Source: Roseibacillus sp. (lineage in GTDB: Bacteria; Verrucomicrobiota; Verrucomicrobiia; Verrucomicrobiales; Akkermansiaceae). From it: a stretch of 64,000 nucleotides of DNA. Below the pieces are notes generated by a model, which had not been told where the DNA came from, did no database searches, and saw only the letters and a list, made by a program, of their open reading frames with translations. Below, one piece after another: positions 1-64,000 of the stretch; the stretch's first letter is position 1, and the number at the start of each line of letters is the position of its first letter. Location of the stretch: positions 62,001 to 126,000 of the forward strand of contig NZAC01000001.1 in the NCBI GenBank assembly GCA_002686085.1, given 5' to 3'. The translations under genes and the position numbers were made by a program.

Positions 1-1241
1 GTGCGTGTGGTGGGGGGGCTTTTGGGGAGTGCTTCAGGTGATTCGGGTGGGGATGCCGCAGGGGCTTTAGCCGGTTGTTCCTGAGGGCTCTCGCCAACAG
101 TCCCGGTAGTGCTGCCGACTTCCAGAGCTCTGATGACATCGCTGATCTGCACTTCGTCTAGTGATTGAACTGCCCGAATCAGGGCTATTTCAAAGTGGAG
201 CTGTTTATTCGAAGCCCGGCGCATATGGGCGTCTGCATTCGCTAATCTATCGAGGACTCCCAGAAGTCTGTCGTCACCGGGAAGTAAGGACGCATCGCCG
301 ACCTGGTCCCAGAAGCCAGAGGGTATCTCCGTATTGTTTGTGCTGGGGTTGAGTCTATCGAGAAGCAGGGCTCGGATGAAACCGGCCAGCTCTGAAAGTA
401 ACTGGGTCAGATCTTTTCCTCTTTCAGCTTCCGTCTGGATGAGGGCGATAGTCTCCGCCGTTTGCCTTCTCAAAAGGTGAGTGGCGAGAGAGGAGATTGT
501 CTCGGAAGAGGTAAAGCCGAATACGTCCTGAACATTTTCTTCGTTAATGGCGTCGCCGCAAAAGGCAACGAGCTGGTCCAGCATGGATTGGGCATCCCGC
601 ATCCCTCCATCTGCGCCCTTGGCGATGGACCATGCGGCCGATTGTTCAAGAGTCACGTTCTCCTTTTCTGCAATATGAAGAAGTTGATGAGCAATCACTT
701 CTGTGGGTATTGGACGAAGGTCGAACCGTTGACAGCGCGAGATGATGGTTGGGAGAATCTTGTTAGGCTCTGTGGTTGCGAAAATGAATTTCACATGCGG
801 AGGAGGTTCCTCGAGGGTCTTCAAAAGCGCATTAAAAGCGGCAGTCGAAAGCATATGCACTTCGTCAATATAGTAGATCTTGAAGCGGCTGCTGGCAGGG
901 GCGTAATTGACAGTTTCTCTGAGCTCTCTGACCTGATCCACACCGTTGTTGGATGCCCCATCTATCTCGAGAACATCAAGAGAGCGCCCCTCCGCGATTT
1001 CGATGCAGGCTTCCTCATCCGGGTCGAAATCCAGCCGAGGGCCATCGCTGCAGTTCAGTGCTTTGGCAAAAATGCGCGCAGTTGAAGTCTTTCCCGTTCC
1101 CCGAGGCCCAACAAAGAGGTAGGCATGGGCGAGGCGATCCGCCTCGATTGCATTTCTGAGCGTAGTGACAACGTGGTCCTGACCAAGGACATCATCGAAG
1201 GTGCGGGGTCGATATTTGCGGGCAAAAACCTGGTAGCTCAT
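1..1241 (-). CDS. dnaX: DNA polymerase III subunit gamma/tau (3' part missing)
   Basis: Clamp-loader ATPase of the replicative polymerase. The translation starts MSYQVFARKYRPRTF and continues with GQDHVVTTLRNAI, the Walker A motif GPRGTGKTS (about residues 44-52), DVLEIDGASN, the Walker B region YYIDEVHML and the sensor sequence FIFATTEP. All are diagnostic of DnaX. The frame stays open to base 1, where it becomes a Pro/Ala/Glu-rich linker, so the C-terminal end lies outside the window; about 413 codons are visible. The ATG at 1239-1241 is chosen because the family begins with this MSYxVxARKYRP sequence. It lies 10 bases after the stop of the ABC ATPase gene upstream on the same strand, so the two are probably co-transcribed. 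Confidence 0.95.
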   Translation of the reverse strand, partial: MSYQVFARKYRPRTFDDVLGQDHVVTTLRNAIEADRLAHAYLFVGPRGTGKTSTARIFAKALNCSDGPRLDFDPDEEACIEIAEGRSLDVLEIDGASNNGVDQVRELRETVNYAPASSRFKIYYIDEVHMLSTAAFNALLKTLEEPPPHVKFIFATTEPNKILPTIISRCQRFDLRPIPTEVIAHQLLHIAEKENVTLEQSAAWSIAKGADGGMRDAQSMLDQLVAFCGDAINEENVQDVFGFTSSETISSLATHLLRRQTAETIALIQTEAERGKDLTQLLSELAGFIRALLLDRLNPSTNNTEIPSGFWDQVGDASLLPGDDRLLGVLDRLANADAHMRRASNKQLHFEIALIRAVQSLDEVQISDVIRALEVGSTTGTVGESPQEQPAKAPAASPPESPEALPKSPPTTR

Positions 1242-1251
1242 GGTGAGTGTT

Positions 1252-2094
1252 TCAGGCAGGAAGTTCGATCCGAGGTATCGCGTTGAGGAGAGTCTGGGTA
1301 TAGGGATGCTGCGGTTCCTCGAAAATCCTTCCGGAGGTGTTGTATTCAACAATTTCTCCGGCCTTCATCACGGCGATATTATCTGCGAGATACCGCACAA
1401 CTGAAAGATCGTGGGAGATAAAGATCATCGTGAGGGAAAGCTCGTCTCGTAATTTAAGAAGCAAATTCAAAATCTGAGATTGAATAGAAACATCAAGTGC
1501 AGAGACCGGTTCGTCGGCGAGGATTAGCTTGGGCTCCGGTGCGAGTGCGCGTGCGATGGCGATTCTCTGTCGCTGGCCGCCGGAGAATTCATGGGGATAC
1601 TTCTGCATGAAGCGTGCGTCGAGACCGACGCGTTCCATGAGCTCAGCTACTCGTTCAGTCAGATTATTTTTGAAATCCCGTAGGTCCAAGCTTGTTCCCT
1701 CCTTGCTGCGAATATTAAGGAGGGGGCGCTGGCAGAGAGCTTCTGCCAGGGTGGAGTAGACCGTCATTCTTGGATTGAGAGAGGCATATGGGTCCTGGAA
1801 CACCATCTGAAAGTCGAGTCGGCGAGACCGGATTTCACGTCGACTCAAAGAGCCCAGATCATCTCCATCCAAGGAGATCTGGCCGGAGTTAGCCGGCTGA
1901 AGCTGCATGATCGTTCTGGAGAGGGTCGATTTTCCGCATCCCGATTCGCCTACGAGGCCGAGAATCTCCCCCTTCTCCACACTCAGAGTCACTCCATTGA
2001 CGGCACGGATCACATCAGAGGCCCCACCGAAGCTTCCTTTCCGGACGGGGAAGTGGGTATGAACGTTAACAAGCTCGAGAAAGGGCACGTGCAA
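1252..2094 (-). CDS. Oligopeptide/dipeptide-type ABC transporter ATP-binding protein (OppF/DppF-like)
   Basis: A 280-residue ABC ATPase. It has Walker A GESGCGKST (49-57), the Q-loop region MVFQDPYASLNPRMTV (about 98-113), the signature SGGQRQR (171-177), Walker B LILADEP (190-196) and the switch histidine in ISHDLS (H228). The DPYASLNPR and HPYTQTLLNAIP sequences are hallmarks of the OppD/OppF peptide or nickel transporter subfamily. The protein would energise import of peptides or related solutes at the inner membrane. No permease, binding protein or second ATPase is adjacent in the window, so its partners must be encoded elsewhere. Its closest downstream neighbour is dnaX, 10 bases away. 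The subfamily is certain; the substrate is unknown. Confidence 0.9.
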   Translation of the reverse strand: MHVPFLELVNVHTHFPVRKGSFGGASDVIRAVNGVTLSVEKGEILGLVGESGCGKSTLSRTIMQLQPANSGQISLDGDDLGSLSRREIRSRRLDFQMVFQDPYASLNPRMTVYSTLAEALCQRPLLNIRSKEGTSLDLRDFKNNLTERVAELMERVGLDARFMQKYPHEFSGGQRQRIAIARALAPEPKLILADEPVSALDVSIQSQILNLLLKLRDELSLTMIFISHDLSVVRYLADNIAVMKAGEIVEYNTSGRIFEEPQHPYTQTLLNAIPRIELPA

Positions 2095-2254
2095 ATGAAA
2101 GCACTAATTTAAGAATGGGACATTCTAAACTTGCGGAATCTCAAATAAGGCTTCGGAAATCTAATCACTTGAAGCGGTAAGTGGGAGAGGCTTGGAAGAT
2201 GTCCTGTAGATTGCGCTTTGCAGGATGGAGCTTGTCCGTAAGGTCCCGGCAGTC

Positions 2255-3793
2255 ATGCCGAAATCACCTGTGGTGCTAATAATACGAGATGGCTGGGGTG
2301 TGAATCCCGGCGGGTCCAAAACAGCGGAGACCGATGGTAACGCAACCTTACTGGCCAAGACCCCCTTTCACGATGATTTACTGAAGCGGTATCCGAAGGG
2401 CATGATCAGCTGTTCGGGGCTGGATGTCGGATTGCCGGAGGGGCAGATGGGGAACTCCGAAGTTGGGCACCTCAACCTTGGTGCGGGGAGGATTGTCTAC
2501 CAGGATTTGACCCGGATCAACAGGGTTGTGGAGGAAGGCGCTCTGGGCGAAAATGAAGTTCTAAAAGAAGCCTTCTTCAAGGCCCAGGGCAAGAGGCTGC
2601 ACTTGGTGGGGCTGGTCTCAGATGGTGGAGTACATAGCCATCAGGATCATCTGGTCGCGCTTGCGGCGGCAGCCCACTCAGCCGGGGTTGACGATATAAT
2701 GGCACATGCCATTACCGATGGACGTGATACCTCGCCCACCGCAGGAGCTGATTTCCTCAGCGAGGTTGAGGATGGCCTTGCAGAATATGGGGCTCGGATC
2801 GCAACGGTGATTGGTCGCTATTTTGCGATGGACCGGGACCGCCGATGGGAGAGGACCAAGGTGGGGTGGGATGCTATCGTGCATGGTGTTGGCGAGGAGT
2901 CTGAGCTTCTCGCCAGTGAGGCGGTCGCTCAGCAATACAGAGAGGATCGGTCTGATGAATTCATGCCTGCTCTCATTTTTCATGAGGCCTCCACTCAGCG
3001 CGTAAGAGATGGGGACGTGGTGATTGTTTTCAACTTTCGAGCCGACAGGGCCCGTCAGCTTTCTGAGGTCTTTCTCAGTAAGGAGTTTGACGGGTTTGAA
3101 GCAGGGGAAAGACCGGACGTTCACTACGTCACGCTGACGGAATACGATGAGACCTATGATTGTTCAGTGGTATTTCCTTCCGAGAAAATGACCAACGTGC
3201 TTGGACAGGTAGTATCGGCAGCTGGTAAAAGTCAGTTGCGCATTGCAGAGACCGAAAAATATCCTCACGTGACCTATTTTTTCAACGGTGGCGAGGAAGA
3301 GCCTTGCGAAGAAGAGAGTAGAGCCATTATCCCGTCCCCAAAGGACGTTCCCACCTACGACCATAAACCTGAAATGAGTGCGTCGGAGGTAACCGCGACG
3401 GTGGTTGAGAAGTTACGAGAGTTTGACCTCGTAGTGCTGAATTTTGCGAATCCTGATATGGTCGGGCACACGGGGGTTGTTGAGGCTGCGGTCAAAGCTG
3501 TCGAGACAATCGATGATGGGGTGCGCCAGGTGGTAGAAGAGACCCTGCGGCTTAAGGGAAGCCTTCTCATTACCGCAGATCATGGCAACTGCGAGTTCAT
3601 GATAAATAAGGATGGATCTCCTCATACGGCACACACCACCAATCTTGTTCACGCCATCTACGTGTCAGAAGACGCCGCGAATTGTAGAGTGGGTGACGGG
3701 ATACTTGCCGATATTGCCCCAACTCTTCTTGCAATGCTTGGTCTTGATCAACCAACAGAGATGACAGGGAGAAATCTGATTAAAAGGACCTGA
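2255..3793 (+). CDS. gpmI: 2,3-bisphosphoglycerate-independent phosphoglycerate mutase
   Basis: Interconverts 3- and 2-phosphoglycerate in glycolysis and gluconeogenesis, using two metal ions and a phosphoserine intermediate. The sequence shows the N-terminal metal-site motif LIIRDGWG, the nucleophilic serine in GQMGNSEVGHLNLGAGR (Ser68 from this start), HAITDGRDTSP, RYFAMDRDRRW, and the C-terminal metal ligands in NFANPDMVGHTG and ITADHGN. The length of about 512 residues fits the family. An upstream in-frame ATG at 2225 would add ten residues; 2255 is preferred because homologues begin just before this sequence, but neither has a strong ribosome binding site. The gene is divergent from the ABC ATPase and convergent with nagZ. 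Confidence 0.95.
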   Translation: MPKSPVVLIIRDGWGVNPGGSKTAETDGNATLLAKTPFHDDLLKRYPKGMISCSGLDVGLPEGQMGNSEVGHLNLGAGRIVYQDLTRINRVVEEGALGENEVLKEAFFKAQGKRLHLVGLVSDGGVHSHQDHLVALAAAAHSAGVDDIMAHAITDGRDTSPTAGADFLSEVEDGLAEYGARIATVIGRYFAMDRDRRWERTKVGWDAIVHGVGEESELLASEAVAQQYREDRSDEFMPALIFHEASTQRVRDGDVVIVFNFRADRARQLSEVFLSKEFDGFEAGERPDVHYVTLTEYDETYDCSVVFPSEKMTNVLGQVVSAAGKSQLRIAETEKYPHVTYFFNGGEEEPCEEESRAIIPSPKDVPTYDHKPEMSASEVTATVVEKLREFDLVVLNFANPDMVGHTGVVEAAVKAVETIDDGVRQVVEETLRLKGSLLITADHGNCEFMINKDGSPHTAHTTNLVHAIYVSEDAANCRVGDGILADIAPTLLAMLGLDQPTEMTGRNLIKRT

Positions 3794-3825
3794 GCAATAA
3801 TCCTCTTGGAGCAAGGAGAGATTGC
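3794..3825. terminator. Possible hairpin terminator between convergent gpmI and nagZ
   Basis: An outer stem GCAAT/ATTGC encloses an inner CTCTTG/CAAG-GAG stem with one bulged base. It lies directly after the gpmI stop codon and before the nagZ stop on the other strand. There is no clear T-run, so it is a weak candidate for a bidirectional terminator. Confidence 0.35.
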
Positions 3826-3829
3826 GTTG

Positions 3830-4918
3830 CTAGTAGTTCTGTACTGGGCTTGCCGGGGTCTCTCCGCTGGTGGAATTTGATTCGTCAGGGGGTAGAGACT
3901 TTTTAAGTTTTGAAAGGTCTCTCGTGATTGATGCAAATTCTTCCTCAGAGAAAGGTGGGGGAATCTTGAGTCGCTTTTTCGCCCTTTCGAGGCGCGTTTG
4001 AATGTCATAAAATATTGAGGGCGAGAGCTTCTCGAGGTGAGCAACGCTCTCTTCTGCGTTCATGAAGTCGTGGCAGAGAAGCACGAGATCGCCTCCGGCT
4101 TCGATTGACATTCGGGCGGCCTCAGGAGTTCCATAAGACTGTTGAATAGCTCCCATGTCCAAGTCGTCTGTAATGACGAGTTGATGATCGAATCCAAGTC
4201 GATCACGGAGAAGCCCCTTGATAATATTGTGGGATAGCGAAGCTGGTAGCCCACTCCGGTCGATTTGGGGAAAGTGGAGATGGCTTATCATGATAGCATC
4301 CAGTTCGGGCATGAGCGCCGTGTAAGGAATGATGTCTGTACGCAGGATCTCCTCTTGGCCTATTTCGACAATCGGAAGAGTGTGGTGAGGGTCATTAGCG
4401 GCGCGGCCTCCACATGGGAAATGTTTGGCACAACCGGCAATCCCCTGGCGACGTTGCCAGCGATTAAAGACGCCTGCGTGATTAATTACCTCCTGTTCGG
4501 ATATGCCCCAGCAACGCCCATTGAGAGCGTTTGAACTATTGGGGTGATGATCAAGATCCAGGACCGGGGCAAGGTTGAGATTGATTCCGAGAAGAGAAAG
4601 TAGCCTCCCGGTTATCCATCCTGCCTGTGCGATTAGTTTTGGGTCGTTTTGTCCACTAAGAACTGCAGCCGAGGGGAAAGCAGGTGAAAATGGTGCCGTT
4701 CGCCAAACGCGTCCCCCTTCATTATCGATGGCTATGAGGGGCGTCTCTTCGCACAGTTCTCTTAGCGAATCAGTGAGCTGGCGGGTTTGCCATGGATCAA
4801 CAATATTCCGAGTGAAAAGGATGAAACCCCCAGGCTGGAGTTTCTGGAAAAGGTGAACTTCTTCACGTGTAAGCTCTGGCCCGGAGACCCCTGATACGAG
4901 AACCTGACTTGGACGCAT
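3830..4918 (-). CDS. nagZ: Glycoside hydrolase family 3 protein, NagZ-like beta-N-acetylhexosaminidase
   Basis: A 362-residue GH3 enzyme with a single TIM-barrel domain, likely removing N-acetylglucosamine from anhydro-muropeptides during cell-wall recycling in the cytoplasm. Recognisable blocks are PGGFILFTRNI near the N terminus, the barrel motif LIAIDNEGGRVWR, KHFPCGGRAANDPHH (equivalent to the family's KHFPGxG..D(S/T)H loop, which contributes the acid/base histidine) and the nucleophile region VITDDLDMGAI. The Gly-His/Leu-Gly part of the loop is replaced by Cys-Gly-Gly, but the Asp-Pro-His pattern is retained. No signal peptide is visible, which favours a cytoplasmic NagZ over a secreted glucosidase. 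It lies downstream of kdsB and pyrG on the same strand. Confidence 0.85.
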   Translation of the reverse strand: MRPSQVLVSGVSGPELTREEVHLFQKLQPGGFILFTRNIVDPWQTRQLTDSLRELCEETPLIAIDNEGGRVWRTAPFSPAFPSAAVLSGQNDPKLIAQAGWITGRLLSLLGINLNLAPVLDLDHHPNSSNALNGRCWGISEQEVINHAGVFNRWQRRQGIAGCAKHFPCGGRAANDPHHTLPIVEIGQEEILRTDIIPYTALMPELDAIMISHLHFPQIDRSGLPASLSHNIIKGLLRDRLGFDHQLVITDDLDMGAIQQSYGTPEAARMSIEAGGDLVLLCHDFMNAEESVAHLEKLSPSIFYDIQTRLERAKKRLKIPPPFSEEEFASITRDLSKLKKSLPPDESNSTSGETPASPVQNY

Positions 4919-4957
4919 GTCGACATTTCCGGGAGATTGGAGGCTCTCTGCTGCTGG

Positions 4958-6577
4958 TCAGGCAGAGCCTGCTGCGGTAGATTTCAACGAGGCTTTGACA
5001 AACCCAGAGAAAAGGGGATGAGGGCGATTGGGCTTGGACTGAAACTCAGGATGAAATTGGGCCCCGATGTAGAATGGGTGGTCTGCCAGCTCGATGATTT
5101 CAACCAACCCCTCTGCTGCTGAAACGGAGGAGATAATCAAGCCTGCTTCCGTGAGCTTCTCAAGATAAGCTGGGTTGAATTCGTAACGATGCCGATGGCG
5201 CTCTTTGATCGTTTGTTCTCCGCCGTAGAGATTCGCCGCCAATGTTCCTGGGTGAACGATGGAATCACATGATCCCAGCCTCATTGTGGCGCCCATGTCC
5301 TTAATCCCTTTCTGCTCTTCCTGAAGACTGATCACTGGGTGAGGAGTATCCTTGTTGCATTCGGTAGTGTGAGCGCCTTCGAGATCGCACACATTCCTCG
5401 CGAATTCGACGGTGGCGACCTGCATTCCTAGGCAAATACCTAGAAAGGGGATTCCCGTCGATCGTGCATATTGCGCAGCTAATATCTTTCCTTCAATGCC
5501 ACGATCACCAAATCCGCCTGGAATAAGAATTCCGTCAACTTCTCCTATGATCGCACTCGCATCGCCTTCTTCAATAGATTCTGAGTCAATCCTGACAATA
5601 GTGACTTCGGCGTTGTGAGCGGCTCCTGCGATGGTGAGCGACTCATAAATAGATTTGTAGGCGTCCTGCAGATCAATGTATTTGCCTACGACCGCTATTG
5701 TGACCTGATGCTGTGGGTTGATAAGGCGCTCGACAAAATTTTCCCAGTCTGTGAGGTCTGGGGTAGGAGATTCGATGCCGAGATTATCAACGACCAAGCG
5801 GTCAATCTTGTCCTGACGCAGATCCAAGGGGCATTCGTAAATGGAATGCTTAACATCCCTGAAGGCTACAATGTTCCTGTGTTCGACGTTACAAAACATG
5901 GCAATTTTCCGCCGGTTATCGTCGTCCAAATCGTGTTCAGTCCTGCATATGACGATGTCTGGCTGAATTCCGATCTCACGTAGCTTGGCAACTGACTGTT
6001 GAGTCGGCTTAGTCTTAATCTCACCCGCAGCCCGGATCAGGGGTAGCAGAGTAACGTGGATAAAGCACGTATTGGCCCGGCCAACCTCAAGCGAAAATTG
6101 CCGTAGAGCCTCAAGAAACAGGTGGCCCTCAATGTCACCAACAGTACCCCCAATTTCCGTTATGATCACGTCGACCTCGGGGTTTTGAGAAGAAAGGTCA
6201 TGGATTCGCGTCTTAATTTCGTCGGTGACGTGAGGTATGAACTGAACGGTCTTGCCCAGATATTCACCTCGTCTCTCTTTCTTGATTACGTTTTCGAAGA
6301 CCTGCCCGGAGGTCAGGTTGTTAAAGCGAGTCAACACACAGTTGGTGAAGCGCTCGTAATGCCCAAGATCAAGGTCTGTCTCGGCACCGTCATTAAGCAC
6401 GTAAACTTCTCCGTGTTGATAGGGAGACATTGTGCCAGGGTCGACATTGAGGTAGGGGTCGAACTTCTGAATCGTTACGCGAAGTCCACGATGTTCAAGA
6501 AGGGTGCCAATAGAGGCAGCGGCAAGTCCCTTTCCTAGCGAGGAGACGACGCCTCCGGTGACGAAAATATATTTCAC
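4958..6577 (-). CDS. pyrG: CTP synthase (glutamine-hydrolysing)
   Basis: Makes CTP from UTP, ATP and glutamine. The N-terminal synthetase domain begins [18 protein letters not shown] with the P-loop [10 protein letters not shown], followed by [18 protein letters not shown]. The C-terminal class I glutamine amidotransferase domain carries the nucleophile cysteine in LGICLGMQ and the His/Glu pair in FHPEF. The 539-residue length is typical. Its ATG immediately follows the kdsB stop codon (kdsB ends at 6578), so the two genes are almost certainly co-translated. The pairing is functionally sensible because KdsB consumes CTP. Confidence 0.97.
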
Positions 6578-7381
6578 TCAGCGCGATTGGTTTTGGTTTG
6601 TAGAGTATTCGGTGTCAGATGAACCGGCAAGAAGAGCTTCAATCTCAGGAACCTGTTCGGGGGTATCGAGACCGATGGAGTCGTGTTCTGTGACAATAAC
6701 TCGGATTCGGGCTCCGTTCTCAAGAGCACGAAGTTGCTCAAGTTGCTCGACCGTTTCCAGAGCCCCCTCTGGCCAGCTGACGAATTGCTCAAGGAAAGCT
6801 CGCTGATAGCCGTATAAGCCCACGTGACGGAATGGGGAAAATAGTTCCCCTTGAGATCGATTGTAGGGGAGCGCACTACGTGAAAAGTAGAGAGCGTCAT
6901 TATTCCTATTTAAGACCACCTTGACGATATTGGGGTCATCGAGCTGGATGAGGTCTGAAATCGGATTTGCCGCCGTGATCATGTCAACGTCCTTCTGCTT
7001 CCTCAGGGTATCTGCCATCAGATCGATAAGGGAAGGAGAGACAAGGGGTTCGTCTCCCTGAATATTGACGATATGCTGGATGGCGGGAAAAGAAGCGATC
7101 GCCTCTGCGACACGGTCGGTTCCTGTCTTGTGTTGACCTGACGTCATCACGACCTCTGCGCCGTTGGCGAGTGCTTCCCGTTGGATTCGCTCGTCATCAG
7201 TAGCGACCAGCACAACGTCGAGACGTTTACAGGAGCCAGCTCGCTCAATGACGTGACCCAGCAAACTTTTGCCAGCGAGTTGATGAAGGGGCTTTCCGGG
7301 GAAGCGAGAGGATCCCCATCGGGCGGGGATTACACCAGCGACCTGTCCGGTCTTGCCTCTTGCAGCCACCTTATTATGCAA
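6578..7381 (-). CDS. kdsB: 3-deoxy-manno-octulosonate cytidylyltransferase (CMP-Kdo synthetase)
   Basis: Activates Kdo with CTP for lipopolysaccharide inner-core synthesis, showing that the organism has an LPS outer membrane. Diagnostic sequences are VIPARWGSSRFPGKPL, VATDDERI, MTSGQHKTGTDRVAEA, VNIQGDEPLV and YFSRSALPY, with HVGLYGYQRAFL near the C terminus. The 267 residues include about 15 extra at the N terminus before the first beta strand. It is the first gene of the kdsB-pyrG pair and is divergent from the symporter gene that starts at 7493. Confidence 0.95.
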   Translation of the reverse strand: MHNKVAARGKTGQVAGVIPARWGSSRFPGKPLHQLAGKSLLGHVIERAGSCKRLDVVLVATDDERIQREALANGAEVVMTSGQHKTGTDRVAEAIASFPAIQHIVNIQGDEPLVSPSLIDLMADTLRKQKDVDMITAANPISDLIQLDDPNIVKVVLNRNNDALYFSRSALPYNRSQGELFSPFRHVGLYGYQRAFLEQFVSWPEGALETVEQLEQLRALENGARIRVIVTEHDSIGLDTPEQVPEIEALLAGSSDTEYSTNQNQSR

Positions 7382-7492
7382 GGCCTAAGGCTATCTCACG
7401 AAGTTATGGCGGCAAGGTATTACTTTCGAAAGGTTGATTTTTTTATCGAAGTGTCGACTGAGTGAAGCGGTTGAGTTAGCGTCCGCCTGATA

Positions 7493-9139
7493 ATGGCAAT
7501 ACATGAGTGGTTTCAGCCTCTGGACTGGATTGTGCTCTTTGGCTACCTGGGGCTTACGACCTGGGTCGGGCACAAGATGCGAGGGAGGCAGGCTTCCATC
7601 AGTGACTTTTTTGCGGGAGGCCGCTCTTTGCCTTGGCTGGCTGTAAGTGGCTCGATAGTCGCGACTGAAATTAGTGGAGTCACATTTATCGGTGTTCCCG
7701 GAGGGGTGCTGGCAGCAGGCGGCGACTTCACTTACATGATCTGGGCTCTAGGATCTATTTTGGGCCGAGTGATCGTGGGTATTTGGTTCACAAGAGTCTT
7801 TTATGAGGATGGCATCTATAGCCCGTATGACTACATGGGCCGGAGGATTAAGCCGCAGCTGAAAACTCTGGCGACAGTCTTTTTCACGATCGGATCAATT
7901 CTCGCCCAGAGCGTCCGGGTGCTCGTGGCTGCTATCCCGCTCATGATCGTCACTCCCTTTTCGTTTGAGGTGTGTATTCTTCTGATTGGCATTTTTGCGA
8001 TTGGTTGGACCCTGATGGGTGGGATGCGGACCGTGATATGGACCGACGTAATGCAGTTTTTCCTCTTCGCCGTGGGAGGGCTGATCACCTTGACCTGGGC
8101 TTGGATGCATCTTGGCGGAGGGTGGCTAGATGTAGCAGCGCAGGCAGGTAAAACACATTGGCTTAGTTTTGACGCAGGGGTGACCGACGCCTTCAAGTTC
8201 ACATTCTGGGTTGCGGTATTCGCTGTCCCCTTTCTTAATGTGGGAGCGTTCGGGGTGGACCAGCTTAACGCCCAGCGGATGTTTTGCTGCAGGAATGCTC
8301 AGGACGCTCGAAAAGCGATTATCTGGAGCTCCGTGGGTCAAGGGGTAACCTTGCTGATGTTGATGGTCGGAGCGGCCCTCTTTGTCTGGTATTCCCGGTT
8401 TCCGCCCGAAGGAGTGGTCGCCGAGAAGATGGCGTGGAATTCAGGACAAGGAGTTCCGGGAAAATCCGATTTGGTCTTTCCGATCTGGATCGTGAAAGAG
8501 CTGCCTCCAGGCCTAAGTGGATTGATCCTGGGCGGGGTGTTTGCGGCCGCTATTTCGAGTCTGGATTCGATTCTTGCTGCACTCAGTCAGACGACTGTGT
8601 CGGTGCTGTACGATACCGCTGAAACGCACAACGAGGGTCAACAGCGTAAAATGGTGTCCCGAAGTCGCATGTGGGTGATTCTCTGGGGACTTTTTTTGAC
8701 GGTATTTACGCTCTTGATGCGTTGGGTACAGGAAAACACGGAGGTCGCAGTTCTGCCCCTTGCGTTTGGGATGACGACCTACACGATCGGGCCATTGCTG
8801 GGAATGTTCCTGTGCGCTCTGCTCGGTCGAGGGAGCTTCCGAGGGCTGATATGGGGATCGGTGTTGTCGTTCATGGCAGTACTGTTCATTCGCAGTGACG
8901 TTTGGGTGTTGCTGCATACGTTCGAGTTAGACCTGTTCGGACTCTCTCTCGCCTTCAACATGCCCTATGAGTGGCTTGCTGCTTTACCGATGTATTTCAT
9001 TGAAGGGCAGGGAGATGCTCAATCTTTGAAGACTACCGTTGGCTTCTATTGGGCTTGGCCAGTAACTACCATCCTCACTTTTGGACTGGGCGTCCTTTGG
9101 CCAAAATCAAGGGGCAAGGCCCGTATTCGTGCGGTCTGA
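7493..9139 (+). CDS. Sodium:solute symporter (SSS family)
   Basis: A 548-residue polytopic membrane protein with about 13 hydrophobic segments spread along its whole length. It starts ahead of the segment LDWIVLFGYLGLTTWVGHKM and has the family-type stretches DFFAGGRSLPWLAVSGS, ATEISGVTFIGVPG, GWTLMGGMRTVIWTDVMQ and FAAAISSLDSILAALS. The last corresponds to the conserved sodium-binding helix of the SSS family (Ser-Ser-Leu-Asp). It couples sodium entry to uptake of an organic solute; family members carry sugars, sialic acid, amino acids or other anions, and the substrate cannot be read here. It is a single gene with no catabolic neighbours. Confidence 0.88.
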   Translation: MAIHEWFQPLDWIVLFGYLGLTTWVGHKMRGRQASISDFFAGGRSLPWLAVSGSIVATEISGVTFIGVPGGVLAAGGDFTYMIWALGSILGRVIVGIWFTRVFYEDGIYSPYDYMGRRIKPQLKTLATVFFTIGSILAQSVRVLVAAIPLMIVTPFSFEVCILLIGIFAIGWTLMGGMRTVIWTDVMQFFLFAVGGLITLTWAWMHLGGGWLDVAAQAGKTHWLSFDAGVTDAFKFTFWVAVFAVPFLNVGAFGVDQLNAQRMFCCRNAQDARKAIIWSSVGQGVTLLMLMVGAALFVWYSRFPPEGVVAEKMAWNSGQGVPGKSDLVFPIWIVKELPPGLSGLILGGVFAAAISSLDSILAALSQTTVSVLYDTAETHNEGQQRKMVSRSRMWVILWGLFLTVFTLLMRWVQENTEVAVLPLAFGMTTYTIGPLLGMFLCALLGRGSFRGLIWGSVLSFMAVLFIRSDVWVLLHTFELDLFGLSLAFNMPYEWLAALPMYFIEGQGDAQSLKTTVGFYWAWPVTTILTFGLGVLWPKSRGKARIRAV

Positions 9140-9544
9140 TCTTCCGTTCTTCTCCGCTTACGAAATTAGCTAGTCTTTCCTCCTTTTTTCTCTCGGGCTT
9201 AAAGACTTACGTTTTTTACAAGCCGGCAGGGGGGAGGCGTGAAGTCCAACCTTCATTCTGGGAATGCGAGCGAAGGATTCGGTGTCCTGGCATGGGCAGA
9301 TTGTTCTTTTCGTTTGGCGAGCTTAACAGGCGAACTCTGAAGTCTAACATCTGGCGTGTCGTGGAACGCTTGTGGAAAAGAGCTGGGAGAGCCGGCCTAA
9401 ATTCTTATTTAAAATTTTTTGACGCTCTTGACACAGGCAGTCATCCAATACGCAGCTGATGGCTTCAACTGACTGTTTTGGTCGAGTCGTAAGTCTCAGT
9501 AAATTTTTACAAATTAATAAAAGGTTACGGATTGGAGAACTAAA
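9140..9544. other. 405-base non-coding region upstream of dnaA; candidate origin/promoter region
   Basis: No convincing gene. It contains one perfect match to the DnaA-box consensus TTWTNCACA on the minus strand (TTTTCCACA, 9371-9379), followed within about 20 bases by an AT-rich stretch (around 9400-9421). A second AT-rich stretch (9498-9525) lies just before the dnaA ribosome binding site GGAG. A TTGACA hexamer is present at 9428-9433 without a clear -10 at standard spacing. The position next to dnaA-dnaN suits an oriC or an autoregulated dnaA promoter, but one box alone does not establish an origin. Confidence 0.4.
9371..9379 (-). promoter_or_regulatory. DnaA box-like 9-mer
   Basis: Minus-strand TTTTCCACA fits the consensus TTWTNCACA exactly. 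It lies 166 bases before the dnaA start codon and next to an AT-rich tract. A single 9-mer can occur by chance. Confidence 0.45.
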
Positions 9545-10993
9545 ATGAGTAGTAGGGATGAAGGTGCAGTGACGACGCCACGCGAGAGCGCGGTGAGAAC
9601 AGGAGATATTCTGGCCCGCGGAGGGGCAAGGATACCGGCGGAAGAGGCCAAAGCTCAAATTCTCCGGTTGTTGGATGCGCGTCTGAGTGGCGATGCCACT
9701 GAGCGCTGGTTTAAGCATATGCAGCTTGTGGCAGAGGACGCCAATCAAGTCACGGTTCTGGTGCCGACGGAGACTCACGTGCTCTGGATTCAGGAAAACT
9801 TTATGCCGGAATTGACTCACGCCTTGTCTCAGGTTCTTGGCTGTGGCGGCAGGCCCCGGGTATTAGCGATGAATGGAGCCGCAGGAGGGCAGTTGACAAT
9901 GCTTGAGCAGCCTCAAAAGAAATCGCGGGCCAAAGAGGTTGCCTCCGAGGCGTTGGCAAAGTTGCTGAAAGGAGCAGGACTTAACCCTCTTTACACGTTC
10001 GATCGTTTCGTCGTTGGTGGAAATAACCAGTTCGCGCATGCAGCCTGTAAGGCAATTGCTGCGGGGGTTCGCACTGCCTACAATCCATTATTTATCCATG
10101 GAGGCTCCGGGCTCGGGAAGACTCATTTAATGCAGGCGATCGGGCAGGACATCCTTAAGGCGAGGCCTGAATCAAAGGTCATTTACCTTACCTGTGAGAA
10201 GTTTACGAACGAGTTCATCTTGGCTGTACAAAAGGGAAATCTCGACAATTTCCGTCGGAGATATCGCAAAGCTGACGTACTTCTGGTTGATGATGTTCAA
10301 TTCTTGAACGGCAAGGAGAAGTCTCAGGAAGAATTCTTTCATACTTTTAATACGCTTCTCGATGGAAGGGCCCAGGTCGTGCTTTCGAGTGATCGGCCTG
10401 CGTCAGAAATCCAGACTCTGGAGCCACGGTTGGTTTCCCGTTTCGAATGCGGTTTGACAGTAGCTTTGCAACCTCCGCAACTGGAGACAAGAATAGCCAT
10501 CCTTGGCCGAAAGATGGAAGAATGGGAGGTTAAGATCCCGGAGGACTGGGTTCGATTTGTTGCACAACGAATCCGCAGTAATGTCCGGAGGCTTGAAGGA
10601 GCGCTAGTACGAATCGCGACCTACAATTCATTGGGTCAGGGGGAGCTTTCGACTGACAGGATTGAGGATCTTCTCCGGGATATTCTCAGGGAAGAGGCGG
10701 CGGCCAAGGTTACTATCGACACGATTCAGAAAACGGTCGCGGATTTCTACGACATAAGGCTTGCCGATATGACCAGTCGGCGTCGCCCGGCCAACATCGC
10801 CTTCCCCCGACAGATTGCGATGTATCTGTCAAGGAAGCTGACCGGAGGCTCTCTCGTTGAAATTGGGGAAGCCTTTGGGGGGCGGGATCATGGAACGGTT
10901 ATTCATGCCTGCAAAAAGGTGGATCAGATGATGCAGACTGACGACCACGTCCGACAGGCAGTCGCGGCTTTGGGTGCAAGGCTGAATCGGTAA
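9545..10993 (+). CDS. dnaA: Chromosomal replication initiator protein DnaA
   Basis: AAA+ initiator that binds DnaA boxes and opens the replication origin. The protein has 482 residues, with an N-terminal domain I and a linker up to about residue 145. The AAA+ core starts at NPLYTFDRFVVGGNNQFAHAA, with Walker A GGSGLGKTH (about 186-194) and Walker B VLLVDDVQFL. The C-terminal helix-turn-helix includes the DnaA signature GGRDHGTVIHACKKV (about 445-460). It starts with an ATG preceded by GGAG about seven bases upstream. dnaN follows on the same strand after 225 bases, the conserved dnaA-dnaN order. Confidence 0.97.
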   Translation: MSSRDEGAVTTPRESAVRTGDILARGGARIPAEEAKAQILRLLDARLSGDATERWFKHMQLVAEDANQVTVLVPTETHVLWIQENFMPELTHALSQVLGCGGRPRVLAMNGAAGGQLTMLEQPQKKSRAKEVASEALAKLLKGAGLNPLYTFDRFVVGGNNQFAHAACKAIAAGVRTAYNPLFIHGGSGLGKTHLMQAIGQDILKARPESKVIYLTCEKFTNEFILAVQKGNLDNFRRRYRKADVLLVDDVQFLNGKEKSQEEFFHTFNTLLDGRAQVVLSSDRPASEIQTLEPRLVSRFECGLTVALQPPQLETRIAILGRKMEEWEVKIPEDWVRFVAQRIRSNVRRLEGALVRIATYNSLGQGELSTDRIEDLLRDILREEAAAKVTIDTIQKTVADFYDIRLADMTSRRRPANIAFPRQIAMYLSRKLTGGSLVEIGEAFGGRDHGTVIHACKKVDQMMQTDDHVRQAVAALGARLNR

Positions 10994-11017
10994 TTACGGC
11001 TCCCGAATCAATGCCCG

Positions 11018-11035
11018 CCGGCAAAATATTGCCGG
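11018..11035 (+). other. Strong hairpin in the dnaA-dnaN spacer
   Basis: CCGGCAA and TTGCCGG form a perfect 7-bp stem around an AATA tetraloop. Weaker pairing extends outward on both sides (GCC/GGC with a wobble and a bulge). No T-run follows, so it is not a standard intrinsic terminator. It could be a transcript-processing or attenuation element between dnaA and dnaN. Confidence 0.45.
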
Positions 11036-11218
11036 TGGCAAGGCCTTAATTGAAATCGAAGGCTAAAGAGAGGAATAGAAACGAACCGCTCCATCGTGGA
11101 CCGGCTTCAATATTCACCGGAGAGGAGCTGGAATGTTACTTGTTTCTTAAAGAATGGCTTGCCAAGGCGACCAATCACCGCAAAATCGCGTTGCCCTGTT
11201 AAGGGGTTTTTTCTGCTA

Positions 11219-12316
11219 ATGAAATTTCGGATCGCAAGGGACGCCTTCCTCGACAGTCTCCAACAGGTTCAGCACGTCGTCAGCACGAGGACGACCCTCC
11301 CAATCCTGTCGAATGTTTTAATTGAGGCGAGTGGAGGGACTTTGCGCCTGACGACAACCGATCTTGATGTTGGTGTTAGCGGCACGGTTGAAGCCGAGAT
11401 ATCGAAAGAGGGCTCAACTACGATGCCAGTTAAGAGGCTCGTGAGTATTATTCGTGAGCTTCCTAATGCTGAGGTGGAGATTGCTGTTGACGCAAAGGAT
11501 GTTGCGTCCATCACCTGCGGCCCCAGTTTTTTCAAAATTATCGGACTGGAGCACGGTGAGTTTCCGCCTCTTCCCGATTTTAAGGAGGCGAAAGAGTACA
11601 AGATCCCTCAGGTGCTTCTCCGAGAGAGCTTGAAGAAAACCTCCTACGCGATTTCCAACGACGAGACCCGTTACGTTTTAAACGGCATCTTCACCGCGTT
11701 CAAGGAAGGGAAACTCACGCTGGTTGCTACGGATGGGAGGCGCCTCGCAATGGTGGAGAACGATCTCGAGTTTCCTGCAAGCCATGAAACGGATTTCATC
11801 ATCCCGACAAAAGCCGTCCAGGAGTTGCAGCGTCTGCTCGGGGATGATGGCGACGCCGTCGCCAGGCTCGGGGATAATCAAATTGTGTTCGAGGTTGGAA
11901 GTAGCGTTATTGTCTCGAAGCTTATTGAGGGGAATTACCCGAACTATCGGCAGGTGATTCCGGGAGAGGCTAAGGAGACACTTAACCTTGGACGAGAAGC
12001 GTTGCTTGAAACATCCCGGAGGGTGTCTCTATTATCCTCCGAAAAATCAAATTCGGTGAAGCTCGTGGTGAGTGAGGGAAGTATGGATCTGACAGCCAAC
12101 TCACCCGATATTGGGGAAGCGAAGGAGTCGATGCCGGTAAGCTATGATGGGAAAGAGATTGCCATAGCGTTCAATCCTGAGTTCCTGATGGCACCACTTA
12201 GGAACCTGGAGGATGATGAGGTTCAATTGGATCTTATCGACGAGATGAGTCCTGGAGTTCTCCGCGGCAGCGGCTCGTTTCTATATGTTCTCATGCCGAT
12301 GAGGGTAACAGGCTGA
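11219..12316 (+). CDS. dnaN: DNA polymerase III subunit beta (sliding clamp)
   Basis: Ring-shaped processivity clamp of the replicative polymerase. The protein begins MKFRIARDAFLDSLQQVQ and continues VVSTRTTLPILSNVLIEA, typical of clamp domain 1. It also contains EFPPLPDF, ATDGRRLAMVE, and the C-terminal LMPMRVTG that ends the clamp and lines the peptide-binding pocket. The length is 365 residues. The open frame extends 41 codons further upstream to 11096, but the family begins at MKFRI, so the ATG at 11219 is chosen. Convergent with hisH. Confidence 0.96.
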   Translation: MKFRIARDAFLDSLQQVQHVVSTRTTLPILSNVLIEASGGTLRLTTTDLDVGVSGTVEAEISKEGSTTMPVKRLVSIIRELPNAEVEIAVDAKDVASITCGPSFFKIIGLEHGEFPPLPDFKEAKEYKIPQVLLRESLKKTSYAISNDETRYVLNGIFTAFKEGKLTLVATDGRRLAMVENDLEFPASHETDFIIPTKAVQELQRLLGDDGDAVARLGDNQIVFEVGSSVIVSKLIEGNYPNYRQVIPGEAKETLNLGREALLETSRRVSLLSSEKSNSVKLVVSEGSMDLTANSPDIGEAKESMPVSYDGKEIAIAFNPEFLMAPLRNLEDDEVQLDLIDEMSPGVLRGSGSFLYVLMPMRVTG

Positions 12317-12356
12317 AAGAAGACGTTCGTCTCGGCCTTTTGCGCTCCTCTAGTCT

Positions 12357-12384
12357 GTAAGAGGGCTCATCAAAAGCCTCTTAC
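12357..12384. terminator. Hairpin between convergent dnaN and hisH
   Basis: GTAAGAGGGCT pairs with AGCCTCTTAC (10 bp with one bulged G) around the loop CATCAAA. It is placed about 40 bases after dnaN and 33 bases before the hisH stop on the opposite strand. It is terminator-like in position, although it lacks a long T-run. Confidence 0.5.
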
Positions 12385-12416
12385 ATCTACAGGCCTAATA
12401 GTTGCTGGTCGGTAAA

Positions 12417-13040
12417 TCACTTCTGGCGAAGAAAGTTTTCGATCAGGTGCATTCCGGCCTTTTGGCTCTTCTCCGGATGGAACTGAGTTGCGATCAGACG
12501 TCCTCTCCGGACAGCGCTAGGAAAGCTTATTCCGTAGTTTGTGATCGCTGCACAGATCGAACTATCCGTTGGATTGGGATGGTAAGAGTGCACGAAATAA
12601 AAGTAAGGATTCAGACCAAGGCCTATCCAGGGCTCAAGGTTAGGATTCCGGAGTTGCGCGCTGTTCCAGCCCATGTGGGGGACCTTGATGCCCTCTTCTC
12701 TGAACCGAACGACGTTACCTTCTAGCACTGAAAGCCCTTTACTCTCCGGGCTCTCCTCACTGTCCTCGAACAAAAGTTGATAGCCGACACAAATACCGAA
12801 AAAGGGTTTGTCCTGTTGAATCCATTCAAAAATGGGCTCAACGAGTCCAAGACCTCTCAATTTCTTCATGCAATCGCCAAAAGCGCCTTGTCCGGGAAAG
12901 AAGAGGTGTGAAAGAGCTTCCAGCTGCTCTGGTGAAGTGACTAGTTCCGGAGAAGTGCCGAGTTTTTCAAGAGCCTGAATCAGGCTGCGTATATTACCGC
13001 CGCCATAATCAATAACGCCAACTTTGGATTTCGGAGACAA
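12417..13040 (-). CDS. hisH: Imidazole glycerol phosphate synthase, glutaminase subunit HisH
   Basis: Supplies ammonia from glutamine to HisF in histidine biosynthesis. It is a class I glutamine amidotransferase of 207 residues that begins VGVIDYGGGNIRSL. The nucleophile cysteine is in FFGICVGYQLLFE and the catalytic His-Glu in TQFHPEKSQ near the C terminus; HMGWN is the family motif in between. HisF is not in the window. hisB lies upstream on the same strand with a gap of 50 bases, so the two probably form one transcript. Confidence 0.95.
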   Translation of the reverse strand: MSPKSKVGVIDYGGGNIRSLIQALEKLGTSPELVTSPEQLEALSHLFFPGQGAFGDCMKKLRGLGLVEPIFEWIQQDKPFFGICVGYQLLFEDSEESPESKGLSVLEGNVVRFREEGIKVPHMGWNSAQLRNPNLEPWIGLGLNPYFYFVHSYHPNPTDSSICAAITNYGISFPSAVRRGRLIATQFHPEKSQKAGMHLIENFLRQK

Positions 13041-13090
13041 GGGTCAAGGCTGGATGGTAGAAGGTTTTGCCTTGGCGGAAAAGTGGCTCA

Positions 13091-13687
13091 CTAGAGGGCT
13101 TCCTTAGTGCTCGGTATACCCTTCACTCTTTCGTCTCTTTTCACTGCGATACGCAGGGCGCGAGCCAAAGACTTAAAGGCACTCTCTGCTATGTGGTGGC
13201 CATCACGGCCATAAAAAATTTCGACGTGGATATTAGCGCGAAGATTCGAGGCGAGGGCTCGGAAGAATTCCTCGACGAGACTGAAAGGGAAGTTTTGAGC
13301 ATCAGGGCTGCCCGCAGGGGCATTAAATTCAAGCCACGGCCGATTGCTAAGATCCACGACCACCCGGGATAGCGTTTCATCCATAGGCACATACGCATGA
13401 CCGTATCTGGTGATTCCCTGCTTTTCGCCAAGTGCTTCCCTCAGGCACTCGCCCAATACAATCCCGCTGTCTTCTACGGTGTGATGGTAGTCCACCTCTA
13501 CATCCCCTGTGACCTTTAGATTCAGATCAATGAGAGAATGACGCGAGAAGAGCGTGAGCATATGGTCAAAAAAAGGAATTCCAGTCTCAATGCTGGACAC
13601 TCCTTCTCCGTCAAGATTCAGGGCTAGGGAGACGTTAGTCTCTGTAGTTTTGCGGCACTGCTCCGCGCGCCGTAGAGATTGTGACAT
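13091..13687 (-). CDS. hisB: Imidazoleglycerol-phosphate dehydratase
   Basis: Dehydrates IGP to imidazole-acetol phosphate, the step after HisH/HisF. It is monofunctional: 198 residues with no histidinol-phosphatase domain. Metal-binding histidine motifs are visible as FFDHML, DYHHTVEDSGIVLGECL, and near the C terminus RDGHHIAESAFKSLARAL. The start ATG fits the family's N terminus (RRAEQCRKTTETNVSLALNLDG). It is upstream of hisH on the same strand. Confidence 0.95.
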   Translation of the reverse strand: MSQSLRRAEQCRKTTETNVSLALNLDGEGVSSIETGIPFFDHMLTLFSRHSLIDLNLKVTGDVEVDYHHTVEDSGIVLGECLREALGEKQGITRYGHAYVPMDETLSRVVVDLSNRPWLEFNAPAGSPDAQNFPFSLVEEFFRALASNLRANIHVEIFYGRDGHHIAESAFKSLARALRIAVKRDERVKGIPSTKEAL

Positions 13688-13716
13688 ATGCTTGACCGGA
13701 GGTAAGGTGTTGACCG

Positions 13717-15087
13717 CTATTTCTTCTTTCTTCCAAGAAATGCCGCCCCAAGGGCCCCGGCTATAACGACAATAAGAACAACTACAAAGATCACCTGAAT
13801 CTTGGATGTTCCCGAGTCCTTGTCGGCACTCGGGACCGAAGCAGAAGGGCTGCTCTTGGTCGGTTTTTTCGATGGGGTTTTTGAAATGGCCTTATTCTCG
13901 GCTGTGGTCTCGGTTTTTTCAGCGGGTTCTTCGGCAACAGCTTCTTCTTCTTCTTCTTCTTCTGGCTTGTCTCCGTCTCCTGCCTCTTCGCCGGTAGGAA
14001 GAGGTTGTTTATTTTCTTCCTTTATTTCAGATGCCTCTTGAAGCAGGGCGAGGTAGCGCTCCGGAACCTTGAGAGATTTGAGTTCCCGGAGTATTTCCTC
14101 TACCGCCTCGAGGTCTCCTCTGCTTACTGCGTCCCATGCATCCTGATGGAGTGAGTCCGCGAAAGAGGAATTTTCTGCAGGAGTCTCTTTTTCCAGAGTG
14201 GAGAGGGTATTTTTGAGAGTGTTGAGGACCTTTCGCATGGGATCGCTGTGGTACTCATTAAGGGTAAGCCATTTTGTCTTCAACTCATTGGTCTCTCGGG
14301 CAACGAGTTTGAGGTAAGTCGCATCGGCCTTATCTTGAGCAGCCTTGTTCTGAGCTCTTACGTTGGCGGGAAGGGTGGCCCGCGCGCGCTCACGATCTTG
14401 TCTCTTAAACTGCACCTGGGCGATCCGCTTCTGTAAAATTGGCTGGTAGGACTTCATCGTCTCAATGGCAAGCGCGCTTGCCTTGGCGTAATGAGTTGAA
14501 CCGGAAAAGTCGGACTGGATATTCTCAAAGTGGCGTAAAGCCGTCTTCAGGTCCGACGATTCCTTGGCTGCCACCATGTCTGCGTATTCTAGGCCTGCAT
14601 CAATCCCGTAGCTGTCGCGTCTTCTCTCCTCCGGAGAAATCCATTTGTTCTGCAGTTTCAGTCCGCCGGCTACGGCCTTTTCGTTTTCCTCCTCAAGTGT
14701 TTTGAGGATGAGTTTAACTTTGGAGGAATGGCTTCCATTGGGAAACAGATCGAGGAAGGCTTTACACTTTACGATCCTGCGCTGGTAGTCCTCTGGAGTA
14801 AGTCTGTCCGGAGTAGGGAGCAACTGCCCCATGTTACGGAATTGAATATCTTCTTTGGTGTCAATTTCGACACGCTCGATGTTCGCCTTCAGAAAGCGGT
14901 CGGTTTGAAAAATACCGGGACGTTTTTCCCACTTCAGTTCGACAACGCTAGGCGTGTTAAACACCACTTTGCCTTCCTTTGGCGGGCGGCCATCATTGAA
15001 ATGCACCCTGTCGGCTTGAGTGAGCATTGTAGACAGGGTGAGAGAAAGGAAGAAGATCGATGGGCGGAGTAGTGGGCGAGGAATCAA
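13717..15087 (-). CDS. Hypothetical membrane-anchored protein with a PTPD motif, coiled-coil and acidic regions
   Basis: 456 residues, function unknown. The N terminus is signal-peptide-like (IFFLSLTLSTMLTQA), followed by a beta-rich segment beginning RVHFNDGRPPKEGKV. The sequence LLPTPDRLTPEDYQRRI then resembles what I recall as a PTPD(L) family of verrucomicrobial proteins. A long helical, charged middle follows (about 110-360). After that come an acidic/Ala/Pro/Ser-rich linker with a run of seven glutamates, one C-terminal membrane helix (VIFVVVLIVVIAGALGAAFLG) and a basic tail RKKK. This predicts an exported protein anchored at its C terminus with the tail in the cytoplasm. It follows the histidine genes' orientation but need not be part of their operon. 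Confidence 0.75.
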   Translation of the reverse strand: MIPRPLLRPSIFFLSLTLSTMLTQADRVHFNDGRPPKEGKVVFNTPSVVELKWEKRPGIFQTDRFLKANIERVEIDTKEDIQFRNMGQLLPTPDRLTPEDYQRRIVKCKAFLDLFPNGSHSSKVKLILKTLEEENEKAVAGGLKLQNKWISPEERRRDSYGIDAGLEYADMVAAKESSDLKTALRHFENIQSDFSGSTHYAKASALAIETMKSYQPILQKRIAQVQFKRQDRERARATLPANVRAQNKAAQDKADATYLKLVARETNELKTKWLTLNEYHSDPMRKVLNTLKNTLSTLEKETPAENSSFADSLHQDAWDAVSRGDLEAVEEILRELKSLKVPERYLALLQEASEIKEENKQPLPTGEEAGDGDKPEEEEEEEAVAEEPAEKTETTAENKAISKTPSKKPTKSSPSASVPSADKDSGTSKIQVIFVVVLIVVIAGALGAAFLGRKKK

Positions 15088-15501
15088 GGCAAAGCAAGGG
15101 GCTGGTCTGCGGCTATTGTGGGGTAAAAGGCGCCGGCTTGGCCAACGAATTTATTGATCTTCCGGGAAAGGCGAAGGGAGGGGCGCTGTTGCAAGGTGCG
15201 ATCGCAGAAAAACCCCGGTTTTCGCCCCCTCCGAAAGGGGGTAGGATACGTAACGTCCTCAAGAGCAATCAAATCTTCATCTGCTTCAGGCTCAGAAGAT
15301 ATTTCAGAGGAGGGTTTTCAAGATCCTAACGCTCCTAGTGGAAGGGGGTGAAATGGAATTGGAGGGTGCCATCAAACCCGCCTCATGGGCCCGGTGGTGG
15401 CAGGCTAGAGATACCTTATGTTGGTATGGGATATCGAGACTCTTGAGATAAAAGGCTTTTTCATCGGGTGTCTGGGGGTAGACTCAGGCCACGTATCAGC
15501 T
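15088..15501. other. 414-base spacer between divergent genes
   Basis: No supported gene. One small hairpin is visible at 15225-15241 (CCCCCT/AGGGGG with a 5-base loop) without a following T-run. The region should hold the promoters of the hypothetical membrane protein (minus) and of the ParA-like gene (plus). The open frame of the ParA-like gene extends back to an ATG at 15418. Confidence 0.4.
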
Positions 15502-16269
15502 GTGGTTACAATCGCGATCTCGAGTCAAAAAGGCGGCGTCGGAAAAACGACAGTCGCGATCAATTTGGCGCACGCCTTCGGCAGGAACGGAAGCCGGACA
15601 GTTCTTGTTGATGCAGACCCTCAAGGTTCGGTAGGTCTCTCCCTTACTCGCCAGAGCCGGCTCCTCTCTGGGTTTTATGATTATATAGATGATACGGAGG
15701 TTCAGGTGGAAGGATTGCTGGTTCCAACCAGAATGCACACCCTTAGCCTTATTCCCGCTGGGCAGGCGAGTGATTACGATCTGAACGGGACCTCCACGTC
15801 CGGAGTGACCTCTCGTCTTCGTAATATGCACGGTGAATTGGCAGACTTAGGAATGGATATCTGCATCATCGACACTGCCGCCGGACTTTTTGGAGCCACT
15901 GCAGATGTGCTCGCCATGGCAGATGCTGTTCTTGTGCCTCAGCAGGCAGAGCCTCTGGGGATTCGATCTGTGCCGAAAATGCTGGAAGCTCTGACGCGAA
16001 TGCGGATTGCCAATCCGAGATTAGTGATTCTGGGTGTAGTGCTCACCATGATGCAGGAGCATTTGCCTGAGAGCCGGGATACGGGCAAAGCCCTGAGGGC
16101 AATAATGCCGCCAGAGATGGTAATGAACACCGTAGTGCCGCGAGGAGATCTTTTCGTCACGGCCAGTGCTCGTGGTCTCCCCGTGGGAGTGATGGAAGGG
16201 GGAGATGAGATTTTGGTTCTTTTCGACCGTCTTCGTGTTGAAATTGAAAGCAGACTTGGCTTTGTCTAA
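15502..16269 (+). CDS. ParA/MinD-type ATPase (orphan)
   Basis: A 255-residue deviant-Walker P-loop ATPase: TIAISSQKGGVGKTTVAINLA near the N terminus (signature lysine K10 and Walker lysine K15), VLVDADPQGS, and the Walker B equivalent CIIDTAAGLFGATADVL. Such proteins dimerise on ATP binding, bind DNA or membrane nonspecifically and position cargo (chromosomes, protein clusters, flagella). The GTG at 15502 is preferred because it sits directly before the first beta strand; an ATG at 15418 would add 28 unfamiliar residues. No parB follows. Instead the next gene, 79 bases downstream, encodes a roadblock/LC7-like protein, suggesting a dedicated partner. A second, Soj-like ParA is encoded at 42600-43403. 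Confidence 0.85.
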   Translation: MVTIAISSQKGGVGKTTVAINLAHAFGRNGSRTVLVDADPQGSVGLSLTRQSRLLSGFYDYIDDTEVQVEGLLVPTRMHTLSLIPAGQASDYDLNGTSTSGVTSRLRNMHGELADLGMDICIIDTAAGLFGATADVLAMADAVLVPQQAEPLGIRSVPKMLEALTRMRIANPRLVILGVVLTMMQEHLPESRDTGKALRAIMPPEMVMNTVVPRGDLFVTASARGLPVGVMEGGDEILVLFDRLRVEIESRLGFV

Positions 16270-16348
16270 GAGCGCGAGCAAGGTGAGGCAGACCCTCTTA
16301 TGCGTCTGCAGCGCTCAATGGTCATCCTTTTAAGATACCTCAGACGCG

Positions 16349-17089
16349 ATGGATCCAATTGAATCATGGGTAGATGTCTCCGAGCTGCGGCGGATGGCTG
16401 ATGCATTGCTGGTTCATCCTGACGATGCGGGTGGGACCGGTGCTGATGCGGAGGATGCTCCATTCGGGAAGCAATTCGAAGGATTTGAAGCCGATTTGGG
16501 TCATAATGTGAAGGTCTCCTCGGATGCTGTGTCAGGGCAGAGTCGGAGCGCAAGTAAGGCACGTGACGCGCTTGCTTCGGCGCGTGAGCTCGCTCGCAAA
16601 GGAGGGCTTCTGAGGGACCCAGCCGATCCGCCAAGGGAAGCCGTGGAAGAAAAGTCAGGGGCAACGGCAAGGGCCTTGTCTGCCTGCGAAGAACAAGGCA
16701 TGGATAGCGAGGAAGGTGGCGGAGATTCAATAATCGAGAGGTTGGTGCCCTTCGGGGGCTGGCTTCACGAGGCATTGGGATCCCACTCCTATTTTCTGCT
16801 CCAACGGACTGGGGAGGTCCTTGTTGATGAAATTAAGTCTGAGAAGCTCCATCATCTTGCCAGAACCCTTGCGCAGGCTGCGTTCACAGCCAAGCGGCAG
16901 GCAGGAACCGCGGCTGTCGGGAACCTTCACATCAAGATTAAACAAGGGGAGGTGCTTGAGGTGGTTCCAGTGAATACCCGGGAGGGACTGTTAATAATGG
17001 GTATTCTTCTGGCCAAACCATTACTTTCCCGGCAGGTCGAGATTGCGGCAAGAGGGCTTCAGCAGGTGGTCGACTACCCTTCTCATTGA
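16349..17089 (+). CDS. Roadblock/LC7-like domain protein downstream of a ParA-type ATPase
   Basis: 246 residues. Residues 1-30 form a short N-terminal segment (DPIESWVDVSELRRMADALL), and about 30-140 are Ala/Glu/Ser/Gly-rich and probably disordered. The C-terminal 100 residues have the order expected of a roadblock/LC7 fold: a strand pair HSYFLLQRTGEVLVDEI, a long helix LHHLARTLAQAAFTAK, strands GNLHIKIKQGEVLEVVPV and EGLLIMGILL, and a final helix RQVEIAARGLQQVV. Roadblock proteins such as MglB act as GTPase-activating or scaffolding partners of small GTPases; here the partner is likely the ParA ATPase upstream. The domain call rests on pattern similarity by eye and is moderately sure; the function is unknown. 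Confidence 0.6.
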   Translation: MDPIESWVDVSELRRMADALLVHPDDAGGTGADAEDAPFGKQFEGFEADLGHNVKVSSDAVSGQSRSASKARDALASARELARKGGLLRDPADPPREAVEEKSGATARALSACEEQGMDSEEGGGDSIIERLVPFGGWLHEALGSHSYFLLQRTGEVLVDEIKSEKLHHLARTLAQAAFTAKRQAGTAAVGNLHIKIKQGEVLEVVPVNTREGLLIMGILLAKPLLSRQVEIAARGLQQVVDYPSH

Positions 17090-17187
17090 CGGCTACTCTG
17101 AGGGTAAAATTTCAATTTTATTTTTAGACGGCTGGGCTAGGCTTCTGCAGAAGGTTTTATCTCCTTCTCGACGACGAAACTACCAAA

Positions 17188-19551
17188 ATGGCAGACGAAC
17201 ACTCTCCAAAACCTGATTCCAAGGATCCTCGCAAACCTAGAGAGTCGGGAGGTTTCAACTGGCGTTTTCTGCTCCTTTTCGCGATGGCGTTCGGCCTTCT
17301 TGCAATCGCATTCGGCAACAAAGGAAAAGGGAAGGGCCGTCCGATCTCATTCACCCAGTTCAAAAGAAGTCTAGAGGAAGGGAAAGTCATTCTGGATGAC
17401 ACCCGTTTCAAGCTTGAGGTTGTGACAACCGAGGGGGCGTTCGATGCACAAATTGTAGGCTGGCACCAAAATAACGGTACGTATGACCTTGGGGCTACGG
17501 AGGCGTTCACAATTCGAATCAACCTTGACCTTGATGGCCCAAAACTGACTCGGTTAGTGGGGTCGAAGGTAGAGGCAGTGGGGGCAGACGATCCCGGTGT
17601 GGAGGGAAATATTACTGGTGCACAGGGCACTTATAGTTTTGCCGATTTTGAGGAATGGGCTGCGCCGATGTCATGGGATGCATCAAAGGAGGACGGGGAG
17701 GGAACACTTGGATACAAGGTTCTTGATTTGAAGTTGGTGGCGATACCTGACTCGAGGGATGCGTATCTTATCGGTCAGCGACAGGCTAAAGTCGCCAAGT
17801 CGCTCGGAAATGAGGAAGGAGATGAGAGGCCATGGAAGTTTGTCGTCCCGGTCAACATGATGGCGATGCAGGAGGAACTGAATACTCTCTTTAATGCGGG
17901 GGTGCTCTACCGCAGGGAGAATAACTACATGAAGACCGTCCTTCTTAGTTTTCTTCCGATTCTGATCCTCATAGTTCTACTCTTTCTATTGTTCCGGCAC
18001 CAGATGAAGCAGGCGGGTCGGGGTGCAATGAGCTTTGGGAAATCCAAGGCGAAGATGATGAATATGGACGGGGCAAAGGTTACTTTTAAGGATGTAGCTG
18101 GTATCCAGGAGGCGAAGGAAGAGCTGTGGGAGATTGTCGATTTCCTGAAGGATCCCCGTAAGTTTCAGAAGCTTGGCGGAAATATCCCCAAGGGGGTCCT
18201 GATGGTTGGCCCCCCCGGGACAGGGAAGACCCTTCTTGCAAGAGCGATCGCGGGTGAAGCTAACGTTCCGTTTTTCAGTATCAGCGGATCGGATTTTGTT
18301 GAGATGTTTGTAGGGGTCGGTGCAAGCAGGGTTCGCGACATGTTTGAGCAAGGAAAGAAACACGCTCCGTGTCTTGTTTTTATCGATGAGATTGATGCCG
18401 TAGGTCGTCATCGTGGCCATGGAATGGGAGGCGGCCATGACGAGAGGGAGCAGACTCTAAATGCCCTTTTGGTTGAAATGGACGGCTTTGATACACAGGA
18501 GGGCGTGATAATCATCGCGGCAACTAACCGTCCCGACGTGTTGGATCCTGCACTTCTACGCCCGGGCCGGTTCGACAGGCAGGTGACCGTATCGCTTCCC
18601 GACGTCAAGGGCCGGGAGCAAATTCTAAAGGTGCATGCCAAAAAGATTAAGTTGGCCGCCGGGACAGATTTGGGCACGGTTGCCAGAGGAACACCCGGCT
18701 TCTCGGGCGCTGAGCTTGCCAACATCATCAATGAGTCGGCTCTATTGGCGGCAAGTAAAGATCTGAAGGCAGTCACCGTTGTCGAGCTAGAGGAAGCTCG
18801 CGACAAGGTGCGATGGGGAAGGGAGCGGCGGAGTCTCGCTCTGAGCGAGAAGGAGAAGAAGCTTACTGCTTATCATGAGGCTGGGCATGCCCTCCTCTTG
18901 GCGATGCTTGAGAATACCGATCAGCTCCATAAGGTAACAATCATTCCTAGGGGCCCATATCTCGGTGCGGCTTTCCATCTGCCAGAGGAAGATAAATTCC
19001 AAGTGCACAAGATTGAAGGGCTAGAGCAGCTGATTGTGACGATGGGCGGCAGAGTAGCTGAAGAGATCGTCTTTGGCGATGTGACGAACGGAGCGTCAGG
19101 GGATATCAGGCAGGCAACTAGTCTGGCGAGAAGGATGGTGTGCGAATGGGGGATGAGCGAGGAGCTGGGAATGGTGGAATACGGAGAGGCGCGAGAGGAG
19201 GTTTTTCTTGCCCGGGATATTTCGAAGCCAAAGAACTACTCGGAAGAAACAGCAAAAAAAATCGATGCTGAAATCCGCCGGATTATTGATCGTGCCTACG
19301 CCGATGCGAAGAAGATCCTTACAGAGAACCGTGATAAGCTTGAGCTGATCGCTGAGGCGTTGTTGGAGTTTGAAACGTTGGACGGTGCTCACATTATGGA
19401 CCTCATAGAGCACGGCGAAATGAAGAGCCCTCCACGTTCTCCAAAGCCTCCCGAGTTGCCATCTGAACCTGAGCCAACGGCATCATTGAAGGGCGACGAT
19501 GATCAACAGGAAGAGGACGACGGGCCGTTGCCCGACCCGGTTCCAGCCTGA
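17188..19551 (+). CDS. ftsH: ATP-dependent zinc metalloprotease FtsH
   Basis: Membrane-bound AAA+ protease that degrades misfolded membrane proteins and regulators. It has 787 residues: a first transmembrane helix at about 24-43 ([20 protein letters not shown]), an unusually long periplasmic region (about 45-249, against roughly 70 residues in E. coli FtsH), and a second helix at about 250-268 ([20 protein letters not shown]). The AAA domain has Walker A GPPGTGKT (about 340), Walker [12 protein letters not shown] and the arginine finger region RPGRFDRQV. The peptidase domain has zinc site HEAGH (about 561-565) and the third ligand region [11 protein letters not shown]. The C terminus is an acidic Pro-rich tail. 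An ATG start with no strong ribosome binding site is used. Confidence 0.96.
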
Positions 19552-19557
19552 GTATTG

Positions 19558-19577
19558 TCCCGGGCTTTTGCCCTGGA
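19558..19577. terminator. Short hairpin between convergent ftsH and a secreted-protein gene
   Basis: TCC-GGGC pairs with GCCC-GGA around a TTTT loop with one internal mismatch, just after the ftsH stop. It has no long T-run, so it is a weak terminator candidate for either strand. Confidence 0.35.
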
Positions 19578-19587
19578 AGGGCGCCGT

Positions 19588-20664
19588 TCACGGGGTGGAA
19601 AGCCTAATGAATCCTCGCTGGCCCCTCGGGATCCTAATCCTCACGTCTCCGCTTGTTCCTGCCGGAATTGGGTTTCTCCCGGTGCTGATGAAAGCAGGAC
19701 CCAGGGGAGAAAATGGCTGGAGAGGGTCCGAACCCGTTGTGACGAGAAGGGCACTGGCAGTGCCTCCTTTCGGCAGGGAGAGGCTGAAGGCTACCGTGGC
19801 TGCGTTCACTTCACCCGGTTGGAGGAGGTGAGGAAAAGGGTTTTCGGATGCGTTTAGGCCAAGAGCCCACTGGATTCCATTGGATACTCCGTCCTCATTG
19901 GAATCTTCGAGTGGAGTGGCTCCAGAAATTCCATTAGCAGTGGCCCAGAGGGTGAAAGGGTCCTCGGGTGTGATTTCAACAGTTGCTGGACCAGACAACT
20001 TGGCAGCTCCCTCGGCCCTGATGGGGACCTCAACGCCTGCGGCTTCGAATACCTGGTCGACCGCAATGGGGAGCTGCACGTCCACGTTATAGGTTTTGCT
20101 TGTTGGAGTAATGGTCGTTGGGGTGAGGGTGACAAAGCCGGTCCCAAGCCCTGTTCCTCCGACTGGTTCTGTAGTGAAATCAAAATCAAGATTTTCATTA
20201 ATACCGAGGAGGCCGATGCTGATATTGCCACCAAGTGTCCCGCTGCTCACCGTGAAGGTATGCTGGGAAGAGTCGAATGCTCCGGTGGCCGGATCAACAA
20301 TCCCTGGAGGTAACGGGGTGTCGAGAGTGGCGCCAAGGGTGGAGCTCTCAAGGTCGTAGCTTCCAATCAGAAAGGTGCTTCCCGAAAGCTCGACTGCGCT
20401 ACCCTGAACGTCACCGTCAAGTATAGTCATTTCGGAGACCTGATCGGTGACCGGGTCAATCTCCAGGAGAACCTCGATGGATCCGGATAGTCTGGTGGTG
20501 TCCCGGCCCGTGGGTAGAACTGGTGGTTCGAACTCGAGAGTGATCCTATTAAAATCCTGCTCATTGACAGCCGTTAAGGTGGCTGTTGTGGGAATTGCCA
20601 CGAGTGAAGAGGAAGAGCTCAGGACGAGTAGACTGAGCAATGCTCGGCTGGTGACTGGGTTCAT
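19588..20664 (-). CDS. Secreted protein with verrucomicrobial-type C-terminal region
   Basis: 358 residues. A clear signal peptide (SRALLSLLVLSSSSSLVAIP) is followed by beta-rich sequence without recognised catalytic motifs. Around residue 250 it contains ATANGISGATPLEDSNEDGVSNGIQWALGL. This resembles the Asp/Asn-rich 'DxNxDGxxNxxxxxLGx' segment found before the C terminus of many exported proteins of Verrucomicrobiota, where it is followed by a beta-strand domain. No membrane anchor is visible at the C terminus. It is probably an extracellular or periplasmic protein of unknown function, convergent with ftsH. Confidence 0.7.
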   Translation of the reverse strand: MNPVTSRALLSLLVLSSSSSLVAIPTTATLTAVNEQDFNRITLEFEPPVLPTGRDTTRLSGSIEVLLEIDPVTDQVSEMTILDGDVQGSAVELSGSTFLIGSYDLESSTLGATLDTPLPPGIVDPATGAFDSSQHTFTVSSGTLGGNISIGLLGINENLDFDFTTEPVGGTGLGTGFVTLTPTTITPTSKTYNVDVQLPIAVDQVFEAAGVEVPIRAEGAAKLSGPATVEITPEDPFTLWATANGISGATPLEDSNEDGVSNGIQWALGLNASENPFPHLLQPGEVNAATVAFSLSLPKGGTASALLVTTGSDPLQPFSPLGPAFISTGRNPIPAGTSGDVRIRIPRGQRGFIRLSTP

Positions 20665-20725
20665 AGGATTGTCCTACCACAATATGAGGAATGCTGCCAA
20701 TATGGAAGATCATGATCACAGGTGT

Positions 20726-21994
20726 TCAGCCTGGGACGCGCTCCACTTTTCCTCCAAGTTGGAGGAGTTTTTCGTCGATATGCTCGTAGCCCCGATCGAT
20801 ATGATAGAGGCGATTGATTTCGGTCGTTCCCCGGGCCCGGAGAGCAGCCAGCACCAGCGCGGCTGAGGCTCGGAGGTCTGAGGCCATTACTGGCGCAGCA
20901 CTGAGATTCTCAACTCCGCGAATTAGCGCACTTCCACCATCGACTTTGATCTCAGCGCCCATCCGCTTCATCTCCGAGCAGTGCATGAAGCGTTGAGGAA
21001 AGATAGTGTCTTCCACGACTGATATTCCTGGGGTAGTTGCAAACATGGCGGTAAATTGAGCCTGCATATCTGTGGGAAATCCTGGAAATGGAGCGGTGGA
21101 AATATCGCATCCCCGGGGGCTTTCTCCGGGTGTAATATGAACCTCAGTGCCATTAGAGCTGAACTCCACTAAGTGACCAGCCTCTTGGAGAATGGCAGTG
21201 GCTGCCCCGAGGTGGTCGGCTCTAACTCGTTTCAGGGTGACTCCCTGGCCTGCCATCGCGCCTGCAACCATGAAGGTTCCTGCCTCGATTCGGTCGGGGA
21301 TTATGTTGTGCTCAGCTCCTCGCAGGTGTTCGACTCCTTCAACGACAATCCGGCGAGTGCCTGCGCCAGAGATCTTGGCGCCCATCTTCACGAGAAAGTC
21401 AGCAAGGTCTACGACTTCCGGTTCACTCGCCGCAGAGTCAATAACTGTAGTCCCCCGGGCGAGGGCGGCAGCCATCATGAGGTTGTCAGTTCCGAGAACG
21501 GTGGGCCCGTGCTTTCCTCTCATATCGATCTCTGCTCCAACAAGTCCGTCAGGTGCGCTCAGAACGATATCGCCTCCTTCCATCTCGACGGCAGCGCCGA
21601 GGCCCTGCATGGCTTTAATATGAAGATCGACAGGTCGGTCCCCTATGATACAGCCACCGGGTAGCGATATCTTTGCTCTGCCAACCCGGGCGAGAAGGGG
21701 ACCCATCACGCAGATGGAGGCCCGCATTTTCCTGACCAGGTCGTAAGGGGCTTCGGGAGATATGGTTGACGGTTCGATCCTTACGGTTCCGCTTGAGCGC
21801 TCCACTTCCGCGCCCAGTGCACGGAGAATCTGCAGCATGTAGTTGGTGTCGGAAACATCCGGAACCCTCCGTATTATTGAGGCCTGATCCGAGAGAAGAG
21901 TGGCCGCAAGGATAGGGAGGGATGCATTCTTTGATCCCGAGATATTGATGGAGCCCTGTAAAGTGCTGTTGCCGTGGACGAGAAGTTTATCCAT
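20726..21994 (-). CDS. murA: UDP-N-acetylglucosamine 1-carboxyvinyltransferase
   Basis: First committed step of peptidoglycan synthesis: transfers enolpyruvate from PEP to UDP-GlcNAc. The 422-residue enzyme has the substrate-binding [11 protein letters not shown] near the N terminus (K22, N23). The catalytic loop [15 protein letters not shown] has its cysteine at residue 115, the same number as in E. coli. Presence of Cys rather than Asp at this position predicts fosfomycin sensitivity of the enzyme. Also visible are [14 protein letters not shown] and [12 protein letters not shown]. Its start is 26 bases after the prmC stop on the same strand, so prfA-prmC-murA may be one operon. Confidence 0.97.
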
Positions 21995-22020
21995 TGAAAG
22001 AGGGAGTGATATTCGACCCG

Positions 22021-22860
22021 TCAGGGTGCTTGAGCAAAGATAAAGCGTGGATTTCCAGAGAGATCATATTTGAGGAGGACAGGGTCGAGTCCCGCCGATT
22101 GAGCGAGAGCAACGACCTCGGGTCCCTGACTAGATCCGATTTCGAGTGCCACCCAGCCGCCGGGCTGAAGGTGGCCTCTGATTGTGGGAATGAAACGTCT
22201 GAGAATTTCCAGACCATCATGTCCTCCGAAGAGGGCAGTAGCTGGGTCATGGGCGACTTCCTGCGACAGGGTCTCTTTTTCGCCTTCCGGTATGTAAGGG
22301 AGGTTAGCTACGATGAGATGGTAAGATCCGACGACTCCCTCCAAAAGATCGGTTTCAATGCAGTTGACCGGGAGAGCATGTCGATCAGCATTTTCTTTTG
22401 CCAAAGCCAAGGCGGCCGATGAAATGTCTGTTAATACTGTATTGGCACAGCGTTCCCCGAGCGAAAGACCGAGTGTGATACCAAGCACACCGCTTCCTGT
22501 GCCGACATCGAGAACCTCTAATTGATCATTTAACTCCAGTTGAAGAGTCAGTTCGACCATTTCTTCTGTTTCTGGCCTGGGAATAAGAGCGCGTTTGTCA
22601 CAGAGGAACTCTCTTCCTGCGAATTCTACGGTTCCTAGGATGTGCTGGAGAGGTTCGCCCTCGCCTCGCCGTTTCAGCAGGCCCCGTAATGGAGCGAGTT
22701 CCTGCTCGGTCATCGGGCGATCAAAGTTCGAGTAAAGCTCTATTCTGCTACAGGACAACTGTTGAGCGAGAAGCCATTCCATGTTGCGTCTGGAACCTTC
22801 TACGCCTCTCTCCCGTAAATAAGAGGCGCCACGTTCGAGGCATTCCAGGACGGTCTTCAT
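22021..22860 (-). CDS. prmC: Release factor glutamine methyltransferase (PrmC/HemK-like)
   Basis: SAM-dependent enzyme that N5-methylates the glutamine of the GGQ loop in release factors. It has 279 residues, with an N-terminal helical release-factor-binding domain and a Rossmann methyltransferase domain carrying LDVGTGSGVLGITL (SAM-binding motif I), preceded by the family sequence LIPRPETEEMVE. The catalytic motif, usually NPPY, reads NLPY here (VANLPYIPEG). The ATG at 22858-22860 is chosen because the family starts at MKTVLECL; the open frame extends 37 codons further into the end of prfA. It follows prfA by 22 bases, the classic substrate-modifier gene pair. Confidence 0.92.
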   Translation of the reverse strand: MKTVLECLERGASYLRERGVEGSRRNMEWLLAQQLSCSRIELYSNFDRPMTEQELAPLRGLLKRRGEGEPLQHILGTVEFAGREFLCDKRALIPRPETEEMVELTLQLELNDQLEVLDVGTGSGVLGITLGLSLGERCANTVLTDISSAALALAKENADRHALPVNCIETDLLEGVVGSYHLIVANLPYIPEGEKETLSQEVAHDPATALFGGHDGLEILRRFIPTIRGHLQPGGWVALEIGSSQGPEVVALAQSAGLDPVLLKYDLSGNPRFIFAQAP

Positions 22861-22882
22861 CGGGCTGAACCTCGGGCCAAAA

Positions 22883-23965
22883 TTAGTCCGAACTGATTCC
22901 GGATTCCGCAAGCCTCTGAGCCATTTCGGTCTTCTGCAATTCCTCCGTGAATTCGTGGACTTCCCCGGCAAGAATTCCCTCCAAATTATGAGAGGTGTGA
23001 TTGATCCGATGGTCTGTCACTCGCGATTGCGGGAAGTTATAAGTACGAATCTTCTCCGAGCGGTCGCCGGATCCGATTAGAGCTCGGCGCTGAGCGGAGT
23101 ATTTTTCCTGCTCTTCGCGTTGCTTGGCTTCAAAAAGTTTGGAGCGGAGAATCTCAAGTGCCTTTTCCTTATTCTGGCCCTGACTTCTGCCGTCCTGGCA
23201 CTTGACCTGGATGCCAGAGGGTAAGTGAGTGACCTGTACGGCTGAATCAGTTGTGTTGACATGTTGTCCCCCGGGGCCCCCGGACCGGGTAGCCTGAATA
23301 TGCAGCTCGTCTGGCTTAAGTTCGATGTCGACCTCCTGAGCTTCCGGCATGACAGCGACGGTGACGGTAGATGTGTGGATTCGTCCCTGGGTTTCGGTTG
23401 CTGGGACACGTTGCACCCGGTGGACACCGCTTTCATATTTCATACGACGGAAGACTTCTTCACCGCTCACTTTGAGTACGACCTCCTTGAAGCCGCCTAC
23501 CTCTGAAGGGCTGCTTTCGAGGTGTTCACATTTCCAATTGCAGCTGTCGGCATAGCGCTCGTACATCCGCATTACCTCACCGGCAAAAAGCGAGGCCTCA
23601 TCACCCCCGGCACCTGCCCGGATTTCTACCAGAGCATTGCGTTCCTCTGTTGGATCCTGAGGGAGCAGCGAATACTGGAGCTTTTCTCGAAGGAGAGGGA
23701 GGGAGGACTCAAGATCTGGAATTTCCTCGCCTGCCATCGCGGCGATTTCCTCATCGTCATCTTTTGCAAGCTCCCTGTTTTCCTCGAGGTTTCTACAAGT
23801 AGATTCGTAGCTATCCCAGAGGAGCATCAGTTTCTGAAGGCTTCGATGCTCCCGCATGACGTCAGCGGCAGAAGCTTGATCGTTAAAGAATTCTGGTTGA
23901 GAAATACGCTCCTCCAATTCCGCCAACCTCTCCCGGCGTTGTTCTATGAGACCGGCAAATTCCAT
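22883..23965 (-). CDS. prfA: Peptide chain release factor 1
   Basis: Recognises UAA and UAG stop codons and triggers peptide release. It has 360 residues. The peptide-anticodon region shows RVPATETQGRIHTS, with the PAT tripeptide that distinguishes RF1 from RF2 (SPF). The peptidyl-tRNA hydrolysis loop is SGGPGGQHVNTTDSAV with the universal GGQ. Other family sequences are EIRAGAGGDEASLFAGEV and KIRTYNFPQSRVTDHR. RF1 does not read UGA; this matters because an in-frame UGA in this window (33645-33647) is proposed to be read as selenocysteine in competition with RF2. Confidence 0.97.
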   Translation of the reverse strand: MEFAGLIEQRRERLAELEERISQPEFFNDQASAADVMREHRSLQKLMLLWDSYESTCRNLEENRELAKDDDEEIAAMAGEEIPDLESSLPLLREKLQYSLLPQDPTEERNALVEIRAGAGGDEASLFAGEVMRMYERYADSCNWKCEHLESSPSEVGGFKEVVLKVSGEEVFRRMKYESGVHRVQRVPATETQGRIHTSTVTVAVMPEAQEVDIELKPDELHIQATRSGGPGGQHVNTTDSAVQVTHLPSGIQVKCQDGRSQGQNKEKALEILRSKLFEAKQREEQEKYSAQRRALIGSGDRSEKIRTYNFPQSRVTDHRINHTSHNLEGILAGEVHEFTEELQKTEMAQRLAESGISSD

Positions 23966-24086
23966 AATTTCTCCAAGGCCAATTTCTCGATCGTTAGGGG
24001 TAGAGTCAAGTGGCTTGGTTAGCTTTCATGTTTATTAGTTGAAAAGCCGGCCGGTTACACCTATTTAACGGCCGCCGAGAGGTAAA

Positions 24087-24161
24087 AGCCCCGTAGTGTA
24101 ATTGGTAACACACCTGATTTTGGTTCAGTATTTCTTGGTTCGAGTCCAGGCGGGGCTGCCA
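24087..24161 (+). tRNA. tRNA-Gln (anticodon UUG)
   Basis: A complete cloverleaf can be folded. The acceptor stem AGCCCCG/CGGGGCT has 7 bp. The D arm is GTGT/ACAC with loop AATTGGTA. The anticodon arm CCTGA/TCAGT (outermost pair mismatched) has a 7-base loop TTTTGGT placing anticodon TTG at 24120-24122. The T arm is CTTGG/CCAGG with loop TTCGAGT. Discriminator G is followed by an encoded CCA. The presence of gatC and gatA at 56-58 kb suggests that glutamine may reach this tRNA by transamidation of mischarged Glu-tRNA(Gln), but a GlnRS elsewhere cannot be excluded. Confidence 0.93.
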
Positions 24162-24239
24162 CTCTTGGTCAAATCGCTGAGGGCGGTGGGTTATTTGGCT
24201 TTGCTGTGAAGTAGCGAGGTTTTGGTGGTGAGACTCGTT

Positions 24240-24830
24240 CTACAGAAGGGCGGGGCGGCGTTTGGTGGGAAGGTCCCGGTAATATTCAGGGGGGCAATCA
24301 AAATTCGTCTGAACGAAGTCATCCCAGGCCCTGAGGGTTTGATGCGATAGAAGGGATTGGATTTCCTCTTCGCAATCACCGCAAAGGCATAGCGGATATG
24401 GATCATAAATCATGGTGTCGCCGAGCAGGATTCCGCCTAGCGAGAAGCTTTTGGTTTTGTTGCGGGGAGTGTCACAGGCGGCGCAGTGCCGAATCCAGGG
24501 TTCTATAACGTTTATAGGCGACAAAAACTGAGAACGCTCATTGAGCCGCACTCTTTCGGTAAAGAAGGTCGCCAGGGCTTGTTGTGACTCGTCCGAGAAT
24601 TCTTGAGCCATGTTGGACCGGCAATGTTCACAGATAGCGTATTCGAAGATGCACTCATCACCTTTAAAGCTTTTGGCGACAAGGAAAGGAAGATCTGGGT
24701 CCTCTTTGAGAGAGAGTCCGCAGCTAATACAGTCCTCAAAAGGTTTGCCGGTTTCCGATGAATGAAAATAGGATTGGGAGTTGGAGTCCAAGGGATGAAG
24801 GTGACTTTGGATTGCTCTATTCCAATTCAA
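24240..24830 (-). CDS. Hypothetical protein with four cysteine knuckles (probable zinc-binding)
   Basis: 196 residues, no recognised family. Cysteine pairs occur as C34-x2-C37 (CISCG), C67-x2-C70 (CEHC), C116-x2-C119 (CAAC) and C150-x2-C153 (CGDC, with an extra C148). This spacing suggests two zinc ribbons. There is no signal peptide or membrane segment. The ATG overlaps the 3' end of thiD by 14 bases, so translation of the two is probably coupled. Function unknown; a link to thiamine metabolism is suggested only by position. Confidence 0.7.
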   Translation of the reverse strand: MNWNRAIQSHLHPLDSNSQSYFHSSETGKPFEDCISCGLSLKEDPDLPFLVAKSFKGDECIFEYAICEHCRSNMAQEFSDESQQALATFFTERVRLNERSQFLSPINVIEPWIRHCAACDTPRNKTKSFSLGGILLGDTMIYDPYPLCLCGDCEEEIQSLLSHQTLRAWDDFVQTNFDCPPEYYRDLPTKRRPALL

Positions 24831-25665
24831 TACCTCCGAAAAAATTGGCTGATTTTGGAGGTAGTTGGTTGAGGACGTGGATTTCTTGTGATCTCTCTTC
24901 CAGAGGCCAATGATATGATGTTGTAAGGATGTGGGTCATCAGTGCCTGAGCCATCGGGATGGCCTTCTCCAAGTCGTAGCCGAGTGCAAGCAAGCCCGTT
25001 ATTGCAGCTGAATGAGTACATCCTGTGCCATGTGAGCTGGGGAGATCGATCCAAGGGTGAGTAAATTCTCGGGTTGTGCCACGGCTGTAAAAGGTATCAG
25101 TGAGGAGGCCTTCAGTTACACTGTGTCCACCAGTGAGAAGGACGGAAATGCCAAGGGAGCTGGATAATTCCTTGGCGATCTCGTTTGGGCATGGCCTTTC
25201 CGAATCGAGATCATGATTCTGCCTGAGTAGGCGGAGGGCCTCAGGGAGGTTTGGGGTGGTCACTAGAGCTAGCGGCAAGAGTTCTGTCATGTAAGCTTCG
25301 ACGGCCGCTGGAGAACCAAAGTCCGCTCCTGAGGACGCAGAGAGCACAGGATCTATCACCAAGGGGATTTTTGTCCCAGTGAGAGCAGCAGCCACTGCCG
25401 AAATATGAGAGGAGCTGCCAAGAAGTCCGGTTTTTATTGCGGCGATCGGATAGCTTTCGAGAAGAACCTGAATCTGTTCTGTCAATGTCTCTGGTGAAAC
25501 TTCCTGATAACTATGAACCTTGAAGGGGGTCTGCACTACGATGGTGCTGATTGCAGTAAGGCCGTGTAAGCCAAGCAGAGAAAAGGTCTTCAAGTCGGCT
25601 TGAATCCCTGCGCCTGCACAACAGTCAGAGCCGGCGATTGTGAGTGTTACCACTGGCGGTGACAT
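24817..25665 (-). CDS. thiD: Hydroxymethylpyrimidine/phosphomethylpyrimidine kinase
   Basis: Phosphorylates HMP to HMP-P and then HMP-PP, the pyrimidine half of thiamine. The 282-residue ribokinase-fold protein begins TIAGSDCCAGAGIQADLKTFS. Next comes LHGLTAISTIVVQTP, then AIKTGLLGS and IDPVLSASSG, and the anion-hole/catalytic region LPSSHGTGCTHSAAITGLLALG. No TPP riboswitch could be recognised in the 80 bases upstream. thiG (31030) is the other thiamine gene in the window. Confidence 0.94.
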   Translation of the reverse strand: MSPPVVTLTIAGSDCCAGAGIQADLKTFSLLGLHGLTAISTIVVQTPFKVHSYQEVSPETLTEQIQVLLESYPIAAIKTGLLGSSSHISAVAAALTGTKIPLVIDPVLSASSGADFGSPAAVEAYMTELLPLALVTTPNLPEALRLLRQNHDLDSERPCPNEIAKELSSSLGISVLLTGGHSVTEGLLTDTFYSRGTTREFTHPWIDLPSSHGTGCTHSAAITGLLALGYDLEKAIPMAQALMTHILTTSYHWPLEERSQEIHVLNQLPPKSANFFGGIELE

Positions 25666-25746
25666 CTTAGGCCAATTAATCCCTCATTTGTAGAAGAGGC
25701 AAGCTTGTCCTTGGCATGAGGGTTCTTAGCCCTACGGTTCTGCTCG

Positions 25747-26136
25747 GTGCACCCACATTTCGAAGAACTTGATAGATTGAGCGTAGAGGTAGACGACGTC
25801 ATTTACATGCCCAGTCTGGATCATCCTGAGGATCGGCCTCACCCTTTTGTCTACTTCATCAAAATTTGTAATCAGTCCCCTGAGCGTGTCAGTATTCAGG
25901 GACGTAAGTGGGTTATAAGAGAAAATGATTCCGAGGAAGTCCTAGTGGTGGAGGGCGATGGAGTAGTAGGGCAGACCCCGGACCTCGGTCCGGGAGAGGA
26001 GTTTTCCTACAATAGTTATCATGTGACACGCTCGAGTGGCTACGCTGAGGGAGCCTTTTTCGGGACAACCGAGAGCGGACGAACTATTTTCGTTCGGATT
26101 CCGCGGTTCAACCTTAGTATTCCGGAGTGGGCCTGA
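25747..26136 (+). CDS. apaG: ApaG domain protein
   Basis: A 129-residue beta-sandwich protein matching the ApaG/DUF525 family: FVYFIKICNQSPERVSIQGRKWVI, VEGDGVVGQTPDLGPGEEFSYNSY and the ending GRTIFVRIPRFNL. ApaG proteins bind nucleotides or metal ions in some species, but their general role is poorly defined. The 3' end overlaps the 3' end of the convergent cyclo-ligase gene by 23 bases. The codon at 25747 is an ATG only by the assumed reading GTG/ATG equivalence; it is in fact GTG. Confidence 0.85.
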   Translation: MHPHFEELDRLSVEVDDVIYMPSLDHPEDRPHPFVYFIKICNQSPERVSIQGRKWVIRENDSEEVLVVEGDGVVGQTPDLGPGEEFSYNSYHVTRSSGYAEGAFFGTTESGRTIFVRIPRFNLSIPEWA

Positions 26137-26704
26137 TGGCGCCGGGAGTTGCAATATGTGTCATTGAGATATCGTGATCTTCAACCGGCAGATCGTCATA
26201 GAGCTGCAGGTCAAAAGCGACTCCCATCCGGAAGGCTTTTCCGTTGAGAAGTGGCAGGGTGGTGTCGTAATAGGCCTTCCCACGTCCCAGCCGAGCACCG
26301 GCAAGGGTGAATCCTACTCCTGGGCAGAGACAGAGGTCGATTTCATGTGGGCTGACAGGGGGGTGAATCTCCGGGACAGGCTCGGGTATGTTGAATCTTC
26401 CATGCCTCAATTCGGATGGGTGTTGAACTATGTGGAAGCTAAGAACGGAGCCTGAAACCAATGGGTATGCAAAGCGATGTTGGCCTAGCAGTGAGAGATG
26501 AAGGGCAGAAAGGTCTACTTCGGTTTCTATGGCCGCATAGGTCGCAATGGTTCCGATTCCTTCATTCTGTGATATCCAGCTGATTAACTTGTCGCATAAT
26601 TGAGAGTTCCAAACGCGACGTAGATCCCTATCGGTAGAGGCAAGCGATCGCCGTATTTTGATTCGGAGTTCCTGCTTCTCCGGGGTGCTGGGGTTATTTG
26701 CCAC
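26114..26704 (-). CDS. 5-formyltetrahydrofolate cyclo-ligase family protein
   Basis: Converts 5-formyl-THF to 5,10-methenyl-THF with ATP, salvaging a folate storage form. The 196 residues show the N-terminal KQELRIKIRRSLAS and IATYAAIETEVDLSAL. The nucleotide/substrate motif near the C terminus is LCPGVGFTLAGARLGRGKAYYDT, with the conserved RLGRGKxYYD; it ends MTHIATPGAIRPTPEY. Convergent with, and overlapping, the apaG-like gene. Confidence 0.92.
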   Translation of the reverse strand: MANNPSTPEKQELRIKIRRSLASTDRDLRRVWNSQLCDKLISWISQNEGIGTIATYAAIETEVDLSALHLSLLGQHRFAYPLVSGSVLSFHIVQHPSELRHGRFNIPEPVPEIHPPVSPHEIDLCLCPGVGFTLAGARLGRGKAYYDTTLPLLNGKAFRMGVAFDLQLYDDLPVEDHDISMTHIATPGAIRPTPEY

Positions 26705-26748
26705 TTGCGAAAAAGATCGTGTGGGCGAATTATGTCTTCATCCAAACG

Positions 26749-27342
26749 GTGAGGCAAGCAAGCTGCATACTACTTCTTTCCTTGGTTATAGGCTACGGCC
26801 AGAGCGAGGATGCTGCATTTGCGGCTCGCTATGAGGCGCCGGTGGTTGACCGGCCTTTCTTTGGTGATGATGTCATGCTGGCGGCAGAGCGGAAGAGTTA
26901 CGCTACCAATCTGGCGACTTATGTAGCAAACATGGTTTCATCGAAGGGGGCAGCCAAGGACGTTCTTGTCAGTGCCCGCCAAATCCTGGCTCTCGCTTTG
27001 CATCTAGAGAGGCGCAACAAGCAGGCCATGGTAGTCAATTTTCAATTGAGGCAGGGTGTGATGCCCAAGGTGAAGGTTGGTGATTACAACCCAAGGACGT
27101 TTTCCCGGCTCCTTATGGCCAGAGCAAAACTGCTTTTGAAAGGGGAAGAGGGGAGCAAGAAAGAGAGGCTGCTTGGTCGCTATTTTATCGATGTTGCAGC
27201 GCACATCGATCCAAGGAATGAGGACGCTGTCTTTGAGTGCGAAAATCAGCGTATTGATCATGGCAACCTGGATTGGGGGCTTCTCACCGCGTCGTCTTCA
27301 GAATCAGGAGGAACACCGGGGAATCAGATCCCTGAAAATTAG
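26749..27342 (+). CDS. Hypothetical exported helical protein
   Basis: About 197 residues from a GTG at 26749, chosen because it places a good signal peptide (RQASCILLLSLVIGYGQSE) at the very N terminus. An open frame back to a TTG at 26698 is less attractive because it overlaps the divergent gene. The mature part is alpha-helical, without cysteine pairs or known motifs, and contains DYNPRTFSRLLMARAKLL and FIDVAAHIDPRNEDAVFECE, which look like repeat-type (TPR-like) helices. The last 4 bases overlap the end of the convergent sigma-factor gene. Function unknown. Confidence 0.65.
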   Translation: MRQASCILLLSLVIGYGQSEDAAFAARYEAPVVDRPFFGDDVMLAAERKSYATNLATYVANMVSSKGAAKDVLVSARQILALALHLERRNKQAMVVNFQLRQGVMPKVKVGDYNPRTFSRLLMARAKLLLKGEEGSKKERLLGRYFIDVAAHIDPRNEDAVFECENQRIDHGNLDWGLLTASSSESGGTPGNQIPEN

Positions 27343-28055
27343 TCGTTTTTCGACGGGTTGGAGGGAGGCTCAAGGAATTGACTCAGCATCTGGCGAAGGG
27401 TGGCCCGCGCCCTGAAAAGTTGGCTTTTTACAGCAGAAACAGAAATATCAAGAATCTCAGCAATGTCTTCGTAGGACATATTCTCATGTCGTCTGAGGAC
27501 TACGGCCATGCGTTGCTTTTGAGGTAGGGAGGTAATTGCTCTGTTAGCTGCTTCACGTAATTCCAACTCAAGTAATCGAGCATCAGGCTGGGAGTGCTCT
27601 TTTTCTTTAAATTGTTGATGCCATTCATCTGCCTGCTCTTCAAACGACTGTTCACCCCGACGTGCTCTCCGGCGTGTTTCATTAAAGACGAGGTTGCGGG
27701 TAATGGTGAAAAGGAATGTCGTGAACTTTGCAGTTGGTTTGTAGCGCCCTGCACTTTTCCACAGACGAAGAAATACCTGCTGAGCGATGTCCTCTGCCTC
27801 GCTGTGATTGCCGAGCATCTTGGCTACAGTCCCGACGACCGCATATTGGTGGCGTTGAACGAGTTCTTCAAATGCCGAGTGATCACCTAGCGCCACCTTT
27901 TTCATAAGAGAGATATCGCAAGTATCTTTTGAATCCTGACTAGAGGGCGGTTTTGGCATCGGGGAGGAAGTAGGAATGGCCGTTTCTCGTGGAAGGTCTG
28001 TAAGCTTAGAGTGGAGCCCCTCAATCCCCATCAACTGAGCCGCCAAGGCGGCCAT
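27339..28055 (-). CDS. RNA polymerase ECF-type sigma factor
   Basis: 238 residues. Sigma region 2 is visible as HSAFEELVQRHQYAVVGTVA...AEDIAQQVFLRLWKS and TTFLFTITRNLVFNETRRR. Region 4 is LPQKQRMAVVLRRHENMSYEDIAEIL...SAVKSQLFRARATLRQML, a helix-turn-helix that reads the -35 element. The first 45 residues (Pro/Ser-rich) precede the usual domain boundary, so initiation may be at Met33 (MPKPPSSQD). No anti-sigma gene is adjacent on this strand; the gene ends against the exported helical protein gene. It probably controls an envelope or stress regulon, but the signal is unknown. Confidence 0.9.
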   Translation of the reverse strand: MAALAAQLMGIEGLHSKLTDLPRETAIPTSSPMPKPPSSQDSKDTCDISLMKKVALGDHSAFEELVQRHQYAVVGTVAKMLGNHSEAEDIAQQVFLRLWKSAGRYKPTAKFTTFLFTITRNLVFNETRRRARRGEQSFEEQADEWHQQFKEKEHSQPDARLLELELREAANRAITSLPQKQRMAVVLRRHENMSYEDIAEILDISVSAVKSQLFRARATLRQMLSQFLEPPSNPSKND

Positions 28056-28341
28056 GCCAGCTGTTCGTGGTAATTGAAAAGGGCGCCTCGATTCGACGGG
28101 GACTCCCGGTGTCGATTATTGCGGGAAAATGCTTTCGGTTCCGCAATGATTGTTCGAGAGGCCGGGGCAACGTGGACAGTGGAGAGATCGACTAAAACTC
28201 TTTTTACACCAACTTAACAAATTGCCGCCCCGAGCCCATTTTTTGTCCCTGCGTGCATGGTGTCAGGCAGGGCTTAACGAGATGAGGCCGCACCCTTGAT
28301 TCGTGGGTGCTGGCTGAATCGTGAAATAAGCTAGCAGGATG
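28056..28341. other. 286-base spacer with a hairpin downstream of rho
   Basis: No gene supported. A hairpin GCACCC/GGGTGC (28290-28310, 9-base loop) lies about 30 bases beyond the rho stop on the minus strand and may end its transcript, though no T-run follows. The rest should contain the sigma-factor promoter. Confidence 0.4.
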
Positions 28342-29691
28342 CTACCCCTTAATTTCCAACAGCATTTGCGCGTTGTTAGGAAACTTTTTGAGGAAGAAAA
28401 GAAGGCGCTCCATTGCTTCCAGCGGACGGTGTCCGGATAGACCTCGACGAATGAGATAGATCTTATGGAGAAGATGCTCTGGAAGCAGAAGCTCTTCCCG
28501 CCGGGTGCCCGACTTGAAAATGTCAACGGCCGGATAAATGAAGCTCTCAGCGATTCGGCGATCGAGAACCAACTCCATGTTGCCGGTGCCTTTGAATTCC
28601 TGAAATATAGCTTCGTCGGCCTTGGCGTTGGTCTGAACTAGTGCAGTTCCTATGATTGTGAGGGATCCCCCTTCCTTTGTGTTGCGGGCAGCCGCAAACA
28701 GACGCCGGGGCATTTCGAGAGCGCCCGCGACAATTCCTCCGCTTTGGTATCCTCGCCCTTTGCCGCCCCGCATGCTGTTGTTGTAAGCCCTTGCAAGACG
28801 GGTAATTGAGTCGAGAAGAACAAAGACATCCTGCCCTGCTTCGACCAAGCGCTTTGCCCTTTCAATGCAAAGTTCAGCAACTCGACAATGATTTTTGGCA
28901 GGCATGTCGTTAGAACTTGCGTAGATCTCAGCCTCTGGCAGCTGGCGTTTAAATTCAGTGACCTCTTCTGGCCGCTCATCGACCAGTAGAATAATAAGAT
29001 GCAGATTTTCGGAATGTCGCTCCCTGACTGCTTCGGCTAAATGCAGTAACAATGTAGTTTTGCCCGATCTGGGAGGTGAGACAATAAGACCTCTTTGGCC
29101 CTGGCCTATTGGCGAGATCATATCGATTACCCGAGTGGTAAACCGTTCGGGCTCGGTTTCGAAAGGAATTCGTTTTACCGGGTTGGTCGCTTTAAGTTCC
29201 TCGAAAAAGGAGAGTTTGCGTGCCTCCTGAGGTTTCTTGCCGTTAACGGAGGTGACCTCGACGAGCTGAGGCCCCCGACTGCCTTCGCGTGCCTTTCCGT
29301 GGACCCACATTCCGACTCTGAGACCCTCACGGCGGACAAGTTCAGGAGGAAGAAAAACATCCTCTCTGGATTGCTCGAAATCCTTGTCGGGTTGCCGAAG
29401 AAAACCGAATCCTTTTGGGGCTAGCTCCAGAACGCCGTTCACCTCAACAGGGTCTCCGGTAAGGACAATATCTTTACGCTGTTCGCCTTCATCGACTTCC
29501 TGGCCGCCACCGCCACTGCCATCCCTTCGACGGTCATTTCCCCGACGGCGCCCTCTGCCCCTTACTCTGCCCCGAACAGCGCCACCGCGTCTCCGGCGGT
29601 GCCTGTCACCGCCGCCTCTCCTGTGTCCTTCCGAGGAGTCTCCGGAAGGAGCGTCTGAAGAAGGGTCAGAGCTCATTATGAATTTTGCCAT
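28342..29691 (-). CDS. rho: Transcription termination factor Rho
   Basis: Hexameric RNA helicase for factor-dependent termination, about 449 residues. The N-terminal 85 residues are rich in Arg and Gly (HRRGGGDRHRRRRGGAVRGR), an RNA-binding extension common in high-GC and verrucomicrobial Rho proteins. The cold-shock RNA-binding domain has GVLELAPKGFGFLRQP. The ATPase core shows PIGQGQRGLIVSPPRSGKTTLL (Walker A), LIILLVDERPEEV, VFVLLDSITRLARAYN and GGSLTIIGTALVQT (R and Q loops). The ATG at 29691 is preferred because GGA lies 8-10 bases upstream; the frame is open further to 29823. Confidence 0.95.
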   Translation of the reverse strand: MAKFIMSSDPSSDAPSGDSSEGHRRGGGDRHRRRRGGAVRGRVRGRGRRRGNDRRRDGSGGGGQEVDEGEQRKDIVLTGDPVEVNGVLELAPKGFGFLRQPDKDFEQSREDVFLPPELVRREGLRVGMWVHGKAREGSRGPQLVEVTSVNGKKPQEARKLSFFEELKATNPVKRIPFETEPERFTTRVIDMISPIGQGQRGLIVSPPRSGKTTLLLHLAEAVRERHSENLHLIILLVDERPEEVTEFKRQLPEAEIYASSNDMPAKNHCRVAELCIERAKRLVEAGQDVFVLLDSITRLARAYNNSMRGGKGRGYQSGGIVAGALEMPRRLFAAARNTKEGGSLTIIGTALVQTNAKADEAIFQEFKGTGNMELVLDRRIAESFIYPAVDIFKSGTRREELLLPEHLLHKIYLIRRGLSGHRPLEAMERLLFFLKKFPNNAQMLLEIKG

Positions 29692-30037
29692 GCTCGGTTC
29701 CACACCGTTGATGGCGGCTAGTGGAGCGTCGCAATGAGGAATATTGATTGAGAAAGGGTAATCCTCGCCATGGCGAAGAGTTTTCCCTTCGGAAAGTGCC
29801 ACCGAAAGAGCCCGTGGAAACAAAGTGAACCCCAGAGCTTTTCAGGTTGCTTGAGAGACGAAAAAGATCCGCCATGTCGACCAAGCGCGGCGATCATGGG
29901 CCTGCAGAGGCGTTTAGCAACCACAAAATGCATGCGTAATTCTATCTTGTGTTTCCTCGTGCTGAACTTTTTTTGGTGAAGAAAACGGACCGCCATTGAC
30001 CCCAGTTGATCTCGCCGCTAAAGGCTGATGTATCGTC
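29692..30037. other. 346-base divergent spacer between rho and mdh
   Basis: No convincing gene. On the minus strand this is the rho leader, open in the rho frame up to 29823. A leader of this kind would allow the autoregulation known for rho in other bacteria, but no specific element was recognised. Confidence 0.4.
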
Positions 30038-31027
30038 ATGAAGGATAGTATCACTGTTACCATCACCGGTGCGGCTGGGCAGATCGGCTACGCGCTGCTT
30101 TTCCGAATAGCTTCTGGTGGATTATTCGGCCCAGACCAGCCGGTTCATCTGAATCTGGTTGAGATTGAACCCGCGATGAAAGCATTGGAGGGAACGGCAA
30201 TGGAGCTCGATGATTGCGCCTTTCCTCTTCTTTCAGGAATCACCGCGACCAGTGATCTTGATGTGGGATTCAAGGATTCGAACTGGGCTCTTTTAGTGGG
30301 ATCTGTGCCCCGAAAGGCGGGAATGGAAAGAAAGGATCTGCTTGGGATTAACGGAAAGATTTTCACTCGTCAGGGAGAAGCCATTGCAGCCAACGCGGCA
30401 GACGATATTCGAGTTCTAGTCGTGGGCAATCCTTGCAATACGAACTGTCTGATAACGATGAATAATGCACCGGGTATTCCGGCAGATCGGTTTTTCGCAA
30501 TGACGCGTTTGGATGAGAATCGCGCTAAAAGCCAGTTGGCAGCAAAGGCAGGAGTTCACGTGAGCTCGGTTTCGAATCTCTGTATCTGGGGAAATCACTC
30601 GGCCACCCAGTATCCTGATTTCACTAACGCCCTGGTTAACAAGTCCCGGGTCGTGGATGTGATTGATGATCACGAATGGCTTAGAGGAGAATTCATTTCG
30701 ACCGTTCAGCAGCGGGGTGCAGCAATTATCAATGCTCGAGGGGCATCTTCAGCGGCTTCAGCTGCTAATGCTGCTATCGATACGGTTCGCAGTCTTTGTA
30801 ATCCGACTGCTGAAGGTGATTGGACCAGTGTCGCGATTTGCTCAGAGGGTCAGTATGGGATCGACGAGGGGCTTATTGCTTCGATGCCGGTGAGGTGCGA
30901 CAGCGATGGCGTATGGTCCGTAGTTGAAGGAGTTGAAATTGACGAATTTTCAAAGTCTAAGATTGAGGAAAGCGTTTCAGAACTACGTGAGGAGCGCGAA
31001 GCGGTATCCGATCTTATTCCTTCCTGA
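30038..31027 (+). CDS. mdh: Malate dehydrogenase
   Basis: NAD-dependent oxidation of malate to oxaloacetate in the TCA cycle. The 329-residue protein belongs to the long-form (cytosolic-type/type 2) MDH group: [92 protein letters not shown] and the catalytic histidine region [13 protein letters not shown]. thiG begins two bases after its stop codon, so the two are co-transcribed despite unrelated functions. Confidence 0.96.
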
Positions 31028-31029
31028 AG

Positions 31030-31815
31030 GTGAGTGAGGATCTCCTAGAGATTGGAGGACGGGAATTTCGTTCCCGCTTGCTCTTGGGCACCGGCAAGTT
31101 CGGCTCTCCGGAATTGATGAAGGAAGCGCTTGTCGCATCTGGCACTGAAATCGTGACGGTCGCCCTCCGAAGGGCGGATATGACTGGCGGTCATGATCCA
31201 TTTGCCAACATCCTGGAATTTGTCGACCCCGAGACCTATCTGCTGTTGGCTAACACGAGCGGAGCCATGAATGCAGATGAAGCCGTTAGGCTTGCCAGGC
31301 TTGCTGAGGCGGCGGGTCTGCCGAAATGGATCAAGCTTGAGATTCACCCTGACCCCACCTATCTGCTTCCAGATCCGGTCGAGACTCTTAAAGCGGCCGA
31401 GATACTGGTGGCTGAAGGGTTTACGGTTCTTCCCTATATTAATGCGGACCCCGTATTGGCGAAGCGCCTCGAAGATGTGGGGGTTGCTACCGTAATGCCT
31501 CTGGGAGCTCCCATTGGATCCAATATGGGTCTTGTGACGAGGGATCAGATTCGCATCATCATTGAGCAGGCAACGGTGCCGGTTATCGTCGATGCTGGTA
31601 TCGGTGCGCCGAGCCATGCTGCAGAAGCTTCCGAGATGGGAGCCGCCGCGGTTCTGGTAAATACCGCAATAGCGGTTGCTGGCGATCCGCCTGCGATGGC
31701 ATTAGCCTTTAAAGATGCCGTTGATGCAGGACGCCGTGCCTTTAACGCCGGACTGCCGATGCAGAGTGAGAAAGCGGAGGCCACAAGTCCTTTAACCGGG
31801 TTTCTCGGCAACTGA
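31030..31815 (+). CDS. thiG: Thiazole synthase
   Basis: Builds the thiazole phosphate half of thiamine from DXP, dehydroglycine or iminoacetate, and ThiS-thiocarboxylate. The 261 residues start from GTG, with [19 protein letters not shown] sequence [41 protein letters not shown], the active-site region [32 protein letters not shown] and [31 protein letters not shown]. No thiS (sulfur carrier) ORF was seen beside it. The ThiF/MoeB-like activator encoded 1.3 kb downstream on the opposite strand could serve this pathway. Confidence 0.96.
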
Positions 31816-31888
31816 GGATCCTGTCCTCCGTGGTGGTCGACTCTTGTCTGACCTACTATTCTCTGTATTCTTCTGAGGTGATCCGCAA

Positions 31889-33070
31889 ATGACACCACTT
31901 TTCCGGAAATTCCTCGGGATGAACTGGGTCCTGGTTTTTACCATGTATGGCCTTTTGGTCTTCGGAGTGTTCAGTATCGAAAGTGCTGCCCGGCATATCC
32001 CGGTTTCATCTTTGGGAGAAAGTCCTGAGCTTTGGGGCGCATGGTTTGCAGACCGGCAGAAGATCTGGATTCTCGTCGGGAGCTTGGTTTATTTCGTGGT
32101 GGCGCTTACTGACTACAGGTGGCTCATGTGGCTCGGGGTTCCAATGTATCTTGTCGGGATAGGGATGCTCTTCGTTTTGATGGCTCAGGACTCTGAGGTG
32201 CACCAGCTTACAGTGATGGGTCTGAGCTTCCAGCCAACTCAGCTGGTGATTGCGGCAGGAATTATAATGGTAGGGCTCAGCTTCCAGGTGCTTCCCAGAA
32301 TCCAGAGGTGGCTTGGGCATCCGGCTTGTCGGTTGGCTATTATTGGGGTCTTATGCGGTATCCCTTTTTTGCTCGTGGTCAAAAATGGAGATATGGGTTC
32401 AGCGATCGTCTGGTTACCTGTGGCTTTTGTGACAATGCTGGTTGGTGGAATACCATACCGCTACCTGCTTTTCATGGGACTGGTTGGAGCAGGGATACTA
32501 CCCATTATTTATTTCATCATACTGCCAGGAGTTTCCGAGAGAGGGTATGCACGAGTTAATAATTACCTGGAAAATGTTCAGAGGGGCCACATTACAAATA
32601 CTGATAAGAACTATGCGGAATATCGTGTCACCATGGCGGTGGGGAAGGCCGGATGGAGGGGTGCGGGGTACGCTAGTCAATCAAAGGACTCTCTTCACAA
32701 CAGGAAGGATATTCCGTGGAAGACTGCTCATAATGACTACATTTTTGCTGTGATTGCCGAAGAGCAGGGTTTTAGAGGAAGTCTTCTTCTCCTTACCGGA
32801 TTTGCTCTTCTTCTCATTCAATGTCTCTTTGTTGCCTATTATAGCAGAGATTTCGCGGGGCAGATTATTGCGGCCGGAGTCGTTGGGCTCTTTTTCGCCC
32901 ATATTTTTGAGAATATCGGGATGTGCGTTTCGATTATGCCAATCACGGGTATTCCACTTCCTCTGATCAGTTATTCAGGAACCTTCGTGCTGATTTGCAT
33001 GTTCCTCTTGGGATTAGTGCAAAGTATCTGGGTTCATCGGAATAGCGGAAGAGTGGAAACGGAGTCGTAG
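31889..33070 (+). CDS. rodA: Rod shape-determining protein RodA (SEDS glycosyltransferase)
   Basis: A 393-residue polytopic membrane protein of the SEDS family, which polymerises lipid II during cell elongation together with PBP2. About ten hydrophobic segments are present. Family sequences include LVVKNGDMGSAIVWLPVAF, the extracellular loop containing KGGWRGAG-like sequence (GKAGWRGAGYAS), PWKTAHNDYIFAVIAEEQGFRGSLLLL and the C-terminal MPITGIPLPLISYSGT. The NDYIFAVIAEE block distinguishes RodA/FtsW-type proteins. The PBP2 partner is encoded at 37650-39800. Confidence 0.93.
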   Translation: MTPLFRKFLGMNWVLVFTMYGLLVFGVFSIESAARHIPVSSLGESPELWGAWFADRQKIWILVGSLVYFVVALTDYRWLMWLGVPMYLVGIGMLFVLMAQDSEVHQLTVMGLSFQPTQLVIAAGIIMVGLSFQVLPRIQRWLGHPACRLAIIGVLCGIPFLLVVKNGDMGSAIVWLPVAFVTMLVGGIPYRYLLFMGLVGAGILPIIYFIILPGVSERGYARVNNYLENVQRGHITNTDKNYAEYRVTMAVGKAGWRGAGYASQSKDSLHNRKDIPWKTAHNDYIFAVIAEEQGFRGSLLLLTGFALLLIQCLFVAYYSRDFAGQIIAAGVVGLFFAHIFENIGMCVSIMPITGIPLPLISYSGTFVLICMFLLGLVQSIWVHRNSGRVETES

Positions 33071-33086
33071 GAGAAAGGGGAGTTGG

Positions 33087-34208
33087 CTACGGTTGAATCA
33101 CTGGGCCACCTAGTCGCATCCAATCCATGATGCCGCCCCCCAGGTTGGTCACGTCGTTAAATCCTGCATCAAGCATCAGCGTTCCAGCGTGGGCACTTCG
33201 CTGCCCCACCTTGCAGTAGACAAGGTATGGAACGTCACGCGGAAGTTCCTCGAGGTGTTTTGTTAATTGACTGAGTGGTGCGAGTCTGCACCCTTCCAGG
33301 TGGGCCCAGGCGTGTTCAGAGGGTTCCCGGACGTCAAGCAGGATGCCGTGAAAGCCCTCTCGCATGAGACCCAATGCTTCAGTCGCGCTAATCTCCTTCA
33401 ACCCTTTGGTTTCGGTGGGGCTGTTCGGTGTAGCTCCGGGGCTGATAATGGTTGGAGCGTTGCCACAGAGTTCACAAGATGGATCTGGTTTAAGGGATAT
33501 TTCCCGCATGCGTGCGTTAGTTGCATCGTAATGAAGCATCCGCCCGGCAAGAGTTTCTCCATGCCCTGTGAGGATCTTAATGGCTTCCATCGCCTGAAGG
33601 GTCCCGATCACGCCGGGAAGAGCGCCAAGGACGCCTGCCTCTTCTCATGTAGGCACAGTGCCGGGCGGGGGAGGTTCTGGAAGGAGACAGCGGTAGCAAG
33701 GGGAGTGCAGAGCTGGATCAAAGACGGTGAGCTGGCCTTCAAACTGATGAATTGCGCCGGCGACGAGGGGTTTGCCGAGGAGCCATGCGGCATCCGCAAC
33801 CAGAAACCGGGTCGGAAAGTTGTCAGAGCCGTCAAGGATCAGATCGTATTGCCTGAAGAGAGCCATGATGTTGTCCTTCTCGAGTCGTCTGGGGTGGACT
33901 TCAAGACAGACATCGGAGTTCAGGTTCGTAAGCCGCTGTGAGGCACTCTGGACCTTTGGTTGGCCGACAGATCGTTCGTCGTGAAGGATCTGGCGCTGGA
34001 GATTCGATAAATCAACGGTATCGTCGTCTAGAATGCCCAGGCGCCCGATACCTGCTGCAGCGAGATAAAGCGCTGCCGGGGATCCGAGTCCGCCAGCTCC
34101 GACACACAGAGCGGAGCCGTTGCGAAGTGCGGTCTGCCCCTCCATCCCAAAGCCTGATAGGCTAAAATGGCGTTCATAGCGCTCTTGCTCGCGATCGGTG
34201 AACATCAC
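33087..34208 (-). CDS. ThiF/MoeB-type adenylyltransferase with rhodanese domain, probable selenoprotein (in-frame TGA at 33645-33647)
   Basis: An E1-like enzyme that adenylates the C-terminal glycine of a ThiS/MoaD-type sulfur carrier, fused to a rhodanese domain, as in MoeZ/MOCS3/Uba4. Read through one TGA it is 373 residues. Visible: ATP-binding VGAGGLGSPAALYLAAAGIG, DDDTVDLSNLQRQILH, LDGSDNFPTRFLVADA, zinc knuckles CYRC and CELC, and in the rhodanese part LLDVREPSEHAWAHL and the active loop VYCKVGQRS. The TGA is residue 188, in VPT-TGA-EEAGVLGALPGVIG, where homologues have VPSC-AEAGVLG. That cysteine is the thioester/acyl-disulfide residue (Cys184 of E. coli ThiF, Cys187 of MoeB). Frame and conservation are intact on both sides, and selB lies in the window. 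Conventional callers would give two ORFs, 33645-34208 and 33087-33611. Alternatives are a nonsense mutation or a sequencing error. Confidence 0.85.
33602..33647 (-). promoter_or_regulatory. Putative Sec UGA codon with candidate bacterial SECIS hairpins
   Basis: Read on the minus strand, TGA (33647-33645) is followed immediately by GAAGAG...CTCTTC, a 6-bp stem (33644-33617) with further internal pairing GC/GC and AGG/CCT. Overlapping it at the base is a second hairpin, TCCCG/CGGGA with the 7-base loop GCGTGAT (33618-33602). That loop starts 31 bases after the TGA and has G as its first base. From memory, bacterial SECIS models need an apical loop about 16-37 bases after UGA with a G in the first two loop positions, which the second hairpin satisfies. 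Pairings were found by eye, without energy calculation. Confidence 0.5.
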
Positions 34209-34279
34209 TTAAACTGGGTGTGATAGTTACTCCGTTTTCACTTCACGGCAAGCGTCAGGTATTTTATCCCGACAGGGTA

Positions 34280-34861
34280 ATGTCAGAGGTTCATTCCACA
34301 TTTCGTCTTCGGCCGGGTGATATAGCACCTGAATTCCAGCTTCCAGATCCCGACGGGCAAATTCATACTCTAGCCCAGTTAAGGGGCGAGCAGGGAGTAT
34401 TAGTGATTTTCGCCTGTAACCACTGCCCCTATGTAATCCACCTTGCAGATGCGGTCGGGCAGATGGCGAAGGAGGTTGCCCACAAGGGGGTCAACACGGT
34501 CGCCATCATGTCGAATGACGTTAAGAATTACCCTGATGATCACCCCGATTTGATGGGGGGCTTTGCCGATAAGTTTGGTTGGTCGTTCCCCTATCTTTAT
34601 GATGAGAATCAAGAAGTAGCGAAGGCATGGTCAGCGGCCTGTACACCTGACTTTTTCCTGCTCGATGCTGCTGGGAAGCTCTTTTACGCCGGACAGTTTG
34701 ACGATTCACGCCCTAAAAGTGGGAAAGAGGCTACCGGAAGTGACATGCGTTATGCGATTGAACGCCTGACAGCAGGAGATGAAGCGCCGAAGGATCCATT
34801 CCCGAGTAGCGGATGTAATATCAAATGGAAGGACGGTAATGAGCCGTCCTATTTTGGGTAG
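34280..34861 (+). CDS. Thioredoxin-like (AhpC/TSA-fold) protein
   Basis: 193 residues from an ATG preceded by AGGG; the frame is open to a GTG at 34220, but the later start has the better ribosome binding site. The sequence has a peroxiredoxin/thioredoxin fold: GDIAPEFQLPDPDGQIHTLAQL, VLVIFACNHCPYVIHL with the CxxC pair Cys-Asn-His-Cys, IMSNDVKNYPDDHPD and the cis-Pro region CTPDFFLLDAAGKLFY. This group of cytoplasmic redoxins is widespread and functionally uncharacterised. It is divergent from the proposed seleno-ThiF gene with only 71 bases between them, so a redox link is possible but unproven. Confidence 0.85.
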   Translation: MSEVHSTFRLRPGDIAPEFQLPDPDGQIHTLAQLRGEQGVLVIFACNHCPYVIHLADAVGQMAKEVAHKGVNTVAIMSNDVKNYPDDHPDLMGGFADKFGWSFPYLYDENQEVAKAWSAACTPDFFLLDAAGKLFYAGQFDDSRPKSGKEATGSDMRYAIERLTAGDEAPKDPFPSSGCNIKWKDGNEPSYFG

Positions 34862-34906
34862 TATTCTTGGATCTTACTACTGTGCGAGGCGGAAACCCGA
34901 AGAAAT

Positions 34907-35947
34907 ATGAAGAAGTATATTGATCACGTTGATCGTGGTAGAGAATTGAACTCATCCCAGGTCAGTGAGGTGGTGCAGCTTCTAGTGGACGAAGATGCCG
35001 ATCCTGTTGAAAAAGCTCAATTTCTGGAGGTGTTTGCGAAGAAAGGAGAGACTGCTCCGGAGATCGCTCTTTTCGTCTCTGAGTTGCTCGAGCGAGCTGT
35101 CGACCCCGAAGTCGTGCCCGGTTCGCTGGAACAGCCAACTATCGATGTTTGCGGAACCGGTGGGGACAAACTAAATCTTTTCAACGTCTCCACGACGTCA
35201 ATGTTCGTGATAGCTGCCGGTGGAGCGGCGGTGTTTAAGCATGGCAACAGAGGTATTACCTCGAGAAGTGGTGGAGCCGACGTGCTCGAGGAGCTTGGGG
35301 TGCGTATCGATCTTCCAGCCGAAGGTTTCAGGGATTGCCTCGCGGGAGCCGGGTTAGGATTTCTTTTTGCTCCAATGTATCACCCCGCATTCAAGGCTAT
35401 TATGCCCGTTCGCAAATTACTGGCAGAGAAAGGGGTTCGAACTATCTTCAACCTGATAGGTCCTCTTCTTAACCCAGCGAGACCAGCATGCCAGCTGGTG
35501 GGGGTGTTTAGTCCGGAACTACCCCCCGTCTATGCCGATATTCTTCAGCGGTTGGGGCGTAGATCCGCATGGGCAGTACATGGAGAAACTCAGGATGGCC
35601 GCCCAGTAGACGAACTGAGCACGATGGGGCAGACCACGATTTGCAGGGCTTTTGATGGGGAAAATGTGGAGGAGGTGATTCATCCCCATGATTACGGGAT
35701 GAGAGTAGTTGGACCTGAGGATTTGCAGGGGGGAGATGCGCGGGAGAATGCCCATCTCCTCACTGAGATTCTTGCTGGTCGAGATACAGGTCCCCGCCTC
35801 GATATTGTTTTACTTAACGCAGGTGCAGGCTTGGCGTGTGCCGGTCTGGCAAAAGGTCTTGGCGCAGGAATTCAACGGGCGCGTGAACTCGTCGAATCGG
35901 GCGCGGCGCTTGAGAGGTTACGATTGCTACAGAAGATAGCGGGCTAG
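34907..35947 (+). CDS. trpD: Anthranilate phosphoribosyltransferase
   Basis: Second step of tryptophan biosynthesis: joins anthranilate and PRPP. The 346 residues contain VCGTGGDKLNLFNVSTTS, with the PRPP-binding CGTGGD loop. Further family sequences are VFKHGNRGITSRSGGADVLEELGV, FLFAPMYHPAFKAIMPVRKLLAEKGVRTIFNLIGPLLNPA and VHGETQDGRPVDELS. Other trp genes are not nearby, so the pathway is dispersed. It may be co-transcribed with the thioredoxin-like gene 45 bases upstream. Confidence 0.95.
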   Translation: MKKYIDHVDRGRELNSSQVSEVVQLLVDEDADPVEKAQFLEVFAKKGETAPEIALFVSELLERAVDPEVVPGSLEQPTIDVCGTGGDKLNLFNVSTTSMFVIAAGGAAVFKHGNRGITSRSGGADVLEELGVRIDLPAEGFRDCLAGAGLGFLFAPMYHPAFKAIMPVRKLLAEKGVRTIFNLIGPLLNPARPACQLVGVFSPELPPVYADILQRLGRRSAWAVHGETQDGRPVDELSTMGQTTICRAFDGENVEEVIHPHDYGMRVVGPEDLQGGDARENAHLLTEILAGRDTGPRLDIVLLNAGAGLACAGLAKGLGAGIQRARELVESGAALERLRLLQKIAG

Positions 35948-36003
35948 CTGGACCAGCGAAGACCCAGAGCCATTACCTGCGCTTTCCGGTGTGAGGGTGA
36001 CTC

Positions 36004-37596
36004 TTATTTGTCCACAAGACGCTTCTCGGTTTCCGCGTCGAGGACTGAATAACGTTCCCGATGGAGATTTGGGTCACTGCGGAATATGAGTCGACCAGTG
36101 TGACCGCGTTCCAGTTCCATGAGGATGTTTGCATCCTCGGATTTAAAGCGATTAAGCACATCGGGGCTCACGACCACAATCACATCACCAATCTCATCCC
36201 GCCTTGTAGACAGGATGGTATTAAGCTCGCGCTGGATCTCTACACTCATTGTCATTGTGGTCTTCACCTTGCCGGACCCAGCGCAATAGGGGCAGGGTTC
36301 AAGCAGTGTGTCTCGAAGACTTTCGTTGAGGCGCTGCCGAGTCATTTCCATAAGGCCCACAGCGGAGATCTGAAGCACCTGAGTCTTCGCACGGTCCCTC
36401 CGCAGGCGCTCCTTCATTGCACGGTAAACGGCCTGCTGATCTCTTCGGTGCCGCATGTCGATAAAGTCAACAACTACGAGCCCGCCAACGTTTCGTAGGC
36501 GCAGTTGGCGTGCGGTTTCATGGGCGGCTTCGATATTGGTTTCTAGGATCATCTTATCGACGTTTTTCGATCCTCGGTTCCGGCCGGTGTTAACATCGAT
36601 CGAAATTAGCGCCTCCGTCTCATCAATAACGATATAGCCACCGCATGGGAGCCAGACCTGACGAAGAAATGCTTCATCAATCTGTTTTTGAACTCCGATC
36701 TCATCAAATAGAGGTTGCTGAGTCTGCAGATAATGGACGCGTCTCTTTGCTCTGCCTGAGATTTTCTCGGCGATGAGCTTTATTTGTTCGGTAGTCTCTG
36801 CATCGTCGCACACTACTTGGTCGATTTCTTCGGTCAAAAAATCTCGGGCCGTCCGTTCTATGAGCTTTGGTTCCTCAAAAACACAGACGGGAGCCGGGTT
36901 TTCATCCCTCAGCTGCTCTACACCTTCCAGTTGCTCCAGCAACATGGCCAAATCGCGCACGAAATGCCGGTGGCGCTTTCCGGTTGCTACCGTTCGCATA
37001 ATAATACCCATGCCTTCAGGAACGGCAAGGCGCTGCATAATCCTGCGAAGCCTCGTCCGCTCCTCTGGATCTTCAATCTTGCGTGAAATACCAAACTGAT
37101 CTGCAAAAGGAGTAAGGACAAGATATCGACCCGGCAGAGAGACATTCGTAGTGACTCGCGGGCCCTTGTTGCCGATCGGCCCTTTGGAAACCTGAATGAC
37201 AAGCTCTGATCCTACAGGATAGAGCCTCGGGATATCTTTGGAGGTGATCTTCTTTGGACGGGCTCTTTTTTTCGACCGACCCTCCCGATGAATTTCCTCC
37301 ATACTGTTGTCGAGGGCGGCAGGAATGGCATCCCAGAAGTGGAGAAAAGCATTCTTCTCCATCCCGATATCGACAAACATGGCCTTTAGCCCAGGCTCAA
37401 TGTTTTTAACGCGGCCTTTGAAGATACTTCCGACGATATTCATATCTCCCTCCCGTTCGATCTCGTATTCCTCGAGCACTCCATCCTCGAGCAAAGCGAC
37501 TCGTCGCTCGAGTTTTTCGGCATTGATGACTATGGTGTTGCCTTCTCTGGCATCGATATTGCCGATCCGGAGGGCCCGTCTGATTTTTTTAAACAT
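36004..37596 (-). CDS. rng: Ribonuclease G/E family endoribonuclease
   Basis: Endonuclease for rRNA maturation and mRNA decay. It has 530 residues. The N-terminal S1 domain shows VGSIFKGRVKNIEPGLKAMFVDIGMEKNAFLH. The catalytic domain has GGYIVIDETEALISIDVNTGRN (metal-binding aspartates) and VGGLVVVDFIDMRH. The zinc-link motif CPYCAGSGK follows, then a short C-terminal extension. The length and lack of a long disordered tail fit RNase G or a minimal RNase E. It is the last gene of the mreB-mreC-mreD-mrdA-rng cluster, the conserved place of rng in many bacteria. Confidence 0.94.
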   Translation of the reverse strand: MFKKIRRALRIGNIDAREGNTIVINAEKLERRVALLEDGVLEEYEIEREGDMNIVGSIFKGRVKNIEPGLKAMFVDIGMEKNAFLHFWDAIPAALDNSMEEIHREGRSKKRARPKKITSKDIPRLYPVGSELVIQVSKGPIGNKGPRVTTNVSLPGRYLVLTPFADQFGISRKIEDPEERTRLRRIMQRLAVPEGMGIIMRTVATGKRHRHFVRDLAMLLEQLEGVEQLRDENPAPVCVFEEPKLIERTARDFLTEEIDQVVCDDAETTEQIKLIAEKISGRAKRRVHYLQTQQPLFDEIGVQKQIDEAFLRQVWLPCGGYIVIDETEALISIDVNTGRNRGSKNVDKMILETNIEAAHETARQLRLRNVGGLVVVDFIDMRHRRDQQAVYRAMKERLRRDRAKTQVLQISAVGLMEMTRQRLNESLRDTLLEPCPYCAGSGKVKTTMTMSVEIQRELNTILSTRRDEIGDVIVVVSPDVLNRFKSEDANILMELERGHTGRLIFRSDPNLHRERYSVLDAETEKRLVDK

Positions 37597-37649
37597 GGGT
37601 TGGAAAGTTGGTTGGTGGATTTGTGAATCGGGGAATGCGCTCTTGGGAT

Positions 37650-39800
37650 CTAATCCGTGCGGCGCCGGGTTTCCCGGTTTTGAGAGTTCCCCGAGTCTGC
37701 GTCGGGAGTGATTGAGGGCAGGGGGATTGCCCGGGGCCGTACTCGGACGGCTGTCCCGGGAAGCTGCGCCTCCTCAGCTTCCTCGCCTGTTTCGCCCTCT
37801 TCGTCAATAGCTAGCGCAAGAAGATCACCCTCAGGGAGGGCAATTTCTTCAATGGGCTCGAAATTTCCGGCCACTTCACCCATTCGCCGGAGGGGGAGTT
37901 TAAGGCCTTTTTCTGCAGCAAACAGACCTCTGAAGATAAGATTCACAAGTGGTCCGCACACTTTGCCCCCAGATTTGCCGTTTTGGACCATAACAGCGAC
38001 CGCATATCTGGGTTCTTCGAACGGACCAAATGCAACTGTCCATGCATTGTGAGACTTCTCTCCGAAATCCGTTGTCTGTGCCGTGCCGGTTTTGGCACCG
38101 ATTTCGACATCCTCGGGAGAAGCTCTTCTCGCCGTTCCTCCAAGTTCGTTCGCGGCCTTCCACATTCCCTGCCGTAGGTCTGCGAATTGTGCGCTATCCA
38201 TCCCCTCGGTAACGAGGTCAACTCTCAGCTCCGGGATATCACTTATCAAGATTCCTTCCTTAGGGTCCACTACCATCTTGATGATTCGCGGGCGGTAATA
38301 CTTGCCACCATTGGCTATACACGCGGTGAGGGCAGCTAGCTGCAGAGGAGTGGCTTCGCTTTCATCTTGTCCGATCGCAAGCATCGCCATTCGGGCCGGA
38401 GTCATCGACTCTCCCGGGTGGAGTTCACGGCGCCACCATTCACTACCCGGGATGATTCCTCGGTCCTCGGCAGGAAGTTTTACGCCTGTGGCCCTGCCAA
38501 GGTTCAGCATGTCAAAGGCGTTTGCCATGCGCTCGTTACCGAGCTCAGTGGATAGTTGCATAAAGTAGGGGTTGCATGAACGCTGGATGGCACTCGTGAG
38601 GGAAAGGGAGCCATGTCCTACCGTTTTCCAGCAACGGATTTTCAACCTTCCGGATCTGCCAAACTTGAGGTGCCCCACACAGTTGTGACCAAAATCTCCC
38701 TTGCTGTGCATGCATGCTGCGATCGCTGTTGGTAGCTTGAAAGTAGATCCAGGAGTGAAGCTAGAGAGGGCCCTGTTGATTAATGGGTAAGCCTTGTTTG
38801 CCTTGTAGTCCTCCCATTTCGAACCCGAGATACTTGGAATGAATTCGTTGGGATTATAGTTGGGGAGGGAAGCCATCGCGAGGATTTCCCCCGTGCGGAC
38901 ATCCATTACCACTGCGGCAGACCTTCCTGTTTTCCTCAAAACATTTTCGACCAGAAACTGGATTCGGGCATCAATAGTCAACATCACTTGACTCCCTTGA
39001 TCCGGGGCGATTCGCTCGTTAAGGACCTCGCCAAGAATTCGGCCCTTCTCGTTTTTTCTAAGAACGCGACGGCCGGGTGATCCGCGGAGAAAAGTGTCCA
39101 TGGTTGCCTCTACTCCGGTGGAACCCACCGCATCGCCAAGATAGTGATCGTATTCCTCCTTTGCTTTATCAGGTATATCGCCCTTTTCCCATTGTTTGAG
39201 ATATCCCAAAATATGGCAGCCAAGAGTTCCGAAGGGATACTGCCGACGGGGTCTCACGGTTACGTAGACGCCTGCCATCTCGAGGTTGTGCTCAGCCAAG
39301 CGTGCGAACTGCTCATATGTGAGGTCCACCGGGAAGGTGAAGGGGATCAAACCTCCATGAGTGACATAGTGCTTTTGGAGCGCGGAGGAGCTATATTCGG
39401 CCGCGATTCCGTGATGCTCGAGTCGCGGGACGATCCCATCCTTGATGATACGGACAATTTCCCGACTTCGTTCGGAGGTAGGGACCGCCATTCCGATTTG
39501 TCGACGACCGGGCTTCTGTTTTTCAGAATGTTGCCTTTCCCATTCCTGGTGAATCTCGTCGAGATTAAGGACAAGTTCGTAATTACGTAGGTTTTTTGCA
39601 AGTAACTGGCCGTTACGGTCGACAATGGTTCCTCGCACCCCGGGGTCACGAATAGCAATCGTCGTCTCACCGGGAATGAGCTTGCGGTAGTATTCGGTAT
39701 TGACGATCTGATAGTCGTAAAGACGACTCAGTAGAGTCCCTCCTCCAAAAAGCACAATTGCAGTGAGGAGATAAAGTCGGAAGCGATAACGTGATTCCAT
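37650..39800 (-). CDS. mrdA: Penicillin-binding protein 2 (elongation transpeptidase)
   Basis: Monofunctional class B PBP that crosslinks peptidoglycan during elongation, partner of RodA. It has 716 residues, with one N-terminal membrane helix (LYLLTAIVLFGGGTLLSRLY). The dimerisation domain includes RDPGVRGTIVDRNGQLLA. The transpeptidase domain has the catalytic SxxK as S352-T-F-K355, SxN as S408-C-N410 and KTGT (GAKTGTAQT). The C-terminal region is an acidic, Ala/Pro-rich tail ending in basic residues. It is 15 bases downstream of mreD on the same strand. Confidence 0.95.
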   Translation of the reverse strand: MESRYRFRLYLLTAIVLFGGGTLLSRLYDYQIVNTEYYRKLIPGETTIAIRDPGVRGTIVDRNGQLLAKNLRNYELVLNLDEIHQEWERQHSEKQKPGRRQIGMAVPTSERSREIVRIIKDGIVPRLEHHGIAAEYSSSALQKHYVTHGGLIPFTFPVDLTYEQFARLAEHNLEMAGVYVTVRPRRQYPFGTLGCHILGYLKQWEKGDIPDKAKEEYDHYLGDAVGSTGVEATMDTFLRGSPGRRVLRKNEKGRILGEVLNERIAPDQGSQVMLTIDARIQFLVENVLRKTGRSAAVVMDVRTGEILAMASLPNYNPNEFIPSISGSKWEDYKANKAYPLINRALSSFTPGSTFKLPTAIAACMHSKGDFGHNCVGHLKFGRSGRLKIRCWKTVGHGSLSLTSAIQRSCNPYFMQLSTELGNERMANAFDMLNLGRATGVKLPAEDRGIIPGSEWWRRELHPGESMTPARMAMLAIGQDESEATPLQLAALTACIANGGKYYRPRIIKMVVDPKEGILISDIPELRVDLVTEGMDSAQFADLRQGMWKAANELGGTARRASPEDVEIGAKTGTAQTTDFGEKSHNAWTVAFGPFEEPRYAVAVMVQNGKSGGKVCGPLVNLIFRGLFAAEKGLKLPLRRMGEVAGNFEPIEEIALPEGDLLALAIDEEGETGEEAEEAQLPGTAVRVRPRAIPLPSITPDADSGNSQNRETRRRTD

Positions 39801-39815
39801 GGGCGGGTTCGGCCT

Positions 39816-40415
39816 CTAGTAGGCAGTGTTCCTTTCACGGGCGAGGCCCTCGTAGCTGATCGTGTGGTGAAACAACCCTGCTAGCCTGTAGAGAACCCAG
39901 AAGACCATCGGACACAGGAGCATTGTCAGCAGCGCCGTAAAGCTGATTTTAAGAAAGAGGGAGTGGGTAAGAATGAGGTCACCACGAACAAAAGTGATGC
40001 AAAGATATTCGGCGGACAGGTAAAGGAATACGGCGATCCCGGCGAGAAGAGCGGACACATGCCACTTACCCTCACGGAACAATGGTTGCAGCCCCTGCAT
40101 AAAGAATCCCATCAGGCCGTAAAGGACGATCGAATAGCCAAATTTCACATCGCCCCCGGGATTATCATAGACTTCAGGATTTCCCAGAAGTGCCGCGGGG
40201 AGGGGAGTTATGACATGCTGAGCGTCCCATAGAAATCCGGCTGTAAAGGCCAGCAGGAGCATAGGACCAGCTCCAACGGTTACGGCAGAGCAAAGAAACA
40301 CCAGAGGAACAAGGAGGATTCCGGCATCGCAAAGTGATTGGAACGTGGGAGTAAACTGCTGAAAGATACAGGCAGTTATAACCAGAAACAGGAGACTTAA
40401 ATGATACCAGCCCAT
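39816..40415 (-). CDS. mreD: Rod shape-determining protein MreD (probable)
   Basis: A 199-residue integral membrane protein with about five to six hydrophobic segments (for example YHLSLLFLVITACIFQQFTP, PLVFLCSAVTVGAGPMLLLA, FTALLTMLLCPMVFWVLYRL). Sequence conservation in MreD is low; the call rests on topology, size and position between mreC (4 bases upstream) and mrdA. It would link MreC and PBP2 to the MreB filament. Confidence 0.8.
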   Translation of the reverse strand: MGWYHLSLLFLVITACIFQQFTPTFQSLCDAGILLVPLVFLCSAVTVGAGPMLLLAFTAGFLWDAQHVITPLPAALLGNPEVYDNPGGDVKFGYSIVLYGLMGFFMQGLQPLFREGKWHVSALLAGIAVFLYLSAEYLCITFVRGDLILTHSLFLKISFTALLTMLLCPMVFWVLYRLAGLFHHTISYEGLARERNTAY

Positions 40416-40418
40416 GCG

Positions 40419-41234
40419 TTATCCCTCGGGTTCATTCTTCTGAGCGATAATGAACACGACACCAAGTTCATCAAAGTTTACGGAAGGCTGAACCAATGCG
40501 ACTCCCTCAACGGGGCCGGGTGTGTATTCTTTAACGGTCCCTATCAATAAATTCGAAGGAAAGAGCCCTCCCTTGCCGGTAGTAATCACCTTCATCCCGG
40601 GTAGAATTGCCGCCTCGCGCGATAGGTGTCGGAGGATGAGTCGCGGCTCTTCTCCGTAACGACCTCGCGTCCCGTGAAGTATGCCGACCTCCGGGGTGCC
40701 GGCGACTTGGACGGAAACCTGGCACCGCTCGTCAGTAAGCAGTATCATACTACAGGTGTCTTCAGAGGCGATGTCGACCTTTCCCGCAAGTCCTCCCGGG
40801 GCAATGACGGGAACGCCAGCCCCGATAGAATCCCTCTGCCCTTTGTCGATGATCGCAGTTTCCCACCAAGTGGCTGGCTGCCGTTTTATCACCCGGGCAG
40901 CAATAACGTTCAGCCGGGACTTTTCCTTGAAATCGAGGGCGCGTCGCAATTCCGCATTTTCAGTTTCGAGTTCACGCAGTCTGCCTTCAATAGAACGGAG
41001 TTTGATATACTCCTCCTCAATGGCGCGAAGCTGGTTCTCCAGATCCTTGGAGTGCTCGATTTCCTCAAGAAAAGTGCGGGCGTGGCTTTCGATCGAAGAT
41101 CCACCCTTTAAAAAGGGGGTAATAGTCGCGTAGTAGGTTTGTTGAATGCGCCTCACCGACCTCTCACTGAGGGTGACTACCCATGTGACGCCACAGATAA
41201 AAAGCACAAGCGCGATGAAATTCAGTGGTTTCAT
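40419..41234 (-). CDS. mreC: Rod shape-determining protein MreC
   Basis: Bitopic membrane protein of the elongasome, 271 residues. It has an N-terminal membrane helix (FIALVLFICGVTWVVTLSE) and a coiled coil at about 55-100. Two beta-barrel lobes carry ARVIKRQPATWWETAIIDKGQRDSI, VIAPGGLAGKV and the family sequence SMILLTDERCQVSVQV. It is 43 bases after mreB and immediately before mreD. Confidence 0.94.
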   Translation of the reverse strand: MKPLNFIALVLFICGVTWVVTLSERSVRRIQQTYYATITPFLKGGSSIESHARTFLEEIEHSKDLENQLRAIEEEYIKLRSIEGRLRELETENAELRRALDFKEKSRLNVIAARVIKRQPATWWETAIIDKGQRDSIGAGVPVIAPGGLAGKVDIASEDTCSMILLTDERCQVSVQVAGTPEVGILHGTRGRYGEEPRLILRHLSREAAILPGMKVITTGKGGLFPSNLLIGTVKEYTPGPVEGVALVQPSVNFDELGVVFIIAQKNEPEG

Positions 41235-41277
41235 GACGGTTATGCGGTCAGGATGGAAATGTCCTCACATCCATTAT

Positions 41278-42303
41278 TCAAAGTTCGGAGCTCGTCAATT
41301 TACGCAAGAAATCAAGTTTATTCAGGACTTTGCCAGTGCCCTCTGCCACTGCGCTGAGAGGGTCCTCGGCGATGTGAACAGGTAGTCCGGTTTCTTCGTG
41401 TAAAAGTTTGTCCAATCCGCGGAGCAAGGCGCCTCCTCCTGCGAGGACGAGACCCCGATCGACAAGGTCCGCTGCCAATTCGGGCGGGCATCGTTCAAGG
41501 GTTGTCCGAACCGCATCAACAATATTATCCAGTGGATCCCGCATGGCTTCACGGATTTCCTGGGAAGTAACTGTGATTGTTTTAGGCAGGCCAGAAACGA
41601 GGTCGCGCCCCTTCACTTCCATGCTTCCCTCTTTGGCGAGGGCAGCTGCCGACCCGATTCGGATCTTGATATCTTCCGCAGTTCTCTCACCTACCATTAA
41701 ACTGTAGGAACGCTTCATGTAATTGATGATCGATCCATCCAACTTGTTTCCGGCTGTTCTTACGCTTCGGGAATACACGATGCCAGACAGTGAAATGATT
41801 GCGACTTCGGTAGTGCCCCCACCAATGTCGACGATCATATTTCCGGCGGCCTCTTGAACCGGAAGGTCAACTCCTATGGCGGCCGCCATGGGCTCCTCAA
41901 TCAAAAAGACTTCCCGTGCGCCCGCCTGTTCAACGGACTCCTTAACCGCACGACGCTCAACGGCGGTAATCCCTGAGGGAATTGCGACCACGACCCGGGG
42001 GTGTGAACGACGTTTATGGCTTACTTTGCGAATAAAGTGCCTGAGCATTGCCTCTGTCACCTCAAAATCCGCAATCACACCGTCTTTGAGTGGACGGATC
42101 GCGATAATGTTACCCGGAGTCCGGCCCAACATACGCTTTGCGTCATCACCAACCGCGACTACTTCGTTACTGCCGGCCTTGACGGCAACCACGGAAGGTT
42201 CCCGGAGGACGATTCCGTGATCCTTAATGTTGACCAGCGTGTTGGCTGTCCCAAGGTCGATACCCATGTCCTGGGAAAGCATTCCGAAGAGTTTGGCAAA
42301 CAT
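41278..42303 (-). CDS. mreB: Rod shape-determining protein MreB
   Basis: Actin-like ATPase forming membrane-associated filaments that organise lateral wall synthesis. The 341 residues contain [29 protein letters not shown] (phosphate 1), [63 protein letters not shown] (phosphate 2) and [16 protein letters not shown] (adenosine motif). First gene of the mreBCD-mrdA-rng cluster; its promoter should lie in the 296-base spacer upstream. Confidence 0.97.
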
Positions 42304-42599
42304 ATAGTCAGGCTAAATAGTTTGGAAAGATGAAGTGTTTTTACCTGCACCGGGCAGGGGTGCAAGCCTTCCGTAGGGCATTACGCAGAAACCGGAACAA
42401 AAAAGCTTATGCCTCAGAACACGGGATGACTTCAGCAACGAAGCGACGGAAGCGCGGCGCTGTTGAATGCGCAAAGGTTGCTTGCGAGCGGGGAAGAAGT
42501 TAGTTCTTCCTGTTTCGGGCCATACTCCAGCTTCTAATAGGCTTTTGAAGCATGCACTTACTGCGTAAAAATGCGTGCTATCAACTAATCACGAACAGT
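42304..42599. other. 296-base spacer upstream of mreB
   Basis: No gene seen. It contains a perfect small hairpin GGAAGAA/TTCTTCC with loop GTTAG (42492-42510), placed between the end of parA and the start of mreB on the minus strand. It may terminate or process the parA transcript. No parS-like palindrome was recognised. Confidence 0.4.
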
Positions 42600-43403
42600 T
42601 TACCGCGTTGCCTTGATTGGAAGGGCCTTTAGTTTGTGCCGGCGCAGAAACTCCTTTGCGGCTGCATCGTAGGACTCGCTACCAGTGCCGTTTGGATCCC
42701 ATTCAAAGATGGTTTTGCCATGACTGGGAGCCTCGCCGAGGCGGATGGTTCTCGGAATCACGCTGCGATAAAGCCACTCAGGAAAGTAATTTTTCACCTC
42801 CTGAACAACTTTTCGAGAAAGGTTGGTTCTGCCGTCGTACATCGTCATTAAGATTCCCTCGATTTTCAGGCGGGGATTCACGCCTGAATCCCGGATTTGC
42901 TCGATAACCTGCAGAATTTTTGACAGCCCCTCGAGGCCGAACCACTCGCACTGGAGGGGCACTAGGACCTCATCCGCGGCCGAAAGCGCAGAAGTCATGA
43001 GTACTCCCAGTGAGGGCGGGGTGTCGATGATGCAGAAATCGTATTTAGGCCTTTTTTTGGCCTTCCGGAGAATATTCTGCAGGATTAGGAGGTGATCTTC
43101 CATTCGGGCCAGTTCGATTTCGACTCCGGCGAGGTTCATTTCTGCCGGAATAATGGAGAGATTCGGATGCGGGGTGGATTGAATTTTTGAATCCAGAGTC
43201 GCGCCGCCCAACAAAACATCATAAATGCTGGCGTCGATAGCATCATCGGGATCAACCCCCAGACCGCTTGTGGCATTGGCTTGGGGGTCCAGATCGATGA
43301 GTAGAGTGCGCTGGCCGCGGCGTGCGAGTGCCGAAGATAGGTTCACTGCGGTCGTCGTTTTGCCGACTCCTCCTTTTTGGTTAGCGATTGCGACAACCTT
43401 CAT
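42600..43403 (-). CDS. ParA/Soj-type chromosome partitioning ATPase
   Basis: 267 residues from an ATG preceded by ACAGGA. The N terminus is KVVAIANQKGGVGKTTTAVNLSSALA, with RTLLIDLDPQANATSGLG, the Walker B equivalent YDFCIIDTPPSLGVLMTSAL and PLQCEWFGLEGLSKIL, all typical of chromosomal Soj/ParA. The frame is open further upstream to 43646, but the family begins here. A ParB gene is not adjacent, which is unusual because parA and parB normally lie together; the region upstream is non-coding. It may be co-regulated with the mreB cluster downstream. Confidence 0.92.
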   Translation of the reverse strand: MKVVAIANQKGGVGKTTTAVNLSSALARRGQRTLLIDLDPQANATSGLGVDPDDAIDASIYDVLLGGATLDSKIQSTPHPNLSIIPAEMNLAGVEIELARMEDHLLILQNILRKAKKRPKYDFCIIDTPPSLGVLMTSALSAADEVLVPLQCEWFGLEGLSKILQVIEQIRDSGVNPRLKIEGILMTMYDGRTNLSRKVVQEVKNYFPEWLYRSVIPRTIRLGEAPSHGKTIFEWDPNGTGSESYDAAAKEFLRRHKLKALPIKATR

Positions 43404-43849
43404 TCCTGTCCGTTGATCTCTATTAGGCTTGGAACCACAGTGAGAACCTCCGGAGATAGAAATGGCAAAACCGACAGGGAAAGGGAACCGGAAAATGCGG
43501 GTGGGACCGGTGGCGGATTCTGGGAAATGGGCTGCTACCAGGTGTTTTTTAGTGAAAGCGTGAGATCTGCCGAGATAAAAGCAACCTTTAATAACTTCAC
43601 ACAATATATGTAATGCGGATTTGCCTAGAGAGACACTAATCTCCAAGTTTAAGTCCTATCGTTGCTCTCTCTCCGTAACTTCCCCAAGCTTTCTCGCTAA
43701 ATTGAGGTACTGCGGGACTACCTCCCTTTGTCAGGCAGACCGAATGAATTGACTCTATTCCTGCAATTTGGTGACGGTCAGGACTCCTGCCCGTCTCGCG
43801 CGATTTTAGTAGCTGGAATTCGCTGTGTTCACCGGCTTTCGCGCAGAAT
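43404..43849. other. 446-base spacer upstream of parA
   Basis: No convincing gene on either strand. An AT-rich patch around 43585-43615 could include the parA promoter on the minus strand; the parA frame remains open to 43646 without family similarity. No repeat, tRNA or parS-like palindrome was recognised. Confidence 0.35.
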
Positions 43850-45259
43850 TCATGGTGCAGGTTTCTCGAGTCCTTCGGGCGCGTCTAGCTCAGTCTTTTT
43901 TAGAGCGTCGTCGTTCTCCTCTTCGGGGATTGCTATTTCCTGCAAGCGAGCTTTCCAGACCACTTCGCCGGCGAGATTGATGACCGCGCGTTCATAGATT
44001 TGTCCCAGAGAGACGCGGGCAAAGCCGCCCTTAAATGGTGCTGCCCTCGAGAATTCGGTTGGGATCATGATTTCGCCTGTTCGCGAAAGGTATCCAAAAT
44101 TCTGGGTCTTCAGGTCTCTTACGACTGCTAGTCCATCGAAGAAGCCCCGATCCACATAATATTCATCTGGGATGTCCGCGATGAATTCTCCTGTGGAACG
44201 GCGCAAAATCCCGAAGCGAGGTTTGCCGGCGACCCGTTTGGTTCTCCTAGCTACAATGGCATCGCTTTCAGAATTTTCATATTTGCGCTCAATCTGCCAT
44301 TCACCTTTTTCTTCCATCAGCCAATTGCCCTCGCGGTCCATCAGGCGTCCATCGACTACCGCGGAACCATTGATGAATTTCCCAACCCTTCGGAATGGCC
44401 CTTCTGCGATTACTTCTGCGTCTGTATCGATGATCGCCCATTCTGAAGACCTTATGTCGAGCGCCACCCCCGCGCGACCCTCCGAGAAATCGTTGACAAC
44501 GAGATCTTCAAAAGCATGCAGGAGGTTGCCCTGATAATCGATGAGGGTCCAAGTGCCATTGCCTTGCCGCTGCGCCCCCGAACCAGGCAGGTCTCCGGGA
44601 TCAAGATTGACCCACGCGCGTTCGCTGTTGAATGGTCTCCCAGCCGCAAATCTTGTGTTGATAAAGGGCTTTCCATCCTTCCTTAGGTATTGAACGTAGG
44701 CATCGTCCCCGGTTCCGTAGCGTGCTATTACAATCGGTGCGTCAGAACCTGCTGTTAATTGAGGAGGCCCGGACCTGGAAACTCCGAAGAGAGCCATCCC
44801 TTCAGAATCAAGCAGTCCTGGATATGGGCCTTCCACAATGGCGAAATCCCAGAGCCCGCTGGCAAAGCCATCCTCTTTAATCTTACGGATTGATCTTCGG
44901 AATGCTCGTTGGCCATTCTTGTTGATGAAGTAGGATTCATCCCTCTGGAGTTTTTCGTTCCAGTCAGTGACTGCGATGAGTGGTTTTGCTGGAAGGATTA
45001 CCGGGGATAATTTCGCCGCGGGATGCGCGTTGATGTATTTTTGATCTTCAACGCTGAGGCGAGCCAGAGAGACAGTGACCATCTTTCCGCCGTCCATCCG
45101 CAGATTCACCATGGATTCACCATTCAGCCCCAGGAATTCGGCTGTAATCTTGCGGCCCTTGACATCGGTAAATTCTCTCAGTTCTGCCAGCACTGGTGAC
45201 GTTCCCGTAAAGAGCACTGCGAGCCCTGAAAAGTAGAGGGTTGATAGCGAACGATTCAC
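43850..45259 (-). CDS. Exported SHD1-like/WG-repeat protein
   Basis: About 469 residues from a GTG that gives a signal peptide (STLYFSGLAVLFTGTSPVLA); a longer frame to 45361 is possible. After the signal comes an SHD1-like domain (REFTDVKGRKITAEFLGLNG and VSLARLSVEDQKYIN), frequent in exported proteins of Verrucomicrobiota and Planctomycetota. Repeated beta units of the WG/KWG type follow, for example GLWDFAIVEGPYPGLLDSEGM, GTWTLIDYQGNLLHAFEDL, SSEWAIIDTDAEVIAEGPF and NFGYLSRTGEIMIPTEFSRA. The C terminus is acidic. WG repeats usually serve protein or ligand binding; the role here is unknown. Confidence 0.75.
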   Translation of the reverse strand: MNRSLSTLYFSGLAVLFTGTSPVLAELREFTDVKGRKITAEFLGLNGESMVNLRMDGGKMVTVSLARLSVEDQKYINAHPAAKLSPVILPAKPLIAVTDWNEKLQRDESYFINKNGQRAFRRSIRKIKEDGFASGLWDFAIVEGPYPGLLDSEGMALFGVSRSGPPQLTAGSDAPIVIARYGTGDDAYVQYLRKDGKPFINTRFAAGRPFNSERAWVNLDPGDLPGSGAQRQGNGTWTLIDYQGNLLHAFEDLVVNDFSEGRAGVALDIRSSEWAIIDTDAEVIAEGPFRRVGKFINGSAVVDGRLMDREGNWLMEEKGEWQIERKYENSESDAIVARRTKRVAGKPRFGILRRSTGEFIADIPDEYYVDRGFFDGLAVVRDLKTQNFGYLSRTGEIMIPTEFSRAAPFKGGFARVSLGQIYERAVINLAGEVVWKARLQEIAIPEEENDDALKKTELDAPEGLEKPAP

Positions 45260-45443
45260 AAGCCAATAGGAAGCAATCGAGGCCTCGGTGGCAAGCCATT
45301 CTCCCATTGAGCACAGCAAAGGTTTCAGCGTCGGGCGGGTGTGCTGACCGCGCTCTGGCAAAAAAGGGTGTTGCGGACTGTAGCCCTCACTGTTTTTGGG
45401 TAACAGTGCCGACCCTTCCCTGCAGCGGTGCTCTCGTTGCGTG

Positions 45444-46673
45444 TTAGAGGCTGTCGGGTTCCTGAAGGAGCTCGTTGAGTCGATTCAGGAGCATCCCTGC
45501 TCCCCCTCCATCCACTACCCGGTGATCGAAGGTGAGGACGAGGTCCGCCTCGGTGACTGGAATAAATACACCTTCGTCCTCCGACCAGACAGGTTTCTTT
45601 GTTCCAGCTCCCATACCAAGAATCAGGGTCTCACTTGGCAGCGGGATCGGCGTTCCCCACATTAAGCCGAAGGTGCCAAAATTGGTTACCGTGGCGATTC
45701 CCCCACCGGTGTTCTCTTCTGGGACGCGTCGCTCTCTGGCTTTTCGTATCAGCTCCTGATATTCATCCATTAACTCTTCGATGGTTCGGCCATCGACATT
45801 ACGGAGAACAGGAACCAGAACGCCATCTTCTACCTGAACAGCAACACCGATATCTAATGCCCGAGGGTGAACGATTTGTTCGCCTATAAGATAACCGGCA
45901 GTAGCAGGTTCTTCAGCGAGGGCCTTTCCGAACGCTCTAAGAAGAAAAATCGTCAAGGGAGGTTTGGGGTCGAGGCTTCGGCGATAACTGAGAAGCTTGT
46001 CAAGCGCGACAGGGCGCCCAACGGATGCAAGGGGGCGAGTCCAGCTTCTCCTCATTGAGTCGGCAACCGAAAGTCGCATCGGAGAGGCCTGGCTGTGGGG
46101 CCAGCTGTCGATGTATTCCAGAAATTGCTCTAGGTCCTCGACGGTTACTCTTCCTCCAGCTCCGCTTCCCACAATTGCGGAGATGTCCGCGCCGCGGAGC
46201 CCTAATTCATCCATCCTCGCCTTCATTCGAGGAGACAGGTAATGCGCACCCTTCATCCCCGCGGGCACGGCAAGTCCTCGGATGCTGGGTTCTACGGCCC
46301 TTGGTTCGTGGGCGCCTCCCTCAGGAGTGGCGAAATGCGGCCGAGGCTCCTCGGTGGGCTCTGAGGCCGCAGAGGAATCAGGATGCGCAGGTTGGTTGCT
46401 TCCTTGAACCCCGGTTCTCTCAGCCTCCTCATCGGTTACATCGAGAAGTCCGAGCACTGTGCCCACCGGGTAACTCACGCCTTCCTCGACTAGCAGTTCC
46501 TGGACCGTGCCCTTGCAGAGGGTGGTTACACCCATGGTCGCCTTGTTAGTTTCTACCTCGATTACTTCCTGATCGGCGATGACCTGATCGCCGATCTTCA
46601 CGTTTAACCGAATGATAGTGGCCTCGGCGATGGATTCGCCGAGTTGAGGCATGAGAATGGGGACTTCCGGCAT
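45444..46673 (-). CDS. Dihydrolipoamide acyltransferase (E2) of a 2-oxoacid dehydrogenase complex
   Basis: E2 core of a pyruvate (or branched-chain) dehydrogenase. It has 409 residues: one lipoyl domain with the lipoylated lysine in EVETNKATMG (K44), a linker rich in Pro/Ser/Glu, and a peripheral subunit-binding domain (YLSPRMKARMDELGLRGADIS...GRVTVEDLEQFL). The catalytic domain ends with the active-site LTFDHRVVDGGGAG. Preceded by the E1beta gene with an 18-base gap. No E3 (lipoamide dehydrogenase) gene is in the window. Confidence 0.93.
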   Translation of the reverse strand: MPEVPILMPQLGESIAEATIIRLNVKIGDQVIADQEVIEVETNKATMGVTTLCKGTVQELLVEEGVSYPVGTVLGLLDVTDEEAERTGVQGSNQPAHPDSSAASEPTEEPRPHFATPEGGAHEPRAVEPSIRGLAVPAGMKGAHYLSPRMKARMDELGLRGADISAIVGSGAGGRVTVEDLEQFLEYIDSWPHSQASPMRLSVADSMRRSWTRPLASVGRPVALDKLLSYRRSLDPKPPLTIFLLRAFGKALAEEPATAGYLIGEQIVHPRALDIGVAVQVEDGVLVPVLRNVDGRTIEELMDEYQELIRKARERRVPEENTGGGIATVTNFGTFGLMWGTPIPLPSETLILGMGAGTKKPVWSEDEGVFIPVTEADLVLTFDHRVVDGGGAGMLLNRLNELLQEPDSL

Positions 46674-46691
46674 GAGAAAGGGCTCGTAGAG

Positions 46692-47666
46692 CTAGAGTTG
46701 GAGGAGATTGCGGATGGCGGCCGCAATTGACTCAAGGGTTGGACGGTGCGCTTCCCAGAGATTGGGATGATACGGCACTGGGGTATCACGGGAGTTTAGT
46801 CTCTGAGGAGGTGCGTCGAGAAGATGAAATCCATCACTGGTAACCCTCGATACGACTTCAGAAGTCACGCCTCCCCACGGAAAGGCTTCGCCGACAGCAA
46901 GAAGGCGACCCGTGCGGGCGACGGAGGCGATAACGGTGTCAGTATCCAAGGGCTTAACGCTTCGAAGATCGACAACTTCAATTTCCCAACCTTCGGAGGC
47001 AAGCAAGTCCGCTGCCCTGAGGGCTTCATGAACCATGGCACTGTAGGCTACGACAGTAGCATGCTTCCCTGCACGGACTACCCTCGCCTTGCCTATTGGC
47101 AGCGGTTCCTGACCGTCATTTAATTGATCCGCTTTCAGCCACCGGTAGAGGAACTTGTGTTCAAAGTAGAGCACTGGATCGTCTAGAGCGACGGCTGCGA
47201 CAAGCATGGAGTAGGCGTCAGCCACTGTCGCCGGAGTAAGAATGACAAGGCCGGGGTAATAGGCATAAACGCTTTCCATCATCTGGCTGTGGAAAGGCCC
47301 GGATCCCGGTGTGCCTCCCGAGGGAAGACGAACGGTAATGGGTGCTGGCGCCCCAGTTCGATAAAACTGGGTGGCTGCTTGATTAACGATCTGGTTGAAG
47401 CCCACGGACGAGAAATCAGCAAATTGCATTTCAACAATTGGGCGCATTCCTTCCATGGCCGCCCCGACCGCAAGTCCGATCATCGCGTCCTCGCTGATTG
47501 GAGAATCGAGCACCCGGTCCGGAAAGAGCTTCTTGAGTCCCTGGGTGGCCTTGAATGCCCCTCCGAAATGCCCAACGTCCTGTCCGTAGATAAAGACGCG
47601 GTCGTCAGACGCCAGAAGGTCGTGTTGAGCATCTCGGATAGCGTCAATGTAGGTGATCTCTCCCAT
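46692..47666 (-). CDS. 2-oxoacid dehydrogenase E1 component, beta subunit
   Basis: Forms the thiamine-diphosphate-dependent decarboxylase with E1alpha. It has 324 residues from the ATG at 47666, which overlaps the E1alpha stop codon by one base (TAATG), so translation is coupled. Family sequences include FIYGQDVGHFGGAFKATQGL, DSPISEDAMIGLAVGAAMEG, RPIVEMQFADF, VRLPSGGTPGSGPFHSQ and LYFEHKFLYR. A longer frame to 47708 lies inside the E1alpha gene and is rejected. Confidence 0.94.
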   Translation of the reverse strand: MGEITYIDAIRDAQHDLLASDDRVFIYGQDVGHFGGAFKATQGLKKLFPDRVLDSPISEDAMIGLAVGAAMEGMRPIVEMQFADFSSVGFNQIVNQAATQFYRTGAPAPITVRLPSGGTPGSGPFHSQMMESVYAYYPGLVILTPATVADAYSMLVAAVALDDPVLYFEHKFLYRWLKADQLNDGQEPLPIGKARVVRAGKHATVVAYSAMVHEALRAADLLASEGWEIEVVDLRSVKPLDTDTVIASVARTGRLLAVGEAFPWGGVTSEVVSRVTSDGFHLLDAPPQRLNSRDTPVPYHPNLWEAHRPTLESIAAAIRNLLQL

Positions 47667-48697
47667 TATGAGATGGTGGCGATTTCCTTGGAGGCATAAA
47701 CGGTCCAATCGTCGGCGAAAGGATCAGGAGCGGGCTCCTGCTGGGCCTGAGCAACCGCTGCCTGAACGTCTTCCGTAGCCTCTTCCCTCCAAGCCAGCAA
47801 TTCGGCCTCTGTAATAAGTCCCGTAGATAGGAGTTGATGTTCTGCTACCTCCATGCAGTCCCTGCCAAGAGGTGACTTCCTGAGTTGCTCTGGAACATAT
47901 GACGCGTCGTCGTGTTCTCCATGTCCGCTAAGGCGGAGAGCGTTCGCGACGACAAGCTGGGGACCCCCGCCCTCTCGGGCATTGCGCACCGCTTCTGAGA
48001 TGACTCGAAGGGTGGCGGTAAGGTCCGTTCCGTCGACTTCATAGCCAGGGACGCCATATCCCACTGCTCGATCGACAAGAGATTTACATGCGAACTGCCG
48101 ATCGGTTGGAGTAGAGTAAGCAAACTGATTATTCGTAAGAACAACCACTAGCGGAAGCCTCTCTACTGCCGCGGTGTTCATAGCTTCATGAAAAGAGCCA
48201 GTGGAACTCGCTCCGTCTCCCACGCTGGCGGCTCCAACCACGCCATCCAGACAGCCTTTAATTCTTCTGGCCAGAAGCATTCCGGTCACGACGGAAACCA
48301 TCGCCCCCAGATGGCTGATCATGGCGGGCAATCCACTGTTCGGGCGGCCACGATGGATGTTGCCATCGCGGCCCCGAGAGGGTCCTTTTGCCGATCCCAG
48401 ATAGGAGCGTGTCGCATCAAGGATGGGCTCCCCAAAGGCAGTTCTGCCCGCCTGGTCACGGATTAACGCGCTAAAGATGTCGTGATCCCATGAGAGGCAG
48501 GAACCAATGGAAGCGCTGATCGCCTCCTGTCCTGGTCCGATATAAACACCGCCAACAATTTTCCCTGCCTTGTAAAGGCTTGCGAGCTTTGACTCGAGAG
48601 TTCTGGCTACTACCATTGCGCGGAATGTCCGGCGGAGTTGGCTTTCCCAAGTCTCGGCCTCATTGGCAGCTGTGGAATCCCGTTCGAGCTCAGGCAC
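47666..48697 (-). CDS. 2-oxoacid dehydrogenase E1 component, alpha subunit
   Basis: 343 residues. The TPP-binding motif is GDGASSTGSFHEAMNTAAVERLPLVVVLTNNQFAYSTP read as GDG-x(n)-NN. KIVGGVYIGPGQEAISA and GNIHRGRPNSGLPAMISHLGAMV are characteristic of pyruvate or acetoin dehydrogenase alpha subunits. First gene of an alpha-beta-E2 operon. The precise substrate (pyruvate is most likely) cannot be fixed from sequence alone. Divergent from the nucleotidyltransferase gene with a 120-base spacer. Confidence 0.93.
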   Translation of the reverse strand: MPELERDSTAANEAETWESQLRRTFRAMVVARTLESKLASLYKAGKIVGGVYIGPGQEAISASIGSCLSWDHDIFSALIRDQAGRTAFGEPILDATRSYLGSAKGPSRGRDGNIHRGRPNSGLPAMISHLGAMVSVVTGMLLARRIKGCLDGVVGAASVGDGASSTGSFHEAMNTAAVERLPLVVVLTNNQFAYSTPTDRQFACKSLVDRAVGYGVPGYEVDGTDLTATLRVISEAVRNAREGGGPQLVVANALRLSGHGEHDDASYVPEQLRKSPLGRDCMEVAEHQLLSTGLITEAELLAWREEATEDVQAAVAQAQQEPAPDPFADDWTVYASKEIATIS

Positions 48698-48817
48698 GGG
48701 ATTTATTTAAGGGAGCTTCAGGACGTTTCGCAACGTGTTTTACAAGTCGAAGAGGACCTCGTGGACTTTGTCGTTGCATGCACCCTTGGCTCAGCCCTAA
48801 AACCCAGCCGATTTGTG

Positions 48818-49738
48818 ATGCACACGCCTACTCTGCTTGTCCTCGCTGCTGGTATGGGGAGTCGTTATGGGGGGCTGAAGCAGATCGATCCCATGGGGCC
48901 ATCCGGTGAGGCGCTTCTTGATTATTCGATCTGGGACGCGATTCAGGCGGGTTTTCGTAAAGTTGTCTTCGTCATCCGGGAAGAATTCGAGAAAGATTTC
49001 CGTGAATCAGTCGGAAACCGAATCGCCAGCCATATCGAGGTAGACTATGCCTTTCAGAGTATTGAGGATCTGCCGCCTGGATTTGATGTTCCACCGGCGC
49101 GTGAGAAGCCCTGGGGAACTGCCCATGCCTTATATTCAGCGCGGAAAGTAATCTCGTCCTCCTTCGCGGTGATCAATGCAGATGATTTCTATGGCCGTGA
49201 CGCCTATGCACAGGCTTACCATTTTCTGTTTCCGGCTTCGGCGGGGAACAGGAATCCTTCATCTTGCTGCCTAGTGGCCTACAGTCTGGTTAACACCCTG
49301 TCAGATCATGGTGGAGTTAACCGCGGTGTTACGTCACAGACCGCGGGTCACGAGCTCGAGCTTGTGGAAGAAGTCACTGGGATTATGAGAAACGCAGTGG
49401 GTGAAATTAAAGGGCTCGCTCTCGATGGATCGGAACGTGTGCTTGATGAGAATACCTGTGTCTCGATGAATTTCTGGGGATTCTCTCCTTTGATTTTTGA
49501 TCAGATGCAGGACCAATTCTCTCAATTTCTGGCCTCGTCTGAGAACTTGGATACGGCGGAGTGGCACATTCCCACGCTGGTCGATTTGCTTCTGAAGAAG
49601 GGAGAGGCTTCGTGCCAGGTCATTTCAACGGATGGAAACTGGTTCGGAGTCACTCATCGAGAAGATAAGCCCATGGTCATGAATGCAATAGGTAGTCTCG
49701 TGACCCAAGGAGAGTACGGAAGCCCTCTGTGGGAGTAA
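48818..49738 (+). CDS. Sugar-phosphate nucleotidyltransferase-like protein
   Basis: 306 residues with the GT-A nucleotidyltransferase fold. LLVLAAGMGSRYGGLKQIDPMGPSGEALLDYSI provides the LxAGxGxR(x)GxxK signature, followed by VINADDFYGRDAY (metal-binding Asp) and a C-terminal part with SMNFWGFSPLIFDQM. This subgroup has the DPxGPxGExLxDYS sequence in place of the usual PKPxxPV motif. It is widespread in Bacteroidota and Verrucomicrobiota, and its substrate is undefined. The ATG at 48818 is chosen because it immediately precedes the fold; the frame is open to 48638 through the opposite-strand E1alpha gene. Confidence 0.85.
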   Translation: MHTPTLLVLAAGMGSRYGGLKQIDPMGPSGEALLDYSIWDAIQAGFRKVVFVIREEFEKDFRESVGNRIASHIEVDYAFQSIEDLPPGFDVPPAREKPWGTAHALYSARKVISSSFAVINADDFYGRDAYAQAYHFLFPASAGNRNPSSCCLVAYSLVNTLSDHGGVNRGVTSQTAGHELELVEEVTGIMRNAVGEIKGLALDGSERVLDENTCVSMNFWGFSPLIFDQMQDQFSQFLASSENLDTAEWHIPTLVDLLLKKGEASCQVISTDGNWFGVTHREDKPMVMNAIGSLVTQGEYGSPLWE

Positions 49739-49783
49739 TACGCCCTTGGTGGCCCTGCCCGCCAGCAGGAGCACTGCGCAAAA

Positions 49784-49816
49784 AAACCCCGGGAACCTTA
49801 GGCTCTCCCGGGGTTT
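49784..49816. terminator. Strong bidirectional terminator between convergent genes
   Basis: A perfect 11-bp stem AAACCCCGGGA/TCCCGGGGTTT with an 11-base loop. The stem is flanked by A-rich sequence on the left and ends in TTT on the right, so it can act as an intrinsic terminator for transcripts from both the nucleotidyltransferase gene (plus) and the HTH regulator gene (minus). Confidence 0.85.
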
Positions 49817-49841
49817 CTATTCGCAACTATCGCCAGCAACC

Positions 49842-50591
49842 TTACATATCGAGAACGGTAGGCACCGTTGCCGGGCTCGTGGCTGCCCGATGAGTTGGTT
49901 GCGGTTGCACGCCGTTAAAGACGCCACGCTCTGCAGGAGATCCTAGAGACGAGATTTCATAGACAGTGACCTCGCGGCCCTTTCCTGTATCTGCGGTTTT
50001 GCGTGCCAGTCGAGAGCCAAGCAGCTGTTCCATCATCTGGAGTTCCATCCGGATGGCATTTGGATAGGCCTCAAAGATTGCTGCCATTGGATGGTGGTAT
50101 TCCTCGATCCGCAGTCCGTCCTGCGCTTCGTAAGTGCATTTGCTGAAGCAACCCTCGGAATCGCGGAGCTCCGCGAGCTTGGTCGCCTTTTCAGCAAGGG
50201 AGTTTCTCCCCTTCATTCTTTCGAACCAGCGCTGACGCTGATCTTCAAAGTGATGGAATAGCATTTTCTCCGGAGCCGCCTCCCCGTATAGCTGCCTCAC
50301 CCCCTGCAGAAGATTGAGAGTCAGGGAAACACCCGCTTGGGGAAACAGTTCCTCACATGCCTCTGTGAGCCGGTATAGTTTTTCAGGACGCCCAACCTGG
50401 GTGCGCGGCACCCGCCAAGTCTTTAGGTATCCTTTCTTCTCTAAATTAACACAGTGCTGTTTAACGCCCATGTAGCTCATCTGGAGCTGCTTTGCTAATT
50501 CGGAGACTGCCATGCCGTCAGATCTCTTCAGTGCTTCTAATATTTCGGCGTATGTGGGGCGTGCAATATCACGCAGTGCTTGTGAAAACAT
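49842..50591 (-). CDS. Winged-helix transcriptional regulator (SufR/ArsR-like)
   Basis: 249 residues. The N-terminal winged helix has ARPTYAEILEALKRSDGMAVSELAKQLQMSYMGVKQHCVNLEKKGYL and the wing RTQVGRPEKLYRLTEA; this arrangement is that of SufR-like regulators of the DeoR/ArsR superfamily. The C-terminal region contains GCFSKCTYEA and EEYHHPMAAIFEAYPNA, where SufR proteins carry Fe-S-ligating cysteines. Here only some cysteines are visible, so cofactor binding is uncertain. Divergent from kamA, with inverted and direct repeats in the shared spacer, which suggests it regulates itself and kamA. Confidence 0.8.
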   Translation of the reverse strand: MFSQALRDIARPTYAEILEALKRSDGMAVSELAKQLQMSYMGVKQHCVNLEKKGYLKTWRVPRTQVGRPEKLYRLTEACEELFPQAGVSLTLNLLQGVRQLYGEAAPEKMLFHHFEDQRQRWFERMKGRNSLAEKATKLAELRDSEGCFSKCTYEAQDGLRIEEYHHPMAAIFEAYPNAIRMELQMMEQLLGSRLARKTADTGKGREVTVYEISSLGSPAERGVFNGVQPQPTHRAATSPATVPTVLDM

Positions 50592-50614
50592 GTGTAAGGC
50601 TCTTTCCTGCTATA

Positions 50615-50692
50615 GTTAAGATGCATTAACCGTAAAGATTACCGTTTTTTTTGTCAACCGGCTTTTGACAACCGCCGCTGGACCCGTATTTT
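50615..50692. promoter_or_regulatory. Putative operators and kamA promoter in the divergent regulator-kamA spacer
   Basis: Within the 112-base spacer lie an inverted repeat GTTAA-N6-TTAAC (50615-50630), an overlapping direct repeat TTAACCGT (50626-50633) and TTACCGT (50639-50645), and a second inverted repeat GTCAA-N7-TTGAC (50653-50669). TTGACA at 50665-50670 followed after 16 bases by TATTTT (50687-50692) resembles a sigma-70 promoter. It would give kamA a very short leader. The crowding of repeats around the -35 element suits repression by the divergent regulator. Confidence 0.5.
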
Positions 50693-50703
50693 GGGGGCTT
50701 CAG

Positions 50704-51873
50704 ATGTCAGACTTTGATTACGATTCCGAGGTTTCCTTTGCCTCTGCGGCCCCGGGCTATTGGTCTTCAGAGGATGTCTCTACCGAGGATTGGTCCAATT
50801 ACCGGTGGCAAATGAAAAACCGGGTTGAGAGCTTGGAAGAGGTAGAGAGGCACCTTCGATTATCAGAGGATGAGCGCGCTGGAATATTACTGACTGGAAC
50901 CAAACTGGCTTCGGCGGTGACTCCGCACTTTTTCAACTTAGTGGAGGCCGAAAATCCTCACTGCCCGATTCGCAGGCAAATTATTCCCCAAGTCGCAGAA
51001 ACCTTTGAGGATCCGACCGAAATGGCCGACCCGTGTGGCGAGGATAATCACATGCCAGTGCCGGGGCTAGTTCACCGCTACCCGGACAGGGTTCTGCTTC
51101 TTGTCATTGATCGCTGTGCCTCCTACTGCCGCTACTGCACTCGCTCCAGAGTTGTGTCAGGGGTCGGTGAGCAGCATCTCGAGACCAAGCTGGAGGCTGC
51201 GTTTGAGTATCTCGAGAATACACCTCAGGTCCGAGACGTACTTCTTTCTGGCGGAGATCCCCTTTTGCTTTCTGATAACCGGTTAAAGAGAATTCTTTCC
51301 CGGCTTCGAAGTATAAAACACATCCAGTTTGTGCGAATCGGCAGTCGTATTCCGATCTTCCTCCCCCAGAGAATCACGCCCGCATTGTGTGATATTCTCA
51401 GGGAGTTCCACCCACTATTTTTGTCAGTCCATACCAATCACCCCCGCGAGTTAACCTGTGAGGTGAGGGATGCGCTTGGCCGCCTCGCTGATGCGGGTAT
51501 ACCTCTCGGCAACCAATCCGTTCTCCTCAAAGGAGTCAACGACAGCGTGGACGTGCAACGAGCTCTGGTTCATAAGCTCCTTCTCTGCAGAGTAAAACCC
51601 TACTACCTGTATCAGTGCGATCTTATCAAGGGTTCTGCTCACCTTCGTACTCCGATAAGAAAAGGTCTGGAGATTATTGAGGGGCTTCGGGGTCATACGA
51701 CCGGGTATGCAATACCACAATTTGTGGTGGACGCCCCAGGGGGCGGCGGGAAGATCCCTCTGAACCCGGACTACGTCCTGAACAGCGACGAGGTTAGCAC
51801 GCTCTTGAGGAATTATGAGGGGAAAGAGTTTATGTACTCCGAGGCGCAGGAACTCAGCCAGTTGCTGACCTGA
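50704..51873 (+). CDS. kamA: KamA family radical SAM protein (lysine 2,3-aminomutase-like)
   Basis: 389 residues from the ATG at 50704 (preceded by GGGGG). The radical SAM cluster motif is CASYCRYCTRSR (C-x3-C-x2-C); LLSGGDPLLLSDNRL and HTNHPRELTCEV follow, then the PLP-enzyme C-terminal block YYLYQCDLIKGSAHLRTPI and QFVVDAPGGGGKIPLNPDYVL. These match lysine 2,3-aminomutase, which makes beta-lysine, a compatible solute or precursor. EF-P lysylation is another role of KamA-like proteins (EpmB), but those are shorter. A frame to a TTG at 50665 is rejected. Confidence 0.9.
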   Translation: MSDFDYDSEVSFASAAPGYWSSEDVSTEDWSNYRWQMKNRVESLEEVERHLRLSEDERAGILLTGTKLASAVTPHFFNLVEAENPHCPIRRQIIPQVAETFEDPTEMADPCGEDNHMPVPGLVHRYPDRVLLLVIDRCASYCRYCTRSRVVSGVGEQHLETKLEAAFEYLENTPQVRDVLLSGGDPLLLSDNRLKRILSRLRSIKHIQFVRIGSRIPIFLPQRITPALCDILREFHPLFLSVHTNHPRELTCEVRDALGRLADAGIPLGNQSVLLKGVNDSVDVQRALVHKLLLCRVKPYYLYQCDLIKGSAHLRTPIRKGLEIIEGLRGHTTGYAIPQFVVDAPGGGGKIPLNPDYVLNSDEVSTLLRNYEGKEFMYSEAQELSQLLT

Positions 51874-51874
51874 C

Positions 51875-51891
51875 CCCAAAGTCTCTTTGGG
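51875..51891 (+). terminator. Hairpin directly after kamA
   Basis: CCCAAAG and CTTTGGG form a 7-bp stem with a 3-base loop, starting two bases after the kamA stop. There is no T-run, so it is only a possible terminator or mRNA-end stabiliser. Confidence 0.4.
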
Positions 51892-52012
51892 ATTCGGCCG
51901 CAGGCAGCGCATTGGCAGGTAGGAATCGACAGGTGAGGAGATTTCGGCTTCCCTGATTATTATGCATGCCGTATTGTTGGCTTAGATCTTATCGTTCAGT
52001 GTTTCTTCGCCT

Positions 52013-52933
52013 GTGAATGACTTTGCTAAAGCCAAAATCCTCTTCGCGCTTGCGCTTGTCGCTGTTCTATTTGCCATTCACGCCGTAGTTCGAGATTTCG
52101 GTCATGCAGGGGTTTCCTTTTTCGGAGTCATCGTTCAGTTCCGGTATATATATTTCATGATGCTCGGTCTTCTGGGCTGTGTGATCTACTTTTATGCGGT
52201 TGATTTCATAACGGATAATCCGCTGGGGGTTGCCCATCGGATTGGCAACCTGTTTTACGCAATCACCCTTCTCTTTCCTCCGGTGTTTGCGATTGTGGTC
52301 CTGTCGATCAAGGTAGCTGAGGGAGTGGTCTGGATTTCAAGTTCCCCTCTCGCTGGAGAGATTTCCAAGTTGGCGATGGCGCTCATTGCTTGTGGTGCCG
52401 GACTTTTGATTGCCAAGATTGCATCTGCTGCCCTGAACTTGAGAGATCGGCAGCATACGGTCGACCGCCTCGTCTTTGAATCAAAGGCTCATCTTCAACG
52501 AGCGGAAGAGTTGATGGAGGCGGGGCATTATGACCTTGTCGCCTTGGAAGGATATCGCTGCGTAGAGAGTGTTTTGCAGCGGGCGCTTATTAACGACAAC
52601 GTTCATGTGCCGACCACCCGTCCGAACCAGCTGATTCCTGCTGCTTCCAAGGCTGGCATAATCCCCGAGGAGCTCGTGGGGATTTTCCACGAGCTGAGAA
52701 TCGCCCGGAATCGGGCGGTCCACACCAGCGACCAGTTTTCCGGAAAAGATGCCTCGTGGTTCCTCGCGACAACTCGGAAGATGGTCTCCTCGGTTCGAGC
52801 GCCAAGGAAAGCTGAAGAGATCGGGCAATTTGTCGAGGTGGGAGCCCGTACCGCGGGGTCATCGGCTGGAAGTGCTCCTTTCTGTGAATCAGCGGAGGCC
52901 CAGGTAGCAGACGTAGCTAGCGTAACCGAATAG
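52013..52933 (+). CDS. Membrane protein with C-terminal HEPN-like (DUF4145-like) domain
   Basis: 306 residues from GTG. Four hydrophobic segments (about 7-27, 42-64, 82-103, 119-142) are followed by a cytoplasmic helical domain. That domain contains HLQRAEELMEAGHYDLVALEGYRCVESVLQRALI and, at R232-x4-H237, RNRAVH. The R-x4-6-H motif in a pair of long helices is the mark of HEPN domains, many of which are RNases of toxin, defence or RNA-processing systems. Whether this one is catalytic is unknown. No antitoxin or nucleotidyltransferase partner lies next to it. The 3' end overlaps the convergent exchanger gene by 45 bases. Confidence 0.65.
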   Translation: MNDFAKAKILFALALVAVLFAIHAVVRDFGHAGVSFFGVIVQFRYIYFMMLGLLGCVIYFYAVDFITDNPLGVAHRIGNLFYAITLLFPPVFAIVVLSIKVAEGVVWISSSPLAGEISKLAMALIACGAGLLIAKIASAALNLRDRQHTVDRLVFESKAHLQRAEELMEAGHYDLVALEGYRCVESVLQRALINDNVHVPTTRPNQLIPAASKAGIIPEELVGIFHELRIARNRAVHTSDQFSGKDASWFLATTRKMVSSVRAPRKAEEIGQFVEVGARTAGSSAGSAPFCESAEAQVADVASVTE

Positions 52934-53860
52934 TAGAATCACTCCCTGCCCTCTTCCCAAAAGACGGTCTCGCCAGACGAAAGGAAAAACGATCAAGGTG
53001 AAAGCCAGCATCACCCCGAGGTCCCAGTTCCGAAGTTCAGATGTTCGGCTCAGGGGTGAGATGCTAGAGGTCAGGCCGACCACGCAAAGGACGTTGAAGA
53101 TGCAGGACCCGACCGCGTTACCAAGAATGATATCTCCCTGCCTTCTTACTGCCGCGACGATTGAGGTAGCTAGCTCTGGCAGCGAAGTGCCAAAGGCTAC
53201 GATCGTCAAAGCGATGGTTGCCTCTGGAACGTTAAAGTGACGAGCAATGTTACTTCCTCCCAAGACTAATCGGTCTGCTCCGACGACCAAGGCTCCAATG
53301 CCTGCGAGCAGAAGCCCGATGTTAGCGAAGGTTCCCGTTTTGGAAGACTTAATACCCTCTTCCCCACTCTCAGATGTTACGGCCTGTTCACCAAGGCCCG
53401 CCCTCCTGGCCTCCCGCAAGCTGAGTGCCGTATAGGCGATGACAGCGGCAAACAGGCAAAGGCCCTCTACCTGCTGAATTTGCCCGTCAAGGAGGAGGAG
53501 AATAAACACGACGGAGATGACGAGGAGAAAGGGCATTTCCCTCTTGATGACCTGTCGGTGCACCGACATGGGTCGAATCGCGGCTCCGATACCGAGAATA
53601 AGCGCTATATTGCAAATGTTCGATCCTACTACATTCCCAAGAGCCATATCACCTTTGGGTGGATCGAGGAGGTTTGCCTGCAGGCTGACCAGGAGCTCCG
53701 GAGCGCTTGTGCCGAATGCGACGACCGTAAGGCCTACTACCAGTGGAGAAATCCCCATCATGAGCGAGATTTCCCGAGCCCCCTTAACCAGCCATTCTCC
53801 ACCAAAATAAAGAAGGGCTAGACCAGTAATGAGCCAGAGACAGTCTACGAAAAGGTCCAC
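52889..53860 (-). CDS. Calcium/sodium antiporter (CaCA family, YrbG-like)
   Basis: 323 residues with about ten membrane segments in two homologous halves. The first alpha repeat is FGTSAPELLVSLQANL with ALGNVVGSNICNIALILG. The second is FGTSLPELATSIVAAV with ILGNAVGSCIFNVLCVVG. Both have the conserved acidic residue for cation transport. It exchanges Ca2+ for Na+ or H+ at the inner membrane. The start codon is GTG. A hydrophilic loop between the halves contains ESGEEGIKSSK. Confidence 0.93.
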   Translation of the reverse strand: MDLFVDCLWLITGLALLYFGGEWLVKGAREISLMMGISPLVVGLTVVAFGTSAPELLVSLQANLLDPPKGDMALGNVVGSNICNIALILGIGAAIRPMSVHRQVIKREMPFLLVISVVFILLLLDGQIQQVEGLCLFAAVIAYTALSLREARRAGLGEQAVTSESGEEGIKSSKTGTFANIGLLLAGIGALVVGADRLVLGGSNIARHFNVPEATIALTIVAFGTSLPELATSIVAAVRRQGDIILGNAVGSCIFNVLCVVGLTSSISPLSRTSELRNWDLGVMLAFTLIVFPFVWRDRLLGRGQGVILLFGYASYVCYLGLR

Positions 53861-53955
53861 TGCGGGATACCCTGTAGGAACGTTCCCGAAACTCTACTCA
53901 AAAATCCTGCGCGAATTCCATTTCCCTTAAATGCTGGAAACGCTAATTGCCTGTC

Positions 53956-55062
53956 ATGACAGAGCATCGTATTGCAGTTCTTCCCGGCGACGGGATTGGT
54001 CCTGAAGTCATGGATGAGGCGCTCAAGGTGCTGCGGAGAATTTCTGAAAAATATAGTTTTGAGGCCGCCCATCAGGAATTCGCGGTAGGTGGCGCCGCCC
54101 TTGATGCTACCGGAAACACTACCCCATTGCCGCAGGAAACCCTCGAAGGATGTGAGAATGCGTCAGCCATCCTTTTTGGGTCGGTAGGCGGTCCGAAGTG
54201 GGAGAGCCTGCCACCTGACATTCAACCGGAACGTGGCGCGCTGCTGCCGCTCAGGAAGCATTTTGGCCTCTTCGCTAATTTGAGGCCTGGGGTTTGTCAC
54301 CCGGCCTTGATTGATGCCTCGCCAGTAAAGAACAGCCTGATCCCTAACGGGTTTGATGTCCTTTGTGTGCGTGAGCTCACTGGAGGGATTTATTTTGGCA
54401 GCCCGAAGGAACGGCGTGAAGAGGGCGGAGAGGAGATCGCGGTGGATACGATGGTTTATCGCACTAGTGAAGTGGAGCGTATCGCCCGTGTGGCTTTCGA
54501 GGCTGCAATGGTGAGAGACAAGCGCGTTTGTTCAGTGGATAAGGCCAACGTGCTCCAGAATTCCATGTTGTGGCGGGAGACCGTGATCCGGGTTGCAAAG
54601 GACTACCCGGAGGTTCAACTCTCTCATCTCTATGTGGACAATGCCGCCATGCAATTGATTCGGTATGCTCCCGACTACGACGTCATAGTGACAGGAAATC
54701 TCTTTGGTGATATCCTGTCTGACGAGATGGCGATGATTTCGGGTTCACTTGGCATGTTGCCAAGTGCAAGCCTCGGGTCTCCAGATACCGACGGATTAAA
54801 CTTTGGACTGTATGAGCCGAGCGGTGGCTCGGCCCCTGACATTGCAGGTCAGGGAATCGCCAATCCGATTGCTCAGATACTCTCTCTGGCAATGTTGCTT
54901 CGCTATTCGTTGGGAGAGCGCGAAGCAGCCGATTCAGTCGATAAGGCGGTGGAGGAAGCTATCGCTGCTGGCTATCGGACTGGAGACATTTACCGTGGGT
55001 CCGAGAACGAAAAGCTGGTTAATACCAGCGACATGGGTAACGCCATCGTAGAACGGCTTTAG
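53956..55062 (+). CDS. leuB: 3-isopropylmalate dehydrogenase
   Basis: Oxidative decarboxylation in leucine biosynthesis. It has 368 residues from the ATG at 53956 ([22 protein letters not shown]). Family sequences include [102 protein letters not shown] and the nucleotide-binding [28 protein letters not shown] at 53947 is in frame but unnecessary. No other leu genes are nearby. Confidence 0.96.
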
Positions 55063-55326
55063 ATCGATGATGCGTTTCCCGCCTCGGTCTCACTGAGCGC
55101 AAGGCTCGACAAGGTTCTGAAGCTCTCGGGACCCAATGAAAGCCTTGCCGGTGCCCCTGAGGGATTGATCCGTGCGCCAGACAGGCTTTCTGTGCGGTTG
55201 GGCGATAAATTGAGCTATGGGAACTTTAGTTAAGAAATATAAACTATCTACTAGCCAATAATACTCTATTTGGGTATCTTCTCTGTAGGTCCCCTGCCTT
55301 TTTTTAACTTCACCCGAAAATACGCC

Positions 55327-55950
55327 ATGGCCGCTGGAACTGAACACACCCAACACCTTCGTCTGAGGGAAACTCAGATGAGCCTGAGAGATGAACTCCA
55401 TGCGCCGCCCCCGGGTGAGGATTTTGAGGGACAACTACGAGAGGCCCAGCAGCAACTGGAAGTCCTGCAACAGCAGAGAGAGCAACTCGAGCAGCAGAAG
55501 TGCGAGATGGATGAGCTGCATCGCCGAAAGGAAGAGTTCCTCAGTGGTCAGATTGAAATCACTGAGCGGCTTTCAACTTCTCTAACCTCCATCGACAGAG
55601 AGCTTTTTGAGCTACGTCAGGAGCTTGAGGACCTAGAGCAGACCCGGCAGTCGTTTGCTGCACATCTCACCAGGATTGAAAAAGTGGAGCCAGAGGGATG
55701 GCAGCGTGGGGCATTTAATGGAGAGCTAACCCGTGCGCTGTCCATGCTCGACCAAGCGGAGGAAGAATTTGATAGTGCCGTTGCTCACTTTTCTGGAGGG
55801 CGCGCCGGAGGTGTTTTTGGGTCTCTTTCCTCCGGCCCGAAGACACGTGTGGGTGACTGCTTTGGGGCGAGTTTGAAGGCAGGATTCGCCTACAATCTTC
55901 CTCTTCTCCTCCTGGGGGTCCTTGCCCTTATCATCATGCTCTACAAATAG
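55327..55950 (+). CDS. Hypothetical coiled-coil protein with C-terminal membrane anchor
   Basis: 207 residues from the ATG at 55327; the frame is open to 55270. Residues 25-120 form a strong Gln/Glu-rich coiled coil (EGQLREAQQQLEVLQQQREQ, ELFELRQELEDLEQTRQSF). A Gly/Ser-rich linker and a C-terminal hydrophobic segment (YNLPLLLLGVLALIIMLYK) follow, giving a tail-anchored topology with the bulk in the cytoplasm. The next gene starts on the base after its stop codon, so the two are co-translated. No family recognised. The 264 bases upstream (55063-55326) are AT-rich near 55220-55270 and hold no gene that I can support. Confidence 0.7.
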   Translation: MAAGTEHTQHLRLRETQMSLRDELHAPPPGEDFEGQLREAQQQLEVLQQQREQLEQQKCEMDELHRRKEEFLSGQIEITERLSTSLTSIDRELFELRQELEDLEQTRQSFAAHLTRIEKVEPEGWQRGAFNGELTRALSMLDQAEEEFDSAVAHFSGGRAGGVFGSLSSGPKTRVGDCFGASLKAGFAYNLPLLLLGVLALIIMLYK

Positions 55951-56280
55951 ATGGGCTTCTTTCGCAACAAACCAAAGGTCGAGGGCTCGTTTAGCGCCAG
56001 AGAGGAAAAGCTTTTGGCTCGGATTACTGAACTGGAAGAGTTTATTGAGCAGGCTCCGGAGCGCATACGGATCAAGATGGAGAAAGAGATATCAACAATG
56101 CCTCCTCCTGATGATCTCGATGATCGACGGCGGGAGCATAAATTCTACTCCCGGTTGAGTCGTGGTGAGATTCGCAATGAGCACCGCTACCAGACTCGGA
56201 GCGCTTTTGTATTTCTTCTCCTCGTCATGGGTATCCTAGCCCTCACAGTTTGGATCTATACCGTTCTTCAGGCGGTATAG
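55951..56280 (+). CDS. Hypothetical small tail-anchored protein
   Basis: 109 residues, beginning immediately after the preceding gene. It has a helical N-terminal half (SAREEKLLARITELEEFIEQAPERI) and a charged middle DRRREHKFYSRLSRGEIRNEHRY. A single C-terminal membrane helix AFVFLLLVMGILALTVWIYTVL ends the protein. Its topology resembles that of the upstream protein, which suggests the two form a membrane-attached complex. The following genes are gatC and gatA, with a gap of 89 bases. Function unknown. Confidence 0.7.
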   Translation: MGFFRNKPKVEGSFSAREEKLLARITELEEFIEQAPERIRIKMEKEISTMPPPDDLDDRRREHKFYSRLSRGEIRNEHRYQTRSAFVFLLLVMGILALTVWIYTVLQAV

Positions 56281-56369
56281 CTGCCCCATTATGCGGGCCT
56301 GAGTGGTGGTCGGAGATGCTTCTGAATATTTACCTTTAATCTCGGGCCTATCTCCCGGAGATTCCAGAC

Positions 56370-56675
56370 GTGAGCGAGAGAGAATCAGGGCCTCCCGAAA
56401 TCGACGTCAGGTATACAGCGAATCTGGCCAGGTTAAGTCTTACTGATGAAGAGGTGGCTTGTTTCCAGCAACAGTTCGGAGACATTCTAAAATTGGTGGG
56501 CACTCTAGCGACTCTGGATGTTGAAGGTGTGGAGCCGACTGCCCATCCTGCTCCTCTACTTGATATTATGAGGGAGGACGAGGTTGAACCGGGACTTTTA
56601 GGAGGACAAGTCCTCGAAAATGCGCCTGACAATGCCTTAAGTCAGATCAGAGTGCCCAAGGTCGTTGATGCCTGA
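56370..56675 (+). CDS. gatC: Asp/Glu-tRNA amidotransferase subunit C
   Basis: 101 residues from a GTG. It matches GatC: IDVRYTANLARLSLTDEEVACFQQQFGDILKLV, then TLDVEGVEPTAHPAPLLDIMREDEVEPGL. GatC stabilises GatA within GatCAB, which converts Glu-tRNA(Gln) (and Asp-tRNA(Asn)) to the amide form. gatA follows after 9 bases. gatB is not in the window. Confidence 0.93.
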   Translation: MSERESGPPEIDVRYTANLARLSLTDEEVACFQQQFGDILKLVGTLATLDVEGVEPTAHPAPLLDIMREDEVEPGLLGGQVLENAPDNALSQIRVPKVVDA

Positions 56676-56684
56676 AATAGCCTT

Positions 56685-58121
56685 GTGAACCTTGCCAGCT
56701 ACAGTATCGCAACCTTGCGGAGAATGCTTCTCGATGGAGAGACGACCCCACGGGAAATTGTCGAATCGGTCGCTACCGCCATTTCTGCTGAGGACGATAC
56801 GATTGGTGGATACCTCAGCTCAGATTTCGAACGGGCTGTCATGGAGGCTGAAGCCGCAGACCTCTCCCTGCCACTTGGAGGAATACCTATCGCATTAAAG
56901 GACAATATTAACGCCTTGGAGCACCCCTGTAGTTGTGCGTCTCGTTTTCTCGAAAGCGGTTATCTTGCGCCTTACGACGCCACCGTGTCCGCCATGCTGA
57001 AGAAGGCTGGAGCTGTTCTCTATGGTCGGACCAACCTTGATGAGTTTGCGATGGGCTCATCGACTGAGAATTCTGCATTGAAGCAAACCCGGAACCCTCA
57101 CGACACAAGCCGAATTCCCGGCGGATCGTCGGGTGGTTCAGCAGCAGTAGTGGCCGCGGATATGGCTGTGGCAGCACTCGGATCTGATACCGGTGGTTCG
57201 ATTCGCCAGCCCGCGAGTCATTGCGGGGTGGTTGGACTCAAGCCTTCATACGGTCGCGTCTCTCGTTACGGCCTCGTCGCCTTTGCTTCCTCATTAGATC
57301 AGATCGGCCCCATCACAAAGACGGTGGAAGACGCAGCGCTGTTGCTTCAGGCCATTGCCGGTAACGATCCCAAGGACTCGACTTGTCTCCCTGCTGAAGT
57401 TCCTGACTACGCTAGTGCTCTTGATGAGGGAATTGCAGGGATGCGCATTGGACTCCCCCGCGAATTCTTTGCGGATGAAGCTCTGGATTCCGGCGTGCGC
57501 TCCAGAGTGGAATACGCGCTCGCCCTGCTCGAAGGGCAAGGCGCTGAATTGGTAGAGATTTCACTACCGTCTACCGCTTATGCGGTGGCGGTTTATTATA
57601 TTCTTGCTCCTGCGGAGGCGTCCTCGAACCTCAGTCGCTATGACGGTGTCAGATACGGCAAGCGTATTGATCACGGGGATGGGATTATCCCTTTGTATCG
57701 GAATAGCCGCGCGGAGGGTTTTGGACCGGAAGTAAAGCGCCGCATTATACTCGGCACCTACGTGCTTAGTTCTGGGTATAGCGGCAAGTATTACCTCAAG
57801 GCCCAGAAGGCACGGACTTTGATTCAAGGGGAATACAAGGAGGCCTTCAAGAATGTTGATGTGATTATGGGGCCTGTGAGCCCCACCCCCGCCAGAAAGA
57901 TTGGGGAGCACTCCGAATCTCCTCTGGAGGACTATCTCGCAGACGTATATACGATCAGTGCCAATCTTGCAGGAATTTGCGGAATCAGTGTCCCGTGTGG
58001 CACCGTTGAGCGTGAGGGTAGTCAGCTTCCGGTCGGACTACAAATTCTTGGGCCACATCTCGCTGAATCACGAATTTTGCGAGCTGGCCGGGCTTGGGAG
58101 CAGCTACGGGATGCAGGGTGA
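56685..58121 (+). CDS. gatA: Asp/Glu-tRNA amidotransferase subunit A
   Basis: Amidase subunit that releases ammonia from glutamine for tRNA transamidation. It has 478 residues from GTG. The amidase signature catalytic triad is visible: Lys in ALKDNINALEH, the cis-serine in RIPGGSSGGSAA, and the nucleophilic serine in GSDTGGSIRQPA. KPSYGRVSRYGLVAFASSLDQIGP is typical of GatA rather than other amidases. Co-transcribed with gatC; with tRNA-Gln(UUG) at 24.1 kb it supports the indirect route to Gln-tRNA. Confidence 0.96.
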   Translation: MNLASYSIATLRRMLLDGETTPREIVESVATAISAEDDTIGGYLSSDFERAVMEAEAADLSLPLGGIPIALKDNINALEHPCSCASRFLESGYLAPYDATVSAMLKKAGAVLYGRTNLDEFAMGSSTENSALKQTRNPHDTSRIPGGSSGGSAAVVAADMAVAALGSDTGGSIRQPASHCGVVGLKPSYGRVSRYGLVAFASSLDQIGPITKTVEDAALLLQAIAGNDPKDSTCLPAEVPDYASALDEGIAGMRIGLPREFFADEALDSGVRSRVEYALALLEGQGAELVEISLPSTAYAVAVYYILAPAEASSNLSRYDGVRYGKRIDHGDGIIPLYRNSRAEGFGPEVKRRIILGTYVLSSGYSGKYYLKAQKARTLIQGEYKEAFKNVDVIMGPVSPTPARKIGEHSESPLEDYLADVYTISANLAGICGISVPCGTVEREGSQLPVGLQILGPHLAESRILRAGRAWEQLRDAG

Positions 58122-58148
58122 GATTTTATCCGCCACCCGAATCCTGTT

Positions 58149-58769
58149 TCATACAGGATCATCGCCTCCAAGCGCGGCAATGGCAGACATCAGTTGATCT
58201 GCGATTCGCTGGTAGGCTTCCCGGGACTTTTCCTTGAGATCGGCAGGATCGAATACCACTGGGTCCCCTATGACTACCTGAATCATGTGCGGGTGATACT
58301 TGCCTCCCTTGGGCCATGACTCATAGGCGCCGAGGATTCGAATCGGCTGCACGGGAACTCCGCTTTTGGCAACCATCATTCCGATTCCTGCCTTCGCGCT
58401 TGTGAGTTCGCCGTTTTCACTCCGCGTGCCCTCCGGGAACATAAGGACTCGTTCACCATGCTTGAGCTTTCTGAGAAGCGATTTCATGCTCTGGAGGTCT
58501 GCATGGTCCCGGTCGATCGGGAAGGCATTTAACCTCGGGTAGAGCCAAGCGCCAAACTTTCTAAATAGCGTCTTTCGAGCGAGAAAGGCAACCGGCGTCT
58601 CATAGGCGGTAGCGACGATTGGAGGGTCAAGGTAGCTTGTGTGATTTGCCGCAATGATGGCGCCACCCTGATGGATGCGTTTATCGGCCCCAATCACCTC
58701 AACTGCGCCTCCGGTTGCAGCAAAAGTTGAACGTGCGAATGCCCTCGCTATCCAGTAAAGAGTTTTCAT
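58149..58769 (-). CDS. plsC: 1-acyl-sn-glycerol-3-phosphate acyltransferase
   Basis: 206 residues. The acyltransferase motif H-x4-D is in AANHTSYLDPP. The second substrate motif is FPEGTRSENGEL, and the third is VPVQPIRILG. It makes phosphatidic acid at the inner membrane face. The ATG at 58769 overlaps the cmk stop codon (ATGA), which fits coupled translation; an earlier frame to 58802 is rejected. Last gene of tyrA-aroA-cmk-plsC. Confidence 0.93.
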   Translation of the reverse strand: MKTLYWIARAFARSTFAATGGAVEVIGADKRIHQGGAIIAANHTSYLDPPIVATAYETPVAFLARKTLFRKFGAWLYPRLNAFPIDRDHADLQSMKSLLRKLKHGERVLMFPEGTRSENGELTSAKAGIGMMVAKSGVPVQPIRILGAYESWPKGGKYHPHMIQVVIGDPVVFDPADLKEKSREAYQRIADQLMSAIAALGGDDPV

Positions 58770-59449
58770 TCCTTCATGATTTGGGTATTCCGGGTAAACC
58801 AACCAAGATCTCGCAGCTTGCCGAGCGAGTGCTCCACGACCTCGTTTATGGTCATCTGAGAACTGTCAATCACCACGGCCCCATCAGGCACAACCAGAGG
58901 GGCTGTTTTTCTACTTCGGTCGAGCCGGTCGCGTTCACTAACCGAATCACTGAGCCCTTCATCCGCTCGCCGTTTGTTACGGACTGACTCTGAGGCTTCA
59001 ATATAAATCTTGTAGGGAGTTTCAGGAAAAACAACTGACCCGATGTCCCGCCCCTCCATGACGAGGTCACTTTGGTCGAGCAGGCTGCGTTGAAGATCAA
59101 CCAATTGCCGTCTGACCTCGGGTATCGCTGACACGGCGGAAACCGAGGCGTTAACCGTCTCCGACCGGAGCGCCTCTCCAGGATGGGCTCCGCTAATCAG
59201 AACACGAGAGGCTCCGCCTTCCACGATGCAGGATAGCTCCAACTCTTTAAGAATGCCTAAAACCTCATCGGCACTAGATGGGTTGGCTCCATGCTGAAGA
59301 ACAGAGAGCGTCACCGCTCGATACATCTCTCCGGAGTTCACCATGGTGAGCTCAAGAGTCTCGGCAAGGGCCTTGGCAACGGTGCTTTTGCCTGACGCGG
59401 CTGGACCATCGATTGCGATCGCGTCGAACCGTGTGTGTTGTCTCTGCAT
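58766..59449 (-). CDS. cmk: Cytidylate kinase
   Basis: Phosphorylates CMP and dCMP. It has 227 residues, with the P-loop IDGPAASGKSTVAKALAETL, YRAVTLSVL, the CMP-binding region VMEGRDIGSVVFPETPYKIYIEAS and the LID arginines in DRLDRSRKTAPL. It sits between aroA (6 bases upstream) and plsC (overlap), a common bacterial arrangement. Confidence 0.95.
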   Translation of the reverse strand: MQRQHTRFDAIAIDGPAASGKSTVAKALAETLELTMVNSGEMYRAVTLSVLQHGANPSSADEVLGILKELELSCIVEGGASRVLISGAHPGEALRSETVNASVSAVSAIPEVRRQLVDLQRSLLDQSDLVMEGRDIGSVVFPETPYKIYIEASESVRNKRRADEGLSDSVSERDRLDRSRKTAPLVVPDGAVVIDSSQMTINEVVEHSLGKLRDLGWFTRNTQIMKE

Positions 59450-59455
59450 AGCTTG

Positions 59456-60778
59456 TTATATTCTGCGGCCACAGACCTTGCTGAAGTCGTCTTCGAACCC
59501 CGGATAAGAAGTCGCGATGCATTCAGTATTCCGGATGTTGGTTTCTCCGTCAGCAAATAATCCCGCGACACTGAACGCCATTGCGATCCGGTGATCACCA
59601 AAGCAATCCAGGTTCGCGCCACGAAGCTGTGCTCCTCCCTCGATTGTCATTCCATCGTCATGTTCTCTGACATTTGCACCCATTGCTTGAAGGTTTTCTA
59701 CAACGGTGCGAATTCGGTCACTTTCCTTGACCCGCAATTCCGCGGCATCCCTGATGCATGTTGTCCCCTGCGCGAGGGCGCCTGCTACGCCAAGAATAGG
59801 GATTTCATCGATGAGGTTGGGGATTTCTCTTCCCGAGATTTCGGTCCCTTGAAGTTCACTTCCATGAACCTCAAGATCGCCAGCCGGCTCTCCATTCCCC
59901 TCGGTCGTAACGGAATGACCGATTTGCGCACCCATCCTGAGAAGGACATTAAGGACGGCGGTTCTTGTTGGGTTCAGTCCTACCCCTCTGAGTGTCAGGC
60001 TCGAGTTTTTGTTGGCGGCCGCCGCGACGAGCCAGAAGGCCGCACTGGAGATATCTCCGGGGATATCTAAGTCACACGCTTGCGGAGTCTGCCCACCTTC
60101 AATGCTGATCTCATTCTCCTTACATCCGATTCGGATGCCGAAGTAAGTGAGCATCCGCTCCGTATGATCCCTCGTAGTGGCGGGTTGCTCCACGGAGGTC
60201 GTTCCATCCGCAAACAGCCCGGCAAAGAGAACGGCGCTTTTAACCTGTGCACTTGCTACCGGCATGACATAGCGGACAGGGGCCAGCGACCGGCCTCGAA
60301 AAATTAGTGGTGCGCACCCTTCTTTGTCCCCAGTTGCCTCGAGATGAGCACCCATGCCTTCAAGCGGCCTGATTATTCTCTCCATCGGACGAGAGCATAG
60401 GGAGGCGTCGCCCGTGAGAGTGCTCTCAAAGTCCTGACCTGCCAGGATGCCGGCGAGCAGCCGCATACCTGTTCCAGAATTCCCACAGTCGATGACCTTG
60501 GATGGACTGGAAAGGCTCATCGAGGTGCCATGTATTATGATCTCAGTTGGGCCATATTGATTAGTATCGATAGCCTCATATGCTACGCCAAGGCTCTCCA
60601 TTGCCCTCAGAGTGTTGAGGCAATCTTCACTAGGGAGGTAATTGCTAACCCGGGAAGGGCCATTCGCCAGACCTGCAATGATTGCGGCCCGGTGCGAGAT
60701 GCTCTTGTCGCCGGGCACGGTAAGTTCTGCGGAAAAACCTCCAGCAGGATGAATTGTTAGCGAATGAGACGAATTCAT
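59456..60778 (-). CDS. aroA: 3-phosphoshikimate 1-carboxyvinyltransferase (EPSP synthase)
   Basis: Sixth step of the shikimate pathway. It has 440 residues: LTVPGDKSISHRAAIIAGLA at the N terminus (shikimate-3-phosphate-binding Lys/Ser), then NSGTGMRLLAGILAGQ (the PEP-site loop LGNAGT equivalent), ASAQVKSAVLFAGL, DIPGDISSAAFWL, LIDEIPILGVAGALA, LRVKESDRI and CFGDHRIAMAFSVA. The loop reads NSGTGMRL rather than the NAGTAMRP of the classical class I enzyme. Its ATG overlaps the tyrA stop by one base. Confidence 0.96.
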   Translation of the reverse strand: MNSSHSLTIHPAGGFSAELTVPGDKSISHRAAIIAGLANGPSRVSNYLPSEDCLNTLRAMESLGVAYEAIDTNQYGPTEIIIHGTSMSLSSPSKVIDCGNSGTGMRLLAGILAGQDFESTLTGDASLCSRPMERIIRPLEGMGAHLEATGDKEGCAPLIFRGRSLAPVRYVMPVASAQVKSAVLFAGLFADGTTSVEQPATTRDHTERMLTYFGIRIGCKENEISIEGGQTPQACDLDIPGDISSAAFWLVAAAANKNSSLTLRGVGLNPTRTAVLNVLLRMGAQIGHSVTTEGNGEPAGDLEVHGSELQGTEISGREIPNLIDEIPILGVAGALAQGTTCIRDAAELRVKESDRIRTVVENLQAMGANVREHDDGMTIEGGAQLRGANLDCFGDHRIAMAFSVAGLFADGETNIRNTECIATSYPGFEDDFSKVCGRRI

Positions 60779-61638
60779 TACTCTTTGCGATCAAGTGCTC
60801 TGCGTCTATTTTGACCGTCCGCAAGGGCCTTTAAGATCGCGGCTCGATCCTGTTTTGTAAGGTCTTCGGCCATCTGGGAGAGAGTTGAGGCGGCTTCCCG
60901 TATGGGCTCGAGGATTTGAGAACGGTTCTGAAGGAGAATTTCTGCCCACATCGCGGGGTCGCCGGCCGCTACCCTGCTGGTGTCCCGGAGTCCTTGTCCG
61001 GAAAACCGGCCATCCTCGACCCTTTCCAGAGCGGTGAGCGCACATACTGTGGAGAGAATGTGCGGAAGGTGGCTAATACGTCCGACGAGTCGGTCGTGTT
61101 CCTCGGCGTCCATCACTGTAGTCTTTGCACCTAGGTCCTCCCAGAATGCGGCGAGTTGGGTCACCGATTCCTCTGGCTGCTGTTGTTCGTTGGTAAGAAT
61201 ACACGAGGCCCCGAGGAACAGGTCTGCGTCGGCTGCGCCGAATCCAGTCCTCTCCGAGCCAGCCATTGGGTGACTTCCAATAAAGCAGATGCCTTCCGAG
61301 TCCATGAGCTGACCGAGGGATTGGTGCGGCCAGGCTTTTACGCTGCCTACATCTGTCACACAGACGCCCTTCCTTAGGCCAACGCTCAGAATCTTTCGAC
61401 CCAGCTCTTCGAGGCTGTCAACCGGAACAGCCAGAATAACAAGGTCGGCATCAGTGACGGCCTCTTCAAGAATGTCGGTGACATCGGGCAAACCAGACCT
61501 TCTGATTTCGTCGACCCGGGCTGAATTCCTTCCCCAGAGAACTACAGACCGGTTTGGATGCCTCTCGCGTGCTGCCAAGGAAATAGATCCCCCAAGGACG
61601 CCGGGACCCAAGACTGCGATGCGGCAAAATTCAGTCAC
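60778..61638 (-). CDS. tyrA: Prephenate dehydrogenase
   Basis: NAD(P)-dependent step to 4-hydroxyphenylpyruvate in tyrosine synthesis (or arogenate dehydrogenase). About 286 residues from the GTG at 61638; another GTG at 61668 would add ten residues. It has the dinucleotide-binding VLGPGVLGGSISLAAR, ADLVILAVPVDSL, CVTDVGSVKAW, FIGSHPMAGSERTGFGAAD, and the catalytic histidine region HDRLVGRISHLPHILS. There is no C-terminal ACT domain and no fused chorismate mutase. First gene of the tyrA-aroA-cmk-plsC run. Confidence 0.93.
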   Translation of the reverse strand: MTEFCRIAVLGPGVLGGSISLAARERHPNRSVVLWGRNSARVDEIRRSGLPDVTDILEEAVTDADLVILAVPVDSLEELGRKILSVGLRKGVCVTDVGSVKAWPHQSLGQLMDSEGICFIGSHPMAGSERTGFGAADADLFLGASCILTNEQQQPEESVTQLAAFWEDLGAKTTVMDAEEHDRLVGRISHLPHILSTVCALTALERVEDGRFSGQGLRDTSRVAAGDPAMWAEILLQNRSQILEPIREAASTLSQMAEDLTKQDRAAILKALADGQNRRRALDRKE

Positions 61639-61713
61639 ACGAATATCAAGAAAACAAGGCCCGGTCACTCTGACAAGGCCTTCGGTATTTCATCTGGCGC
61701 CCAGAGTGCTGTT

Positions 61714-62112
61714 TCAGGGCACCCGGAACTTGTGTTCCGGATCGGGGTCGTTTGGATCACGTACAAGGGTGCCTGATGGAATGGCCCTTACGTCGACCGG
61801 GTCATTTGTAAATGGATTGAACACGAAGCCCTCCTTACCGGGAATGGGTACTGCGACCCTGTAGTCCTGACGTGGAGGAGGCTCTGAAGCCGGTGTTTGA
61901 GGATCTGGAGCAAGGTCCCCCGCGTTCGGCTCGCTCGGAATCTGGTTGCGAGCATCCCGGAGGTCGGCCTGCTGTCCGGATGTAATGTCCTGTCCTGGGG
62001 CTGGATCAGGGTATCCTCCGCGGGCTCCATTGGGGTTGGGGTAAGGATAGTAGCAGGAACTCATCAATGCCGCGATGAGACTCAGCAGAAAAGGGATATG
62101 CTTGTTCTTCAT
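61714..62112 (-). CDS. Hypothetical lipoprotein
   Basis: 132 residues from the ATG at 62112, chosen because it puts a lipoprotein signal peptide at the N terminus: NKHIPFLLSLIAALMSSC, with the lipobox-like LMSSC and the cysteine at about residue 19. The mature part is low in complexity, rich in Pro, Asp and Asn (YYPYPNPNGARGGYPDP), with a conserved-looking C-terminal stretch GKEGFVFNPFTNDPVDVRAIP. Such small Pro-rich lipoproteins are common in Verrucomicrobiota. Function unknown. Confidence 0.7.
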   Translation of the reverse strand: MKNKHIPFLLSLIAALMSSCYYPYPNPNGARGGYPDPAPGQDITSGQQADLRDARNQIPSEPNAGDLAPDPQTPASEPPPRQDYRVAVPIPGKEGFVFNPFTNDPVDVRAIPSGTLVRDPNDPDPEHKFRVP

Positions 62113-62448
62113 GATTAACGGACAATGCTGAAGGCGGGAAAACCCGCACTTCGCTGTGGCCACATAATGCTTCCGCAATCAGAGGAGTCAAGTCGGGGGT
62201 AGTTCAAAGCACAGGAAGTGACCACAGCAAGTCCTCTTTCCGGCTACAAGAGCGGAAAGACTATATCAAATCGACGGACTTGTTTCGGAACCGGCTACCT
62301 TTGACGAGAAATCGCTCTCGTTCTGCACTCTGCTCGCCCGGTTGCTTTCGGGAGGCTGTATTAAGTATCCTGATTTCGATCCGTCCTGCGCCCTTGGCCC
62401 TAAAGCGATTGCAGTCTCGATCTCGATCTTCCATGATCTTAGGGTCTC
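62113..62448. other. 336-base divergent spacer with an 8-bp hairpin
   Basis: No gene seen; I specifically looked for a selC-type tRNA and did not find one. A perfect stem TCTTTCCG/CGGAAAGA with a 10-base loop lies at 62235-62260. The spacer should hold promoters for the lipoprotein (minus) and for the infA-like/selB operon (plus). The hairpin could sit in the leader of that operon. Confidence 0.4.
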
Positions 62449-62679
62449 ATGCCCGACCCCCCCATCGAAACCAGTGGTATTATTCGGGAAGCGCGTTCCA
62501 AACGGGTTTACCTCGTGGAGCTGATGAATGGTAAATCTATTGTCGGACATTTACCGGGTCGTCTAGCGGATCTTGCCTGCTCGCTTGCGCCCGGGGTTCG
62601 TGTCTGTCTGGAGATGACACCGTTTGACTTTGAAAAAGGCCGGATCGCCGGAATCGCAAAACACCCTGATGAGCAGTAA
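62449..62679 (+). CDS. infA: Translation initiation factor IF-1-like protein
   Basis: 76 residues with the S1/OB fold of IF-1: ETSGIIREARSKRVYLVELMNGKSIVGHLPGRL...PGVRVCLEMTPFDFEKGRIAGI. The VELxNG and TPxDxxKGRI blocks are IF-1 hallmarks. The middle is divergent: the usual GKMRxxxIRIxxGD is replaced by PGRLADLACSLAPGV. This suggests either a fast-evolving main IF-1 or a specialised paralogue. AGGG lies 5 bases before the ATG. The gene overlaps selB by 11 bases, so its translation is coupled to that of the selenocysteine elongation factor. Confidence 0.8.
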   Translation: MPDPPIETSGIIREARSKRVYLVELMNGKSIVGHLPGRLADLACSLAPGVRVCLEMTPFDFEKGRIAGIAKHPDEQ

Positions 62680-64000
62680 ACAGCACTTTATTCTTGGGAC
62701 TGCGGGTCATATTGATCATGGCAAATCCTCTCTGGTGAGGGCTCTTACGGGCACTGATCCCGATCGCCTGCCGGAAGAGCAACGCAGAGGTGTGACAATT
62801 GAATTGGGCTTTGCGCACCTGACGCTGCCAAATCCCGCGGGGCAAGGAAGCGTCATGGAACTTGGGATCGTGGATGTTCCTGGTCATGCAGATTTCGTCA
62901 ATAACATGGTTGCCGGTGTGGGCGGAATGGATGTGGCCCTTTTTGTGGTGGCTGCTGATGACGGTTGGATGCCTCAATCTGAAGAGCACCTTCATATCCT
63001 GACCTATCTGGGAATTGAAAGGACTGTTGTTGCTCTCACTAAATCTGATCTAGCAGAGGACCTCGAGTTCTCGTTGGAGTTCGTGAAGGATGGCCTCAGT
63101 GGCACCATTTTGGAACAGGCTCCTGTGATCCCCGTTTCGTCAACGACCGGAGAGGGCATTGATGTTCTTCGTGAGGCTTTAAGAACCCAGCTCGAGAACG
63201 CTCCTTCTGCCCCGAACTTCGGCAAGCCAGTTCTCCCAGTGGATCGGGCCTTTTCGGTGAAAGGAATAGGAACGGTCGTTACCGGAACGCTTTCGGGGGG
63301 CGCCCTGGATGTTGGAGATCAACTCACCCTTCAGCCATCTGGGCTCAGCACTCATGTCCGGGCTATTCAGAATCATAGTGCCGCGATTGAGCGAGCTGAG
63401 CCTGGTATGCGGACTGCCCTCAGTGTTCCTGATCTCCACGTTGGGACAAGGGAGCGGCAAGGGGTCCGAAGAGGAACCCTTCTAACGGCTGTTGGGGCCT
63501 CGCCACCCCATGACACCATTAACATTCAGGTCACAAGAATGGAGCGGGCTATTCCGGGGCAGCTAGGGACAAAGCGCGATCTTCCCTCAGGAAGAAGGAT
63601 CAGGGTGCACCATGGCTCAGGAGTTATAGGCGCCCGTATGTTCCTCATAGAGCAAAAGTCGTTATCTCCCGGGGAGGTGGCGTTCGCGCAGCTCCGACTG
63701 GATGAGCCACACGCAATGATGGTTGGGGATCGCCTTGTTCTGCGGGACTGGTCAGGAGAGGCAACCCTTGGAGGAGGAGTAATTCTTGATGCTGCTGCCA
63801 GTCGAAAAAAAATAGGAAGTGAGGAGCAAATTCGCTTTCTCAGAACCCGTGCTGATGGTTTTGGAGATCTTTCGCTTCTGCTGGCATCCGTGATCGAGCG
63901 AGACCGCCTCGTTGATATTGCTGAGGAGGCCTCAAGGTTCAGATTTTCAGACCAGGAGGTGGATGCCACTGTGAAGGCAATGTTGACTGCGGAGAGGATT
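62669..64000 (+). CDS. selB: Selenocysteine-specific translation elongation factor SelB (3' part missing)
   Basis: GTPase that delivers Sec-tRNA(Sec) to UGA codons marked by a SECIS hairpin. 444 codons are visible, open to the window edge. The N terminus is [47 protein letters not shown]1 AGHIDHGKS, and the DRLPEExxRGxTIxLGFA stretch that separates SelB from EF-Tu. G3 is [12 protein letters not shown] and G4 is TKSD. Domains 2 and 3 follow ([17 protein letters not shown]...), and the start of the winged-helix mRNA-binding part is reached near the edge. The ATG overlaps the end of the infA-like gene. It implies that selA, selC and selD exist elsewhere in this genome. Confidence 0.95.

Follow-up and report, generated by a model that had tools for sequence, protein, structure and literature searches.

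Probable selenocysteine at the family cysteine of a Uba4-like E1 enzyme

The window, that is, the whole 64,000-nucleotide stretch of Roseibacillus sp. DNA that was analysed, contains a gene for a Uba4-like E1 enzyme that is very probably a selenoprotein (probability about 0.93), UGA codon 188 being decoded as selenocysteine (Sec) by way of a downstream hairpin. The initial annotation had read two adjacent open reading frames as one gene broken by a single TGA, and this was confirmed: the minus-strand frame 33087-34208 reads through, and the TGA at codon 188 is its sole lesion before the TAG stop (Table 1). The GTG that opens this frame is probably not the start; the next codon, an ATG, is preferred because relatives begin at that ATG. 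The read-through product has 373 residues, with a ThiF domain (PF00899, residues 11-246, 2e-78) followed by a rhodanese domain (PF00581, residues 275-364, 4e-13) that carries its active-site cysteine, which is the layout of Uba4/MOCS3.

Table 1. Predicted features of the Sec-containing gene and related genes in the window
Feature	Coordinates	Strand	Remarks
Sec-containing MoeB/ThiF-type E1-like adenylyltransferase with C-terminal rhodanese	33087..34205	-	ATG 34205 preferred; upstream GTG 34208
UGA codon 188, predicted Sec	33645..33647	-	aligns with MoeB Cys187 / ThiF Cys184 / C. thermophilum Uba4 Cys202
ThiF/E1 adenylation domain, residues 11-246	33469..34178	-	PF00899; CxxC...CxxC zinc motif C171, C174, C245, C248
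Rhodanese domain, residues 275-364	33115..33386	-	PF00581; active-site Cys332 (YCKVGQRS)
Predicted SECIS apical hairpin UCCCG-GCGUGAU-CGGGA	33602..33618	-	loop start 31 nt after UGA; codon conservation
Redoxin/AhpC-TSA protein, divergent neighbour	34220..34861	+	conserved beside MoeB in Akkermansiaceae
thiG, thiazole synthase using ThiS thiocarboxylate	31030..31815	+	PF05690 1e-102; two genes off, opposite strand
selB (HMM match; gene extends beyond match)	62690..63811	+	TIGR00475 281 bits, cut-off 242

In HMMER alignments the TGA codon fell on the cysteine of E. coli MoeB (TCVEAGV), E. coli ThiF (NCRTAGV) and Chaetomium Uba4 (SCGEAGI), so that the TGA does replace the family cysteine, as had been proposed. 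The E. coli residues are, in the numbering that we assume, Cys187 of MoeB and Cys184 of ThiF. The Chaetomium residue is Cys202 (PMC12954526). Among 29 aligned homologues the residue-188 column was always Cys or Sec and never Trp, and the four zinc cysteines and rhodanese C332 were invariant. An AlphaFold model of the protein had a mean pLDDT of 89 and matched MoeB (TMt 0.97), ThiF (TMt 0.96) and Uba4 (rank 1) in the PDB. Around Sec188 the pLDDT fell to 58-70, which would be expected of a mobile loop. The position of Sec188, in the crossing loop, corresponds to that of the thioester cysteine of Uba4.

The protein passed the cut-off of the MoeB subfamily model PRK05690 (NF004281; 306.8 vs 266). 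It scored below those of the ThiF equivalog TIGR02356 (243.3 vs 275.25), the MoeB equivalogs NF006444 (417 vs 449) and TIGR02355 (223.8 vs 376.55), and the MoeZ equivalog, and the carrier therefore cannot be named from these models. The Cys-containing orthologue in G297, a genome of the same genus, cleared the NF006444 cut-off (451.7).

Conservation of the UGA codon and the Sec machinery

A close homologue was found in 12 of the 15 genomes of the window's genus. Eleven of these twelve, the window's included, had TGA at codon 188 without any other stop, and the twelfth, G297, had TGC. TGA was also found at codon 188 in G253, from another Akkermansiaceae genus, and the remaining class homologues inspected had Cys at residue 188. 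Because 11 congeneric species and a member of a second genus all have the TGA at the identical column, sequencing error or chance can be excluded. The initial annotation had also argued against a decaying pseudogene, and the relatives compared agree with this, showing no random stops or frameshifts within the conserved region. Five further genomes of the class considered as UGA forms (G223, G278, G210, G176 and G180) were rejected, their codon 188 being TGC and their internal TGA or TAG lying near the C-terminus instead.

In the closer pairs dN/dS was approximately 0.1 both upstream and downstream of the TGA, indicating that the downstream half is translated. The Cys gene of G297 is a positional orthologue, encoded between ftsW and trpD, and the genus homologues were at the same locus where this was checked. 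G297 also encodes tRNA-Sec, SelA, SelB and SelD; together with the shared locus, this indicates a natural Sec/Cys pair.

The genome that contains the window (3.95 Mb, 96% complete) encodes tRNA-Sec with a TCA anticodon, SelA (503 bits), SelB (281 bits) and SelD (369 bits). The gene for SelB is in the window itself, as had been noted from the sequence. SelD in this genome (L055, G000:C20) is a Sec protein too, its gene likewise containing an in-frame TGA. Elsewhere in the genome TGA serves as an ordinary stop, ending 12 of the 25 genes checked.

A predicted SECIS hairpin downstream of the UGA codon

The hairpin came to light through comparative codon analysis rather than through single-sequence folding: for segments of 48, 60 and 91 nt around the UGA, predicted stability was not above that of shuffled sequences (z of +0.7 to +0.9). 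Synonymous codon identity, as the mean over pairs of the 11 Sec species, was 0.48 for the gene vs 1.0 at each of codons 197-202 (CTT CCC GGC GTG ATC GGG), and the 16-codon windows covering this region ranked highest of all. The value for codons 195-204 was reached in none of 20,000 random draws, the region having been picked after the data were seen. The Cys species G297 departs from the others at three of these six frozen codons.

All five pairs of the hairpin were kept in each of the 10 distinct genus sequences, vs 56-61% of cells in the other Sec and Cys sets. Within the genus the hairpin was invariant except for one U-A/U-G pair, so that covariation could not be used there and the case is one of conservation. 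The hairpin lies just 3' of the UGA and its small apical loop contains a guanosine, which is how the SECIS is characterized in PMC1088965. A comparable hairpin was found in the SelD gene of the window's genome (GCGCA-GGUUC-UGCGC), its loop starting approximately 32 nt after the UGA, and was conserved in congeners.

Most of the other Sec-MoeB genes found in this study have an earlier hairpin, CUGGG-CGUGCU-CCCAG, with the loop 20 nt after the UGA and with A-U, G-U and G-C variants. Pairing in that register was mostly absent from the window's genus (57%), and a loop core, CGUG[CA]U, was common to both kinds of hairpin. Relative to the majority of these genes, the SECIS of the genus is thus about 11 nt further downstream, and the shifted hairpin offers a natural system for asking how much displacement of the SECIS SelB can accept.

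These data bear on two other ways of reading codon 188, both very improbable. The UGA might be a true stop, leaving a split gene that yields two polypeptides or a young pseudogene; TGA is ordinarily a stop in this genome, and a GTG lies 12 codons further on. However, in 12 species the catalytic codon itself is TGA and the gene has no further lesion, purifying selection persists and synonymous sites are frozen downstream of it, and in G297 the Cys orthologue of this locus is a single protein. Near-cognate read-through occurs in bacteria, and the codon might accordingly be read as a standard amino acid, whether Trp, Cys or some other, instead of Sec. Such a reading has equally little to recommend it, given a complete Sec system in the same genome, a homologue column that holds Cys and never Trp, and SECIS-like conservation that is specific to the UGA forms. 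None of the checks that were run refuted decoding as Sec, the interpretation given in the initial annotation.

Relation to known Sec-MoeB proteins and E1 enzymes

The initial annotation had mentioned a Sec-containing MoeB from a marine metagenomic survey, and the precedent is real. MoeB was named as a new selenoprotein family, with 11 sequences, in the 2005 Sargasso Sea study (PMC1088965), and appeared again in 2008, with 19 sequences, in the GOS study (PMC2398784). It is included in current catalogues and reviews (PMC9312934, PMC13188914); no experimental work on Sec-MoeB was found in the literature searched. The Sec-MoeB family is thus already known, and the window's gene is a well-supported member of it, having a ThiF/MoeB domain with Sec at the conserved Cys; the likeness is one of domain and of Sec/Cys pairing. 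In the portions available, the two published reports share with the present gene the MoeB/ThiF family (COG0476, PF00899), a Sec paired to Cys and a bacterial SECIS; they describe environmental sequences and give no function, whereas the present sequences are from near-complete genomes and add a C-terminal rhodanese fusion and, within the genus, a Cys orthologue that occupies this very locus. What is new here is this Cys/Sec swap within a genus, the shifted SECIS, tree evidence for more than one origin of Sec, and operons resembling those of cysteine biosynthesis in some phyla.

Among characterized enzymes, Uba4/MOCS3 has the same domain order, was the best fold match in the PDB, and in C. thermophilum has Cys202 aligned to residue 188. 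The window's enzyme differs in being bacterial, in having Sec for Cys and in presumably serving a bacterial sulfur carrier, no Urm1 being known here. E. coli MoeB and ThiF share the adenylation domain, the zinc cysteines and the carrier-activating fold (TMt 0.96-0.97), but have no fused rhodanese and have Cys187 and Cys184, respectively, at this position.

Most selenoproteins of known function are redox enzymes. This protein is instead an E1-like enzyme of the ubiquitin-pathway type, with Sec at a residue whose role differs or is debated (thioester, acyl disulfide or protection) among MoeB, ThiF and Uba4. The genus, in which a single locus naturally holds the Sec form in most species and the Cys form in another, provides a ready pair for probing residue 188.

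Genomic context and candidate sulfur carriers

The genome encodes several sulfur carriers and genes of the corresponding pathways: ThiS adjoining ThiH, thiG in the window, a MobA-MoaD fusion with MoaE, MoaC- and MoeA-like genes, and TcdA. No other E1-like protein found in this genome combines the catalytic residue with a rhodanese, so that the Sec enzyme probably activates ThiS and/or MoaD. Operon linkage of the gene to thiG was considered and rejected, as thiG is on the other strand and ftsW lies between. The MobA-MoaD fusion is a single protein (L220:2871-3701, G000:C14), and open frames of similar length beside MoaE in congeners suggest that it is common to the genus. A second MoeB-like E1 (L217:3571-4696, G000:C7) is without the catalytic cysteine (FPVIGAVSATM); its partner is a third carrier, MoaD/SAMP1-like and ending in SGG.

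A redoxin gene was divergently encoded beside MoeB in all of the Sec congeners and also beside Cys forms of the family (L007-L011); it was not found beside MoeB in the Cys congener G297.

Proposed role of Sec188

Under the proposed mechanism, SelB and tRNA-Sec would decode UGA 188 as Sec, guided by the hairpin whose loop lies 31 nt after the UGA. The N-terminal domain would adenylate the C-terminal glycine of a ubiquitin-fold sulfur carrier, presumably ThiS and/or the MobA-fused MoaD, and the persulfide on rhodanese Cys332 would be the sulfur donor. Sec188 could attack the acyl-adenylate to form a transient selenoester before the thiocarboxylated carrier departs; alternatively, it could form or resolve an acyl-selenosulfide with the rhodanese sulfur before carrier release. 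Compared with Cys, Sec would be expected to make the thioester-type step faster and its disulfides more readily reduced. That Sec chemistry serves carrier activation is somewhat favoured on present evidence, and within that setting Sec188 most likely acts as the nucleophile.

The initial annotation had described the residue as forming a thioester or acyl disulfide in both ThiF and Uba4. This stands for the Uba4 type, for which the thioester is established; ThiF and MoeB reportedly form none (2026 review, PMC12954526). According to the same review, the Uba4 cysteine takes up the carrier as a thioester, promotes thiocarboxylation without being essential and shields the enzyme from its product; that Uba4 thiocarboxylates Urm1 even without the thioester, and that ThiF and MoeB are said to form none, were counted against a catalytic need (PMC12954526). 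The protein might thus be a selenoprotein in which Sec188 is a redox switch or shield and not an acyl carrier, either forming a selenylsulfide with the rhodanese Cys or a small thiol or guarding against self-conjugation by the thiocarboxylated carrier. The dispensability and protective role of the Uba4 cysteine are in its favour, as is the redoxin gene beside MoeB in the Sec congeners, but that gene also adjoins Cys forms and so is not tied to Sec, and none of the aligned homologues has anything but Cys or Sec at this residue. Such a role is possible, though less probable than one for Sec188 in carrier activation.

Distribution and history of the Sec forms

The motif V/A-P-x-UGA-x-E/Q-A/G-G-V-L-G was used to scan 84,980 species genomes for the UGA form. 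At least 116 further stretches were found, and each of the 116 listed was a ThiF/MoeB homologue whose frame is open to either side of the UGA. Phyla among the matches listed were Poribacteria, Rokubacteria/Methylomirabilota, Verrucomicrobiota, Actinomycetota, Myxococcota/Thermodesulfobacteriota, Latescibacterota, Tectomicrobia, Planctomycetota, Chloroflexota, Gemmatimonadota, Nitrospinota and SAR324. Sec-MoeB is therefore far more widely spread than the few environmental entries imply, and standard annotation would truncate or split such genes. The rhodanese domain was N-terminal in some of these proteins, such as that of Entotheonella, whereas in Verrucomicrobiota and SAR324 it was, as judged by eye, C-terminal.

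In a tree of 85 proteins inferred with IQ-TREE, with the Sec column masked, the Sec forms of the genus made up one clade (100/98), to which the G297 Cys form was sister (100/100). Other Akkermansiaceae Sec forms and those of the remaining phyla fell in separate groups, requiring at least four changes of state. Forcing the genus and the other Akkermansiaceae Sec forms together was rejected (p-AU 0.00017, for a group named after the first tree had been seen). The tree and the differing SECIS position favour separate gains of Sec from Cys, though Sec may instead have been ancestral and later lost. One Akkermansiaceae Sec-MoeB (L185) was outside the main Akkermansiaceae Sec clade and is a possible further separate gain. 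A broader proposal, for and against which the case is evenly balanced, is that Sec has been gained repeatedly at the crossing-loop residue of these E1 enzymes, with a SECIS built separately in each lineage, because it betters covalent carrier activation through a selenoester or acyl-selenosulfide; the window's genus would then represent a recent gain, with its Cys sister at the same locus.

In Chloroflexota, deltaproteobacterial (Thermodesulfobacteriota/Myxococcota) and planctomycete loci, Sec-MoeB was encoded with ThiS-fold carriers, PLP-dependent synthases or JAB proteases (L088, L102, L080, L100, L133, L134, L167, L183 and L111), and some of the ThiS-fold carriers were fused to NIL domains. 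We take this gene set to be the CysO-CysM-Mec pattern, in which cysteine is made by way of a protein thiocarboxylate; no such genes were found beside the gene in the window. By analogy, the arrangement suggests selenium-dependent, thiocarboxylate-based synthesis of cysteine or homocysteine at those loci, and the label 'molybdopterin biosynthesis' is therefore too narrow for the Sec-MoeB family.

Follow-up and report, generated by a model that had tools for sequence, protein, structure and literature searches.

Gene content of the infA2–selB locus

The window analysed is a stretch of 64,000 nucleotides from the genome of Roseibacillus sp., family Akkermansiaceae. Its right-hand end contains the 5′ part of the gene selB, the gene of an IF-1-like protein, designated here infA2, directly upstream of it, and a divergently oriented block of conserved genes. 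The following features were annotated (window coordinates):

59456–60778, minus strand: gene of EPSP synthase, aroA, divergent conserved neighbour (Pfam PF00275 and synteny)
60778–61668, minus strand: gene of prephenate dehydrogenase, tyrA-like, divergent conserved neighbour (Pfam PF02153/PF20463 and synteny)
61714–62178, minus strand: small lipoprotein-like ORF of 154 aa between tyrA and infA2, found in the same place in relatives; the homologue has no Pfam match
62449–62679, plus strand: infA2, encoding a divergent IF-1-like OB-fold protein of 76 aa (Pfam, NCBIfam and PDB matches, AlphaFold model)
62669–62679, plus strand: overlap of the infA2 stop and the selB start, 11 bases, ATGAGCAGTAA
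62669–64000, plus strand: part of selB within the window (profile matches; the whole gene encodes 647 aa)

The ATG of selB at 62669 lies inside infA2, the TAA of which ends at 62679; the IF-1-like OB-fold ORF at 62449–62679, sharing 11 bases with the start of selB, was correctly recognized in the sequence-only reading. The last base of selB is G000:C1:126612, which places 612 bases of the gene outside the window; its product contains the GTPase, beta-barrel, wing_2 and wing_3 domains of SelB and matches TIGR00475 with 282 bits, above the cut-off of 242. One selB, one selA and a tRNA-Sec with the TCA anticodon were found in the genome, all on different contigs. The presence of full-length SelB, selA and tRNA-Sec(TCA), as in the known selA-selB-selC system, suggests that the Sec pathway is intact, although selA and selC are located on other contigs.

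IF-1 is usually regarded as a single, essential and little-varied factor. Two infA genes are present in this genome, and infA2 as its sole infA was accordingly rejected; the selB-linked gene is a paralogue, as had been supposed from the sequence. The canonical copy is located on contig 41 (C41), scores 93.9 bits and has the loop KMRKRFIRL intact (HISGKMRKRFIRL). The infA2 product matches Pfam PF01176 (eIF-1a/IF-1) with 37 bits, above the gathering cut-off of 30.2, and NCBIfam TIGR00008 (infA) with 40.7–41.7 bits, below the cut-off of 61.15, and is therefore IF-1-like rather than a typical IF-1. Its PDB matches are all IF-1 (best E-value 5.6e-8). In the AlphaFold model (pLDDT 89) the IF-1 fold is preserved, a five-stranded OB fold with helix 37–45 retained, and the best structure matches of the model in Foldseek are IF-1, among them 4ql5 (TM-scores 0.78/0.86) and 30S-bound 1hr0 (0.75/0.79). 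Hence, infA2 is a true second infA and, as the genomes described below show, a widespread divergent IF-1 paralogue. Two extra TIGR00008 matches in other genomes were discarded on inspection of the sequences: G017:C135 looks like ribosomal protein S12 and G021:C204 like a spurious frame.

Second copies of infA are known from other bacteria, particularly infA2 of Cupriavidus metallidurans (PMC2864759) and ‘IF-1 2’ of Bordetella pertussis (PMC7742992). These genomes likewise contain more than one infA by annotation; in contrast to the window, the passages that name these copies do not mention selB, and the Bordetella copy is listed there in a ribosomal-protein operon. In a literature search whose range excluded most subscription papers, no paper was found that treats either the pairing of infA with selB or divergent IF-1 paralogues in Verrucomicrobiota.

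Distribution of infA2 and selB in the family Akkermansiaceae

Among 260 genomes of Akkermansiaceae scanned, selB was found in 69, and in 53 of these infA2 is located directly upstream. The linked pair is represented in six genera of this one family: g1 (14/14), g2 (1/1), g8 (2/2), g9 (23/24), g10 (10/10) and g27 (3/4). The sole exception in g9, G255, is probably due to an assembly break, since both genes lie near contig ends; in G246, left out of the selB count, infA2 is followed, where the contig ends, by a truncated selB. The genera g25 (0/13) and g26 (0/1) have selB without the linkage, and about 15 selB-bearing genomes (g25, g26 and G221) carry infA2 elsewhere. The linked pair persists with SelB proteins down to approximately 45% identity, while most other neighbours change. 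Outside the family, about 45 loci with selB, drawn from numerous families of the class, were examined, and none showed an IF-1-like gene near selB; G028, G029, G032, G034 and G036, from the same order, were among them. The upstream sequence available was 1.2 kb or more for most of these loci and 0.4–0.7 kb for three. The pair is conserved across six genera of Akkermansiaceae; among the genomes sampled, an IF-1-like gene beside selB is confined to this family.

The spacing of infA2 and selB varies from the 11-base overlap of the window to a gap of 126 bases. Overlaps of −8 or −4 occur in the same genus (−8 in other members of it) and the neighbouring one, and gaps of 3–126 nt in the others. Of 69 junctions read, in which certain genomes figure repeatedly, overlaps make up 29, and another 30 are spaced by 30 nt or less. 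Since overlaps and short gaps recur in relatives, the overlap in the window is not a matter of chance. In the SelB tree, the deep branches of which are only moderately supported, the proteins of the family form a group to which the five taken from other families do not belong, and four changes account for the label linked/unlinked; one gain of the linkage with few losses would be the simplest account.

At least one IF-1-like gene was found in 257 of the 260 family genomes, and at least two in 167 of the 191 genomes without selB. The second copies read out in selB-less genomes are of the infA2 type in the genera g3 (complete genomes), which is presumably Akkermansia, g24, g7, g11, g23, g6 and g5. 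The gene selA was absent from all 17 selB-less genomes checked, representing seven genera, which therefore have no Sec trait, and present in all 13 genomes checked from selB-bearing genera. Accordingly, infA2 is independent of selB. The expectation that it would be absent from genomes without selenoproteins was contradicted, since genomes devoid of both selB and selA retain it. Of the two findings that the sequence-only reading had named as telling against itself, that of a single infA proved false, while the other, that relatives lacking selB conserve the gene, is essentially true.

Two apparent links between the fates of these genes were rejected. Five genomes of linked genera (G010, G232, G234, G239 and G245) contain neither infA2 nor selB and were not accepted as evidence of co-loss: selA is retained in all five, the most probable cause being that the assemblies do not cover the locus, not that the genes were lost. 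The 414-aa neighbour of infA2 in G024, considered as a relic of selB, is a different GTPase, CysN-like on inspection of its sequence.

The usual gene order is aroA, tyrA and the lipoprotein gene leftward, and luxE, luxC and infA2 rightward, followed by selB where it is present; LuxE belongs to PF04443 and LuxC to PF05893. The position of infA2 is mostly the same whether or not selB follows, and the same locus without selB, aroA-tyrA-lipoprotein/(luxE-luxC-)infA2, was found in g7, g23, g24 and g25. The genes luxE and luxC are missing from the lineage of the window, where infA2 adjoins the lipoprotein gene directly, from g7 and from much of g24, while infA2 stays. In G032, a genome from a different family within the same taxonomic order, infA2 lies beside tyrA-aroA and selB is on a different contig. 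The locus kept without selB, together with the arrangement in G032, suggests that infA2 was there before selB.

Several further observations concern these neighbourhoods. In a large part of the family, genes of the LuxE-like acyl-protein synthetase and the LuxC-like acyl-CoA reductase, a fatty-acid reductase pair, are tightly grouped with infA2 (loci L074, L076, L081/L103, L082/L111 and many of L106–L173). In genus g3 (L231 and L234), infA2 is more diverged (CPADFDRARV vs. TPFDFEKARI) and directly follows a large ORF whose encoded N-terminus is very basic, away from the tyrA locus. In family f6 (L078 of G029 and L080 of G032), selB lies directly after, or close to, a conserved gene of approximately 206 aa (cluster c35).

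Other orders of the class also have extra IF-1 copies, with three or four infA-like copies in some genomes. Most of those sampled have the canonical KMRK-type loop, and for most of them orthology with infA2 was therefore not upheld. A few divergent IF-1-like proteins with a degraded K-x-R-K-x-x-x-R loop were found in other families of the class (L254, L256, L257, L259 and L263).

Conserved residues and evolutionary rate of infA2

Residues were compared in the numbering of Escherichia coli IF-1 for 119 distinct infA2 and 33 distinct canonical copies from the order. In the canonical copies, K39, R41, K42 and R70 are present in 100%, and position 46 is R or K. In infA2, the share of basic residues is 35% at position 39, 5% at 41, 3% at 42, 8% at 46 and 12% at 70, while N28, G29, D61 and R66 are present in 100%, K30 in 95%, F62 in 94% and H35 in 92%. 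Thus, infA2 resembles bacterial IF-1 (infA; TIGR00008/PF01176) in the OB fold, length, N28-G29, H35, D61 and R66, and differs in its score under the TIGR00008 cut-off, the loss of K39, R41, K42 and R46 of the helix-loop and of R70, Lys instead of His at position 30, and Phe at position 62.

In the model of IF-1 on the 30S subunit, K39 and M42 touch G530, R41 and R46 contact A1492/A1493, and H35, Y60, R64 and R66 face S12 (PMC10913371). The proposed comparison of A-site residues with canonical IF-1 turned out against an A-site role: K39 (G530) and R41 and R46 (A1492/A1493), by which IF-1 fills the A site, are mostly gone from infA2, as are K42 and R70, while the S12-facing H35, F/Y60 and R66 are retained. 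Judging from the aligned residues, infA2 has lost the decoding-centre side of IF-1 and retained the S12-facing side, although H35, D61 and R66 may also be retained for folding.

The rate of evolution was expressed as the infA2 branch length divided by the marker branch length on an AroA+TyrA tree. The ratio is 1.16 in linked lineages, 1.42 in unlinked selB-bearing g25, 1.63 in g24 and 2.25 in g7, both without selB, based on approximately 65 columns and few independent clades; that of g24 exceeds the linked one in 98% of 60 column bootstraps. TyrA alone, and AroA+TyrA with an outgroup, gave the same direction, with non-independent pairs and saturation. These values are suggestive of a somewhat stronger constraint on infA2 where selB is present, and its slower evolution in selB-bearing lineages makes a weak case for later co-option.

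Origin of the infA2–selB pair

The best account, to which we assign a probability of about 0.7, is that selB settled behind an older, Sec-independent IF-1 paralogue; infA2 is probably not a selenocysteine factor. Under this account, infA2 would be an old divergent IF-1 paralogue of Akkermansiaceae, and probably of the wider order, maintained alongside canonical infA for a job independent of selenocysteine. Its usual place is next to the divergent lipoprotein-tyrA-aroA-cmk block, with luxE-luxC before it in many lineages. In one ancestor within the family, selB would have become its downstream neighbour by a single gain, the two frames then becoming tightly spaced or overlapping; this arrangement would have been inherited, and several lineages would afterwards have lost selB or its linkage to infA2. 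Where they overlap, the two genes are predicted to be co-transcribed and translationally coupled. Since H35, F/Y60 and R66 are kept and the residues holding A1492/A1493 and G530 are lost, infA2 may dock on the 30S subunit near S12 and, unlike IF-1, leave the decoding centre unoccupied, perhaps modulating either canonical IF-1 or 30S complexes in certain conditions. The stability of the pair (53/69) and the slower evolution of infA2 with selB count against the Sec-independent reading, and the adjacency of two translation factors would be an unlikely accident.

These same observations, with overlapping frames conserved in six genera and the g24 bootstraps, would agree with co-option, in which infA2 is an accessory of SelB in the linked genera, assisting it, for example, on the 30S subunit close to S12 or excluding IF-1/IF-2 while UGA is recoded, and has its older general role elsewhere. 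We regard this as unlikely, because the unlinked selB genomes (g25, g26 and G221) retain infA2 elsewhere, the difference in constraint extends to unlinked g25 and is drawn from few clades and about 65 columns, the decoding-centre residues are lost, and the absence of both genes from five genomes, which still have selA, most likely reflects gaps in the assembly. Decidedly doubtful is a broader proposal, namely that IF-1 paralogues without the A1492/A1493/G530-binding residues and with the S12 side kept constitute a distinct 30S factor of Verrucomicrobiota, in some genera harnessed to SelB by translational coupling, which would favour UGA recoding.

It is very improbable that infA2 has left translation and serves as a small OB-fold subunit for binding RNA or protein, possibly alongside the LuxE/LuxC products: luxE-luxC directly precede it in many linked and unlinked lineages and its main rRNA-binding residues are lost, but infA2 stays where luxEC is missing and keeps the S12-facing IF-1 signature H35, D61 and R66. 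Scarcely credible, and already largely refuted, is the suggestion of the sequence-only reading that infA2 is a selenocysteine-specific IF-1 paralogue serving in the A site as an accessory factor of UGA recoding, with which the IF-1 fold and the adjacency to selB agree, but which is unsupported because infA2 is kept without the Sec system, is unlinked in about 15 selB genomes, is absent near selB in all other families sampled, and lacks the A1492/A1493 and G530 contacts R41, R46 and K39.

For the preferred reading, in which selB joined an older paralogue, the linkage is a clean case of neighbouring translation factors that look functionally tied while the phyletic pattern says otherwise. An altered second IF-1 is present across nearly the whole family Akkermansiaceae, apparently in Akkermansia of the human gut as well. 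The question of infA2 is testable in cultivable species. The loss of the residues that hold the decoding centre points to a possible undescribed role of this protein, related to the 30S subunit or to nucleic acid binding.
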